Below, piece by piece: positions 1 to 44,077 of a stretch of 44,077 nt of DNA (the stretch's first letter is position 1; every line of letters starts with the position of its first letter). The DNA is taken from assembly GCA_944322945.1 (NCBI GenBank), contig CALUQN010000022.1, positions 1-44,077 on the forward strand, given 5' to 3'. The position numbers and the translations under genes are program-made. The notes beneath the pieces are model-generated. The model did no database searches, was not told the DNA's origin, and saw only the letters and a program-made list of their open reading frames with translations. This DNA is from Candidatus Gastranaerophilales bacterium. Its GTDB lineage: Bacteria > Cyanobacteriota > Vampirovibrionia > Gastranaerophilales > Gastranaerophilaceae.

Positions 1-69
1 TTGTGAATAATTAGTCATTATATAGACAGCATAAGTTTTGTTCATAGACTAATTATAACACGTCATACC

Positions 70-163
70 GGTAAGATATTGTTGTCATCCCGAATTTATT
101 TCGGGATCTTACCAGCTACGAGTTTAACTCCAAGTTGGTAAGATGCTGAAACAAGTTCAGCAT
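70..163. repeat. Two REP-like palindromes upstream of tRNA-Val
   Basis: A nested hairpin has outer arms GGTAAGAT (70-77) and ATCTTACC (106-113) and inner arms ATCCCGAA (87-94) and TTCGGGAT (100-107). A second GGTAAGAT starts at 137 and is followed by a hairpin with arms ATGCTGAA and TTCAGCAT ending near 160. I see no credible gene in bases 1-370. The reading frame through 162-437 runs antisense across the tRNA. The palindromes look like dispersed intergenic repeats; copies elsewhere in the genome cannot be checked here. Confidence 0.6.
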
Positions 164-370
164 GACAAAACAGATTAAGAGACTCGAACTTCTAAAAACC
201 CAAATGATTAAAGGCTTTAGCCTGTTTTTAAAAAATTTGGGTTTTATTCTTTTTTTTGTTGCAAACAGCGTAAACATACATAAAAAGAGCCTTTTGGGCT
301 CTGTTGTGATAATAAAATATTGCTTTCTTTTTTTGTTTACTTTTTTCTTTGTGCTAAAGAAAAAAGTAAA

Positions 371-443
371 TGGGCGATACGTGACTCGAACACGTGACCC
401 TCACAACGTCAATGTGATGCGCTACCAACTGCGCTAATCGCCC
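371..443 (-). tRNA. tRNA-Val (GAC)
   Basis: The reverse complement folds as a cloverleaf. The acceptor stem GGGCGAT pairs with ATCGCCC. The anticodon stem TCACA/TGTGA encloses loop TTGACGT, giving anticodon GAC, which reads GUC and GUU. The T arm contains GTTCGAGTC. The discriminator is A (base 371) and no CCA is encoded, so CCA must be added after transcription. Confidence 0.95.
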
Positions 444-480
444 AGGTAAAAAATATTAAATTGTCAATTTATTTTTCAAT

Positions 481-554
481 TTTTACTAGCGCTTCGCGCA
501 GTTTTTTGTATTGTGATTGCTTACTTTTATGACTTTTACTAGCGCTTCGCGCAG
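481..554. repeat. Direct repeat TTTTACTAGCGCTTCGCGCAG, two copies
   Basis: A 21-base unit beginning TTTTACTAGCGC and ending TTCGCGCAG occurs at 481-501 and again, identically, at 534-554, a 53-base period. The core AGCGCTTCGCG is close to palindromic. The same core and nearly the same period recur at 40961-41081, so this is a dispersed repeat family. The stretch between tRNA-Val and the next gene holds nothing else recognisable. Confidence 0.7.
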
Positions 555-595
555 CTGTTGCTGTAGGTTGGGTTTACCAACCCAACAGTAAAATT

Positions 596-823
596 TTAGC
601 CTTGTTTTTTACTGAAATGTGCCATTAACTTACCGATTCCGTTGCGCATTTTTATGAAAGGATTTGAATTATGCGGCTTTTCTGATGAAATAAATTTATC
701 AGCGGTATTATCAGCTTTAGGCAATATTCTTACAGATTCTACAGGCTTTTTATATGTAAGAGGTTTGATGGCTTTATCTATTGTAGAAACAGGATTATCT
801 GATATACCAAAAATTTTACCCAC
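596..823 (-). CDS. Small hypothetical protein, 75 aa
   Basis: I do not recognise this short protein. It is hydrophilic and basic, with no signal peptide or membrane segment. Its C-terminal half (NPFIKMRNGIGKLMAHFSKK) could form an amphipathic helix. The start is GTG at 823, because TTAGGAGGT lies five bases upstream, an almost perfect ribosome binding site. It stands alone between tRNA-Val and tRNA-Cys on the same strand, so it may share a transcript with the tRNAs. In style it resembles the other short hydrophilic genes of this window (5664-5948, 43514-43789), without clear sequence similarity. It is a real gene on the strength of its RBS; function unknown. Confidence 0.7.
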   Translation of the reverse strand: MGKIFGISDNPVSTIDKAIKPLTYKKPVESVRILPKADNTADKFISSEKPHNSNPFIKMRNGIGKLMAHFSKKQG

Positions 824-845
824 TTATTACCTCCTAATATAAAAA

Positions 846-916
846 AGGCGACACCCGGATTCGAACCGGGGGTAAAAGCTTTGCAGGCTTCTGCCTTACC
901 ACTTGGCCATGTCGCC
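846..916 (-). tRNA. tRNA-Cys (GCA)
   Basis: The reverse complement starts GGCGACA and ends TGTCGCC, giving a seven-pair acceptor. The anticodon stem GAAGC/GCTTT encloses loop CTGCAAA, so the anticodon is GCA. The T arm contains GGTTCGAATCC. The discriminator is U, as expected for cysteine tRNAs. No CCA is encoded. Confidence 0.95.
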
Positions 917-973
917 ATTCCTCGTTACTCTATCATAAAAAAGACATATTGTAATGTCAAGGTACAAAGTGAT

Positions 974-1111
974 TTATATAGCAAATTCCACTACTTTTTT
1001 TAACCTTGTCATACTGTGCGTTAGCGAAGTATTTAAACAAAAGGTGATTCTTCGGACTAAAGTCCTCAGAATGACGAACTTTTTATAGTATCTGTGGAGT
1101 TTGCTATGTAA
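974..1111. repeat. MITE-like element with 18-bp terminal inverted repeats
   Basis: The left end TTATATAGCAAATTCCAC (974-991) and the reverse complement of the right end (1094-1111) match at 16 of 18 bases, defining a 138-base non-coding element. Its interior carries a smaller inverted pair, GTCATACTG (from 1008) and CAGAATGAC (ending near 1076), plus the segment GCGTTAGCGAAGTA. End or interior segments recur at 6440-6495, 11636-11666, 38741-38802 and 43252-43357. No transposase is present, so it would move only with enzymes supplied in trans. It abuts a second inverted-repeat element at 1104-1260. Confidence 0.7.
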
Positions 1112-1260
1112 GTCCCCAACTTTAGAGAATTATTAAGATTTCATTGCAAGCACCCCTCCTCGAAATCACAGATTTCGGTCCTCCCGCAAGGGGAGGACAA
1201 GTTTTAATTTTGCTTTAGCAATGAAAAGTTTACAATTTCCAACTTTAGGGACTTATATAG
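1104..1260. repeat. Second inverted-repeat element with GC-rich hairpins
   Basis: CTATGTAAGTCCC (1104-1116) is inverted as GGGACTTATATAG (1248-1260), 12 of 13 bases matching, so the element shares its left end with the preceding one. Inside are two hairpins: CGAAATC/GATTTCG, and TCCTCCC/GGGGAGGA with loop GCAA. Near the ends CAACTTTAG is repeated directly, and TTTCATTGC has an inverted partner GCAATGAAA. Together with 974-1111 this fills the gap between tRNA-Cys and the next gene. No coding sequence is visible. Confidence 0.55.
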
Positions 1261-1274
1261 ATAATTTTAATGTA

Positions 1275-1811
1275 TTAACGGTACGGATACGCTTCGGTGT
1301 AGAGAACATCACCGTTCTCTAATATTTCTTTTTTTGCAACTGCCGGATGAATAGAGCCTCCTAGTCGGGTGGAAGGGAATACAGATTTTCTTCCTGCTGA
1401 AGATTTTACTAACAGGATTGACGGGCCGTCAAGACTTATATATTTTGTTGCGTATTCCTCTATTTTTCCATTTTTCTGGTTATATAATACCTGCTTTTCA
1501 AATTGTGTTTTCATATCACAAAATCTTTTTTTGATAATTGCTAGCAGGTCAAAACCGTTTTCTAAATGAGTTTTTTCTCTTATAGTCACATTTTTACTCC
1601 CGTTGCTGCCAAGAGTTACGGTTGTAGACTTGTGAACATTTTTCCAGCATTGGTCATGTTGAAGCATTATTGTGTCACAGCCTAACCTTTTTTGATAAAC
1701 AGGATTGTGACGACCAACAGAACGCAGGTTCTGTATCTCTTTGTTTGCAGCTCTGCCGATTGGCGTAAAATTATTTAAAAATATCGTAAAATTATTCACT
1801 TTGTTTATCAA
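1275..1811 (-). CDS. Hypothetical protein, 178 aa
   Basis: I do not recognise this protein family. The sequence has no signal peptide or membrane segment. Readable landmarks are NNFTPIGRAANKEIQ near the N-terminus, a hydrophilic centre (residues 60-110), and a basic C-terminal third with LDGPSILLVKSSAGRKSVFPSTR followed by GGSIHPAVAKKE. TTG at 1811 is preferred as the start because AAAGGAG lies eight bases upstream; the GTG six codons earlier overlaps that site. The gene is downstream of adhE on the same strand, but the adhE terminator at 1878-1910 separates them, so it is probably transcribed alone. Function unknown. Confidence 0.6.
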   Translation of the reverse strand: MINKVNNFTIFLNNFTPIGRAANKEIQNLRSVGRHNPVYQKRLGCDTIMLQHDQCWKNVHKSTTVTLGSNGSKNVTIREKTHLENGFDLLAIIKKRFCDMKTQFEKQVLYNQKNGKIEEYATKYISLDGPSILLVKSSAGRKSVFPSTRLGGSIHPAVAKKEILENGDVLYTEAYPYR

Positions 1812-1877
1812 GACTTTTACTCCTTTCACAATATTGTATTATTTAAAAACCACTGAAAAATTTTTTTGTCAATTATC

Positions 1878-1910
1878 AAAAAATAACCGCCAATCATAAA
1901 ATTGACGGTT
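1878..1910 (-). terminator. Rho-independent terminator of adhE
   Basis: Read on the minus strand, AACCGTCAAT and ATTGGCGGTT form a ten-pair stem with one mismatch and a six-base loop, followed by ATTTTTT. It begins 24 bases after the adhE stop codon. Confidence 0.8.
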
Positions 1911-1933
1911 AGTTTCGTTATAACTTACAGCTA

Positions 1934-4618
1934 CTATTTTGACTTTTTAGCTGACGGATAGTAATCTCTTACAACACCGTTGAATGCGTCAATGTAAATA
2001 GCTTTGATGTCTTCCATCAACGGATATGCAGGGTTAGCGCCTGTGCATTGGTCGTCGAATGCAAGTTCAACCATGTGGTCTAATTTTGCGTAGAAGTCAT
2101 CTTCTTTAACGCCGAAGTCTTTGATTGAATTTGGCAGATTGATAGCTTTCATCAATTTGTCGATAGCTTCAATCAGCAATTCAACTTTTTCATCGTCGTT
2201 TTTACCGCCTAAGCCAAGTTCATCAGCGATTTGACCGTATTTAGCCTTAGCATTCGGGAACTTGTATTGCGGGAAGATACATTGTTTTTTCGGACAATCA
2301 ACAGCGTTGTATTTGATAACCTGTCTGATTAACAAGGCGTTAGCAACACCGTGCGGTACGTTGAATGTAGCACCGAGTTTGTGAGCCATTGAGTGGCAAA
2401 GTCCTAAGAATGCGTTAGCAAATGCCATACCTGCGATAGTTGCGGCATAGTGCATTTTTTCTCTTGCGATAGGATCGTTTGCACCTTCAGACCAAGATCT
2501 TTCAAGGTATCTGAATACAAGTTTTGCAGCTTCTAAGGCATTTGAATTTGTGAAGTTAGTAGCCATTGCTGAAACATAAGCTTCAATAGCGTGAACAAGT
2601 GCGTCAATACCTGATGCAGCTGTCAAGCCTTTTGGCATACCGTCTACATAATTCGGGTCAATGATTGCCATATTCGGTGTCAAAGCATAATCAGCGATTG
2701 CATATTTTACGTGAGTTTCATCATCTGTAATGATAGCAAACGGTGTAACTTCAGAACCAGTACCTGATGTAGTCGGGATTGCAACCATTGTAGCTTTCTT
2801 GCCTAATTCAGGGATTCTGCAAATTCTCTTTCTGATATCCATAAATCTCATAGAGATATCTTCAAATACAGTGTCAGGTTGTTCATACATCAGCCACATA
2901 ATCTTAGCAGCATCCATCGGAGAACCGCCGCCGAGTGAAATGATAACATCCGGTTCATACGGTCTGATGATTTCCATAGCCTGATTGATTGTAGATAATG
3001 TAGGATCCGGTTTAACGTCAAAGAAGATTTGGTGGTCAATGCCGATTTCATCCAAAACGTTAACGATGCTGTCAACAGCGCCGGAATTGAACAAGAATCT
3101 GTCAGTTACAATAAAGGCGCGTTTTTTGCCTTCAAGTTCACGGAGAGCAAGATCAACTGCCCCTCTTTTGAAGTAAACTTTCGGCGGAACTTTAAACCAG
3201 AGCATATTTTCTCTCCTTTCTGCAACTGTCTTGTAGTTCAATAAGTTTTCAACTCCGATGTTACCGGAGATAGCGTTTTTACCCCAAGAGCCGCAGCCGA
3301 GAGATAATGACGGTTCAAGCTTGAAGTTGTACAAGTCGCCGATACCGCCTTGAGCTGATGGTGAGTTAATCAGTACACGACAAGCAGGCATTTTTTCAGA
3401 GAATTTGTCAACTCTGTCCTGACGGCGTGTATCTGTGTAAAGGTCTGCTGAGTGACCGGCACCGCCTTTAGAAACGAGTTCATAAGCCATTTCTGTAGCA
3501 TCTTCAAAATCTTTTGCTTTGTACATTGTCAAAATCGGTGACAATTTTTCTCTTGAGAATGGGTCTTCCCAATCAACCGTAGGTCTTTCAGCAAGAAGAA
3601 CTTTTGTGTTTTCCGGAACTTCAAATCCTGAAAGTTCAGCAATCTTGCGAGCAGGTTGACCAACAATAGCAGGGTGTGCAGTTCCGCGTTTCGGGTCGAT
3701 AAACGGAAGTGCTATCATTTTCTTTTCATCAGCAGCGCTCAAAAGGTGGCAGCCTCTGTAGATGAATTCTTTTTTAACTTCTTCATAAACTTTGTCAACT
3801 ACGATAACTGATTGTTCTGATGCACAAATCATACCGTTATCAAAAGTTTTTGACATAATGATTGAAGAAACAGCCATTTTGATATCAGCAGTTTCGTCGA
3901 TAACTGCAGCAGCGTTACCAGGACCGACACCCAATGCAGGATTGCCTGATGAGTATGCAGCCTTAACCATTCCCGGTCCGCCTGTTGCTAATATACAAGC
4001 GATGGATTCGTGTTTCATTAATTGGTTAGAAAGTTCAATTGACGGAACATCAATCCAGCCGATAATATCTTCCGGAGCACCGGCTTTTACTGCTGCGTCA
4101 AGAACTAATTTTGCTGCAGCAATTGTGCATTTTGTAGCTCTCGGGTGCGGTGAAAAGATGATAGCGTTTCTTGTTTTTAAAGCTATCAATGATTTGAAAA
4201 TTGCAGTAGAAGTCGGGTTTGTTGTCGGGATAATACCTGCAATGACGCCCAGAGGTTCTGCAACTGTTTTAATGCCGTTTGTTTTGTCTTCTTTAATGAT
4301 ACCGCAAGTTTTTGCATTTTTGTGTTTGTTGTAAATGTATTCTGATGCAAAATGGTTTTTGATAATTTTATCTTCCAAAACACCCATTCCTGTTTCTTCA
4401 ACAGCCATTCTAGCCAAAGGAATACGTGCTTTGTCAGCAGCAGTTGCGGCTGCCTTGAAAATTGCATCTACTTGTTCCTGGGTAAATGTTGAGTAAATCT
4501 TTTGAGCCTTCTTAACTCTTTCAATAAGCAATTCCAATTGCTCTGCGTTGTCTACCAGATTAGACTTATTTAAAGTCTTTTCGAGGCTTTCAACAGTCTT
4601 TTTGCTTTTTGTTGCCAT
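1934..4618 (-). CDS. adhE: Bifunctional acetaldehyde-CoA/alcohol dehydrogenase AdhE
   Basis: AdhE reduces acetyl-CoA to acetaldehyde and then ethanol with two NADH, regenerating NAD+ during fermentation in the cytoplasm; family members assemble into spirosome filaments. At 894 aa it is of normal full length. The N-terminal aldehyde dehydrogenase domain (about 1-450) contains the catalytic cysteine in DNGMICASEQ. The C-terminal iron-dependent alcohol dehydrogenase domain (about 465-885) has the nucleotide-binding GGGSPMDAAK and the metal-site histidines in GIDALVHAIEAY, GLCHSMAHKLG and NVPHGVANAL. The start is ATG at 4618 with AAAGGAGAT upstream. It is monocistronic: its own promoter and operator lie at 4668-4719 and a terminator at 1878-1910. 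No key residue is missing. Confidence 0.97.
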   Translation of the reverse strand: MATKSKKTVESLEKTLNKSNLVDNAEQLELLIERVKKAQKIYSTFTQEQVDAIFKAAATAADKARIPLARMAVEETGMGVLEDKIIKNHFASEYIYNKHKNAKTCGIIKEDKTNGIKTVAEPLGVIAGIIPTTNPTSTAIFKSLIALKTRNAIIFSPHPRATKCTIAAAKLVLDAAVKAGAPEDIIGWIDVPSIELSNQLMKHESIACILATGGPGMVKAAYSSGNPALGVGPGNAAAVIDETADIKMAVSSIIMSKTFDNGMICASEQSVIVVDKVYEEVKKEFIYRGCHLLSAADEKKMIALPFIDPKRGTAHPAIVGQPARKIAELSGFEVPENTKVLLAERPTVDWEDPFSREKLSPILTMYKAKDFEDATEMAYELVSKGGAGHSADLYTDTRRQDRVDKFSEKMPACRVLINSPSAQGGIGDLYNFKLEPSLSLGCGSWGKNAISGNIGVENLLNYKTVAERRENMLWFKVPPKVYFKRGAVDLALRELEGKKRAFIVTDRFLFNSGAVDSIVNVLDEIGIDHQIFFDVKPDPTLSTINQAMEIIRPYEPDVIISLGGGSPMDAAKIMWLMYEQPDTVFEDISMRFMDIRKRICRIPELGKKATMVAIPTTSGTGSEVTPFAIITDDETHVKYAIADYALTPNMAIIDPNYVDGMPKGLTAASGIDALVHAIEAYVSAMATNFTNSNALEAAKLVFRYLERSWSEGANDPIAREKMHYAATIAGMAFANAFLGLCHSMAHKLGATFNVPHGVANALLIRQVIKYNAVDCPKKQCIFPQYKFPNAKAKYGQIADELGLGGKNDDEKVELLIEAIDKLMKAINLPNSIKDFGVKEDDFYAKLDHMVELAFDDQCTGANPAYPLMEDIKAIYIDAFNGVVRDYYPSAKKSK

Positions 4619-4667
4619 AATTTTTTATCTCCTTTATTAAAAATAAATCTTTATTTTGCATTTGCTT

Positions 4668-4686
4668 TTCGTGATTTATTTCACAA
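4668..4686 (-). promoter_or_regulatory. Rex- or CRP/FNR-like operator over the adhE start site
   Basis: Minus strand TTGTGAAATAAATCACGAA is an imperfect inverted repeat. It matches the Rex consensus (TTGTGAA, four bases, TTCACAA) at 12 of 14 defined positions, and the CRP core (TGTGA, six bases, TCACA) at 9 of 10. It begins four bases after the predicted -10 box, so it covers the transcription start, the arrangement expected for a repressor. Rex, which senses NADH/NAD+, controls adhE in many Firmicutes. The choice of Rex over a CRP-family protein is inference. Confidence 0.55.
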
Positions 4687-4690
4687 TTAC

Positions 4691-4719
4691 ATTTTAAAAC
4701 AAAGAAGAACAAAAATCAA
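4691..4719 (-). promoter_or_regulatory. adhE promoter
   Basis: On the minus strand a -35 box TTGATT (4714-4719) and a -10 box TAAAAT (4691-4696) are separated by exactly 17 bases. The predicted leader to the adhE ATG is about 65 bases. A perfect 13-base palindrome, TGTATCAGATACA, lies one base upstream of the -35 box (4721-4733) and could be a second regulator site shared with the divergent gene. Confidence 0.65.
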
Positions 4720-4777
4720 GTGTATCAGATACAATCTTTATCTAATTTTAATATTTTACACTAAATGGGGGAAACTT

Positions 4778-5509
4778 TTGTTGTGCAAGGATTGTATAAT
4801 ATTAAACATGAGTAAAATAACAGAAAAAATTTCAAATTTTATACTTGCAGTCAAAGAAAGAATGCTTGCTAAAAAACTGAGCAAAACTTTCGGCAGTTCT
4901 TTTCAGAACAAGACCAGCAAAACCATACTTTCCGGCACCGAAACTCTGACACTCAGCGCAGAGACAGATAAAAAGCGGGAACAGGTACTCAACAGCGTGA
5001 CAGAAATTATGATTGCAGCAAAAAACAACCCGCAAAAAATGCTGGATTACATAAAAAGTACCGGCACAAAAGTTTATATAATTAAAAACAACTCAAAACT
5101 ATTGAAAAATCTTGGCGAAGAGGATGGCTTTATACTTCCGGCAGAAGGAGTGAAAGCCGCTGCACTCTATTGGGGAGTAGAGCACAAATTCACATTAAAA
5201 ACCCCTGCAATGTTTGTGTTCCGCGAAGAAATGCTTGATGAATACTACATTCTGCAACAGTTTTACAAGTGGTACTCCTACAGAAGCGGACTGCCCGGAT
5301 TTGACACAAAAACCCAGAATATTTTCAAAAAATATATGACAAAAGGCTATGATATTACAAAATTAACTCTGGAAGACACTCTGAAACTACAGGAAGCTGT
5401 AGCCCGAGATACAGAGGCAACTGATTTTGCCATTGAAGTTGCCAGACTCCGTGACGGCGGGCGTAATGTTTTGAACAAAATGAAAACAGACGGCGGCGCA
5501 AGTATTTAG
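4778..5509 (+). CDS. Hypothetical protein, about 240 aa, divergent from adhE
   Basis: I do not recognise this family. It is soluble, with a basic N-terminal helix (KITEKISNFILAVKERMLAKKLSK) that could associate with membranes, then a mixed domain. The centre contains GVEHKFTLKTPAMFVFREEMLDEYYILQQFYKWYSYRSGLPGFD, and the C-terminal 60 residues look helical. The start is uncertain. TTG at 4778 has GGGGGA at a workable distance, whereas ATG at 4808 gives MSKITEK but has no close ribosome binding site and lies just after a TATAAT-like sequence. The gene is transcribed divergently from adhE, and the palindrome at 4721-4733 lies between them. Function unknown. Confidence 0.65.
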   Translation: MLCKDCIILNMSKITEKISNFILAVKERMLAKKLSKTFGSSFQNKTSKTILSGTETLTLSAETDKKREQVLNSVTEIMIAAKNNPQKMLDYIKSTGTKVYIIKNNSKLLKNLGEEDGFILPAEGVKAAALYWGVEHKFTLKTPAMFVFREEMLDEYYILQQFYKWYSYRSGLPGFDTKTQNIFKKYMTKGYDITKLTLEDTLKLQEAVARDTEATDFAIEVARLRDGGRNVLNKMKTDGGASI

Positions 5510-5540
5510 TTTCTGCTGGATAATTTTACGCTTATATAAA

Positions 5541-5565
5541 AGCCACTCCGTACAACGGAATGGCT
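5541..5565. terminator. Hairpin downstream of 4778-5509
   Basis: AGCCACTCCGT and ACGGAATGGCT pair at 10 of 11 positions around a three-base loop, 32 bases after the stop codon. There is no clear T-run on either strand, so it may act as a weak terminator or an RNA-end stabiliser. Confidence 0.4.
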
Positions 5566-5663
5566 CATAGTAAAATAGTTCTCATAGATATTTGTATATG
5601 GATAAGTATTTTTAGGGGTAAATGAAGTTTATCGTCTTATTTTTTGGGGCTGACTTAAAAACG

Positions 5664-5948
5664 TTATGCAACATATTCAACGTGTTGTTTGCTGTCCTTA
5701 TTGTCAGCGTTGTCTTTGTGGCTTGGTGCAAATAAGATATTATAAGTCTTGACAAATTTGTAAGCCAAAGCTGGAAGCATACTTGACTGAACTGCATCTG
5801 CTTTTGTTGATCTTTCAAATTCTTTTTGGAAGTTTATACCTGCGTTAGGATTTTGCAGCGGCAAAATCGCAACATTTGCTTTAATATCATTTACACGATT
5901 TTCTCTAAAAGAAATATTATTATTAGTATTTATTGCTGTTATTTTCAT
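5664..5948 (-). CDS. Small hypothetical protein, 94 aa
   Basis: I do not recognise a named family. The N-terminus MKITAINTNNNISFREN is polar and rich in Asn. The middle (NPNAGINFQKEFERSTKADAVQ) is hydrophilic, and the C-terminus is charged with several His and Asp/Lys residues (SHKDNADNKDSKQH). There is no signal peptide or membrane segment. ATG at 5948 is preferred because GGAGGGA lies five bases upstream; reading-frame extension further upstream has no comparable site. It stands alone, convergent with 4778-5509. In my recollection such short NISFR-type proteins are frequent in Gastranaerophilales genomes, which supports the taxonomic guess but gives no function. Confidence 0.7.
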   Translation of the reverse strand: MKITAINTNNNISFRENRVNDIKANVAILPLQNPNAGINFQKEFERSTKADAVQSSMLPALAYKFVKTYNILFAPSHKDNADNKDSKQHVEYVA

Positions 5949-6549
5949 ATCAATCCCTCCTTTGAGGCTTATTAAGTGTTTAATTAACACTTCATCTAAC
6001 ATATTCACTATAAACTATAATAAATAATTTGTCAACCCTTATTGTGAATATTTATTAAGCAAGGTTAAAAGCGTCTCCAGACCTGCATTTTCAGATAAAG
6101 TGGATTAAGTACACTTATTATTTAATTATAAGACCTGGTTTTTGTTTTTTAAATTATCCATGCCGGTAATTTTAATTTTTTTTATTACCCGCATGGCTAA
6201 TTGTTTATTCAATCTGTTTTTGTTTTCATGTTGATATTGAAAGTTTCAATACTTCCAACAATACTTAATTCCAACGGGGACAATAGTTTCCCCTATTTTT
6301 TTATCTTAAAAACCTGCTACAAGATTAGTGGTTTAATAGTGTATTTTTTACATTTATTACAGACACACAGAACCGGTCTATCAAAGCGCACTAAAAATTC
6401 CGGGACGTATCTGGACTAAAACAGATTATACGAGCTAATGCCCTCATAATGACGTGCTTTTAATAGTATTAGCAGGCTTTGCTAAATAAGTCTAAAAATT
6501 TTTAAAGCACGCAAATATGTTGTTTAGTGCAAACCTGCTATAAGACACC
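5949..6549. other. Non-coding gap of about 600 bases
   Basis: No supported gene is seen; the 72-codon frame at 6201-6419 has no ribosome binding site and low-complexity content. The gap holds an imperfect hairpin around 6160-6196 (CCATGC-GGTAAT against ATTACC-GCATGG, T-rich loop) and, at about 6440-6495, a degenerate copy of the right half of the MITE-like element (CCTCA-AATGACG, then ATAGTAT, then TTTGCTA-TAAGTC). The promoter of 5664-5948 should lie at its left edge. Confidence 0.5.
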
Positions 6550-7017
6550 TTATTTGTCGTCTTTTGATATTGGAATTAGTTCCGGCGCTGGCTTTTTATT
6601 CAAACCCAGCGCATCTATCAGTTTAAAATATGTATTCTGACCCAGCATACTGCAATCAAGTGTTTCACGCTTATTTGTAATTTTGTTTGTGATAAACAAG
6701 TTGCAGTCGCTGTCGGAGCCGGTTGAATCCAAAACCGTTCTTATATACGAATCAAAGTCAACGCTTTTCAGGTAATATTTCTTTTTCAGTTTATTCAGAC
6801 AAAACACCTGCATTGTCTCATTGTCCAACCGAATAGTTATATTGTTTGTCGTAAATCCCGAAACCAGCCAGAATAATGTTCCAAGCGTGCTTAAACCGTA
6901 AATTATCGTATTGTTGTCAGTAAATAATCTGATTACTACAGATAAAAAAGCCCCTGCACATATTGCATATATTACGAATTTTGTTTTCGTAAATATATTG
7001 CTCTTAAATATTTTCAC
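6550..7017 (-). CDS. Small membrane protein behind lysC, 155 aa
   Basis: Two N-terminal hydrophobic segments (about residues 10-32 and 38-58) suggest a membrane anchor, followed by a soluble domain of about 95 residues. The layout and several positions match the protein at 42716-43177: ICAGAF near the first membrane segment, then TTNNITIRLDNETMQVFCLN, a stretch of short charged strands, ETLDCSMLGQNTYFKLIDALGLN, and a Pro/Lys-rich tail. The two are therefore paralogues. The start is GTG at 7017, ten bases downstream of the lysC stop, with AGGGAGA in front; the upstream in-frame ATG overlaps lysC without a good site. It probably belongs to the kdsC-like/TPR/lysC transcript. Function unknown. 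Confidence 0.75.
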   Translation of the reverse strand: MKIFKSNIFTKTKFVIYAICAGAFLSVVIRLFTDNNTIIYGLSTLGTLFWLVSGFTTNNITIRLDNETMQVFCLNKLKKKYYLKSVDFDSYIRTVLDSTGSDSDCNLFITNKITNKRETLDCSMLGQNTYFKLIDALGLNKKPAPELIPISKDDK

Positions 7018-7027
7018 TAAGTTCTCC

Positions 7028-8293
7028 CTAAATATTAGGCAAGTCACCTTTCACATCAGCAATTTCATCACTTTCCAGCTGAAATTCTTTATGCAATGCA
7101 GCCACTGCCCGTTTTGCATCCTCTTTATCAACAAGACAGCTGATTTTAATTTCACTGGTTGAAATCATTCTGATGTTGACATTGAGTTTTGCAAGAGTTT
7201 CAAACATTGTGGATGCGATACCCGGACGGTCAATCATGCCGGCACCGACTATTGAAACTTTTGCAATATTTTCATCAATTTTTATATCCCCCGCTTTTAA
7301 CTCGCCCTTCAATTCTTCAAGCGCAGCCTTTGTTTTAGGCAAATCAGCGCTGTCAATTGTGAATGCGATATCGTTTGTGTTAGAAACTTTTCTCGCGTAT
7401 GATTGGATAATCATATCAACGGAGATACCTTCCTGAGCCAGTTTGCCGAAAATCATGGCTGCCTGTCCCGGTGTATCAGGAACATCACAGACAACAATTC
7501 TGGCTTGTGACAAATCTGCCGCTACCCCTGCGACCGGTTTATAAATTTCCATTTTGTCAACTCCCAATATTAAAGTACCTAAATTATCTGTTTTAAAACT
7601 GCTGCGAACCCTGAGCGGCACATTGAATTGTTTTGCAGTTTCCACACTTCTCGGATGAAGAACATTAGCGCCTGCATGCGCAAGTTCCAGCATTTCTTCG
7701 TAAGAAATTTCATTCAATCTGGAGGCATTTGGCACAACCCTCGGATCTGTGGTGTAAACGCCTTCTACATCTGTATAAATATCACAGCGTTCTGCGTTCA
7801 ATGCTGCAGCAAGTGCGACAGCAGAAGTGTCAGAACCGCCGCGGCCGAGTGTTGTTATTTCACCGTCAGGTGTTACCCCCTGAAATCCGGCTACTACTAT
7901 TATTTTACCCTCTTGAAGATTTTTCTTTAATTTTTCTGTTTTTATATCAATAATTCTTGCTTTGGAATGGACATTTTCTGTCACAATCCCGATTTGCATA
8001 GCGTTGAAACTTACCGCATCATATCCTGCCGCCTGGATTGCCATTGCAAGAAGTGCAATAGAAACTCCCTCGCCTGTTGAAAGAAGCATGTCCATTTCCC
8101 GGCTTGACGGATTGGGGCTTAAATCTTTTGCCATTTTAACCAGATAATCAGTTGTGTGCCCCATGGCTGAAACTACTACGACAACATCATTCCCGTTCTT
8201 CTTCTCTTTTATGACTGTTTGGGCTACGTTTTTAATCTTTTCCGTGTCGGCTACTGATGTACCGCCAAACTTTTGTACTATGATTTTTCTCAA
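7028..8293 (-). CDS. lysC: Aspartokinase
   Basis: The enzyme phosphorylates L-aspartate with ATP, the first step toward lysine/diaminopimelate, threonine and methionine. At 421 aa it is typical of the monofunctional, two-ACT-domain type. The amino-acid kinase domain (about 1-235) has KFGGTSVADTEKI at the N-terminus, GFQGVTPDGEITTLGRGGSD in the middle and YTDVEGVYTTDPR before the ACT region. Two ACT domains (about 260-330 and 340-410) should bind feedback effectors. The start is TTG at 8293, two bases after the stop of the TPR gene, so initiation probably depends on translational coupling. The neighbours are not amino-acid genes, and no lysine riboswitch is visible upstream. Confidence 0.95.
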   Translation of the reverse strand: MRKIIVQKFGGTSVADTEKIKNVAQTVIKEKKNGNDVVVVVSAMGHTTDYLVKMAKDLSPNPSSREMDMLLSTGEGVSIALLAMAIQAAGYDAVSFNAMQIGIVTENVHSKARIIDIKTEKLKKNLQEGKIIVVAGFQGVTPDGEITTLGRGGSDTSAVALAAALNAERCDIYTDVEGVYTTDPRVVPNASRLNEISYEEMLELAHAGANVLHPRSVETAKQFNVPLRVRSSFKTDNLGTLILGVDKMEIYKPVAGVAADLSQARIVVCDVPDTPGQAAMIFGKLAQEGISVDMIIQSYARKVSNTNDIAFTIDSADLPKTKAALEELKGELKAGDIKIDENIAKVSIVGAGMIDRPGIASTMFETLAKLNVNIRMISTSEIKISCLVDKEDAKRAVAALHKEFQLESDEIADVKGDLPNI

Positions 8294-8295
8294 GA

Positions 8296-9792
8296 TTATT
8301 CACTTTCTTTTGAGTTTTTTAATAAGTTTTCCAGTTCTTCTTTTTCTTTGTAATACCTAAAGTCTGAACCACTTATTCGGATAATTTTTTCAGCCAGAGA
8401 TATAGCTTCTTTTATATTATATTCACAAACGTTTCCTTTGACAAGGGTATAGCTCACAAAAAATTGTAAATTTAACACTTCTAAATCTTTTTCATAAATT
8501 TTAACAATTTTGCGGAGTTTTCTCTGCGCTTCCGCAAACTCGTTATCCGATATTAAAAATTTGACGTAATCCAAGCCGCACGCCAGAAAATACGGATTCA
8601 GGCTCATAGATTTTTCATAAAAATCGATGGTTTTCGTATTGTTTTTCTTAAATTCATTTATTTTGGCCAGATAGTATGAAATTAAAAATTCAAACTCTTC
8701 GTTCTCTATTTTGCGAAAATTTGCCAGAGCCAGGTCATATTCGCCGTTATTAAATTCCCGCACAGCTTTTGTAAGTTCAATTACCGCGGTATCAGCGCCC
8801 CCGTCAGCAGCCATTTGTATCAATACTTCATCATCATTATGTTTTATCATTCTGACCAGTGCCAGATATGCCATGCTTTCAGCATTTTCGCCGTCATATT
8901 CCAGCGCTTTGACTAATTTTTTTTCAGCTTCATCAAAATCAGTAAATTTCAAAAGTGATTTACCCCATTCTGTGTAAAGATTAGAGTTATTGAGTTCTCT
9001 TTTGGCTGCTGTTGCATACATTTCAAGAGCTTTTTCTCTGTCAGATTCAAGAGTATAGAGTTTTCCGAGCAAAAGATATGACGGCAGCATGTTTTTGTTA
9101 AATTCCAACGATTTAAGCGCATAATGCTTTGCGTTTTTGTAATCTTTTTTTATGAATTTAAGATTGGCAAATTCGTATGTATTTGTTTCGTTCGGGCAGA
9201 CATTTGCAAGGAAAGTCAATTTTGCTTCAGCTTCCTTGTGTTCGCCTATTTTTATCTCGCACACGGCTGCCAGAAATATTGCAGTGAAATTATATTTATT
9301 GATTCGGGATGCTATTACAAATTTTTCACGCGCTTCTGAATATTTTTTTTGCTTCATCAAAGCCATGCCCCAGCCCGTGAATGTGTCTGAGTTTGCCGGT
9401 GCAATTTTATCGGAATTTTCAAATGATTTTTCGGCCTCCTCGTAATCGTGGCATGACATTTGTGCAAATCCTAGTTTTTGCCATATATTCTTGTCCGTAT
9501 AACAGATTTGCGCTGATTTTTTGTAAGCATCAACCGCCTTTGAATGCTCATGTTTTTTGTCATAAACCATGCCCAGGTATTTATACACCAGAGGGTCTTT
9601 TTCTGTCAGATTTAATGCTTCCAGAAGTACTGCTTCCGCTTCTTCTGCTTTGTTTTCTTCAAGCATTTTTTTTGCCCTGTTGACATAAGCAACCGACGGC
9701 AGCGATTGGATTATTGTTGATTCTTTATATCTGTCTATTGACAAGTTTAGATTTCTTATATATTCAATTATTCTTTTTAACCTGCTAAGCAA
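8296..9792 (-). CDS. Tetratricopeptide repeat protein
   Basis: A 498-aa protein built mostly of TPR helix pairs, with consensus-like units such as PLVYKYLGMVYDKKHEHSKAVDAYKKS, NIWQKLGFAQMSCHDYEEAEKSFENS and TFTGWGMALMKQKKYSEAREKF. At least nine or ten repeats run from about residue 35 to 480. There is no signal peptide or membrane segment, so it is probably a cytoplasmic scaffold. The start is TTG at 9792, overlapping the kdsC-like stop by 16 bases, with GAGAGG upstream. lysC follows after two bases. The partner proteins cannot be predicted. Confidence 0.9.
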   Translation of the reverse strand: MLSRLKRIIEYIRNLNLSIDRYKESTIIQSLPSVAYVNRAKKMLEENKAEEAEAVLLEALNLTEKDPLVYKYLGMVYDKKHEHSKAVDAYKKSAQICYTDKNIWQKLGFAQMSCHDYEEAEKSFENSDKIAPANSDTFTGWGMALMKQKKYSEAREKFVIASRINKYNFTAIFLAAVCEIKIGEHKEAEAKLTFLANVCPNETNTYEFANLKFIKKDYKNAKHYALKSLEFNKNMLPSYLLLGKLYTLESDREKALEMYATAAKRELNNSNLYTEWGKSLLKFTDFDEAEKKLVKALEYDGENAESMAYLALVRMIKHNDDEVLIQMAADGGADTAVIELTKAVREFNNGEYDLALANFRKIENEEFEFLISYYLAKINEFKKNNTKTIDFYEKSMSLNPYFLACGLDYVKFLISDNEFAEAQRKLRKIVKIYEKDLEVLNLQFFVSYTLVKGNVCEYNIKEAISLAEKIIRISGSDFRYYKEKEELENLLKNSKESE

Positions 9793-10259
9793 TCCACAAC
9801 CTCTCTGAAAGCTCCATTCCCGCCATCATTGTTTGTTATCTGCACCCCTTTTAACTTCTTTACTTTTTCAGCTGCTTGCGGCACAGTAATTTTGTATTTT
9901 GCATATTCCATACATTCTATATCATTAATATCATCGCCTATGTAGACGTATTCATTTTGATTAAGATTATATTTTTCAACAATGGATTTCAAAACATTTA
10001 TTTTTATACGGATATCCTGATGAACTTCATCAATCAAAAATTTTCTAGCAAGGGTGTCAATGGCGGCATTTTTTTCTCCTGAAATTATTCCTATTTTAAA
10101 GTTGCTTTTTTTCAGGATAGAAAAAGCCATAACGTCTTTAAAGTTAATTTTTCTTGCCATAGAAAAATCGTCATGAATATAAACACAGTTGTCCGTAATA
10201 ATTCCGTCAAAATCTGTAATCACCATTTTTATTGTGTCAGGCAGTTTAATCTTTTTCAC
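9777..10259 (-). CDS. KdsC-like HAD phosphatase
   Basis: A cytoplasmic phosphatase of the HAD superfamily, subclass C0, 160 aa, the usual size for KDO-8-phosphate phosphatase and related sugar-phosphate phosphatases. The nucleophile motif is ITDFDGIITDN, with DFD supplying the two catalytic aspartates. Motif II is IGIISGEKN, the conserved lysine lies in KINVLKSIVEKY, and motif IV is YIGDDINDIECM. KDO-8-P phosphatase would serve lipopolysaccharide core synthesis and NeuNAc-9-P or related phosphatases other acidic sugars; sequence alone does not separate these. GTG at 10259 is preferred because GGAG lies seven bases upstream; the ATG six codons earlier has no site. First gene of the operon with the TPR and lysC genes. 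Confidence 0.8.
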   Translation of the reverse strand: MKKIKLPDTIKMVITDFDGIITDNCVYIHDDFSMARKINFKDVMAFSILKKSNFKIGIISGEKNAAIDTLARKFLIDEVHQDIRIKINVLKSIVEKYNLNQNEYVYIGDDINDIECMEYAKYKITVPQAAEKVKKLKGVQITNNDGGNGAFREVVDCLAG

Positions 10260-10360
10260 CGTAATACTCCGCGTCATCAGTTTAATGTATTAACAAAAAA
10301 ATTTATATTTGATATAATTTTATCACAAAACAGCTTCAAAAAAAAGGTTACAGATTAAAT

Positions 10361-11629
10361 ATGCTCTGGTATCTGTTAAACATTGGAATTATCATAGTTT
10401 TCATCGGTTTGTTTTTAATTACACGCAACACAAACAAGCGCTGGTCAAAGATTAACGATTATTTGGGAATGGTTACGAATACTGTAGATTCAGTCCGATA
10501 CGGCAACCTATCAACAAAAATGGAACAAATTCACCATCCGACATACCAGAATGTAACAGACAGTATTAACCGGATGGTCGAAACCCTGAATGACCGCGAA
10601 CATATGATAGTTGAATACCAGACTGAATTAATGAGACAGAACAAGCTTCTGGAATCTGTCATTAACTCGCTCTCAGACGGGATTTTGATTGTGAATGAAA
10701 AGGGGGCGATACTACGTGCAACCCCGAAAATTTCATCATGGTTCGGAGTCAAAGGGTCTGAACTTTTGGGTAAAAATGTTTTTGACTATATAAAAATTGA
10801 CGGAGATTATTCTTTTGAAAAGCTTAACAATGTAGATATTTTTATAATGCACACTCCGACAAATAACTTTGTCATAAATTCAAAGCGTTTGACACTGGAA
10901 GATAAAAAACGTTACGTGTTTATAATAACGGATGTAACCAACGAACGGGAAATCGAAAAATTAAAAGAAGATTTTGTTGCAACACTGACCCACGATCTAA
11001 AAGTTCCGATAGTAGCGGAATCTAACATTATTAATTTTCTGCTGGAAGGCCGCTTTGGAGAGATCAACGAAAAGCAGGATTTAGCGCTAAAGAACATGAA
11101 AGCCTCCAATCAGGAGCTTGTTGAACTCGTTCAAATTTTGCTGGAAACATATAAGATAAAAGAAACCGGCATAAAACTATTAAAAGAAAATATAAAACTA
11201 AACCAGTTTATATCACAAATAGTGGAGGAAGTTCAACCGATAGCCGAAAACAGCGGAATAACGATTAATTTTGAACCGGAGCGGGATATAAAAGTTGTGG
11301 CGGATCCTCTTCAGTTGGAAAGGGTAATAAAAAATTTATTATCAAACGCTATATCACACAGTAATACCAAAGAAAACATAGACGTCAAAACAGGAGAAGT
11401 TCCCGGCTACATAACAATATCAGTAATAGATTACGGTCAGGGAATACCGGAAAAAGAGCTCAAGCTAATCTTCAATAAATATTACTCGGCGGCAAAAAAA
11501 TTCCGTAAGATAGGAACCGGCCTCGGATTGTATTTGTCACAGCAAATAGTTAAATCTCATAACGGAGAAATTACAGTAACCAGTGAAGAGAACATACGCA
11601 CCGAATTTTGTGTAAAAATTCCCGTCTAA
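10361..11629 (+). CDS. Membrane sensor histidine kinase with PAS domain
   Basis: The 422-aa protein autophosphorylates on a histidine in response to a signal and passes the phosphate to a response regulator. One N-terminal membrane segment (about residues 4-22) is followed by a short cytoplasmic linker and coiled coil (60-95), a PAS domain (about 95-195), the HisKA H-box in LTHDLKVP (about 213), and the ATPase domain with N-box NLLSNAISHS, G1 DYGQGIP and G2 GTGLGLYLS. There is essentially no extracellular loop, so sensing is probably intramembrane or through the PAS domain. It is transcribed divergently from the kdsC-like operon. No response regulator is adjacent, so it is an orphan kinase in this window. 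Confidence 0.92.
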   Translation: MLWYLLNIGIIIVFIGLFLITRNTNKRWSKINDYLGMVTNTVDSVRYGNLSTKMEQIHHPTYQNVTDSINRMVETLNDREHMIVEYQTELMRQNKLLESVINSLSDGILIVNEKGAILRATPKISSWFGVKGSELLGKNVFDYIKIDGDYSFEKLNNVDIFIMHTPTNNFVINSKRLTLEDKKRYVFIITDVTNEREIEKLKEDFVATLTHDLKVPIVAESNIINFLLEGRFGEINEKQDLALKNMKASNQELVELVQILLETYKIKETGIKLLKENIKLNQFISQIVEEVQPIAENSGITINFEPERDIKVVADPLQLERVIKNLLSNAISHSNTKENIDVKTGEVPGYITISVIDYGQGIPEKELKLIFNKYYSAAKKFRKIGTGLGLYLSQQIVKSHNGEITVTSEENIRTEFCVKIPV

Positions 11630-11635
11630 TTTTTA

Positions 11636-11666
11636 TAATATCTGTAAAATTTGCTATATAAATTCC
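11636..11666. repeat. Solo end of the MITE-like family
   Basis: TCTGTAAAATTTGCTATATAA with its flanks matches the right end of the 974-1111 element (TCTGTGGAGTTTGCTATGTAA) at most positions. No left end is found within 300 bases. It fills the gap between the convergent kinase and AsmA-like genes. Confidence 0.5.
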
Positions 11667-11674
11667 ATGTCTTT

Positions 11675-14488
11675 CTACTTGATTTTTTTCAATGAAGATA
11701 TGAAGTTGTTATGTTCAACATCGCCGTCTACAGTTGTCAAAAATACCTGGCAGTCTTTTTCATCAGCATCAATATCCGGCAAAAGCGACAATTCTGCTGA
11801 GTAGTAGTTGCTGTCGTTGCGGCTGCTCAGAGGAACTCTGTTTGCAAGACTGTTAAGAGAAATGTTTCTTAAAAATCCTGCAAAGCCTTTGTGCTGGCTG
11901 CTGAATTTTGTGTAAATTCGAAGTGTTGCATCACGTGTACCGAGGTCAAACCGTCCTGCAATAAACGCGCTCAATTGCGGCGCTGCGGAGCGAATATCAA
12001 TTTTTTCTATGACATTATCTTTCATCACGATGTCGCCTGTGATTTTGTCAAAGTTTCCTTCCGGAATGTTAACCAAATCCGTTATTGTGGAAGGGCTTAT
12101 GGAAGCAAGCGGATTTCTAAAGAGTGATGCGAATTTAAGAACATATTCTATCAAACCTACTTTGCCTATTGTTCCGTCTTTTACGGAAAACTTGATAAAC
12201 CCGTTCAATTTTAGTGAATCGTCTGTGTTTATACTGATAATTCCGCTTGCTTTGCCGGAAATTTCTCTTTTCAGATTGAGTATAGCAGTTGCAAGCACAT
12301 CGGAATTAACGTCTTTTACACCGAGCACAAGGCTGTATAAATGTTTTTTCAGGTCACAGCGGACTTTCAGAGAAGAAATCCCTTCTGCTATATTAAATCT
12401 GTTGGATTTAACTTCAAGAATGCCATTTTTATCCAGTGTCAAATTAGCTTTCAAGTCGCTTATTTGAACATCATTGTAGTTGCCTTTTACAAGGTTAAAT
12501 ATGCAGCGTTCAACGATGAGTATGCCGGCATTGAAAGTAACCGCGTCATTTGCTTCGTCGTTATTTTCATCTTCAATTTCACTTACGTCCTCTGTTGCGG
12601 AAGCTATTGTTTCGGCCTTGACTTCAGATTGAACTTGCGCTGTCGGCTGGTTGTTCATCGAGTTGATTACTCTTGCGATATCCATATCGGCAATTTTGAG
12701 ATTGACATCTTTAATCACAATCGGGAAGAGGATTTGGTTAAGAACTGAACCGTTAAATTCATACTCGGAACGTTTGTATCTGCCGCTTGCAACAAGGTTA
12801 ATCAGTCCGTTATGGGTAAACATTACGGCTTTTTTAATTGAAAGCCGCTGGGATGGAATCCTTACCCCGTCCATAGTAAGTTTGCCTTTGATTACCGGAA
12901 TTTTACCGGTATTTACAAATTCAAGATTTCCGTCAATCTTTCCGAGTCTGAACATTTTCTGCCCTATTAAGACATTTAAAAATTCACTAGGCAATGGTTT
13001 TGGAATATCAAAGCCCAGATTGAGAATTTTTGCGGTCGCAACATCAACATTCCCTGATACAGTCAATATCGGTTTTATTCCTTTACTGTTTTTGTTTAAT
13101 TCTTGAGCTATATAATAGTTTATTGATTCAATGTTTAATTTGTTATTTACAAGGTGAAAATCGCCTTTGACAGCACGGTCATAGTTCACCGGGCTGAAAG
13201 ATGCTCCGTCAATCAGAATGTCATCCCCTTTTTTAACTTTTGACATCCAGACCATATCAATTTTTTCACCGAGAACATCAACAATAAGTTTTGTGCCGAC
13301 AGCACCTTGAATGCCTATAGGATAACCGACAAGTTTTGATAGGTTGTTTTGGGCAAAAGCGTTTGTTGCTACAGTATCAATAACCACATTTGTTGCACAA
13401 GTTTTCATGTAATCTTTAACTGTACCATTGAGTGTCAACGGATTTGACTGTGAATTGTTGTAATATCCTTTAAAATTTTTCAGCAGGATATCATTGTTAT
13501 TAATTTCAATTTCGCCTGCATTGGCATTTATTTTTAAATCGCCGAGCGGAACAATATTCAAAGCGGCTTTATTCAGCTTAACTTTCCCGTTAATCCCATC
13601 GTTATTTAGTTTTACAATAAAGTTAAATCCGCCATTGATATTTTTAAAATATGATAAAATTTCGGTTCCGTTAGGAATCAGCAAATCGGTTCTGATTAAA
13701 TCAATTACATTTTTTAAATCAAAATCTTTTGACGCAATGGTGAAGTCAAAGTTTTTGTGTTCATCAGCTTCGTAATTTATATATACAGGCGACTTGCCAA
13801 CAAGAAAGAAACAGTCTTTTACATGGAATTTTCTGTCTTTTATGTAAACTCTGTCCCAGTCTTTGAACGCAAGACTCATCAGTTTTTTGCCTTTTTTATC
13901 AATATCGGCTTTAATTTTAAATCTTACGATTTTAGGGTTGCGGGTATCAGTGATTTCCATATCTTTACCGGAAATTTTAACTGTCATACCCGGGACAATA
14001 TCATAAATTATGTTGCACTGCTTGATGTATAAAAGCGAATCGAAAAGATTTATAAAAAAGTCACTTTTCTTAGCAGGCTTTTTCTCTTCAGTTGCAGGCA
14101 CCAGAGTCATTAATCTGTTGACATCGGCATATACATAATCCAGCCCGAATTTTTCCACGTCCAGCCGCTTTTTCAATATTCGCGCAAACGAAAATTTTGT
14201 ATCAAGCTTTTGAAGTTTAAACATTTTATCTTCATTTTGGGTCAGTGAAATTTCGTCAACCTTGAATTCAATCACTGGTTTAAGATGAGTTTTCAAAACC
14301 GGATTTTTTATATTAAGTTCAACCCCGAGAGATTTTGAGGCTGTGTCTTCAACAAATTTAATAACTTTAGCATTGGAAACAAGGGCAGGCAAAACTTTCA
14401 GATAAGTTCCTATCCCCAGCCCCGCAAGTATAACCGCACCACCTGCTATCGCAGATATAACTTTAGTTTTCGCTGTTAATTTAATCAT
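11675..14488 (-). CDS. AsmA/TamB-like envelope protein
   Basis: A 937-aa protein with one N-terminal membrane segment (about residues 10-32, VISAIAGGAVILAGLGIGTYLKVLPAL) and a very long, beta-rich periplasmic region of repetitive strands, the layout of AsmA-like proteins. These have beta-groove structures and are implicated in moving phospholipids between the inner and outer membranes of diderm bacteria. The C-terminal region (about 680-900: NAGILIVERCIFNLVKGNYN through SLRPD-like segments to LSAFIAGRFDLGTRDATLRIY) has the typical AsmA_2 look. An acidic linker rich in Glu, Asp and Asn lies near residues 625-645. The start is ATG at 14488, 57 bases from the divergent WG-repeat gene. Its presence argues for a diderm envelope. 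Confidence 0.75.
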   Translation of the reverse strand: MIKLTAKTKVISAIAGGAVILAGLGIGTYLKVLPALVSNAKVIKFVEDTASKSLGVELNIKNPVLKTHLKPVIEFKVDEISLTQNEDKMFKLQKLDTKFSFARILKKRLDVEKFGLDYVYADVNRLMTLVPATEEKKPAKKSDFFINLFDSLLYIKQCNIIYDIVPGMTVKISGKDMEITDTRNPKIVRFKIKADIDKKGKKLMSLAFKDWDRVYIKDRKFHVKDCFFLVGKSPVYINYEADEHKNFDFTIASKDFDLKNVIDLIRTDLLIPNGTEILSYFKNINGGFNFIVKLNNDGINGKVKLNKAALNIVPLGDLKINANAGEIEINNNDILLKNFKGYYNNSQSNPLTLNGTVKDYMKTCATNVVIDTVATNAFAQNNLSKLVGYPIGIQGAVGTKLIVDVLGEKIDMVWMSKVKKGDDILIDGASFSPVNYDRAVKGDFHLVNNKLNIESINYYIAQELNKNSKGIKPILTVSGNVDVATAKILNLGFDIPKPLPSEFLNVLIGQKMFRLGKIDGNLEFVNTGKIPVIKGKLTMDGVRIPSQRLSIKKAVMFTHNGLINLVASGRYKRSEYEFNGSVLNQILFPIVIKDVNLKIADMDIARVINSMNNQPTAQVQSEVKAETIASATEDVSEIEDENNDEANDAVTFNAGILIVERCIFNLVKGNYNDVQISDLKANLTLDKNGILEVKSNRFNIAEGISSLKVRCDLKKHLYSLVLGVKDVNSDVLATAILNLKREISGKASGIISINTDDSLKLNGFIKFSVKDGTIGKVGLIEYVLKFASLFRNPLASISPSTITDLVNIPEGNFDKITGDIVMKDNVIEKIDIRSAAPQLSAFIAGRFDLGTRDATLRIYTKFSSQHKGFAGFLRNISLNSLANRVPLSSRNDSNYYSAELSLLPDIDADEKDCQVFLTTVDGDVEHNNFISSLKKIK

Positions 14489-14545
14489 ATTTTTTAATTC
14501 CCAAAAATATTATACCATAACTAAATTTTATGATATCATGCTTAT

Positions 14546-15472
14546 ATGAAGAGGATATTTTTATTAATAGGATTAATATTACTACTGCAAAATTCGGTTT
14601 TTGCAAATCAGACGGTAACAGGTTCAATTCAAATGTCTGATGTTCAGGTATACAGCGAGGACGGCAAGTTTGGCTTGAAAGATTTGGACGGAAATATTGT
14701 CGTCGAACCTGATTACAAAAAAATGATACGACTGGGAAATACATCCTGGATTGTTCAAAAAAGAAGCAAATTCGGGCTGATGGATAGCTCCGGAAACTAC
14801 CTTATAAAACCCAAATACCGTCACGTTGCAAGAATTTTCGGCAAATATGTCAAACTCGGAAATGACAATGACTTCGGCTTATACGACGAAACAGGCAAAA
14901 CTATTGTGCGGCCTGAGTATTCGTCTATTGACCCTCTTTTCGGACAGATGTTTTTAACCTGCAAAAATTTTAAATACGGTATTGTTGACGTAAATGGCAG
15001 ACAGCTTTTGGAAAATAAATTTGATGATATTTATATGCCGACTCCAACAACTATGCGTATTCAATACAACGGTGCTTGGTATGAGATTGAACGCTGGCAT
15101 AATGACGAGCTTGTCATACCGCCGAATGTTCAGAAAATTACAATAGATAATCAGGATTTCAGGCTGACTTCGCTTATATCAAATCCCGGTGCGGCATCAG
15201 GTTATTCTGTACTAACTGCGACAGATTATTTTATAAAAATCTTTTCTTCAATATCTCCGGCTTATGAAGATACAATTGACGACTTGATGCTTTCGCAGGG
15301 TGCCGAGACCGTGAATATTTTTATGAAAATGTCGTGGCTGCCAAAATTTCCATATACTTATCTTAAAAAATACATAAATAATTTGCGCAGTCCGAATAAC
15401 GGCCCGCTTTCTGATAAAAGAAATCAGCTTAAACAGGAAATACTTGAGGATAGCACAAAAAATGCCGACTGA
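14546..15472 (+). CDS. Exported WG-repeat protein
   Basis: A 308-aa protein with a clear signal peptide (MKRIFLLIGLILLLQNSVFA, cleavage near residue 21). Four WG-type repeats of about 35 residues follow: DGKFGLKDLDGNIVVEPDY, RSKFGLMDSSGNYLIKPKY, DNDFGLYDETGKTIVRPEY and NFKYGIVDVNGRQLLENKF. Phe or Tyr replaces the usual Trp in each. The C-terminal 120 residues are not WG-like and contain a Tyr/Asp-rich segment. WG repeats form beta structures thought to bind proteins or surface ligands; the role is not known. The gene overlaps the following acetyltransferase start by 11 bases, implying coupled translation. Confidence 0.85.
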   Translation: MKRIFLLIGLILLLQNSVFANQTVTGSIQMSDVQVYSEDGKFGLKDLDGNIVVEPDYKKMIRLGNTSWIVQKRSKFGLMDSSGNYLIKPKYRHVARIFGKYVKLGNDNDFGLYDETGKTIVRPEYSSIDPLFGQMFLTCKNFKYGIVDVNGRQLLENKFDDIYMPTPTTMRIQYNGAWYEIERWHNDELVIPPNVQKITIDNQDFRLTSLISNPGAASGYSVLTATDYFIKIFSSISPAYEDTIDDLMLSQGAETVNIFMKMSWLPKFPYTYLKKYINNLRSPNNGPLSDKRNQLKQEILEDSTKNAD

Positions 15473-16037
15473 AAAAGAAAAAATGATTAACGGTGAACCT
15501 TATTATCCGTTTGCCGATGACACATTGAAAGATGAACGAAACAGAGCAAAGGAACTCTGTTTTGAATACAATGCACTTCCGCCTTCAAAACGCGCTAAAA
15601 AAAATGAAATTTTGCGCAAACTTTTTGGAAAAACAGCAGAAAATTTTTTAATTGAATCCGATTTTAACTGTGATTACGGATACAATATAGAAATCGGCGA
15701 AAATTTTTACATGAACCATAACGGCATAATTCTTGATTGTGCTAAAGTTAAATTCGGTGACAATGTTTTTATCGGACCCAATTGCGGGTTTTACACTGCA
15801 ATTCATCCGATTGAACCAAAACAGCGTATTTCGGCACTGGAAGCGGCAAAGCCTATTACTATTGGCAGCAACGTATGGTTTGGCGGAAATGTCGTTGTAC
15901 TGCCGGGGGTTACTATAGGTGATAACTCCGTGATAGGTGCCGGCAGCGTCGTAACCAAATCTATTCCGGCAGGTGTCGTCGCGGTCGGCAACCCGTGCAA
16001 AGTTTTGCGTCAAATTACAGAAGATGATGTTCTGTAG
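15462..16037 (+). CDS. Hexapeptide-repeat O-acetyltransferase (Maa/LacA type)
   Basis: This 191-aa enzyme is predicted to transfer acetyl groups from acetyl-CoA to a sugar hydroxyl. It begins with the maltose-acetyltransferase-like N-terminal helices (EKEKMINGEPYYPFADDTLKDERNRAKELC). The left-handed beta-helix follows, with NIEIGENFYMNHN, DNVFIGPNCGFYTAIHPIEP (catalytic His in TAIHP), WFGGNVVVLPGVTIGDNSVIGAGSVVTKSIPAG and the closing GNPCKVLRQI. ATG at 15462 is chosen because GAGGA lies 11 bases upstream; the in-frame TTG at 15444 is less likely. Coupled with the upstream WG-repeat gene. The physiological acceptor is unknown. Confidence 0.9.
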   Translation: MPTEKEKMINGEPYYPFADDTLKDERNRAKELCFEYNALPPSKRAKKNEILRKLFGKTAENFLIESDFNCDYGYNIEIGENFYMNHNGIILDCAKVKFGDNVFIGPNCGFYTAIHPIEPKQRISALEAAKPITIGSNVWFGGNVVVLPGVTIGDNSVIGAGSVVTKSIPAGVVAVGNPCKVLRQITEDDVL

Positions 16038-16103
16038 AGATAAAAATGTTGTTTGAGTTAAAAAAACATGATAAAATGTTTATCAAAGAGGGGTTAAAAA
16101 TTT

Positions 16104-16475
16104 ATGAAAAGAGCTTTAATAATATCATTAGGATTAATTTTAGGCATATCAGCATACGCAGTTGCTGAGGAAATGTTTGACATGACCGTACCGCTAAAAG
16201 GTTCCAGCATTGCAAACCCTGACTTGCAGCAGCAAGCATTGCCGGAAGTTTACGCATCCGTCAGTGCTAAATCTCCCGCCTGCCGTCAATTTTCTATCGC
16301 AAACACTAAAGTAATCCAGGAACCGCACGACTTGGAGGTTGAAGGGGACGAGTTTGTTGCCGGTTATTGGATGGAAGCCTGGACTGTTCAATATTGCGGA
16401 AACACTACAGATATTCCGCTAAAATTTACTATTGAAAAAGACTCTACCCAAATAAATGTGCAAACAAACTTTTAA
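16104..16475 (+). CDS. Exported hypothetical protein, 123 aa
   Basis: Signal peptide MKRALIISLGLILGISAYAVA with likely cleavage after AVA (about residue 21); the mature protein is about 100 residues. It has two cysteines (SPACRQF and VQYCGNT) that could form one disulfide, and a C-terminal beta-rich stretch (YWMEAWTVQYCGN...PLKFTIEKDSTQINVQTNF). No family recognised. An AGAGGGG site lies about 12 bases upstream of the ATG. It is convergent with the lipoprotein gene at 16497, only 21 bases away. Probably periplasmic or surface-associated. Confidence 0.75.
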   Translation: MKRALIISLGLILGISAYAVAEEMFDMTVPLKGSSIANPDLQQQALPEVYASVSAKSPACRQFSIANTKVIQEPHDLEVEGDEFVAGYWMEAWTVQYCGNTTDIPLKFTIEKDSTQINVQTNF

Positions 16476-16496
16476 ATTTTGTATTGCCTCCGCATA

Positions 16497-16958
16497 TTAG
16501 TATTTTAAATAGTTATCAGTGGTATTGTCGTCAACAAAATCATATTTTTGCTTGACGTTTTTCTTAAATTCCGATTTTGGCACGGCTTTAAATGTGTATA
16601 TATTATTAAACTGGTCAACGCCTTTACCGATACCTTTATTGTAATCAGCTTTACGCATTTGCCAGTCAGCCTCAATTACAGTGCCGTCACTGCAGCCGAG
16701 AACCATTTTTGCTAAACCGCGTTTGTTACTCCAGTTTACCATTCTTGTAGAGTTATCCAAAAACATAATTCCGTCGCAGGTCATTGTACTGTTACGCTTG
16801 AATAGTTTTACATCAGCCTGAGTGTAATCCCGGCGGTTAAATGTTCCGTAATAAATATCACCGTTTCCGTTTTCCATATCTGCCCTAAAGTACTGATTAC
16901 AGCCTGAAGTCACAACGGATAAAGTTATTATACTAAGCAGCAATAATGTTTTTTTCAT
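16497..16958 (-). CDS. Predicted lipoprotein, 153 aa
   Basis: The N-terminus MKKTLLLLSIITLSVVTSGC is a lipoprotein signal with lipobox VTSGC, so Cys20 should be lipidated and the protein anchored in a membrane. The mature part is beta-rich with Gly/Asp/Tyr turns (MENGNGDIYYGTFNRRDYTQADVKLFKRN, GCSDGTVIEADWQMRKADYNKGIGKG); the repeated short strands resemble MORN-type or related beta proteins, though I cannot assign a family. The ATG overlaps the stop of the upstream gene (ATGA), so the two are translationally coupled. Confidence 0.8.
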   Translation of the reverse strand: MKKTLLLLSIITLSVVTSGCNQYFRADMENGNGDIYYGTFNRRDYTQADVKLFKRNSTMTCDGIMFLDNSTRMVNWSNKRGLAKMVLGCSDGTVIEADWQMRKADYNKGIGKGVDQFNNIYTFKAVPKSEFKKNVKQKYDFVDDNTTDNYLKY

Positions 16959-17503
16959 AATTCCTCAACGTTTTCAAGCGGTATTTTTATATCGCACAAA
17001 GTTTTTCTGTCAAAAGTTAAATTTGTTATATTTACAGCAACAGGATTGGTCACACTAACAGGAGCAAAAACTCTGAAGTTGTAGACTTTGCCTGGTTCAA
17101 ATCTTATCGGCAGAGGTTTTTCAATCATCATATTTCTTGCAAGCCTTACGTTGCTGGGGACAGACCACGGCAGGGCGCCTATAATGTGTTTGCTGTGATC
17201 AAATCTTTTGCTTTTTCTGTAGATTTGGCGTCTTGAATCAGAAGGTGTAACAGTGCCATCTGCGGATATAAATTCCACTCTTGTATTGGCGGTTACAACA
17301 ACCGGCACAGGATTGTTGTTCCTTACGGCAACTTCGTAAGGAACGTAATTTTGGCAGGCTTTTTTATAACCAAACTCTTCCTGAGTTAATTTTTTAGACG
17401 AAGTTTGAATATTGCCTAAAACGGGTCTTTCAGCTGCCATAGCAATATTTGCCATTGTAATAAATAATGTGAATAAACAAACTAATCTGATAAAATTTTT
17501 CAT
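16955..17503 (-). CDS. Exported hypothetical protein, 182 aa
   Basis: From ATG at 17503 the protein begins MKNFIRLVCLFTLFITMANIAMA, a good signal peptide cut near residue 23. The longer frame adds 22 residues that would hide it. The mature domain (about 160 residues) is beta-rich, with NYVPYEVAVRNNNPVPVVVTANTRVEF and NFRVFAPVSVTNPVAVNITNLTF, suggesting an immunoglobulin-like fold. Two cysteines (KKACQNY and KTLCDIK) lie near the two ends and could bridge. It overlaps the lipoprotein gene by four bases, so the pair probably works together at the envelope. The spacing from AGGA to this ATG is long, so the start is moderately certain. Confidence 0.7.
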   Translation of the reverse strand: MKNFIRLVCLFTLFITMANIAMAAERPVLGNIQTSSKKLTQEEFGYKKACQNYVPYEVAVRNNNPVPVVVTANTRVEFISADGTVTPSDSRRQIYRKSKRFDHSKHIIGALPWSVPSNVRLARNMMIEKPLPIRFEPGKVYNFRVFAPVSVTNPVAVNITNLTFDRKTLCDIKIPLENVEEL

Positions 17504-17609
17504 ACTATACAAAACCATTCCTGAAGTATATTTTAACATATAAAAAATGTTTTGACAATAAAAATTCATTATGGATAATAATATATAGGAATTGACAATT
17601 AAAGAACAT

Positions 17610-17690
17610 GTCGGAGTGGTGGAATGGTAGACACGTACGTTTCAGGTGCGTATGGAGAAATCTGTGTGGGTTCAAGTCCCATCTCCGACA
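17610..17690 (+). tRNA. tRNA-Leu (CAG), integration target
   Basis: Class II cloverleaf: acceptor GTCGGAG pairs with CTCCGAC, a leucine-type D arm (GTGGTGGAATGGTAGACAC), anticodon loop TTCAGGT giving CAG, a long variable arm and T arm GGGTTCAAGTCCC. The discriminator is A and no CCA is encoded. The gene remains intact, but its last 19 bases also encode the end of the serine recombinase on the other strand. Confidence 0.95.
17672..17690. other. Predicted left attachment site at the tRNA-Leu 3' end
   Basis: The recombinase stop codon (minus-strand TGA, 17672-17674) and its last codons (LNVGDGT) lie inside the T arm and acceptor of tRNA-Leu. Integrases commonly sit beside their attachment site, and tRNA 3' ends are frequent targets, so the crossover should lie in or next to this segment. 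I searched to about 31.3 kb for a second copy of the tRNA end and saw none. Serine recombinases can leave cores of only a few bases, so the exact site stays unresolved. Confidence 0.6.
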
Positions 17691-19372
17691 TTTAACTTTT
17701 TAGAGCCTTTATGAATAGGCTCTATTTTAGTATTTAAGTCACTTTGGCGGGTTCCAATCACTGCAATATTGCTTAAATCTAATCGATTATTTTCAAGAGC
17801 CTGTTTTGCACTTCCTGAGCGAGTTTTAAGGGTTCCTGTCAATGTTTCTAGCTCTTCTTTAAACTCCTGCTTCTGTTTGAGTTTTAACTGTCTCAAATGT
17901 TCAAATACAGGTCTTAACTTAACTGACAGAGTGTTATCATCTTCATTATAGGTAATACTTTCAATTATAGTATTGAGTATTAACCTTTTCTCATCCAAAG
18001 TTGCTTTCAAATAAAGTTCAGGAAGACGGTTGGCAAAATCAATCAGAATACTTATTCGTTTCACGGTATCTTTAGAATTTTCAGTGAGATTGTCAATCTC
18101 ACGTTTTATATCGTCTTTACGGGCTACCAGTTTCTGTAACACCTCAGCACGTGTGGATTCACTAATGCCTAGTTTATCAGTATTCTTCTGAGTTAACTTT
18201 TCAGTAATGTCATCTACTATCTGGTCATATGCTTTCTTTAAATCATCAATAGACTTATGTTCATATTGTTTCAGGTCTGTAATAGCGTTATTTATCTGCT
18301 TCTTTATACATTTTATCTCTTTTTCTGTAATATCAAAGCTGTCAATTACTTCCTGTATTGCTTCATCTATCAGATTTTCGTTAATATTCTTTTCTCTAGC
18401 ATGAGCTTTCGTGTAGTTAGTACAGTGGTAATAAATATATGTACCACTATTGTGTTCACCTCGCTTAGTTACGGCTACCATTGAGTAACCGCATTTCGCA
18501 CATTTAATAAAGTTTGAATATGTGTAAACGAGTCCTTTAGGTCTTTTTACATCCTCACCTTTTAACAAGAGTTGAACTCTGTAGAACAATTCTTCTGACA
18601 CAATCGGTTCGTGTACACCATCAAAAATATCATCGCCATGGGTAACTTTTCCGATGTATACGGGGTTCTTGAGAATATCTTGAATGCGCTTCTTTGAGTA
18701 TGGGTTTCCTTTACTGTCAACAAACCCATATTTAGCAAGTTCTTTACCTAACTTTTCGTATGCAAATACTCCTGTTCCATACAGTTCAAAACAACGCTTG
18801 ATATGAGGAGTCTTATCTGGGTCTGGTTTAATTATACCATGTCGGTGTTCATCTCTTGTATTGATATACCCTATCGGAGCTTTACCGAGTTTGTATCCCT
18901 TTTCAGCTCGGTTTCTTAATACTGAACTTGTCCTATCCTTAATATTGTCAAGCTCATCCTCTGCCTGCCCGATATAAACTCCTATAAGAACTTTTTTTAC
19001 CTTACTTATATCGTCAAAGTTTTCCATGATACTTGCAATAGTACAACCGTATTTCTTGATGGGTTTTAATATCTCAGCGAAAAAATCTTCAAGGCAACGA
19101 GAGAGTCTGTCCAGTTTCCATACAACAACATAGGCAACTTCGTTACGGTGTTCCTTTACGTATTTAAGCATTGCTCTAAGTCCTTTTCTGTTAGTATTAG
19201 AGCCTGTTTTCCCTGCGTCTTCAAAGTAAACAAATGTATAACCATCTTTGGTTGCTTTTTGTTCACATTGTTCTCGCTGCATGTTAAGACTAAGCCCACT
19301 GTTAGCCTGCTCAGCAGAACTTACTCTGCCGTAGCCTACAACGATTTTTTTTGTGTTACTTTGTTTGGTCAT
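17672..19372 (-). CDS. Large serine recombinase (integrase)
   Basis: This 566-aa site-specific recombinase should integrate and excise the element. The N-terminal resolvase domain (about 8-160) has the catalytic serine in GYGRVSSAEQ (Ser18) and the arginine-bearing VVWKLDRLSR. The recombinase domain (about 175-290) contains GKAPIGYINTRD and the NPVYIGKV signature. The zinc-ribbon region shows CAKCGYSM and YYHCTN, but the expected fourth cysteine is not evident. A long coiled coil follows (about 345-430). The start is ATG at 19372 with AAGGAG upstream. The last residues KLNVGDGT are encoded by the tRNA-Leu 3' end, so integration may have fixed the present C-terminus. It overlaps the 59-codon gene upstream and is probably co-expressed with the Rep-like gene. 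Confidence 0.93.
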   Translation of the reverse strand: MTKQSNTKKIVVGYGRVSSAEQANSGLSLNMQREQCEQKATKDGYTFVYFEDAGKTGSNTNRKGLRAMLKYVKEHRNEVAYVVVWKLDRLSRCLEDFFAEILKPIKKYGCTIASIMENFDDISKVKKVLIGVYIGQAEDELDNIKDRTSSVLRNRAEKGYKLGKAPIGYINTRDEHRHGIIKPDPDKTPHIKRCFELYGTGVFAYEKLGKELAKYGFVDSKGNPYSKKRIQDILKNPVYIGKVTHGDDIFDGVHEPIVSEELFYRVQLLLKGEDVKRPKGLVYTYSNFIKCAKCGYSMVAVTKRGEHNSGTYIYYHCTNYTKAHAREKNINENLIDEAIQEVIDSFDITEKEIKCIKKQINNAITDLKQYEHKSIDDLKKAYDQIVDDITEKLTQKNTDKLGISESTRAEVLQKLVARKDDIKREIDNLTENSKDTVKRISILIDFANRLPELYLKATLDEKRLILNTIIESITYNEDDNTLSVKLRPVFEHLRQLKLKQKQEFKEELETLTGTLKTRSGSAKQALENNRLDLSNIAVIGTRQSDLNTKIEPIHKGSKKLNVGDGT

Positions 19373-19535
19373 GTTCGTTCTCCTTTTTTATTATACTATT
19401 ATTACACTCAGGATTATCAACCCTGATACCAATTTGTGTTACCGTTATCATTAACTGCGCCAATAAGGCGTTATTTACAGCTATATCGTTAGCGTCATTA
19501 TTAGGTACAAACATAACAGAGGGTTTCTTAGCCAT
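19356..19535 (-). CDS. Small protein, 59 aa, between Rep-like and integrase genes
   Basis: The protein begins MAKKPSVMFVPNNDANDIAVN and ends ENEHDQTK. It has no recognised domain; the middle (NALLAQLMITVTQIGIRV) could be one amphipathic helix. The ATG at 19535 lies inside the end of the Rep-like gene (AATGGCTAA), and its stop lies 17 bases inside the integrase gene, so translation of all three is likely coupled. The tight overlap on both sides supports a genuine gene, possibly a regulator of excision or replication, but that is inference. Confidence 0.6.
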   Translation of the reverse strand: MAKKPSVMFVPNNDANDIAVNNALLAQLMITVTQIGIRVDNPECNNSIIKKENEHDQTK

Positions 19536-21009
19536 TATTCCCCCTATTTACTGTTTCTGCTTGATAATAAGCATGTAACCTACAAAGAATATCCAACATT
19601 ATCGTTACTGATTTAGGTTTACGGTAAACCAGAAACGTTAGAATATTTCTGCGTATGTTAGCCAAACGAGTAAACTCTTCAAGCTCCTTGTCTGTCGCAT
19701 TTGCGTATTCAGTCCTTATGTGACTGCGTGCTATGTTAATGTCGAAATTATTATCTCTGAGTATTTCAATAAATCTTTCTGCTATGAAGATTTCATTGAG
19801 AGTCAAGTCGTCTGTTGTTGTCTCAATATTCTGTAACCAGTTCAGACGTTCCAATAACTGTTCAGGCTTGCCCGTAAACAGCTCTATCTGCTTCAACAAA
19901 ACAGGAACAGTACAGTTGAGAACATCTGTCAATCTCACTATACGTACCTCATCCATAGCAATATCAAGGTTCTTGCGTATACTTGCTAAAGAAAAGAGTT
20001 TTAACTCAAATCGTAATGTTTTCTCAGCAAGTTCAACACCTGTATCCCCAATCATATCAGTGTATAAGGTTGCTTTAGTTGTTCTTCTATAACTGTAATC
20101 GAGTTCTTGACCTTTAGAATAAATCACAAGCGAAAAACCAGCCTTTTGAGCTTTAGGCTTTAACATTAATCCATGCCTGCCATATTTAGCGATGTTATAC
20201 CTGTTTGTCGGAATCGGGCAGAATGAACTAATACCATCTATGTGTTTGCTGACCCGTTTTTGTGACTCTAATTGAATATCAACAACTACATCACAAATGA
20301 ATACTTGAGCATGTCTAATAAATTCATCAATGTTAAAGTTAACTATTCCTAGTTCTATAACCTTTTGCAGGGCTTCTCTAATATTATATCTATGCAGGCT
20401 TCCGAGTACACCACTATCCGCCATCCATTTGCCTGTAATATCAACAACAAAGTAACCTTTGAATAGAAACATATTGTTTAAACCGACAACTCTCTTATAG
20501 TCGTCATATCTGATACGGCGTTTTATGCTAAAATCTGAAAAAATATCAGGTTCTGCTTCTGATTCTTGGCTACTTGGCTTTTCCGATTTTTCTGTCTCTA
20601 AATATTCCTTATATTCTTCTTCTGAGTCAAACAAATCGGATATATCGTATTCTTCATCGTCATCTTCTTCATGCATAAATGAGCGTCTGGTTAGAGTATC
20701 TCCCTCATTCTTATTAAGGTATGACGGCGGTTCTTTCGGATTTTCAACATCTTCCATGCCAAAATCTTCAAAATGTATTATGCGCCCATAAAGTCCGATA
20801 TTAATGCCTATTCTTAAACGGTCAAATTCTACTCTTGGAGCCGAAAGAATTTGTGTATTGATAATGCTCATTACAACCTTAATTTGAGCTTTTAATGTAC
20901 TAAGAGCAGGAATTTTTTCTCCATTGAGGTTGAAGTCATCAGTCTTTAAATCACCTGTACTTGATATATCGTGAGTTATTGAGTTAGATGTTTTAGAAGT
21001 TTTTGCCAT
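19528..21009 (-). CDS. Rep-like protein, phage/plasmid gpII type (tentative)
   Basis: A 493-aa soluble protein. An acidic, low-complexity stretch (EEDDDEEYDISDLFDSEEEYKEYLETEKSEKPSS, about 113-150) separates the N-terminal part from the core. The core has FKGYFVVDITGKWM, VFICDVVVDIQL, SLVIYSKGQELDYSYRR and LRFELKLFSLASIRKNL in that order. The pairing of a YxKGxEL motif with LRFEL is the pattern I associate with gene II/X (Phage_CRI) replication proteins of filamentous phages and related plasmids, which nick double-stranded DNA to start rolling-circle replication. I cannot identify the catalytic tyrosine with confidence. The ATG at 21009 has GGGAGA upstream. It leads the small-gene/integrase operon, suggesting replication and integration are expressed together. 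It could be another DNA-binding protein of mobile elements. Confidence 0.45.
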   Translation of the reverse strand: MAKTSKTSNSITHDISSTGDLKTDDFNLNGEKIPALSTLKAQIKVVMSIINTQILSAPRVEFDRLRIGINIGLYGRIIHFEDFGMEDVENPKEPPSYLNKNEGDTLTRRSFMHEEDDDEEYDISDLFDSEEEYKEYLETEKSEKPSSQESEAEPDIFSDFSIKRRIRYDDYKRVVGLNNMFLFKGYFVVDITGKWMADSGVLGSLHRYNIREALQKVIELGIVNFNIDEFIRHAQVFICDVVVDIQLESQKRVSKHIDGISSFCPIPTNRYNIAKYGRHGLMLKPKAQKAGFSLVIYSKGQELDYSYRRTTKATLYTDMIGDTGVELAEKTLRFELKLFSLASIRKNLDIAMDEVRIVRLTDVLNCTVPVLLKQIELFTGKPEQLLERLNWLQNIETTTDDLTLNEIFIAERFIEILRDNNFDINIARSHIRTEYANATDKELEEFTRLANIRRNILTFLVYRKPKSVTIMLDILCRLHAYYQAETVNRGNNG

Positions 21010-21044
21010 TGAATATGTCTCCCATATTCTTATTTGACAACCTC

Positions 21045-21083
21045 TAAACTAACTTCCTAACGGATTTCTAACTTGGTTAGTCT
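21045..21083. promoter_or_regulatory. CTAAC-type short repeats upstream of the Rep-like gene
   Basis: CTAACTT occurs twice and CTAAC or its complement GTTAG four or more times between about 21045 and 21083, with a further CTAACCGTTAG palindrome at 21160-21170. The arrangement is iteron-like and lies directly before the Rep-like gene, so it might bind Rep or a regulator. A -35-like TTGTCA occurs nearer the ATG, but no convincing -10 box at a useful distance was found. Confidence 0.3.
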
Positions 21084-21086
21084 CCG

Positions 21087-21122
21087 CAAAAATAACCTGC
21101 TGTCAGGTATTGAACAGCAGGT
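21087..21122 (-). terminator. Terminator between the 290-aa and Rep-like genes
   Basis: On the minus strand, ACCTGCTGT (complement of 21114-21122) and ACAGCAGGT (complement of 21095-21103) form a perfect nine-pair stem with a ten-base loop, followed by TATTTTTGCG. It lies 45 bases after the stop of the 290-aa gene. Confidence 0.75.
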
Positions 21123-21166
21123 ATATGTAAATATTTGTAAAGCTTACTTTATAACTACACTAACCG

Positions 21167-22039
21167 TTAGTTTTCAGTATTAGGTTGAAATTCTCTTGAA
21201 ATCTCGTAAAAGCCAGTACCCTTATTCTTTTCAATGAGTGCTGTAGTTGTATTATTTATCTCTTTGTAACACTTATTCAGCCGTGATATTGCCATATCTT
21301 CATTTTTTGCTTTTAATTTCAATTTTGCTCTGTTAAATAAACTTTCAGGGTCTATTCTGTAACTATTTTCGCCCCTTACCCAATCGGTTATAACATCAAG
21401 TAATTTCCTTTGTTGTGGGGAGTAATCTGTGCGTCTTTTAACGGTAACAGTTTTATTTGCAGGTCTGTTAAACTTATCCAGATACCACTCCATGTCAAGC
21501 GTATATTTACAGATAAAGTAATCTTGCCAGTATTGCGTTCTCTCAACGTCTCCAAACTCGTTGTTTTTATATAATTCCATAGGATAATATGGCATTTCAC
21601 CCTCAGGAGCAAGGCTAATTCTCAAATCCTTGATAAACTCTTTATTTTCAAAGTATCTAGCTAATATCAACGGGGCAAACTTAGTCTTTTCTGTTATATA
21701 ACGTTTCTTGTTTGTCTTTATATCCTTTGTGATAGCAATAAGTTCTCTGTTTAATGCCTCAATAGACTCGTAGGAGTTTTCTGCCTCAATCAGTTCCCCT
21801 TTAATGTATAAATTACTATACTCAGTCAGAAACTCTCTTAACTGTCCGATATCGTTGCAAGATATATTGACTCCTTTTATAGTCCCTTTATACTCCACAA
21901 GCGGAAGAATAAAAGTTAACTCGCTACAAAACATCAAGAGTTGAGAAACAGACTCTTGGTCACTTGTTTTCAGTAAAATATTCCCACCCATTAAAAGACG
22001 GATAAGTATAGAAAGAGTAACGTTGTCGATATAATTCAT
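21167..22039 (-). CDS. Hypothetical protein of the element, 290 aa
   Basis: I do not recognise a family. The N-terminal 100 residues mix hydrophobic strands and helices (DNVTLSILIRLLMGGNILLKTSDQES, SELTFILPLVEYKGTIKGVN). A helical middle follows, and a basic C-terminal region has VKRRTDYSPQQRKLLDVITDWVRGENSYRIDPESLFNRAKLKLKAKNEDMAISRLNKCYKEIN, which could be a DNA-binding winged-helix-like module. There is no membrane segment. The ATG at 22039 has only a weak upstream site (CAGAGA). It sits between the hairpin cluster (22151-22240) and a terminator, so it forms its own transcription unit. A replication or partition accessory role is plausible from position only. Confidence 0.65.
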   Translation of the reverse strand: MNYIDNVTLSILIRLLMGGNILLKTSDQESVSQLLMFCSELTFILPLVEYKGTIKGVNISCNDIGQLREFLTEYSNLYIKGELIEAENSYESIEALNRELIAITKDIKTNKKRYITEKTKFAPLILARYFENKEFIKDLRISLAPEGEMPYYPMELYKNNEFGDVERTQYWQDYFICKYTLDMEWYLDKFNRPANKTVTVKRRTDYSPQQRKLLDVITDWVRGENSYRIDPESLFNRAKLKLKAKNEDMAISRLNKCYKEINNTTTALIEKNKGTGFYEISREFQPNTEN

Positions 22040-22150
22040 GTCTCTGTTATACCGTAAACAAGAAAAAATTTCAGTAAAATAGAAAGTTTATATGTAAACG
22101 TGTATAGATACAATGTGAAACTGTTATACTATATAAGTTATTTTATGTAA

Positions 22151-22240
22151 GGTATTAATGAAGTTAACGCCTGCTTCAACTTCATTAATCATACCAAAAT
22201 GGGGGTAAAAATCCCCAGAAAACTGGAAATTTTCTGAGCC
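22151..22240. other. Hairpin cluster, possible replication origin
   Basis: Three palindromes are packed into 90 bases. TTAATGAAGTT (22155-22165) and AACTTCATTAA (22178-22188) form a perfect 11-pair stem, extended by GGTA/TACC, with a 12-base loop. TGGGG/CCCCA follows around TAAAAA, and then AGAAAA/TTTTCT. Read on the minus strand, the second hairpin with its following ATTTT may terminate the HTH gene, but the large stem has no T-run and a loop of the size seen at rolling-circle nick sites. Origin function is inference. Confidence 0.4.
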
Positions 22241-22289
22241 TCTTTTATCAAAGTACCACCTAATTTTTAGACATGCCCTCTATGCAAGT

Positions 22290-22547
22290 TCAGCGGATAT
22301 CTATTGTGTATCCAAGTATATCAGCTATCCTTTGCATATCAATATAACGCAATGAGCCACGTTTTAGTTTATTTGACAGGTTAGCTTTGCTTTCCTTTGT
22401 ATAATATTTAGCATTCAATTCCTCTGCGAGTTTTTCCATGGTGTATCCTTTAGCTACAATCATGGATTTAACCTGCCTTTTTAGGGCTTCTGTGGCTTGC
22501 TCGTCAAGTTCTTTTGCTTTCTGTTCTAATTCATTATTAGTATCCAT
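22290..22547 (-). CDS. Small helix-turn-helix protein (DUF6471-like)
   Basis: 85 aa. After a charged helix (1-25) comes RQVKSMIVAKGYTMEKLAEELN, then ANLSNKLKRGSLRYIDMQRIADILG, the helix-turn-helix arrangement of DUF6471/XRE-like proteins (LAERL...NLSNKISRG...). It should bind DNA and probably regulates the element. The ATG at 22547 has AGAGGT upstream. It is divergent from the 22698 gene; the 150-base gap contains a CACTATAAAGTG palindrome near its own start, a candidate autoregulatory site, and the promoter at 22635-22663 for the rightward genes. Confidence 0.7.
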   Translation of the reverse strand: MDTNNELEQKAKELDEQATEALKRQVKSMIVAKGYTMEKLAEELNAKYYTKESKANLSNKLKRGSLRYIDMQRIADILGYTIDIR

Positions 22548-22634
22548 ATTTTACCTCTAATTATAGAATACACTATAAAGTGAACATAATCAATAGTAGT
22601 GTAAACAAATGTAACGGGATAATTAACCAAACTA

Positions 22635-22663
22635 TTGACAAAGTAAACGATTTCATGTATTAT
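22635..22663 (+). promoter_or_regulatory. Promoter of the rightward small-gene operon
   Basis: TTGACA (22635-22640) and TATTAT (22658-22663) are separated by 17 bases, a near-consensus sigma-70 promoter. Transcription should start near 22670, about 28 bases before the ATG of the 96-aa gene. The divergent HTH gene is a likely regulator. Confidence 0.8.
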
Positions 22664-22697
22664 GTATATGTAAGCAAAAACAAAGGAGATAGAAATT

Positions 22698-22988
22698 ATG
22701 GCACAAGTAATCACTACTAACATCAATTTAGAAGACAACGCTAAGGTTATCAAGTCTCTTGACTCAAAAATAGCAGAATTAAAGGAACTCAGAGACGAGA
22801 AAATTGCAGAGGTAAAAGAAATAATGAATAAGGCTAATGTAATGGAATTACAAGCCGGAGCATTCACCTTTACTCTGAAAGAAATTACAAGAAATAATGT
22901 TGATACAAAGACTTTAAAGACCAAATATGCAGAATTATACAAGGCATTGTTAAAGGTAAGTAGTTACATGAAATTCGAGGTTGTGTAG
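22698..22988 (+). CDS. Small coiled-coil protein, 96 aa
   Basis: The central region (NAKVIKSLDSKIAELKELRDEKIAEVKEIMNKANV, about 14-48) is a strong coiled coil; a short mixed tail (AGAFTFTLKEITRNNVDTKTLKTKYAELYKALLKVS) follows, of the kind seen in small phage and plasmid accessory proteins that bind nucleases or recombinases. No named family is assigned. The ATG has AAAGGAG upstream and the promoter at 22635-22663. The overlapping long frame on the opposite strand is a shadow. First gene of a rightward set that ends with the small recombinase. Confidence 0.75.
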   Translation: MAQVITTNINLEDNAKVIKSLDSKIAELKELRDEKIAEVKEIMNKANVMELQAGAFTFTLKEITRNNVDTKTLKTKYAELYKALLKVSSYMKFEVV

Positions 22989-23005
22989 GGGGCTATCCCC
23001 TACAC
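22983..23005 (+). other. Intercistronic hairpin spanning a stop codon
   Basis: GTGTAGGGG and CCCCTACAC form a perfect nine-pair stem with loop GCTAT. The UAG stop of the 96-aa gene lies in the left arm. There is no T-run, so it is more likely an mRNA stability or partial-termination element than a full terminator. Confidence 0.55.
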
Positions 23006-23025
23006 GCTCCTAAGAGGTTTAGGCA

Positions 23026-23433
23026 ATGGATAATAAAGATAACATCAATAAAATTTTAAAGTTTATGCCACCTGCTCAAGCAAAGTGTTTTATAGTTGGA
23101 CTCAATGGAGAAGAACAGGAACATTTTAAGAGTATCGCTGATAAAATCGCTGATGTAATAAGCAAGGCTCCTGCAATTTATGAAACAGACAATAAAGGAG
23201 ATAAGATTAAACCGATTCTGCACTATTTCTATGGCAATGTGGATATATACGTAACAGAGATAGATAGAAGCAGAAATAATCAACATTTTGGTTATACAAG
23301 TCTCGGTATGGGATATCTTGAGGCTGGATATATAGACCTTGATTATATATTTTCTGAACTTCCAGCTCTCAACCTTGATTTAAACTTCACTCCGAAACCC
23401 ATTGCAAATTATAAGAGAAAGTATGAGGGATAG
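23026..23433 (+). CDS. DUF2958-like protein, 135 aa
   Basis: The segment KPILHYFYGNVDIYVTEIDRS, then HFGYTSLGMGYLEAGYIDLDYIFSEL, then LDLNFTPKPI matches the layout of DUF2958 (a target strand, an aromatic/acidic turn, FGxxx, ExGYxxLxEL, then a Pro-ended tail). That family is common on plasmids and conjugative elements; its function is not established. No signal or membrane segment. The ATG has AAGAGGT nine bases upstream. It lies between the coiled-coil gene and a 62-aa gene in the rightward operon. Confidence 0.55.
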   Translation: MDNKDNINKILKFMPPAQAKCFIVGLNGEEQEHFKSIADKIADVISKAPAIYETDNKGDKIKPILHYFYGNVDIYVTEIDRSRNNQHFGYTSLGMGYLEAGYIDLDYIFSELPALNLDLNFTPKPIANYKRKYEG

Positions 23434-23437
23434 TACA

Positions 23438-23626
23438 ATGGAAAAACACGATATACAGGAACTTGCTGAAACAACCTATGGACTTATAGTTGTATTAAAA
23501 GACATTCTCTGGAAATTTGAGGGATTTAGTAAGGATAATCAACGTAAATTTACAGGCATACTCGCCCTTATTGATACTATTGAGCAAAACAGTTATAACA
23601 TCAAGGTTTCTCTTGAATGTCTATAA
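23438..23626 (+). CDS. Small hypothetical protein, 62 aa
   Basis: The protein begins MEKHDIQELAETTYGLIVVLKDILWKFEG and looks all-helical and acidic; no family recognised. ATG at 23438 is preferred over the upstream frame extension (from 23402), which lies inside the DUF2958-like gene. GAGGGA, which overlaps the previous stop codon, serves as the ribosome binding site. It is coupled to the next small gene, whose ATG lies inside its own end. Confidence 0.6.
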   Translation: MEKHDIQELAETTYGLIVVLKDILWKFEGFSKDNQRKFTGILALIDTIEQNSYNIKVSLECL

Positions 23627-23742
23627 TCAGCAATGAAAACGACCGTATTTATTGTGGTGGTTCATACTATGAAAAGGGCTGTATTTCATTGATTGAATAC
23701 GTACAAAGAAAATCAGATATTAGGGGTTTTCATTTACCTTAA
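23617..23742 (+). CDS. Very small hypothetical protein, 41 aa
   Basis: A 41-codon frame, beginning MSIISNENDRIYCGG and ending SDIRGFHLP, starts at an ATG overlapping the preceding stop (ATGTCTATAA) and stops 20 bases before the small recombinase. It contains two cysteines and no recognised motif. Support comes from the overlap pattern, which matches that of its neighbours; there is no independent ribosome binding site. Confidence 0.4.
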   Translation: MSIISNENDRIYCGGSYYEKGCISLIEYVQRKSDIRGFHLP

Positions 23743-23762
23743 GCATTAAAGGATAAATTATT

Positions 23763-24371
23763 ATGGCAACACACGCATTTATTAGAGTAAGTACATTAGA
23801 GCAGGACACAGAGAAAAATAAGATTGATATACTACAATTCGCTAACCGTCTAAAACTCGGCAATGTTGAATTTACTGAGGAACAGTGTAGCGGTCGTATT
23901 AACTATAAGGAGCGTAAATTAGGAGCGTTGCTTGAGTCCATGCAAGCAGGTGATGTGTTGATTGTTCCTGAGCTTTCAAGGATAGCAAGGTCAATTACAC
24001 AAATACTGGAAGTTATAAAGGTTACTAAAGACAAGGGCATAACACTTTATTCACTTAAAGAAAACTTTAGTAACAATGAAGACTCAATCTCTGCAACGGT
24101 TACAAGCACAATCTTTGCTCTAGTTGCACAGATTGAAAGAGAACTAATAAGTATGAGAACAAAAGAGGCTCTCCATGCCAGAAAGATTGCAGGAGTAAAA
24201 CTCGGACGTCCAAAGGGTAAGGGTAAATCCAAACTGGATGAACATAAAGAGGATATTTTAAAGTTATTATCACTAAAAGTACCTAAAACAATGATTGCTA
24301 GACAGTTCAGGTGTTCTATCGGTAATCTCAATAATTTTCTTAAACGTTTAGAAGAAACTGTTTTAGGTTAA
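23763..24371 (+). CDS. Small serine recombinase (resolvase/invertase family)
   Basis: 202 aa, the usual length for a resolvase or invertase. The N-terminal catalytic domain has the nucleophile in AFIRVSTLEQD (Ser10), the conserved LIVPELSRIAR, and the long E-helix around ALVAQIERELISMRTKEAL. The hinge GVKLGRPKGK leads to a C-terminal helix-turn-helix (about 160-200, LLSLKVPKTMIARQFRCSIGNLNNFLKRL). Likely roles are dimer resolution or DNA inversion within the element. The ATG has AAAGGA upstream. Last gene of the rightward operon; its end overlaps the convergent DUF488-partner gene by nine bases. No paired recombination sites were located. Confidence 0.92.
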   Translation: MATHAFIRVSTLEQDTEKNKIDILQFANRLKLGNVEFTEEQCSGRINYKERKLGALLESMQAGDVLIVPELSRIARSITQILEVIKVTKDKGITLYSLKENFSNNEDSISATVTSTIFALVAQIERELISMRTKEALHARKIAGVKLGRPKGKGKSKLDEHKEDILKLLSLKVPKTMIARQFRCSIGNLNNFLKRLEETVLG

Positions 24372-25205
24372 ATTTAATTTCATCTGAGTTTCATATTTAG
24401 GATAAAATACACCGATAATTAAGAATGGATTTGGAGCAACATTATGCCACCTTTGAGTTGTTCCCATAAAGAAATAAAGGTCTTTATTGTTGATGAAATC
24501 GTCTTTATACTTTTCAGCAACCTTTTCTAATGCTTTATCTTCACTACCATAAGTATTTAGACAGTTCCAATACAACTGACCAATTTCCCAATCTTCTATC
24601 ATTAGAGTTGCTTCTCTGCCCTCAATATCTTCAAACTTATATGAGAACTTATAAGGAAGTTTCTTAACAATCTCAAATAAATCCTCACAGTTATCTTTGT
24701 AGGATTCAAATAAGGATAGTTGAGCTCTTTGGTTTAATATCTTCTCAATCTTTTTCTCATCATATTCACTGCTTGTCGACTCTATAATAAAATCTAAGAC
24801 CTTAGTCGGTTTAAATACTGCTAATGATTTACCAATACTAGGGTCTTTAGCTTCTTTAATCAGGGTTGTAAGATTAGTATAATACCCTTTCTTGAATACA
24901 ATGTCTTTTCGTTCTTGCCAGTTATTATCAGTATTCAATTTGTTTAACGGTTTAATATTCTGAAATAACCTATCAGTCGGAGTATAACTTTCTGGTCTAA
25001 AATCTCCAGTGTACTTTTCCAAGTCCAATTCTATCCATTGATACTTAGCATATTGCTTATCATAATCAAGTTTTCTAAATGGTATAGGAAATATCCTTAT
25101 CATAGACCCGTCTTCAAGAAAACCTGCAGTGCAAACAAGCTCATCATACTTAGAAGAGATATTAGGATAAGTTTTAACCGTAATTAAGACTTTAGTTTTA
25201 GTCAT
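24363..25205 (-). CDS. DUF488-associated partner protein, 280 aa
   Basis: I cannot name this family. It starts MTKTKVLITVKTYPNISSKYDELVCTAGFLEDGSMIRIFPIPFRKLD, a compact beta-rich domain to about residue 75, then a helical middle, and a C-terminal domain (about 190-280) with EDWEIGQLYWNCLNTYG and LYFFMGTTQRWHNVAPNPFLIIGVFYPK. One Cys (VCTAG) lies in the N-terminal domain. There is no membrane segment. The ATG lies one base after the upstream stop (TAGTATG), so it is translationally coupled to the DUF488 gene and the two products probably act together. It sits beside the restriction enzyme gene in the element. A role in DNA or nucleotide modification or defence is inferred from context only. 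Confidence 0.7.
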   Translation of the reverse strand: MTKTKVLITVKTYPNISSKYDELVCTAGFLEDGSMIRIFPIPFRKLDYDKQYAKYQWIELDLEKYTGDFRPESYTPTDRLFQNIKPLNKLNTDNNWQERKDIVFKKGYYTNLTTLIKEAKDPSIGKSLAVFKPTKVLDFIIESTSSEYDEKKIEKILNQRAQLSLFESYKDNCEDLFEIVKKLPYKFSYKFEDIEGREATLMIEDWEIGQLYWNCLNTYGSEDKALEKVAEKYKDDFINNKDLYFFMGTTQRWHNVAPNPFLIIGVFYPKYETQMKLNLT

Positions 25206-25206
25206 A

Positions 25207-26106
25207 CTATAACTCTATTACACTTGTATCACTTTGTAAAAGGTTTACTATATAATCTTTTATTCGTGTTCTATGGCATTTATTAACATCCATTTCAAAG
25301 CAGGTAAGTGCTATTCGCTTGTATTTATCCATATAATTAAGGATTTCACGTAAATAACTTTCTTTGCTTGGAAGTGTTGTTTCATACTCATCAAATAATG
25401 CTCTATAGTCTTCCATTGTTTCAAGTTTCTTTCGTTTCTCTGTTATAATACCTAATTCTGGGATATGGACATATTTTATCCCCATTTTATTTACAACGGA
25501 AGCTAATATGCTTTTAGAAAACCCGTATTTATGACTGAATGGATTTTTTCTTACATCAATTAATACCTTAATATTATTCTGTATTAATTTGTTAATATAT
25601 GCTTCAAAAGAAATACCCTCATATCCTATAGTAAATAATGCCGGTGATTCATCATTTAAACTGTAATTGTCTTCAATGTATTTTTCAATTTCAGCCTGTT
25701 CTTCTTTAGAAAGCATTTCATCTTTTATTGTGCTATGGATTGTGTAGTAAGGATAGTCTAAATATACCTGTCTTACAAGTTCTCGTTGACTTAAATGCTT
25801 ATAATTTCTCCTGATTTTATATAGAATTAATCTATCTTCATTAGTAAGCATATCTTTATACGACTTCTTAACTGGTGATAAATTCCATTCTTCATTGAGA
25901 TATATTAGTTTATCTTTTTGCAAGTGTTCTAGGTCTTTACTTGCCTGAAAAGAAAAACAACCAAAGTTGTACGGTATAAAATCATAAGAAGACTCATTCT
26001 GCATTCGTGTGAAAAGAAACAGATATTTTTGTAATTGAGTCCTACTCAATATATTATTAAACTCCTCTAGTATTGAGAGGATTATTTTTTCCCTGTAGTA
26101 TAGCAT
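25207..26106 (-). CDS. DUF488 protein with Panacea/DUF4065-like N-terminal domain
   Basis: 299 aa in two domains. Residues 1-150 (SILEEFNNILSRTQLQKYLFLFTRM, DFIPYNFGCFSFQASKDLEHLQKDKLIYL) resemble the winged-helix Panacea/DUF4065 family used as antitoxins and sensors in defence systems. Residues 156-290 are DUF488: FTIGYEGISFEAYINKL, LIDVRKNPFSHKYGFSK, the GIKYVHIPELG strand and CFEMDVNKCHRTRIKDYI with the conserved Cys and CHR motif. DUF488 has been linked by comparative genomics to base-modification and phage-resistance operons, but its chemistry is not settled. It is promoter-proximal to its partner gene (one base apart). The leftward pair lies directly downstream of the restriction enzyme gene, 83 bases away. 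Confidence 0.75.
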   Translation of the reverse strand: MLYYREKIILSILEEFNNILSRTQLQKYLFLFTRMQNESSYDFIPYNFGCFSFQASKDLEHLQKDKLIYLNEEWNLSPVKKSYKDMLTNEDRLILYKIRRNYKHLSQRELVRQVYLDYPYYTIHSTIKDEMLSKEEQAEIEKYIEDNYSLNDESPALFTIGYEGISFEAYINKLIQNNIKVLIDVRKNPFSHKYGFSKSILASVVNKMGIKYVHIPELGIITEKRKKLETMEDYRALFDEYETTLPSKESYLREILNYMDKYKRIALTCFEMDVNKCHRTRIKDYIVNLLQSDTSVIEL

Positions 26107-26189
26107 ACTTACAATCTTATTACATTCCTTGCTATAACACTATAATACAAATACTTTAAATATACTACTTACGTACTTCATTTATACGA

Positions 26190-29100
26190 TTAAATTAGTA
26201 TAACTTCATCAATCTGTTGCATGAGGGTGTGGGTTTCTAAGAGGGCTTTTATGATTTTCTGGTAGTGCATAACCTCTTCATAGCTTAGGATTCTACCTTT
26301 GCGGTCTTTGAGCCATTTTTGTGCTGGCTGATAACCGCCTATATAGAAATTCCATGCAATTTCAGGCACATTATCAAAATACTGGGTCTTATTGATATAC
26401 ACCTTGTTGTCTTTGTATTCAGGCTTTACAACCTCATTATCACCGCCTACAGGATATGAGGTTACAAATTCATTTACTATAGGAGACTCAAGCAGGTGTA
26501 TCTCTCTAAGCTGTTTACCAAGTTCTGCGATTTTAAAGAAATAATCCGAACTTTCAGGGTATGGGATACGTGGAAAATCAATCTTTAAGAACTCCTTGTA
26601 CTTGTTTCTATACTTGTTAGAATGCAGAACACCATAAATATAGTCCAATATATCAATCGGAGCAAAAGTTCCTGCCTTCGCTTCTTTTTCCGGCGTAAAT
26701 GTTAAATTAAGTTTTTGTTCCAATTCCCTCACAATATCCATATTCAGATTGGGTTTACTACTCCGGTCAAAGAATGAGGTTTGTTCTGAATCATCATATA
26801 AGTATAAAGGTATAGAATAGGTGATTTCACTGGTTTTATTTGAAACCAAACTACTCTCCACTAAGTTTTTAGATACAAAAACATGTTGATATTTATCAAA
26901 AGCTTTAACTTGTTTACATAAGTTAAGTCCAATGTTTTCATGCAGATAGTGTTTCATTACATCTTTTCTTGGCATACAGTGAAAACCTTTAGACTTTCCT
27001 GTAAAATAAGTATACTTAGTATCAAAAGGTCTATAATCTATTTTAGCAATATTCTTATTATCGAGCTTGGATGATATTAAGTCTTTCTGTGCTAAGTCTA
27101 CTTTCCAATCTCTTACGTCCTTTCCTAAGTGGTACTCATTTCTTGCCTCTTCTGGATTTAGTCTTATAAAATTATGGATTGTTCTCTGCACATCTTCTAT
27201 AGAATCTTTTATACAGAATGCGTCTCTTGCTGTTACTATACCAACAGAATTAACAGGAAATAAGTCTGTGATATTAAAGCCACTATCAAACTTTAACTTT
27301 AAGCTGAAATCTTTAGGCGTAAATAAATAATACGGACTAATTGGTTCTATAGGTTTAAAATCAATATCATTTAAGTTGTTATTAACGAGGTACTCATATT
27401 TAGAATTTCTTAAGCCTTGAATATCTATATGATAAACTTTTGCAAGCTCATCAGTTTTTTTCTTGCCTGTTTTAACAAAGATATTTATACTTACACCCTG
27501 TTGAATATTAAATACATTTTCATCTTTCGTTCCGTCTGAACAAGTCTCTTTACGCTTTGCATTACCATGTAAGTCGAGAATGTATATTTTATCAAAAGAT
27601 TTGAGTAAACTATATCTCATTCCCCTAAAGGTAGGATTGTCTAAATATGCATGATTATTTATAAAAGCAACAATTCCCTCTTTATTCTTATCAACATAAC
27701 TTTGAGCAAGTCTAATAAACTTAACATAATCATCATTAATCCATTTCGGATTTTTCTCCTTAAGTTTTTCTCCATTAGCTTCTTTTTTGTACACATCAAG
27801 TTCATCATTAAACAAACTTCCATTTGCTGATTCCCCACTATAAGGCGGATTACCCAGCACTACCATTATAGGCTTTTCAGACTTTATCATGCCGGCATAT
27901 CTGGCTTCATCAGATAACCAATCAAACAACGGATATTTTGTCGTTTCGTCTTTTTCAAGAGCGTTAGTCAGATATACATTAAACCTGTTGGTCTGTTTGG
28001 TTGTTGTATAGCCTGTTTCCCTTAGAAGCAGGTCAAGTTTAAGATGACACATTACATAAGGTGTCATCATTATTTCAAAACCGTTTAATCTTGGTATCAG
28101 AGCATTATCAACATACTGAGACCATATCCCCTGCTGGTTTACGAAATAGGAATATATTTTGCGGATTGTTTCAGCTAAAAATGTTCCCGTACCTGTTGCA
28201 GGGTCAAGGATTTGAACTTTATACACATTTTCATCAGTTGTAACCGGTACATCTTCATACACAACTTCACCCTTAACTTTCTTCTTCTTTTTCTCATAAT
28301 AAAGAGTGCGTGTGTGTTTTATAGTTGTATCATCAGCCAGTCCATGAGACAGGTTGAACTCTGTTTTAAGAATGCTGTCCACCGCTGAGACAATAAACTT
28401 CACAACAGGCTGAGGTGTATAATATACGCCTCTCTTTTCCTTGTTTACTTTGTCGTAGCTTTCAAGGAATGTTTCATAAAAATGCAGAAACGGGTCAGAC
28501 ATCTGAGTCGTTCTACCGTAGTTCTTCAAGAGTTTATTCAGGTCAACTGCTCTAAAGATTTCAACCAAATCATCGACAATCCATACAAGGTTATCATCAA
28601 GGTTTGCACCGGATATATAATCAAACAACTGCCTTAGAAACGGATTATTCTTTGATACAAGTTCTCTTGCTTCCTGTCTTGTGAAGTCATCAAGTGTAGT
28701 ATCATTCAGTCTTGCAACAAATAAGCCGTATGCTATCGTTTGAGCGTACATATCTGCAAAGGTGTGGTCGGTTAAATCGTGTAACAGGATTTGCTTAAAA
28801 GCATTTCTCTGGCTTGCTAAAGAGCCTGCACAATCACATTCAAGAGCGTTTATAATAACATCACGTATCATAACCGCCTTTTGTGCCATAAGGTTTGCAA
28901 GCTGTTTAGGTGATTTAATAGTCTGCCCCTGATAATCACAGAAATTGCGGATGTGGTCAATCAGTTTCTGATACTCTTTCTCATAAACTTTAATCTTGCC
29001 GTTTATAATATCAGCAACTTTAACGGTATCAACGTGTTCACCATTCACAAAGAAACGAAATTCAAGGTAGTTAGTCAATATCAAGTTATCAAGGCTTGCT

Positions 29101-29363
29101 CTGTATCTATCAAGTTGTTCAGACTTTTCAACGACATCAAGGTTTTTGTCTATGTCTTTAGCTTCAATGTATCCTATAGGAATGTTCTTTTTCTGTATTA
29201 TATAATCAGGAGCACCGCATTTTTGTCTGGTAGGTTCATTGATAGCCTGAACACCTACAACGGTTCTTTCAACAAAGTCCTGTAAGTCACCCCTAAAGCT
29301 GTGTTCTGTAGTCTTTCCAGTCTTAAACTTTCTGATAATTCCATCAAGATACTTCTCTGTCAT
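26190..29363 (-). CDS. Single-chain type ISP-like restriction-methylation enzyme without helicase
   Basis: 1057 aa. The N-terminal nuclease domain (about 1-140) has the PD-(D/E)xK site in APDYIIQKKNIPIGYIEAKD (Asp53, Glu67, Lys69). A helical connector (150-310) leads to YYTPQPVVKFIV. The gamma N6-adenine methyltransferase follows, with motif I DPATGTGTF (387-395) and catalytic NPPY (505-508). The C-terminal part (about 690-1057) is a specificity region; its end (NFYIGGYQPAQKWLKDRKG, then ALLETHTLMQQIDEV) matches the LlaBIII-type C-terminal domain. LlaGI/LlaBIII proteins are about 1,570 aa with an SF2 helicase between nuclease and methylase. This one lacks the helicase, so it should cut near its site (type IIG-like) rather than translocate. 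Methylation and cleavage lie in one chain, and no separate methylase or S gene is present. All key catalytic residues are intact. Confidence 0.88.
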   Translation of the reverse strand: MTEKYLDGIIRKFKTGKTTEHSFRGDLQDFVERTVVGVQAINEPTRQKCGAPDYIIQKKNIPIGYIEAKDIDKNLDVVEKSEQLDRYRASLDNLILTNYLEFRFFVNGEHVDTVKVADIINGKIKVYEKEYQKLIDHIRNFCDYQGQTIKSPKQLANLMAQKAVMIRDVIINALECDCAGSLASQRNAFKQILLHDLTDHTFADMYAQTIAYGLFVARLNDTTLDDFTRQEARELVSKNNPFLRQLFDYISGANLDDNLVWIVDDLVEIFRAVDLNKLLKNYGRTTQMSDPFLHFYETFLESYDKVNKEKRGVYYTPQPVVKFIVSAVDSILKTEFNLSHGLADDTTIKHTRTLYYEKKKKKVKGEVVYEDVPVTTDENVYKVQILDPATGTGTFLAETIRKIYSYFVNQQGIWSQYVDNALIPRLNGFEIMMTPYVMCHLKLDLLLRETGYTTTKQTNRFNVYLTNALEKDETTKYPLFDWLSDEARYAGMIKSEKPIMVVLGNPPYSGESANGSLFNDELDVYKKEANGEKLKEKNPKWINDDYVKFIRLAQSYVDKNKEGIVAFINNHAYLDNPTFRGMRYSLLKSFDKIYILDLHGNAKRKETCSDGTKDENVFNIQQGVSINIFVKTGKKKTDELAKVYHIDIQGLRNSKYEYLVNNNLNDIDFKPIEPISPYYLFTPKDFSLKLKFDSGFNITDLFPVNSVGIVTARDAFCIKDSIEDVQRTIHNFIRLNPEEARNEYHLGKDVRDWKVDLAQKDLISSKLDNKNIAKIDYRPFDTKYTYFTGKSKGFHCMPRKDVMKHYLHENIGLNLCKQVKAFDKYQHVFVSKNLVESSLVSNKTSEITYSIPLYLYDDSEQTSFFDRSSKPNLNMDIVRELEQKLNLTFTPEKEAKAGTFAPIDILDYIYGVLHSNKYRNKYKEFLKIDFPRIPYPESSDYFFKIAELGKQLREIHLLESPIVNEFVTSYPVGGDNEVVKPEYKDNKVYINKTQYFDNVPEIAWNFYIGGYQPAQKWLKDRKGRILSYEEVMHYQKIIKALLETHTLMQQIDEVILI

Positions 29364-29553
29364 AAATGGATTATAGCATGAACATTATCTATATAGGTCT
29401 TATGTTAAGATATGAGGCTGAAAAATTTTAAGGTTATTCAGGGGTAAAATTTCATATTCACGTAATGGTGCGTAAAGTGTAAAGGATTGATATTAAAGAA
29501 AGACAAGATAATTAAAGGTAAGGGTATAATAATTTTTATTTATACAATGGATA

Positions 29554-30093
29554 TTAGGGGGTATCTGTTGATACATAATCTATTATACAGTTCCAAAAGA
29601 TAATTAAGTTGTTAAACAAATCATATATATCTCTTTCTGCAAATAACGCCCCTGTTCTATGCTTATTACAATTAATACGTTCATTAGTTGTAAACAGATA
29701 ATTCCATACATCCTCTGGAATAATGTCAATATTAAGCACATTTTCAAAGTAATAATTTAACCTATTAGTCAAATTGTTTACCTGATACCTACAAGATTTT
29801 AACATAGATTTGTTGAGATTAATTAAATCACTAGGCAACAAAGATTTTATATCTTTCTCGAAATAGTGGTATTCTTGAATAATAGTGCCAGTACTAAAAT
29901 ATATGACTTGAATAGGGTAATTTCTTACTGCAACTAAATGCTCTTGTATATGAGGATATTTTTCATTAAGCTGTTTTTCATTCTCATAATGCTGTCTTAA
30001 TACATTAAAGATTTCTAACGCCAGTTCTTTTCTTGAAATTAAATCATTCTTATATAAATTAGGGTCTTTAGTTTTATCTATTACTAATTTCAT
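29554..30093 (-). CDS. Hypothetical protein, 179 aa
   Basis: I do not recognise this family. It is soluble and largely helical, rich in Asn, Tyr and Leu, with VRNYPIQVIYFSTGTIIQEYHYFEKDIKSLLPSDLINLNKS in the middle and a C-terminal helix (DIYDLFNNLIIFWNCIIDYVS). ATG at 30093 is preferred with AGGTGATT just upstream; the GTG two codons earlier overlaps that site. It lies 190 bases upstream of the restriction-enzyme gene on the same strand and could be a cargo or defence accessory. The base composition is strongly AT-rich, like the rest of the cargo. Confidence 0.6.
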   Translation of the reverse strand: MKLVIDKTKDPNLYKNDLISRKELALEIFNVLRQHYENEKQLNEKYPHIQEHLVAVRNYPIQVIYFSTGTIIQEYHYFEKDIKSLLPSDLINLNKSMLKSCRYQVNNLTNRLNYYFENVLNIDIIPEDVWNYLFTTNERINCNKHRTGALFAERDIYDLFNNLIIFWNCIIDYVSTDTP

Positions 30094-30116
30094 AATCACC
30101 TACCATTGCTATTATA

Positions 30117-30254
30117 TCACGCACACTCCAGCCTCAGAGCTATTCGCATGTTATAGTATTCCGTTGTTGACTCTTTCATAATACGGACAAGTTCGGCGTA
30201 AACACTCATGCCTGCTGTTGAACAGGCGTTTTTATCAGGTACGATTGGTTCCAA
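30117..30254 (-). pseudogene. C-terminal gene fragment or tiny gene near the right end
   Basis: A minus-strand frame reads EPIVPDKNACSTAGMSVYAELV then RIMKESTTEYYNMRIALRLECA before its TGA, 23 bases upstream of the 179-aa gene. It is open back to the terminator at 30277. Possible starts are TTG at 30254 and ATG at 30209 (30 codons), neither with a good ribosome binding site. The residue mix looks protein-like. It may be the remains of a gene cut by insertion of the element, or a short leader peptide. Confidence 0.35.
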
Positions 30255-30276
30255 TATAGTAACGTTAACGACAATT

Positions 30277-30309
30277 AAAAAAAGGGATAACTTATGTTAT
30301 CCCTTTTTT
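30277..30309 (-). terminator. Strong intrinsic terminator
   Basis: A perfect 14-pair inverted repeat, AAAAAAGGGATAAC (30278-30291) against GTTATCCCTTTTTT (30296-30309), with loop TTAT. It has A- and T-runs on both sides, so it would work in both directions. On the minus strand it forms the likely 3' end of the structured RNA candidate upstream. Confidence 0.85.
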
Positions 30310-30510
30310 ATATTATTTGCATTTGTTAGCTGCAAATTATTTAATAAAATCGGTATGGACGGACTGCCAACCCGTCATCGTATGGCTAAGCCAATCGTCG
30401 TTCAAGGCAGATTTTACGACCTCATACCGATAATAGCCTGATTATGAGGACTCGGACTATCCCTCTGTCGCCAGTTGGCTCGGTGCCGAGATTTACCGTA
30501 TCAGACTATC
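30278..30510 (-). ncRNA. Unidentified structured RNA candidate with a kissing-loop possibility
   Basis: The 240 bases upstream of the terminator carry dense complementary segments. A nine-pair closing stem joins 30349-30357 and 30423-30431. Inside it, GACGG/CCGTC (30358-30362 with 30372-30376) and GTCGT/ACGAC (30397-30401 with 30416-30420) form two hairpins. Their loops contain CTGCC (30364-30368) and GGCAG (30406-30410), able to pair with each other. CTCGG/CCGAG (30479-30490) forms another hairpin. CCTCAT (30420-30425) can instead pair with ATGAGG (30444-30449), which would break the closing stem, so two states are possible. It does not match tmRNA, RNase P, SRP or 6S signatures. Orientation is inferred from the terminator. 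No clear promoter was located. Confidence 0.45.
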
Positions 30511-30618
30511 AACTATATTTAAGCATATTTTTATAGTTTTTTCAAGTTTCTCTAAACTGTTTATATATTAAACGTGAATAATTTCTTCCCTGACTACGTG
30601 GGTGGTGGAACCTATCAC

Positions 30619-30701
30619 GAATTACTCCCCACCCTACCCCTCCCCGAGCAGGGGAGGGAATAATAAGCTCCTTCCCCAACTTGGGGAAGGTTGGGATGGG
30701 G
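30619..30701. repeat. Double-palindrome repeat, copy A (3' side of DUF559 gene)
   Basis: GAATTACTCCCC is followed by palindrome CCCTCCCC-GAGCA-GGGGAGGG, then GCTCCTTCCCC and palindrome CCTTCCCCAA-C-TTGGGGAAGG. A second copy with the same order lies at 31076-31177, beyond the DUF559 gene. Confidence 0.75.
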
Positions 30702-30720
30702 AATGATTTGCAATGCTTAG

Positions 30721-31059
30721 TTACTCATCCATATGTTTCAATATATCTAAATAAACTTCCTCTATATTGTTATCAATATCATTATTCCAAAAACGAATTA
30801 CTTTATAAGCTTTACTCTCAAGGTACTTTGTTCTTTCCTGGTCGTAGGTTATGTTTTTATTTTCGTTATGTTGTCCTCCGTCAATTTCTATGATTAATTT
30901 CTTTTCATTACAAATAAAGTCAACTATATAATTTCCAATAGGATATTGTCGTCTAAATTTAAGATTATTAATGTTTTTCTTTCTTAGAAATGTCCAGAGT
31001 ATTCTTTCTTGTTTTGTCATATTTTTTCTAAGAATTCTTGCTTTTTCTGTAGTATTCAT
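30721..31059 (-). CDS. DUF559 endonuclease-domain protein, 112 aa
   Basis: This is a compact member of the DUF559 family, a PD-(D/E)xK-type fold related to very-short-patch-repair endonucleases. Motifs seen are RKNMTKQERILWTFLRKKNINNLKFRRQYPIGNYIVDFIC, KKLIIEIDGGQH (acidic catalytic strand, Glu and Asp) and YKVIRFWNNDI at the C-terminus. The length is normal. The ATG at 31059 follows a T-rich leader with little ribosome binding site. The gene is bracketed by two copies of a double-palindrome repeat (30619-30701 and 31076-31177), an arrangement reminiscent of REP-associated proteins. The enzymatic role is not established for the family. Confidence 0.88.
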   Translation of the reverse strand: MNTTEKARILRKNMTKQERILWTFLRKKNINNLKFRRQYPIGNYIVDFICNEKKLIIEIDGGQHNENKNITYDQERTKYLESKAYKVIRFWNNDIDNNIEEVYLDILKHMDE

Positions 31060-31075
31060 ATTTTTATTTTATCAT

Positions 31076-31177
31076 GAATTACTCCCCCCTACCCCTCCCC
31101 GAGTAGGGGAGGGAACAATCTTTTTAAACCTCATTAATTTTATTTTTTTTGCTCCTTCCCCGACTTTGGGAAGGGAA
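31076..31177. repeat. Double-palindrome repeat, copy B (5' side of DUF559 gene)
   Basis: GAATTACTCCCC then palindrome CCCTCCCC-GAGTA-GGGGAGGG (31076-31119) is nearly identical to copy A. It is followed after an AT spacer of about 30 bases by GCTCCTTCCCC and the imperfect palindrome CTTCCC-GGGAAG. The two copies run in the same direction and flank only the DUF559 gene. Confidence 0.75.
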
Positions 31178-31266
31178 CACTACGGCTTAAAACAATTAAA
31201 TATATCATACAAAAATGCAGTTCGTATTTTATCGAACTGCATTTTCGCTAACTTGTGTTTTACCTC

Positions 31267-32595
31267 TTAGTGCATAAAGTATTTTAAATAAACGTATGCA
31301 GAGCTTATTACAAGCGAGATAAGTACTGTCACAACACCATATTTCATAAATCGCATAAATGCAATCGGATGACCGTCTTTTGCCGCTTGTTCTGATACAA
31401 CTACGTTTGCAGCAGCACCGATGATTGTAAGGTTTCCGCCCAAGCAAGCTCCCAGTGACAGACACCACCACAAAGGATACGTGTAATCCGTGCCCATAAC
31501 TTTTGAAATTTCTACAAGCATTGGTGACATTGTTGCTGTGTACGGAATATTATCAATTACACCGGATATCAAACCTGATGCCCAAAGTATAAGCATTCCG
31601 GCAGCAGTTTGCGACCCCTGTGTTACATCTATTATCCATTCTGCCATAAGTTTGATACCGCCTGAGGCTTCCAGCCCGCCGATAATGATGAATAAGCCGA
31701 TAAAGAATAAGATTGTATTCCATTCAACTTTTTCAAGAATGTCCTGCGGTTTTTCAAACAATAACAGAATACTTGCACCGAGCATTGCAACAAGATATGT
31801 GTCAATGTGTGTTACATCGTGAAGTACAAACCCGATGATTACAAGTGCAAGAACAACAACTGAACGTATCATCAAAGGTTTATCAGTGATTGTTTTTGAA
31901 TTGTCAAGCTGGGTTACAAGTGCCATTTTTTCCGGAGTTGTTTTCAGGTGATGTCTGAAGAACAGATACATTGCGCACAATACCGCAACGAGTGTCACAA
32001 GTATTACCCCGGTAAGCTCGTTTACGAAATCCATAAATGAAAATCCTGCGGCACTTCCGATAATGATATTCGGCGGGTCGCCGATTAATGTAGCGGTACC
32101 CCCGATATTTGATGCAAATACTTCCGTAATCAAATACGGAACAGGGTCAATATCTAATTCTCTTGATATTGCAATAGTTATCGGAATGATAAGGATTACG
32201 GTTGTAACGTTATCCAGAAATGCACTGACTATTGCTGTGAAAAATCCAAGTACAACAAGTATTTTAACAGGATGTCCTTTTGTCATTTTCAACAGCTCAT
32301 TTGCAAGCCAGCTAAACATCCCGCTTTTTGTTGAAATCAATACAATAATCATCATTGATACCAAAAGGAAAATTACATTAAAATCAACAAAATTTATGTA
32401 ATAATGAGGATTTAGTAAATCCCCTGCGGATTTGGCAGAACTTACCAGTCCTAAAAATATAGTCAAGCCTGCGCCTAAAAGTGCTATTGTTACTTTCGGA
32501 ATTTTTTCCGTTGCTATAAAAATGTAAGCCAAAATTAATATGCCGGCGGATATCGCAATATTATGCGACGCGACAAATGAATACAACAAATCCAT
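31267..32595 (-). CDS. ArsB/NhaD-family ion transporter
   Basis: A 442-aa inner-membrane permease with about 11 or 12 membrane segments. Family signatures are SAFLDNVTTVILIIPITIAI and NIGGTATLIGDPPNIIIGSAAG in the first half, and DNIPYTATMSPMLVEISK and GACLGGNLTIIGAAANVVVSEQA in the second, the two inverted repeats of the ion-transporter fold. The family includes NhaD Na+/H+ antiporters and ArsB arsenite exporters; no arsenic genes are nearby. The adjacent OadG-like gene (36 bases upstream, same strand) suggests a sodium link, favouring sodium export. The ATG has GAGGGG upstream. Confidence 0.88.
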   Translation of the reverse strand: MDLLYSFVASHNIAISAGILILAYIFIATEKIPKVTIALLGAGLTIFLGLVSSAKSAGDLLNPHYYINFVDFNVIFLLVSMMIIVLISTKSGMFSWLANELLKMTKGHPVKILVVLGFFTAIVSAFLDNVTTVILIIPITIAISRELDIDPVPYLITEVFASNIGGTATLIGDPPNIIIGSAAGFSFMDFVNELTGVILVTLVAVLCAMYLFFRHHLKTTPEKMALVTQLDNSKTITDKPLMIRSVVVLALVIIGFVLHDVTHIDTYLVAMLGASILLLFEKPQDILEKVEWNTILFFIGLFIIIGGLEASGGIKLMAEWIIDVTQGSQTAAGMLILWASGLISGVIDNIPYTATMSPMLVEISKVMGTDYTYPLWWCLSLGACLGGNLTIIGAAANVVVSEQAAKDGHPIAFMRFMKYGVVTVLISLVISSAYVYLKYFMH

Positions 32596-32631
32596 TTCTA
32601 CCCCTCTTTATTCATGTATTTAGTCTGTTTA

Positions 32632-32865
32632 CTATTTTTTATAATTCATAACGGCTGCAATTGCCAAAGCGACTGCACTGTCATCATTAGCTGAACGTTT
32701 CGGCGCTGCCATTTCAGGAATTACTTCCGGGAATTTTGTGTTAAGGTAACGGATTACAACTGCCATAATATTCATTGCAAATACAAGGATTGTGAGGAAT
32801 GAAAATACCATGCCCATACCTATAAGGGTTATTATAACACCGTCTTCCAATAACTCTAAACTCAT
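32632..32865 (-). CDS. OadG-like sodium-pump decarboxylase gamma subunit
   Basis: A 77-aa protein with one N-terminal membrane helix (ITLIGMGMVFSFLTILVFAMNIMAVVIRYL) and a short cytoplasmic tail. GMGMVF is the typical OadG signature. In sodium-translocating decarboxylases the gamma subunit assembles the alpha and beta subunits and binds zinc through its C-terminal tail; here the tail (EMAAPKRSANDDSAVALAIAAVMNYKK) ends in the ALAIAAV motif seen in the family. The alpha and beta subunits are not in this window. It precedes the ion transporter in what looks like an operon. The ATG has AAAGGAG upstream. Confidence 0.8.
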   Translation of the reverse strand: MSLELLEDGVIITLIGMGMVFSFLTILVFAMNIMAVVIRYLNTKFPEVIPEMAAPKRSANDDSAVALAIAAVMNYKK

Positions 32866-32930
32866 TTTTATTCTCCTTTAATTCTGATTTAATACGGATT
32901 TGTTCTTATTATACCACAAAATAATATTTA

Positions 32931-34043
32931 TCAATTTTGCATAAGTGTCTCAAAAAGTTCAATTGCTCTTAAAATTGCTTTATCCATATCATAATACTTA
33001 TAGTCTCCGAGGCGTCCAAGGAAATATACGTTTTTCAAAGCTTTTGCCTCTTGTGCGTATTTGTCGTAAAGCTCAAAGTTTTCCGGCTTTGGTATCGGAT
33101 AATATCTTTCATTTTTTCCTAATTCAAAGTTTTCGGAGTATTCTTTGGCAATGACTGTTTTTTCTGATTTATCATCCAGGTAATATTTATATTCGTGAAT
33201 ACGGGTGAAATCGTAATTGCACGGATAATTCACAACGGAATTTACTTGATAAAATTCTCTGTTGTAAGTTTCCATTTTAAAATTTACGCTTCTATAAGGA
33301 AGTTTTCCGTACTTGTAGTCAAAAAATTCGTCAATAGAACCGGTATAAAATACTCGTTTAAAATCATTTTTTATATCTTTATAATCCGTGTTCAGCCGGA
33401 CTTCAATGTTTGGGTGATCGAGCATTTTTTCGACTACTTTTGAATATCCTTCACACGGAATCCCTTGATATTTGTCTTGAAAATATCGAGTATCTTTGCT
33501 CAAATAAACCGGAACGCGTGCTGTGACGGCGCCGTCAACTTCTTCCGGCGTATTGCCCCATTGCTTTGTCGTGTAGTGGAGGAATACTTTTTCGTAGACA
33601 TAGTTTGCTAAAAATTTTAAATCTTCGTCATTCTGTTTTTGAAATTCCAGAATAGGAACTTTTTTGTTGTATTCAAAATTTTTCAGGAGCTTTTCTTCCA
33701 GCCTTTTAGCAAGTGTTGCGGGAAAAACATCGTAGATAGTGTTAAAATTAAACGGGATAAAGGTTTCAATGCCGTCAATTATGGCAACAACTCTGTGCAT
33801 ATAGGTATTAAAATCCGTGAATTGTTTCAGATAATTCCAGACTTTTTCGCTATTGGTGTGGAAAATATGCGAGCCGTATTTGTGTATCATAATGCCGTTT
33901 TCGTCACGGTAATCGTAACTGTTGCCGGCTATGTGATTTTTTTTGTCGATGACAAGGACTTTTTCATTAAGTTTTTCCGCCAGCAAATTTGCAAGTACTG
34001 CACCGGAAAATCCGCAGCCTACAACCAAATTGTAATTTTCCAT
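32931..34043 (-). CDS. glf: UDP-galactopyranose mutase
   Basis: Interconverts UDP-galactopyranose and UDP-galactofuranose using reduced FAD, supplying galactofuranose for surface glycans. At 370 aa it is full length. The Rossmann FAD site is NLVVGCGFSGAVLANLLAEKL, followed by GNSYDYRDENGIMIHKYGSHIFHT, the characteristic active-site loop. A middle GLF domain contains FLHYTTKQWG and RVPVYLSKDTRYFQDKYQG, and the end has FLGRLGDYKYYDMDKAI. The ATG at 34043 lies one base from the next gene's stop. Last gene of a leftward operon with three glycosyltransferases, so galactofuranose is probably a component of the glycan they build. Confidence 0.96.
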   Translation of the reverse strand: MENYNLVVGCGFSGAVLANLLAEKLNEKVLVIDKKNHIAGNSYDYRDENGIMIHKYGSHIFHTNSEKVWNYLKQFTDFNTYMHRVVAIIDGIETFIPFNFNTIYDVFPATLAKRLEEKLLKNFEYNKKVPILEFQKQNDEDLKFLANYVYEKVFLHYTTKQWGNTPEEVDGAVTARVPVYLSKDTRYFQDKYQGIPCEGYSKVVEKMLDHPNIEVRLNTDYKDIKNDFKRVFYTGSIDEFFDYKYGKLPYRSVNFKMETYNREFYQVNSVVNYPCNYDFTRIHEYKYYLDDKSEKTVIAKEYSENFELGKNERYYPIPKPENFELYDKYAQEAKALKNVYFLGRLGDYKYYDMDKAILRAIELFETLMQN

Positions 34044-35087
34044 CTATTTACCTCTCTTTTTTATTAACAGTTTAATTTTATCTAAAAAATGAATTTGTTT
34101 TTTGCCCGTGTAATTTTTGAATTTTTCGTAAAATTTTTCAGGTGTATTAACAAGCAGCATAAAATTTTCTTTTGATACACTTTTAAAAAAGTCATCAGTT
34201 ATTTCGTTTTTATCATAAAATACTTTAAAATCGCCGGAAAATCTATCCGCAAAACTTTTTCGCAATTCCATATCAATCCGCGTCAAATTCCACATATACG
34301 CATTATATTGATTGATTAATTTTTGAGTATTAAATAAGGCTTTTTTGTCGGGATTTTGTTCAAGAAATTTAGTGAGTTCATCATATTCATCACAGACACA
34401 AAAAACTTTTTGCGGATTTTTAACCGAAGCTGCGGCATTATCCTGTCTGTAATAAATCAAAGGTTTATCAATCAGTGCAATTTGACCGGCGCTGGCAAGA
34501 ACTTTAAAAGTAAAAGACATATCCTGAAAAGATGCTCCCGGAGTTTCCAAAAATTTGATGTTGTTTTCCGTTAGAAAACTTTTTTTGTAAATTCCTGCCC
34601 AGACGCTTGCGTGGGACGTAAAAAGTTTTAAATTTTCAGCCGGATTTGATATTTCTTTTTTTGCGCATTTTGAAAATAATTTACTTTTTTTGTAGAGTTT
34701 TTTGTCTTCCCACATATTGTAAAAGTTACATTTTACAACCGGCAAGTTTGTTTCAGCAGCTTTTTTGTACAGGATTTCATAGATATGTTTGTCGAGTAAA
34801 TCATCCGGCTCAAAAATCGCAATGAATTTTCCCGACGATTTTTCAATCCCGAGATTTACGGAGGCACCGTAGCCGGAATTTGGTTTATCTATAATTTTTA
34901 TTCTTTCGTCTTTTGCTGCAAATTCTTTTAAAATACCAAGGCTACTGTCGGTTGAGCCGTCGTTTATGCAGAGGATTTCCAGCGGTTTAAAAGTTTGTGC
35001 CAATACACTTTCAAGACTTTTTCTCAGATATTTTTCAGTATTGTAAACAGGAATAATTACAGAAATTTCTGGTTGATTAGCCGGCAT
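34044..35087 (-). CDS. Glycosyltransferase family 2
   Basis: A 347-aa GT-A fold enzyme. The N-terminal half has VIIPVYNTEKYLRKSLESVLAQT, the DGSTDSS nucleotide-binding turn and FIAIFEPDDLLD with the metal-binding acidic motif, followed by the acceptor-side region with GASFQDMSFTFKVLASAG. The C-terminal 110 residues are helical and basic, ending in IKLLIKKRGK, without an obvious membrane segment. Predicted to transfer a sugar to a lipid- or glycan-linked acceptor at the cytoplasmic membrane. It overlaps the GT9 gene by 11 bases upstream and abuts glf downstream, so it is part of the polysaccharide operon. Donor and acceptor cannot be predicted. Confidence 0.92.
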   Translation of the reverse strand: MPANQPEISVIIPVYNTEKYLRKSLESVLAQTFKPLEILCINDGSTDSSLGILKEFAAKDERIKIIDKPNSGYGASVNLGIEKSSGKFIAIFEPDDLLDKHIYEILYKKAAETNLPVVKCNFYNMWEDKKLYKKSKLFSKCAKKEISNPAENLKLFTSHASVWAGIYKKSFLTENNIKFLETPGASFQDMSFTFKVLASAGQIALIDKPLIYYRQDNAAASVKNPQKVFCVCDEYDELTKFLEQNPDKKALFNTQKLINQYNAYMWNLTRIDMELRKSFADRFSGDFKVFYDKNEITDDFFKSVSKENFMLLVNTPEKFYEKFKNYTGKKQIHFLDKIKLLIKKRGK

Positions 35088-36075
35088 TGTGCCTCCTTTT
35101 TGACAGCAGCAAATCTAAATTTTCAATTATATTATCTGCAGTTTGATTTTCGCTTATGGTGACTGCATCATACAATTTGCTGTCTGGTGCCCAGAGTTTT
35201 ACAACATCACACTCTGACGGATATGAGTAGAAAATATCTACAACCGGACATTTGACTGCGTTTGCAAAGTGCATAGTACCTGTATCAACACTTATTAGAG
35301 CTTTTATTGTTTTTAAAATCACCGCGAGTTCTCTAAAATCAGTAACGTCGACCAAATCAATAAAATCAATACAGCCTAGTTTTTTGATATCAGCCGAGTA
35401 GTCTCTTGCGACTTTTCCCGCTCCGAGGAGGAGAACCTTTTTGCCTGCTGCTGATAATTTTTCGATAAGTTCTGCAGCTACTTCAACTGGCATGTCTTTC
35501 AATATAAAATTACTGAACGGACTTAGACCTATAATATCATTTTCAGCGGCAAGCTCCGCGATTCTTTTAACAACCGGAGAGTCTACTTCTCCGGGTTCAT
35601 AAATTATCGGCAAATTTGTGACGGATTTTCCTGTAAGGCGTTCTATGAGTGCAGAGCTTTTATCTTTCATGTGCTCATAATTTTTCATCTTGTAAGGCTC
35701 TCTGGTATTTAAAAGTCCGAGCAGTCCTTTTGCGTGTGATACAATATGTTTGGCGCCGAGAAGCCTCGAAAAGATTAAATTTCTGTCATTAGAATAAATT
35801 ACAAAAGAAGCGTAAGGTTTTTTGTACGGAAATTCTCTCAAAAATTTAATCCAGCCTTTAAGTGTGTTATCTTTTTTTCTGTCAAAACACACAACGTCAT
35901 CAACATTTTTCATATATAAAGCAACATCTTTATAAGCCGGATTCACCACGTATACAATTTTTGACCCCGGGAAAAAATATTTTATGTTTTGGCACAACGC
36001 GTTGTTAATCAGGATATCCCCGATACAGGCGGTATTAAAAATAATAAAAATTTTTTTATCGCTATTACTTTGCAT
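35077..36075 (-). CDS. Glycosyltransferase family 9 (heptosyltransferase-like)
   Basis: A 332-aa GT-B enzyme. The N-terminal domain begins IFIIFNTACIGDILINNALCQNIKYFFPGSKIVYV. The C-terminal domain holds IIGLSPFSNF and KKVLLLGAGKVARDY, and the signature INVDTGTMHFANAVKCPVVDIFYSYP appears here as ISVDTGTMHFANAVKCPVVDIF near residue 255. Typical family members add heptose to lipid A core or related sugars to envelope glycans, consistent with a diderm cell. The gene overlaps its neighbours on both sides by 11 bases. Whether the sugar is heptose is uncertain, because no ADP-heptose genes are seen here. Confidence 0.9.
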   Translation of the reverse strand: MQSNSDKKIFIIFNTACIGDILINNALCQNIKYFFPGSKIVYVVNPAYKDVALYMKNVDDVVCFDRKKDNTLKGWIKFLREFPYKKPYASFVIYSNDRNLIFSRLLGAKHIVSHAKGLLGLLNTREPYKMKNYEHMKDKSSALIERLTGKSVTNLPIIYEPGEVDSPVVKRIAELAAENDIIGLSPFSNFILKDMPVEVAAELIEKLSAAGKKVLLLGAGKVARDYSADIKKLGCIDFIDLVDVTDFRELAVILKTIKALISVDTGTMHFANAVKCPVVDIFYSYPSECDVVKLWAPDSKLYDAVTISENQTADNIIENLDLLLSKRRHNAG

Positions 36076-36979
36076 TTTCTTCCTTTAAAATATCAATAAT
36101 CTCCGGATAGTAATCAAGAATTCTTTTGTAAGCTTCTTCTATGGAAATTCCGACGCTTTTATCTTTAGTTGATGCTTTATTAACTTTGCAGAGTCCGTGC
36201 TGCTGGGTATTTTCGACATAAATGATTGATTCTTTGTCGCCCTTTACAAGTTTAATTTTTCTGTGGTTCAAAACAGTCATAGCCCAGAACCAGACATCAT
36301 CATGCGTTGGCAGAAGATTTTGAAATATTGAACTGTCTGTAGCATCTTTATACAACACACCCGGAGGATAAAGAACTGCGCCGTAGCCTATTTGTCTGTT
36401 GAAATAGCTGGTGTCAGGCGTATTGTAGCTTTTTTTTATTTTGTTTCCGTCAGAAAGTTTTGTGCGTTGAACGCGGTGGGCATGTACTGCGGACTTGTCT
36501 TCAAGGTATGAAGTATAAAGACTTTCAATGGTATCTAATGAATAATAAATGTCATCATCTGTTGTAATAATAACGGAATCCGGATATTTTTGCATAGTCG
36601 GAATAAGTTTTTTGTATGACCGTAAATCTTCGCAAAATGCTATTTCCAGTCCGAATTGTTTTAAGGCAAGCAGAGCTTTAGGCAAATCATTTTCTTTGTT
36701 CGGAAATTGATTTATTGCAAGCCAGAGAATGACTCTGTCCGGTTTTAAGGTTTGTGACAAAAGGGTGCGTATTGTTTTTTCAACGGTATTGATTCTTGGC
36801 GGAAAACTTGTCAAAGATACGATGAGTTCAGGAGTACGTTTTTTTTCTGTTACGCCGGAAATTTTTACAACCGGACAAGAATATTTGTACCCGTGCTTAA
36901 ACTTTATTTTTATCCCCATAAATGTAATTATATAATGGCAGTCTTTATCTGATATTGAAAATAGTTTTTTTACGTTCAT
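36065..36979 (-). CDS. Glycosyltransferase, GT-A type
   Basis: 304 aa, first gene of the four-gene operon. A basic N-terminal stretch is followed by ELIVSLTSFPPRINTVEKTIRTLLSQTLKPDRVILWLA, ELRSYKKL-like DLRSYKKLIPTM and VIITTDDDIYYSLDTIESLY with the acidic DDD motif. The C-terminal half contains GYGAVLYPPGVLY and PTHDDVWFWAMTVLNH, a pattern found in capsular and O-antigen type glycosyltransferases. No membrane segment. The ATG at 36979 starts the transcript; the overlaps with the GT9 gene and onward suggest tight coupling. The substrate is unknown. Confidence 0.85.
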   Translation of the reverse strand: MNVKKLFSISDKDCHYIITFMGIKIKFKHGYKYSCPVVKISGVTEKKRTPELIVSLTSFPPRINTVEKTIRTLLSQTLKPDRVILWLAINQFPNKENDLPKALLALKQFGLEIAFCEDLRSYKKLIPTMQKYPDSVIITTDDDIYYSLDTIESLYTSYLEDKSAVHAHRVQRTKLSDGNKIKKSYNTPDTSYFNRQIGYGAVLYPPGVLYKDATDSSIFQNLLPTHDDVWFWAMTVLNHRKIKLVKGDKESIIYVENTQQHGLCKVNKASTKDKSVGISIEEAYKRILDYYPEIIDILKEENAK

Positions 36980-37048
36980 ATTTCACACATTTTTATATTT
37001 AAGACATCACTTGTACACATTATCACAAATAAGTCAAAAAATCTCAAT

Positions 37049-38686
37049 TTAGAAAAATTTCCTTTTAATCTTTTTTTTGATATTGTTTTTGGCAAAATTT
37101 ATAGCATCAATTTCGTCGGAGAAAATTTTGTCTCTCCCTATTTCTTCTATTAGTCCATGGCTGTCTAGCTGGTGTAGAGCATCTTGCCCGTTCATAACAA
37201 GCAGAATTTTAATTTTTTGTGATTTCAGGCGCGCGATAATATCTTCAAACGCAAAGATTGCTGATATATCGAGTTTGTCATCTGTATCATAGTTAATTAT
37301 GAGATATTTTGTGCCTAAAAATTCATCAAATTTTGAAATCATCTGTGTCGCGGAGCCAAAGAAAAATTGACCGGAAATGTGCACTACACGGATTTTGTGA
37401 CGGTAGTCCTGTTCAAGAATTTTTTCCAGCTTCATAATATCTTTGTCGTAGACAGTTTTTTCAATTAATTCAGCTTTATCCGCAACCCGTTTTGCATAGA
37501 GCAGTGCTGCCAGAACTATACCCGCGCCGACTGCGGCTATCAGGTTGTAAAATACCGTAAGGAAAAATACAGTAAATAATACATACAAATCATCTTTTGG
37601 CGCAAGTTTTATAACTTTGAGCAATTTGGTATCTATTATATCGTAACCTATTTTAATCAAAATTCCGGCTAACACAGCAAGCGGAATTTGTGCGACAAAT
37701 CCTGAAAATTTAAATAGCAGTAAGATTAAAACAACAGGGTTGACAATAGCAGCGATTTTAGTTGTTGCGCCGGCATTTAGAGCTGCAACTGTTCTCATAG
37801 TAGCCGCAACCCCGCACATAGAGCCTGTCATTGCGCAGCAAATATTACCTATCCCCTGAGAAGAGAGGAGAATTTTCGGACTTGTTTTTGTTTTGGTAAG
37901 AGAATCTGCGACAAGTCCTGTGAGCATACTTTCAGAACACATTACAACCGCAAGGATTATTGAATAGTGAAAGTATGCGATAAAATTATGCAGGTTTGTT
38001 GTCGGCAGGTGAAATTTGGGCATTGTAACGGAAATTTCAGAAATTCTGTCAACATTCAGACCTAATTTTATTGAGATTAATGTGCAAACAATCAGCGCTA
38101 CAATTTGAGCAGGGATATACTTATTAAACTTTTTCGGAAAACTAAACACAATGAACAGAGTCATAGCGCCGATAAGCAAGGCATCCGTATTAACCGCGGC
38201 AAATCCGGTGAATAAATCTTTGACACATTCTATTGTATTGGAAAGTGTGGGTTTTCCCAGCAGCGGATTTAGCTGCATGATTATAATGATTACCCCGACA
38301 CCATTCATAAACCCTGATATTACAGGGTAAGGAATATATTTCACAATATTAGGAAACGGGGTGAGTGCAATTAGTATTTGAATAATCCCTGCCAGCAGCA
38401 TAATAAATATAACAAGGTTTATATCGCCTGTCAGAGAGTGCATAATAGATGCAATCACAATAGTGACCGGGCCGGTGGTGCCTGAAATCATCGGAACTTT
38501 TGTACCCAGTATTCCTGCGACAAAACACAGGATTATCGCTCCCCAGATGCCGGCACTTGCGCCGAAACCGGTTGCAACACCGAACGCTAAAGCCTGCGGC
38601 AGTGTAACTATTGCGGAATTTAAGCCCCCTAAAATATCCCCCGCGAGTATTTTTAAACGCGTTTGTATAAATTCACTGTTTATCAT
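37049..38686 (-). CDS. SulP-family anion transporter with STAS domain
   Basis: A 545-aa inner-membrane transporter of the SLC26/SulP family. The membrane part (about 20-415) includes GGLNSAIVTLPQALAFGVATGFGASAGIWGAI, the SulP N-terminal signature, and GTKVPMISGTTGPVTIVIAS. The C-terminal STAS domain (about 430-530) begins RVVHISGQFFFGSATQMISKF and contains FEDIIARLKSQKIKILLVMNG. Members carry sulfate, bicarbonate, dicarboxylates or other anions; sequence alone does not choose. ATG at 38686 is used (a TTG codon directly precedes it). Monocistronic, between the glycan operon and a repeat-rich gap. Confidence 0.93.
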   Translation of the reverse strand: MINSEFIQTRLKILAGDILGGLNSAIVTLPQALAFGVATGFGASAGIWGAIILCFVAGILGTKVPMISGTTGPVTIVIASIMHSLTGDINLVIFIMLLAGIIQILIALTPFPNIVKYIPYPVISGFMNGVGVIIIIMQLNPLLGKPTLSNTIECVKDLFTGFAAVNTDALLIGAMTLFIVFSFPKKFNKYIPAQIVALIVCTLISIKLGLNVDRISEISVTMPKFHLPTTNLHNFIAYFHYSIILAVVMCSESMLTGLVADSLTKTKTSPKILLSSQGIGNICCAMTGSMCGVAATMRTVAALNAGATTKIAAIVNPVVLILLLFKFSGFVAQIPLAVLAGILIKIGYDIIDTKLLKVIKLAPKDDLYVLFTVFFLTVFYNLIAAVGAGIVLAALLYAKRVADKAELIEKTVYDKDIMKLEKILEQDYRHKIRVVHISGQFFFGSATQMISKFDEFLGTKYLIINYDTDDKLDISAIFAFEDIIARLKSQKIKILLVMNGQDALHQLDSHGLIEEIGRDKIFSDEIDAINFAKNNIKKKIKRKFF

Positions 38687-38689
38687 CAA

Positions 38690-38954
38690 AATTATTTTAT
38701 CATAAATTTAATATACTGCATTATGTTAAGATTACTTGGACTTATGCAGCAAATTCTGCCCCAAATTTTCAAAACTACGTCATACTGAGCGTTAGCGAAG
38801 TATCTAAATAAAAAAGCAATGGTAGGTCAGGCACTGCCTGACAGAAAAAACTCGTCAAATAAATTCATTGTGACATATTAATGAAAAGGACTTAAAGTCT
38901 TATCGTCTTAACGTCCTAACGTCTTTTCAGTAGGTCAGGCAGAGCCTGACAGAT
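38690..38954. repeat. Repeat-rich gap: MITE segment and GTCAGGCA palindromes
   Basis: TTATGCAGCAAATTCTGCC (38741 onward) resembles the MITE left end, and GTCATACTGAGCGTTAGCG at 38779-38802 continues as AAGTA, matching the MITE interior at 1008-1031. Two palindromes GTCAGGCA-TGCCTGAC lie at 38826-38842 and 38934-38950, and a third copy is at 41094-41110. A short run of CGTCTTAA-type near-repeats lies at about 38895-38925. No gene is visible. Confidence 0.65.
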
Positions 38955-39434
38955 TTACCTTTTAACAGTAATTCTTTCCAGCGCTCTTACAAAGCGGACA
39001 ATTTTCTTTTCGCTATTTGCTGTAATCGAATCAACAAGAATAGTTTTACACCCCAGACGCTTGCCGCATAAAACATCCGTCAGAGGTCTGTCTCCGACAA
39101 GAGCTGATTTTGACGCTTCTACATTATGCTTTTTTAAAAATTCTGTTACAAACTTTGTCTCGGGTTTTGCGGCATTGAAAAGCAGCGGAAAATCAGACGC
39201 TTTTTTTACCTTTTCTATATAATCAGGATTTTTGTTATTAGATACAACAGCAATAAAAAAGTCTTTGCGTACTTTACCGAGCCACTCAAGAACTTCCGCA
39301 CTGTAAAATCCGGATTTTGATGCCATAAGCGTGCTGTCCAAATCAAACAGCAATGCCTCTACCCCAAGACTTTTCAGTTCTTCTAAATCAATATCGTAAA
39401 TACTTTTTAAATTGTAATCAGGTTTAATAAACAT
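38955..39434 (-). CDS. yqeG: YqeG-family HAD IIIA phosphatase
   Basis: A 159-aa cytoplasmic HAD phosphatase. The catalytic DxD is in ALLFDLDSTLMASKSG, motif II is IAVVSNNKN, the conserved lysine lies in FNAAKPETKFVTEFL, and motif IV is ALVGDRPLTDVLCGKRLG. This family, found in Firmicutes and cyanobacterial lineages, has a phosphatidylglycerophosphate phosphatase-like member in plants; the bacterial substrate is not settled. The ATG at 39434 overlaps the end of the U32 peptidase gene by 11 bases, so the two are co-translated. Confidence 0.9.
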   Translation of the reverse strand: MFIKPDYNLKSIYDIDLEELKSLGVEALLFDLDSTLMASKSGFYSAEVLEWLGKVRKDFFIAVVSNNKNPDYIEKVKKASDFPLLFNAAKPETKFVTEFLKKHNVEASKSALVGDRPLTDVLCGKRLGCKTILVDSITANSEKKIVRFVRALERITVKR

Positions 39435-40671
39435 GTTCTTTTACTCCAACAGTGCGCGCTAACGCATATTTGTAATCTTTAGGGCTTTTTGAAAATTTTA
39501 TGTAAACTTCGTCATTAGTATTGCCCAGTTCTACATCTTCACCTTCGCTGTTTCTGATTCCGTCGACAGTTGCCGTAAACTGTTCTTGCGGCGTAATAAT
39601 TTCAACCTCGTCATTGAGAAGCATTTTATTTTTGATTTTTACGAGGAAATATCCGTCAGATGTAACTTTTCCGTCCTTGAATTCGCATAAGAAATCAGCG
39701 CCTGCAAGCCCTTTTGAAATATCATAGCTGTAACCGTCAGAGGGGTAATCTCCAAGAGCAAAACCCGTTGTGTATCCGCGGTTGCCGACTTTTTTCAGTT
39801 CAATGAAATATTTATGCAGGTCTGCCGCCGGATTTTGGCGTGCTTCATCTATAGCCTGCCGGTAAGCTTTCGCAACTGCTGATACGTAGTAAAGACTTTT
39901 TGTTCTGCCTTCAACTTTCAATGAATCCACGCCCGCATCAATCAGCGCCGGAATTTGTTCAACAAGGCAAAGGTCTTTCGGGCTCAAAATGTGAGTGCCT
40001 CTGTCATCCTGATTGATTTCATAATACTGCCCCGGGCGGGTGCTTTCCACAAGCTTGTAACTCCAGCGGCACGGCTGCGAACAGTTTCCGTGGTTTGCTT
40101 TTCTTTCCCCGTTTGTAAAATAATCGCTCAGAAGGCATCTTCCTGAAAATGATACGCACTGCGAGCCGTGTACAAAACACTCAAGTTCAACATCCGGCAC
40201 CTGTCGTCTGATTTCCGCAATATCTTTAATCGCAAGTTCGCGGGCAAGGATTACGCGGGCTGCTCCTAAATCCCTCCAGAATTTCACGCTTTCGTAATTC
40301 AATGTATTTGTCTGCGTGCTAACGTGGACAGGGGTTTGGGGCATATATTTGCGAACAATGTTAAATATCCCGAAGTCACTTAGTATAACCGCATCAGGAT
40401 TGGCGTCTTTGAATTTATCTATACAGCTTTCCAAAAGTCTTATGTCATTGTTAAAAGCAAAGATGTTCAAGGTTACATAAGCTTTTGCGCCGAGTTTATG
40501 CGCAAGTTCCACGGCATATTTAAGATTTTCAAGCGTAATGAGTTCGCCTTTTCGCATTGCTCGCAGGCTGAAATCTACCACGCCTAAATATACAGCGTTT
40601 GCACCATATTTTACTGCATATTCTAATTTTTCCAAATTGCCCGCAGGCATTAATAATTCAGTATCCCGCAT
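39424..40671 (-). CDS. U32-family peptidase-like protein
   Basis: 415 aa. It starts ELLMPAGNLEKLEYAVKYGANAVYLGVVDFSLR, the family opening. The cysteine cluster and signature follow in VELECFVHGSQCVSFSGRCLLSDYFTNGERKANHGNCSQPCRW; the four conserved cysteines bind an iron-sulfur cluster in characterised tRNA/rRNA hydroxylases of this family. GVDSLKVEGRTKS closes the core, and the C-terminal 80 residues are a beta domain. U32 members act in hydroxylation of rRNA or tRNA bases (RlhA, TrhP) rather than as proteases in the best-studied cases. Overlaps yqeG; this neighbourhood is also found in Firmicutes. No clear ribosome binding site issue. Confidence 0.93.
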   Translation of the reverse strand: MRDTELLMPAGNLEKLEYAVKYGANAVYLGVVDFSLRAMRKGELITLENLKYAVELAHKLGAKAYVTLNIFAFNNDIRLLESCIDKFKDANPDAVILSDFGIFNIVRKYMPQTPVHVSTQTNTLNYESVKFWRDLGAARVILARELAIKDIAEIRRQVPDVELECFVHGSQCVSFSGRCLLSDYFTNGERKANHGNCSQPCRWSYKLVESTRPGQYYEINQDDRGTHILSPKDLCLVEQIPALIDAGVDSLKVEGRTKSLYYVSAVAKAYRQAIDEARQNPAADLHKYFIELKKVGNRGYTTGFALGDYPSDGYSYDISKGLAGADFLCEFKDGKVTSDGYFLVKIKNKMLLNDEVEIITPQEQFTATVDGIRNSEGEDVELGNTNDEVYIKFSKSPKDYKYALARTVGVKEHVY

Positions 40672-40781
40672 AACTGTATATTATCCGAAAGGTGATAAAT
40701 AATCAACTGATTGGGTGATGCCCAAAATTGATAAATGTAGAAAATATAATAAAGACCGATTATTTATGGAGAATATACATT

Positions 40782-40916
40782 ATGCAAACAATTGAAAATG
40801 CAACTGCAACCCTGAAAGAAATTTGGAATTATCAGCATCCTGTAATGCACACCTGGTTTGTGTTGAGCACCCTCTCAATCTGTCTTATGTTCGCACTGTT
40901 GTACTTTGTCATCTAG
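40782..40916 (+). CDS. Small membrane protein, 44 aa
   Basis: The sequence starts MQTIENATATLKEIWNYQHP and ends with a single membrane helix (TWFVLSTLSICLMFALLYFVI). ATG at 40782 is chosen because GGAGA lies eight bases upstream; the 18-codon extension to 40728 adds residues without a site. It is divergent from the U32 gene, 110 bases away. Single-helix proteins of this size often regulate a membrane partner, but none is identified. Confidence 0.65.
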   Translation: MQTIENATATLKEIWNYQHPVMHTWFVLSTLSICLMFALLYFVI

Positions 40917-41259
40917 GCAGTTGGTGACTAAGTGACCAAGTGACAAAGTAGCCAAGTCTGAGCGCTTACGCGTATTTTTTGTAATGAAATTGATAACTTT
41001 CATAATTTTTTTAGCGCTAACGCGCATTTTTTTGTAATGCAATTGATAACTTTCATAAATTTCTTTAGCGCATACGCGCAGGTGTTTATGTAGGTCAGGC
41101 AATGCCTGACGGTATTGTATGTAGAGAATACAGAAAAATTGTTTGAGGACGATAGCGTGAGCGGAGCGGAAGCGTGTTCCGAAAACAACTTTTCTGTATT
41201 CTTTGGTGCCTGTCATTTTAAATTTATTTGACTACTTTTTTACATGAAGCTTGCCAATT
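40917..41259. repeat. Repeat-filled gap: 52-54 bp tandem unit and a large hairpin
   Basis: A unit starting AGCGC occurs at 40961-41012 (52 bases), 41013-41066 (54 bases) and partially at 41067-41081, each with AGCGC-ACGCG followed by TTTTTTGTAATG and AATTGATAACTTTCATAA. The core and period match the repeat at 481-554. A GTCAGGCA-A-TGCCTGAC palindrome is at 41094-41110. Then AGAATACAGAAAAATTGTTT (41125-41144) is inverted at 41183-41202 with one mismatch, a 78-base hairpin. No gene supported. Confidence 0.7.
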
Positions 41260-42084
41260 TTACTCTTTAACACCGCCCTGCATAATATCATTTATAAAAT
41301 ACTTTTTGCCCAGCAAAAATACCCCGATAACAGGTATCGTACAAATAACAGAGCAGGCAAGCAATTCTCCCCACAAGGTAACTTCTCTGAAGCTTCCTTT
41401 AAATATCGCAAGCCCGACGGGTAATGTGCGCATCCCCTCGGAATTCGTCACAATCAACGGCCACATAAAACTGTTCCAGCTTGTCACAAACGTGAAAATA
41501 GCTAATGTTGCAACTGTCGGCGCCGCAAGCGGTAATGCTATTTTATAAAAGGTTTGAAAAATATTACACCCGTCAATTTTTGCGGATTCCTCCAAATCTT
41601 TCGGGAACGAAAGAAAATACTGCCGCATCAAAAATACCCCGAATCCGCCAAATAATGCCGGTACTATTAAAGCCTGATAGGTATCTATCCAGTTAAACTC
41701 CCTCATCAAAAAGAACAGCGGGATAATATTCACCTGAGGCGGAACCAGCATTGTTATCAGTATTAATAAAAATAACCCGTTACGATAAGGAAATCTCAAC
41801 CGGGCAAATGCGTACCCCGCCATTGACGCAAATGCCACCTGCCCGATTGTAGTCAAAACCGCAACTATCAGACTGTTTAAAAAATATCTGCTCAGCGGGA
41901 TTGATGAAAATACATTCCTGTAATTGCTCATAGTCAAATCTGTGTGCACAAAATTTCCTGCACCTGTAAAAATACTCGCCTCATTTGTAAATGACAAGTT
42001 TACCATAGCAAAAAAAGGATACAGCATACTTAATGCTATTAAAACAAGTGTCAAATATCCAATCCAAACCCGCCAATTTTTCAT
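41260..42084 (-). CDS. Sugar ABC transporter permease, MalG/UgpE type
   Basis: 274 aa with six membrane segments. The MetI-like permease core includes NSLIVAVLTTIGQVAFASMAGYAFARLRFPYRN and the EAA loop EESAKIDGCNIFQTFYKIALPLAAPTVATLAIFTFVTSWNSFMWPL, with the characteristic G seven residues in, where the ATPase docks. Such a subunit works with a second permease, a binding protein and an ATPase to import oligosaccharides or glycerol phosphates; none of these is encoded in the window, so its partners must be elsewhere. The ATG at 42084 has no strong ribosome binding site in front. The end lies at the repeat block. Confidence 0.93.
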   Translation of the reverse strand: MKNWRVWIGYLTLVLIALSMLYPFFAMVNLSFTNEASIFTGAGNFVHTDLTMSNYRNVFSSIPLSRYFLNSLIVAVLTTIGQVAFASMAGYAFARLRFPYRNGLFLLILITMLVPPQVNIIPLFFLMREFNWIDTYQALIVPALFGGFGVFLMRQYFLSFPKDLEESAKIDGCNIFQTFYKIALPLAAPTVATLAIFTFVTSWNSFMWPLIVTNSEGMRTLPVGLAIFKGSFREVTLWGELLACSVICTIPVIGVFLLGKKYFINDIMQGGVKE

Positions 42085-42206
42085 AAAGCTATTATAACAA
42101 GAAAGCAGGAAAATGGAATAGAAATAGGGTGCGGATTTTTACTATTATTCACTCTTGCAGCTTAACTACCTATTTATATTGATACAAACTTTACCTCTGA
42201 AACAAA

Positions 42207-42242
42207 CAGCCGCGGCAGAGTCTTATGACACGACCGCGGCTG
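42207..42242 (-). terminator. Terminator after the 142-aa gene
   Basis: CAGCCGCGG (42207-42215) and CCGCGGCTG (42234-42242) form a perfect nine-pair stem with an 18-base loop. On the minus strand it is followed by TTTGTTT, and on the plus strand by CTTTTCTTATTTT, so it may work in both directions. It lies 27 bases past the stop of 42269-42697. Confidence 0.75.
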
Positions 42243-42268
42243 CTTTTCTTATTTTCTGTTTTTATTAA

Positions 42269-42697
42269 TTATGCTACTTCTTCAAATAAAAATTGCTCTT
42301 GTTTTTTATCGTAAGAAATAGTGTATTTTTTGTTGGGCTCAACATTTACCTCAATTTTTTGTGGATCGTATGTTGTTCTTACCCATTTATGCAGAATGCC
42401 GGGTCTTTGAGTTTCATATTGCAATTCCAGAACATTTTTCCCCGGAAGAAGATAATGACCTCTCTTTGCATAACCTGTCATTATTTGCGGGCTGGGCTCG
42501 CCGTTTATGGACAAACACGTCAGTGTATTGGTAAACCCTAACGGGTGAAACTGGCAGTCCTTTATTTCCATAAGTGAAGCTTCCGGATGCTCGTTTTCAT
42601 ATTGCTTTTTCATATTATTATGAACAAACATCCCGACAGCTTGGATTACAAAGCCTAAAATAATTATTCCGCCTACCAGAAAAATATATTGTCCCAT
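42269..42697 (-). CDS. Membrane-anchored hypothetical protein, 142 aa
   Basis: One N-terminal membrane segment (YIFLVGGIIILGFVIQAVGMFV) is followed by a soluble, beta-rich domain of about 115 residues with SLMEIKDCQFHPLGFTNTLTCLSINGEPS, LLPGKNVLELQYETQRPGILHKWVRTTYDPQKIEVNVEPNKKYTISYDKKQ. It contains two Cys (DCQF, LTCL). The C-terminal part resembles a small periplasmic or extracytoplasmic beta domain (NVEPNKKYTI is typical of carboxypeptidase-regulatory-like folds), but I cannot assign a family. The ATG has AAAGGAG upstream. It follows the 153-aa gene by 18 bases in the same operon, with a terminator downstream. Confidence 0.75.
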   Translation of the reverse strand: MGQYIFLVGGIIILGFVIQAVGMFVHNNMKKQYENEHPEASLMEIKDCQFHPLGFTNTLTCLSINGEPSPQIMTGYAKRGHYLLPGKNVLELQYETQRPGILHKWVRTTYDPQKIEVNVEPNKKYTISYDKKQEQFLFEEVA

Positions 42698-42715
42698 TTT
42701 ATTTTCTCCTTTTTC

Positions 42716-43177
42716 TTATTTCTTTGTAGTTGCAACTTTTACAGGTTCTTGATTTTGATTTTTTGCACCTAATGCAGTCAAAAGTTCTTCGTAGTCATCG
42801 CCGCTAAAGTTTGTGCAGTCAATAGAATCCTGTTCGCCTGTTTCTTTGTTTATATAATAAATATCCTGATCGTCAGCATCTTTTGTATTAGAATATTTCG
42901 AATATTCTGACCAAAAGTAATTGTCTATATCCAGAGATTTTATAATATTGTTAAAGCGTTTTATAAGAAATTTTTTATCTTCTGTCAAAATAATAGAAAT
43001 ATTATCCGTGACATACGTTTTATAAATTAACCAACCAATCACGGCCACAGCGGCAATTGATGAGATAAGCAGACTGTGGGTAAATTTTGCACACAACTTG
43101 AAAATAAAAAATCCAGCACAAAATGCACATAAGGTCCAAAATAATTTAGAAGACCATTTGCTTTTATATTCCTTCAC
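42716..43177 (-). CDS. Small membrane protein, 153 aa, paralogue of 6550-7017
   Basis: Two N-terminal hydrophobic segments (LFWTLCAFCAGFFIFKLCA and LLISSIAAVAVIGWLIYKTYV) precede a soluble domain. The domain matches the 6550-7017 protein in layout: TDNISIILTEDKKFLIKRFNN against TTNNITIRLDNETMQVFCLNK, SIDCTNFSGDDYEELLTALGAK against TLDCSMLGQNTYFKLIDALGLN, and a Lys/Pro-rich tail. GTG at 43177 is the start, with AAAGGAG eight bases upstream; the much longer frame upstream runs through a repeat and is rejected. First gene of a two-gene operon. Function unknown; both copies use GTG followed by a lysine codon. Confidence 0.75.
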   Translation of the reverse strand: MKEYKSKWSSKLFWTLCAFCAGFFIFKLCAKFTHSLLISSIAAVAVIGWLIYKTYVTDNISIILTEDKKFLIKRFNNIIKSLDIDNYFWSEYSKYSNTKDADDQDIYYINKETGEQDSIDCTNFSGDDYEELLTALGAKNQNQEPVKVATTKK

Positions 43178-43247
43178 TAAAACTCCTTTCCATACTTTCC
43201 TGTAATTAAATACTAAAATATATACTTTGTCAAGAGAGCTGTTTTGG

Positions 43248-43357
43248 CAAATATATAGCAATTTCACAGATACTAAAACGCCCGGCATTCTGAGGGGCAT
43301 CAGCCCGAAAAATCTCTTTTATATCTATAGAGATACTTCGCTAACGCTCTGTATGAC
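43248..43357. repeat. MITE-family copy, inverted orientation
   Basis: TATATAGCAATTTCAC (43252-43267) matches the MITE end with one base missing, followed by AGATACTAAAA, the reverse complement of the right-end flank in the 974-1111 copy. TACTTCGCTAACGCTCTGT ending GTATGAC (43334-43357) is the inverted interior segment. The far terminal repeat is degenerate. It fills most of the gap between the divergent genes at 43177 and 43514. Confidence 0.55.
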
Positions 43358-43448
43358 GCTGGTTTGAAAATTTTGGCGGATTTTGATATATAACTACAGT
43401 ATGTTTGACAACTTTCAGGCTGAATAAAAAAATTTTATTTATTCTGTC

Positions 43449-43477
43449 TTTACATCAAAATTTCTTCGTAGTATATT
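43449..43477 (+). promoter_or_regulatory. Promoter of the 91-aa gene
   Basis: TTTACA (43449-43454) and TATATT (43472-43477) are separated by 17 bases. Transcription would begin near 43484, about 30 bases before the ATG at 43514. Confidence 0.65.
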
Positions 43478-43513
43478 TTGGGTGTACACATTACACTATT
43501 AGAAAAGGAACCT

Positions 43514-43789
43514 ATGAAACTTGATTTTAAACCCCAAAATCTCATTAACAATCTTGTGATAGAAAAGAAAACAGAAGCTGGCATCAGAAGAATATTTTCG
43601 ACCCCGAAAAGAACTATTGATATGACAATCAGTCCTTTAAACAGCTATCCGAAAGAATACTACGTATCCTCTTTCAATGTTTACGACAACAAAAGCAACC
43701 TTATAAAATCAATGCACAGAACTGTTGACGAAAATAATAAGATTTCAACAGAAGTTACAAAGCCGAAACCGCAAACCCCTATGTTGTAG
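43514..43789 (+). CDS. Small hypothetical protein, 91 aa
   Basis: Begins MKLDFKPQNLINNLVIEKK, with RRIFSTPKRTIDMTISPLNSYPKEYYVSSFNVYDNKSNLIKSMHRTVD in the middle; a soluble, basic, beta-rich protein of no recognised family. ATG at 43514 is preferred because AAAGGA lies seven bases upstream and the promoter at 43449-43477 fits; the 12-codon extension upstream has no site. It ends in TAG (43787-43789), after which the same frame stays open for more than 45 codons (see the extension feature). Its short size and style match other lineage-type proteins in this window. Confidence 0.75.
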   Translation: MKLDFKPQNLINNLVIEKKTEAGIRRIFSTPKRTIDMTISPLNSYPKEYYVSSFNVYDNKSNLIKSMHRTVDENNKISTEVTKPKPQTPML

Positions 43790-43927
43790 CACTTTTGTCG
43801 GATTAATAAAGCTAACGACTCCGGAATTTCAGGTCATACAAAACATGAAACTGCGGATTTTTTGAATGCTCAGGAACTCTCTGAACGTTTGGATGAAAAT
43901 CGTCCAACCTCTCCTGCTATACTATAT
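43790..43927 (+). other. In-frame extension after the TAG stop of the 91-aa gene
   Basis: The frame of the 91-aa gene continues past its TAG without another stop to the tRNA-Pro region, reading NKANDSGISGHTKHETADF then LNAQELSERLDENRPTSPA. The residue mix looks protein-like rather than like repeat or random translation. It has no ATG and no ribosome binding site of its own. Possible explanations are a gene shortened by an amber mutation, low-level readthrough, or chance. The rest of the 43790-43937 stretch holds nothing else. Confidence 0.4.
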
Positions 43928-43937
43928 ATACAAAAAA

Positions 43938-44011
43938 TCGGAACGACAGGATTTGAACCTGCGACCTCTACCACCCCAAGGTAGCACGCTACCAAGCTGC
44001 GCCACGTCCCG
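43938..44011 (-). tRNA. tRNA-Pro (GGG)
   Basis: The reverse complement has acceptor CGGGACG pairing with CGTTCCG (one G-U), anticodon stem CTACC/GGTAG around loop TTGGGGT giving anticodon GGG, and T arm CAGGTTCAAATCCTG. The discriminator is A and no CCA is encoded. The last bases of the window (from 44012) show an AT-rich stretch and a short GGTAGC-type inverted repeat with no gene. Confidence 0.93.
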
Positions 44012-44077
44012 ATTTTATATAAGTATTAAATTTTCACATTTCCGCTTGGTAGCTACGCTACCAAGTCCTCTCGAAAA

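Follow-up and report, generated by a model that had tools for sequence, protein, structure and literature searches.

A gene for a DUF488 domain and a gene for a predicted tandem OB-fold protein, here called B, make a fixed two-gene element, which has a patchy and mobile distribution in bacteria, archaeal plasmids and phages. The window, that is, the whole stretch of 44,077 nucleotides analysed from a Candidatus Gastranaerophilales bacterium, carries a version of the element in which DUF488 follows a Panacea-like domain in the same protein (A). We tentatively favour, at somewhat less than an even chance, the view that A and B are a self-contained pair working like a replication-targeting toxin-antitoxin, possibly in abortive phage defence. 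The DUF488 gene directly adjoins or overlaps the B gene at 123 of 125 loci, the remaining two being contig-end fragments. The proposal, made in the sequence-only reading, that A has a fixed partner is thus upheld. In the first 96 loci surveyed A was found beside B in 95, and the exception (L014) begins inside B at a contig end. Evolutionary distances of DUF488 and B are correlated (Mantel r 0.69; none of 2000 permutations as high), and in Spirochaetota A and B mark the identical set of genomes (21/198). A and B are a tight two-gene unit, often on mobile elements, as toxin-antitoxin systems are. In the window the pair is found among the following features.

23763..24371, plus strand: small serine recombinase (Mpi-like), convergent with the B gene (Resolvase, E 6.2e-27)
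24363..25205, minus strand: B, 280 aa, open reading frame for the protein with two predicted OB folds in tandem (PADLOC PDC-M19B, PHROG 25907), and predicted to be the clamp-binding component
25203..25209, minus strand: A-B junction in the sequence, TAG-T-ATG, with 1-base spacing (base 25206)
25207..26106, minus strand: A, 299 aa, open reading frame for the Panacea-like plus DUF488 protein (PADLOC PDC-M19A, PHROG 14939), predicted antitoxin or enzyme component
26107..26189, minus strand: region of 83 bases upstream of A, with a conserved block in the alignment with loci L017 and L018, probable promoter of the pair
26190..29363, minus strand: ISP-type/type IIG single-chain restriction-modification enzyme, 1057 aa, a neighbour without conserved partnership

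The three leftward reading frames, their coordinates, the gaps of 83 bases and 1 base and the TAG-T-ATG junction had all been read exactly from the sequence. The 1-base spacing between A and B is the most frequent value (26 of the 86 loci measured). The locus had also been placed within an integrated element, and this is correct: the region belongs to an island that encodes large and small serine recombinases and is partly common to a sister genome (L017). The small recombinase matches NCBIfam PRK13413.1 at E 2e-47, under the cut-off of that model. The sister genome features the same recombinase backbone and the pair (88% and 91% identical), and the gene for the ISP-type enzyme is absent. At the other side of B, adjoining the same recombinase, it hosts a different 4.1-kb cargo of zinc-ribbon and TPR proteins (L017, 10833-14940), so that cargo was evidently swapped on both flanks of the pair. 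The closest homologue of B (91% identity) comes from Candidatus Gastranaerophilales, and B is present in only 2 of 99 related genomes, that of the window included, which fits the expectation for a module gained by horizontal transfer. A tRNA-Leu(cag) gene overlaps, on the opposite strand, the 3' end of the large serine recombinase gene (window 17609-19372), and is a possible attachment site of the island. A gene for a DUF559 (Vsr/MTES_1575-like) nuclease resides upstream of the ISP-type enzyme (window 30721-31059).

The ISP-type enzyme was correctly recognized as such from the sequence. It has an intact PD-(x)n-ExK nuclease motif (residues 52-69), methylase motifs I (DPATGTGTFL, at 387) and IV (NPPY, at 505) and a Type_ISP_C domain, no helicase domain was matched in it by Pfam, and PADLOC models match it as type IIG. 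It had been viewed as forming one unit with A and B, which holds for the last two genes only, as the enzyme is missing from homologous loci. Homologues were sought at 95 other loci, with flanks of varying length, and at 94 no match was found; the sole match outside the window is a distant methylase at L054 (25% identity). Close relatives of the enzyme adjoin the pair in the window only. The 83-bp gap at the 5' side of A shares a conserved block with L017 and L018, both devoid of the ISP gene at that place; at L018 a PEP carboxykinase gene is upstream of the pair. Because the block persists in relatives lacking the ISP gene, the pair probably has its own promoter, although a scan for consensus promoters upstream of A found no site on the minus strand. 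The pair might still serve the adjoining enzyme as an accessory, be it modifier, sensor or guard, as the genes are codirectional and 83 bp apart, and restriction genes are over-represented beside the pair at other loci. Given the 94 of 95 loci without a match, the sister island without the gene and an upstream block independent of it, the enzyme is ruled out as partner, and the accessory reading, which we regard as very improbable, is largely refuted for this enzyme. The earlier suggestion that the pair guards the restriction enzyme fails likewise here; as a general idea it may hold, because 10 of 145 immediate neighbours, versus 1 of 96 outer genes, encode restriction endonucleases (p 0.028), a modest enrichment, relative to an imperfect control provided by the outer genes of the same loci.

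A and B are matched nearly over their full length by PADLOC profiles PDC-M19A (E 2.6e-105) and PDC-M19B (E 8.1e-117), as by PHROGs 14939 and 25907, two function-unassigned families. The module was therefore right to be called a defence candidate, and wrong to be called undescribed. The catalogue name already existed, and a literature search found no mention of PDC-M19 by name; PADLOC itself gives no domain, fold, motif or mechanism, and what is new here is the anatomy of the pair, in terms of folds and motifs. HsdR or type IIG genes have been confirmed beside the pair at seven loci (L031, L042, L043, L051, L058, L074, L085), and at L058, L074 and L085 they are located downstream of B, at gaps of 6 to 10 bases; the module is sometimes embedded in restriction operons. 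As the PADLOC listing implies, the pair could be an anti-phage system of another kind, made by a sensor and an effector, and not acting via the clamp. The model matches and the restriction neighbours agree with this view, and PDCs were proposed as defence systems through guilt-by-embedding, most of them lacking validation. On the other hand, the majority of the immediate neighbours are neither restriction nor other defence genes, the pair is present in phages as well, and the clamp-type motifs of B would be left without explanation. A system of this kind is considered unlikely.

B corresponds to no Pfam or NCBIfam family above cut-off; a housekeeping identity, for which it was checked, has been rejected on this ground. 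No solved structure related to B by sequence was found. The ARPP protein of ARG systems (conserved Cys, Gln) was set aside by description, as the described fold differs. The AlphaFold model of B (pLDDT 85, pTM 0.83) and the alignment of 119 full-length homologues, for which residue conservation is given below, sort the protein into the following parts.

24897..25205, minus strand: first predicted OB fold, B residues 1-103 (VIA-align Z 7.7 to an Oxytricha telomere-end binding protein, 85 residues, rmsd 2.9)
24390..24896, minus strand: second predicted OB fold, B residues 104-272, split by a disordered linker (VIA-align Z 7.3 to RMI1-RMI2 chain 9dhk_A, 114 residues, rmsd 3.5)
24708..24722, minus strand: internal clamp-type motif QLSLF, B residues 162-166 (Q162 in 114/119, L165 in 109/119, F166 in 113/119)
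24369..24386, minus strand: C-terminal clamp-type motif QMKLNL, a six-residue variant, B residues 274-279 (Q274 in 102/119, L277 in 103/119, F278 in 93/119)

The top fold matches are mostly OB nucleic-acid binders (Teb1, CST, Oxytricha telomere-end proteins, RPA, POT1, HIN-200). The second half of B matches also the RPA trimer core, and LEF-3 was matched in a viral structure library. Both halves match OB folds separately, with middling scores (Z at most 7.7, Foldseek E 2e-4), and two tandem OB folds are therefore likely, rather than proven.

The internal motif is set in a low-confidence linker (pLDDT about 54), and its columns are conserved amid gappy ones. It was found in 107 (strict F) to 111 (looser form) of the 119 homologues, and the C-terminal motif in 81 (five-residue form) to 95 (five- or six-residue form). 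Among 29 representatives sharing less than 60% identity, an internal Q..[LIM]F was seen in 26, the C-terminal motif in 18. Shuffled sequences feature the two motifs in about 1.5 and 0.3 of 119 cases, respectively, and the C-terminal motif occurs in 3/145 and 1/96 neighbouring proteins. The consensus for clamp binding is QL[S/D]LF (PMC3716654), and B thus has a conserved peptide of this type in an accessible segment, as clamp-binding proteins do. QLNLF, the most frequent internal form in B (24/119 homologues), is also the crystallised internal clamp motif of UmuC; B differs from UmuC and other clamp-binding proteins in being no polymerase, but a predicted tandem OB-fold protein. From these peptides we infer that B binds the sliding clamp DnaN.

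In the AlphaFold model of A (pLDDT 93, pTM 0.89) two domains are distinguished.

25657..26106, minus strand: A residues 1-150, Panacea/DarG C-terminal-domain-like fold (VIA-align Z 12.0 to DarG in DarTG 7yk3, 138 residues, rmsd 3.6)
25210..25656, minus strand: A residues 151-299, DUF488 domain (PF04343, E 9.8e-25; found in 48/48 homologues)
25270..25302, minus strand: putative active-site loop of DUF488, C269-x-E271...C277-H278-R279 (invariant in 41/41 representatives from bacteria, archaeal plasmids and phage)

The Panacea-like nature of the N-terminus, as first read from the sequence, is backed by the DarG fold match and by SocA_Panacea PF13274, which matched 20 of 48 A homologues weakly at E <= 0.1 (best E 6.5e-4); A of the window was itself unmatched by this profile at E <= 0.1. 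PF04343 scores 88 bits on A, versus a gathering score of 22.2. Fold matches of the C-terminal domain include tetrapyrrole methylases and phosphatases of the rhodanese-phosphatase type. Besides the loop residues, G161, Y162, D184, R186, Y212 and G219 are invariant in the 41 representatives. Burroughs and Aravind are said to have predicted DNA-end processing for the DUF488 clade, in a rhodanese-phosphatase survey of 2023.

DUF488 and B have been found in five gene arrangements.

Arrangement 1: Panacea-DUF488 then B (Bacteroidota, Spirochaetota, Gastranaerophilales)
Arrangement 2: B then Panacea-DUF488 (L025)
Arrangement 3: B then short DUF488 (cyanobacteria)
Arrangement 4: B and DUF488 convergent (Proteobacteria, Actinobacteria, Gordonia phages)
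Arrangement 5: DUF488 then B, including a ParB-DUF488 fusion (Sulfolobales plasmids for the fusion)

That the Panacea-DUF488 fusion is the constant part was considered and rejected: at other loci DUF488 stands alone or is joined to ParB, and the partnership with B persists. What stays constant is DUF488 together with B. In archaeal, phage and plasmid pairs, where DUF488 is stand-alone or ParB-fused, B matches the same M19B models, and DUF488 only the C-terminal half of the PDC-M19A model. In a quick tree of B nearly all Panacea forms cluster in one part (SH-aLRT 91), and the two odd members found there are cut by contig ends. The universality of DUF488, not of Panacea, and the convergent orders, unusual for toxin-antitoxin pairs, make a non-toxic complex the main rival explanation. 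A and B would form a clamp-docked complex for DNA processing or repair, in which B, itself not toxic, carries the DUF488 enzyme to replication forks or to the ends of DNA, and the enzyme removes or transfers a phosphate or a sugar there; mobile elements would carry the pair for their own replication, or to undo the modification of a rival. The putative active-site residues are invariant in 41 of 41 representatives with or without Panacea, pairing persists in convergent and reversed orders, unlike in most toxin-antitoxin pairs, and plasmid and phage copies are found near SSB, RadC, RecT or integrase genes. Moreover, related rhodanese-phosphatase domains have been argued in print to act on ADP-ribose-linked phosphates in virus-host conflict. 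We rate this complex as a serious rival, though less probable than the favoured view. Against it, decay is one-sided, with B lost and A kept, where similar rates of loss for the two genes would be expected of an obligate complex.

Decay was surveyed in 395 genomes from the phylum of Bacteroides stercorirosoris (G348, locus L080) and in 198 genomes from the phylum of a member of the Leptospiraceae (G349). In Bacteroidota all 22 full-length Panacea-DUF488 genes are open; 14 of them have an intact B, 6 a broken one (G488, G362 with its near-copy G367, G513, G743, G629), and for 2 (G651, G711) no B was found. In Spirochaetota B alone is broken in 4 genomes (G853, G919, G870, G785), both genes in one (G940). 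A broken A beside an intact B was found in none of the 395 and 198 genomes. As a whole, with A open, B is broken at 9 independent loci (10 genomes) and missing at 2 more. By a two-sided sign test, done by hand, p is 0.004 for 9 versus 0 and 0.001 for 11 versus 0; in Bacteroidota the test is post hoc, as it arose after an initial draw, itself included in the larger one, had shown four broken copies, and Spirochaetota, with 4 versus 0, are the only independent replicate, and a small one. Broken copies of B come in part from draft or metagenome assemblies; assembly errors should strike both genes alike. One-sided decay fits a costly B, and could also mean that A has a separate use.

In the favoured toxin-antitoxin-like pair, the OB folds of B would grip DNA and its peptides would hold the sliding clamp, so that replication is targeted. 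A would neutralise B via the Panacea-like domain, the DUF488 domain, or both. A contribution of DUF488 as an enzyme, by reversal or processing, as the DarG macrodomain does for DarT, is likely because DUF488 is the universal partner and its putative active-site residues are kept. A Panacea-like protein encoded beside a protein with clamp-type peptides recalls SocAB, the type VI system of Caulobacter crescentus, in which SocA, the Panacea antitoxin, hands SocB over to ClpXP, and SocB blocks replication by clamp binding via the usual motif. RipA, reported in 2025, is another clamp-targeting toxin. The likeness to SocAB is one of domain and motif. As differences, A also contains DUF488, and B has 280 aa, two predicted OB folds in tandem and two motifs. 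The likeness is limited to one clade, because many lineages lack the Panacea domain. PanAT units are similar in having a Panacea-like domain in a two-gene unit, and the clade of the window has A first, as most PanAT loci; they differ as the DUF488 fusion is clade-specific, and the partnership with B independent of Panacea. Like DarG, A combines an enzyme domain with a domain of binding or inhibitory type, and the N-terminal part of A is predicted to fold like the C-terminal domain of DarG. In contrast to DarTG, DUF488 replaces the macrodomain, the domain order is reversed, and the best fold matches of B are OB proteins, not DarT. Some caveats apply to the toxin-antitoxin-like reading. Fold matches of B are below Z 8, the C-terminal motif of the window is a variant, and convergent and B-first orders are unusual for pairs which need co-transcription.

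Two closely related archaeal B sequences, from Sulfolobales, feature QATLDQYI or QATLEQYI at the position of the internal motif. The resemblance to a PCNA box is only suggestive, and rests on two similar sequences, because further archaeal homologues, sought among viral contigs, were not found. A broader view is that of a clamp-guided module crossing domains, in which the tandem OB protein would ride the clamp, DUF488 would reverse or complete a novel modification of DNA ends by phosphate or sugar, and archaeal versions would have swapped the bacterial clamp motif for one of PCNA type; only a small chance is given to it. A widespread defence candidate devoid of a function, and DUF488, a common domain of unknown function, are provided here with a testable hypothesis at the level of mechanism. 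Very few known toxins act against the sliding clamp, and a clamp-binding protein tied to a partner with an enzyme domain, present in bacteria, archaeal plasmids and phages, would add one of a new build. If true, this might lead to a hitherto undescribed mechanism of replication arrest, or to novel chemistry at the ends of DNA.

In the Sulfolobales plasmids pSOG1 and pBEU9E1 (L099 and L117) the annotated ParB partition gene encodes a ParB-DUF488 fusion, and is directly upstream of B. An archaeal ParB-CTPase-DUF488-HTH fusion, described in a 2025 survey of ParB folds (PMC12704722), binds CTP. It joins DUF488 to a ParB fold as the plasmid proteins do, where the fusion adjoins B; the paper deals with CTP binding, and the passage on this fusion makes no mention of a B partner. 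In three plasmid pairs (L100, L114, L118) B and DUF488 overlap tail-to-tail, beside metal-resistance or transposase genes. In Gordonia phage Eviarto (L097, 4024-6271) B (gp43) overlaps gp44, which is annotated as an immunity repressor, and converges with the stand-alone DUF488 gene gp42, near the integrase. B was found also in six further Gordonia phage records.
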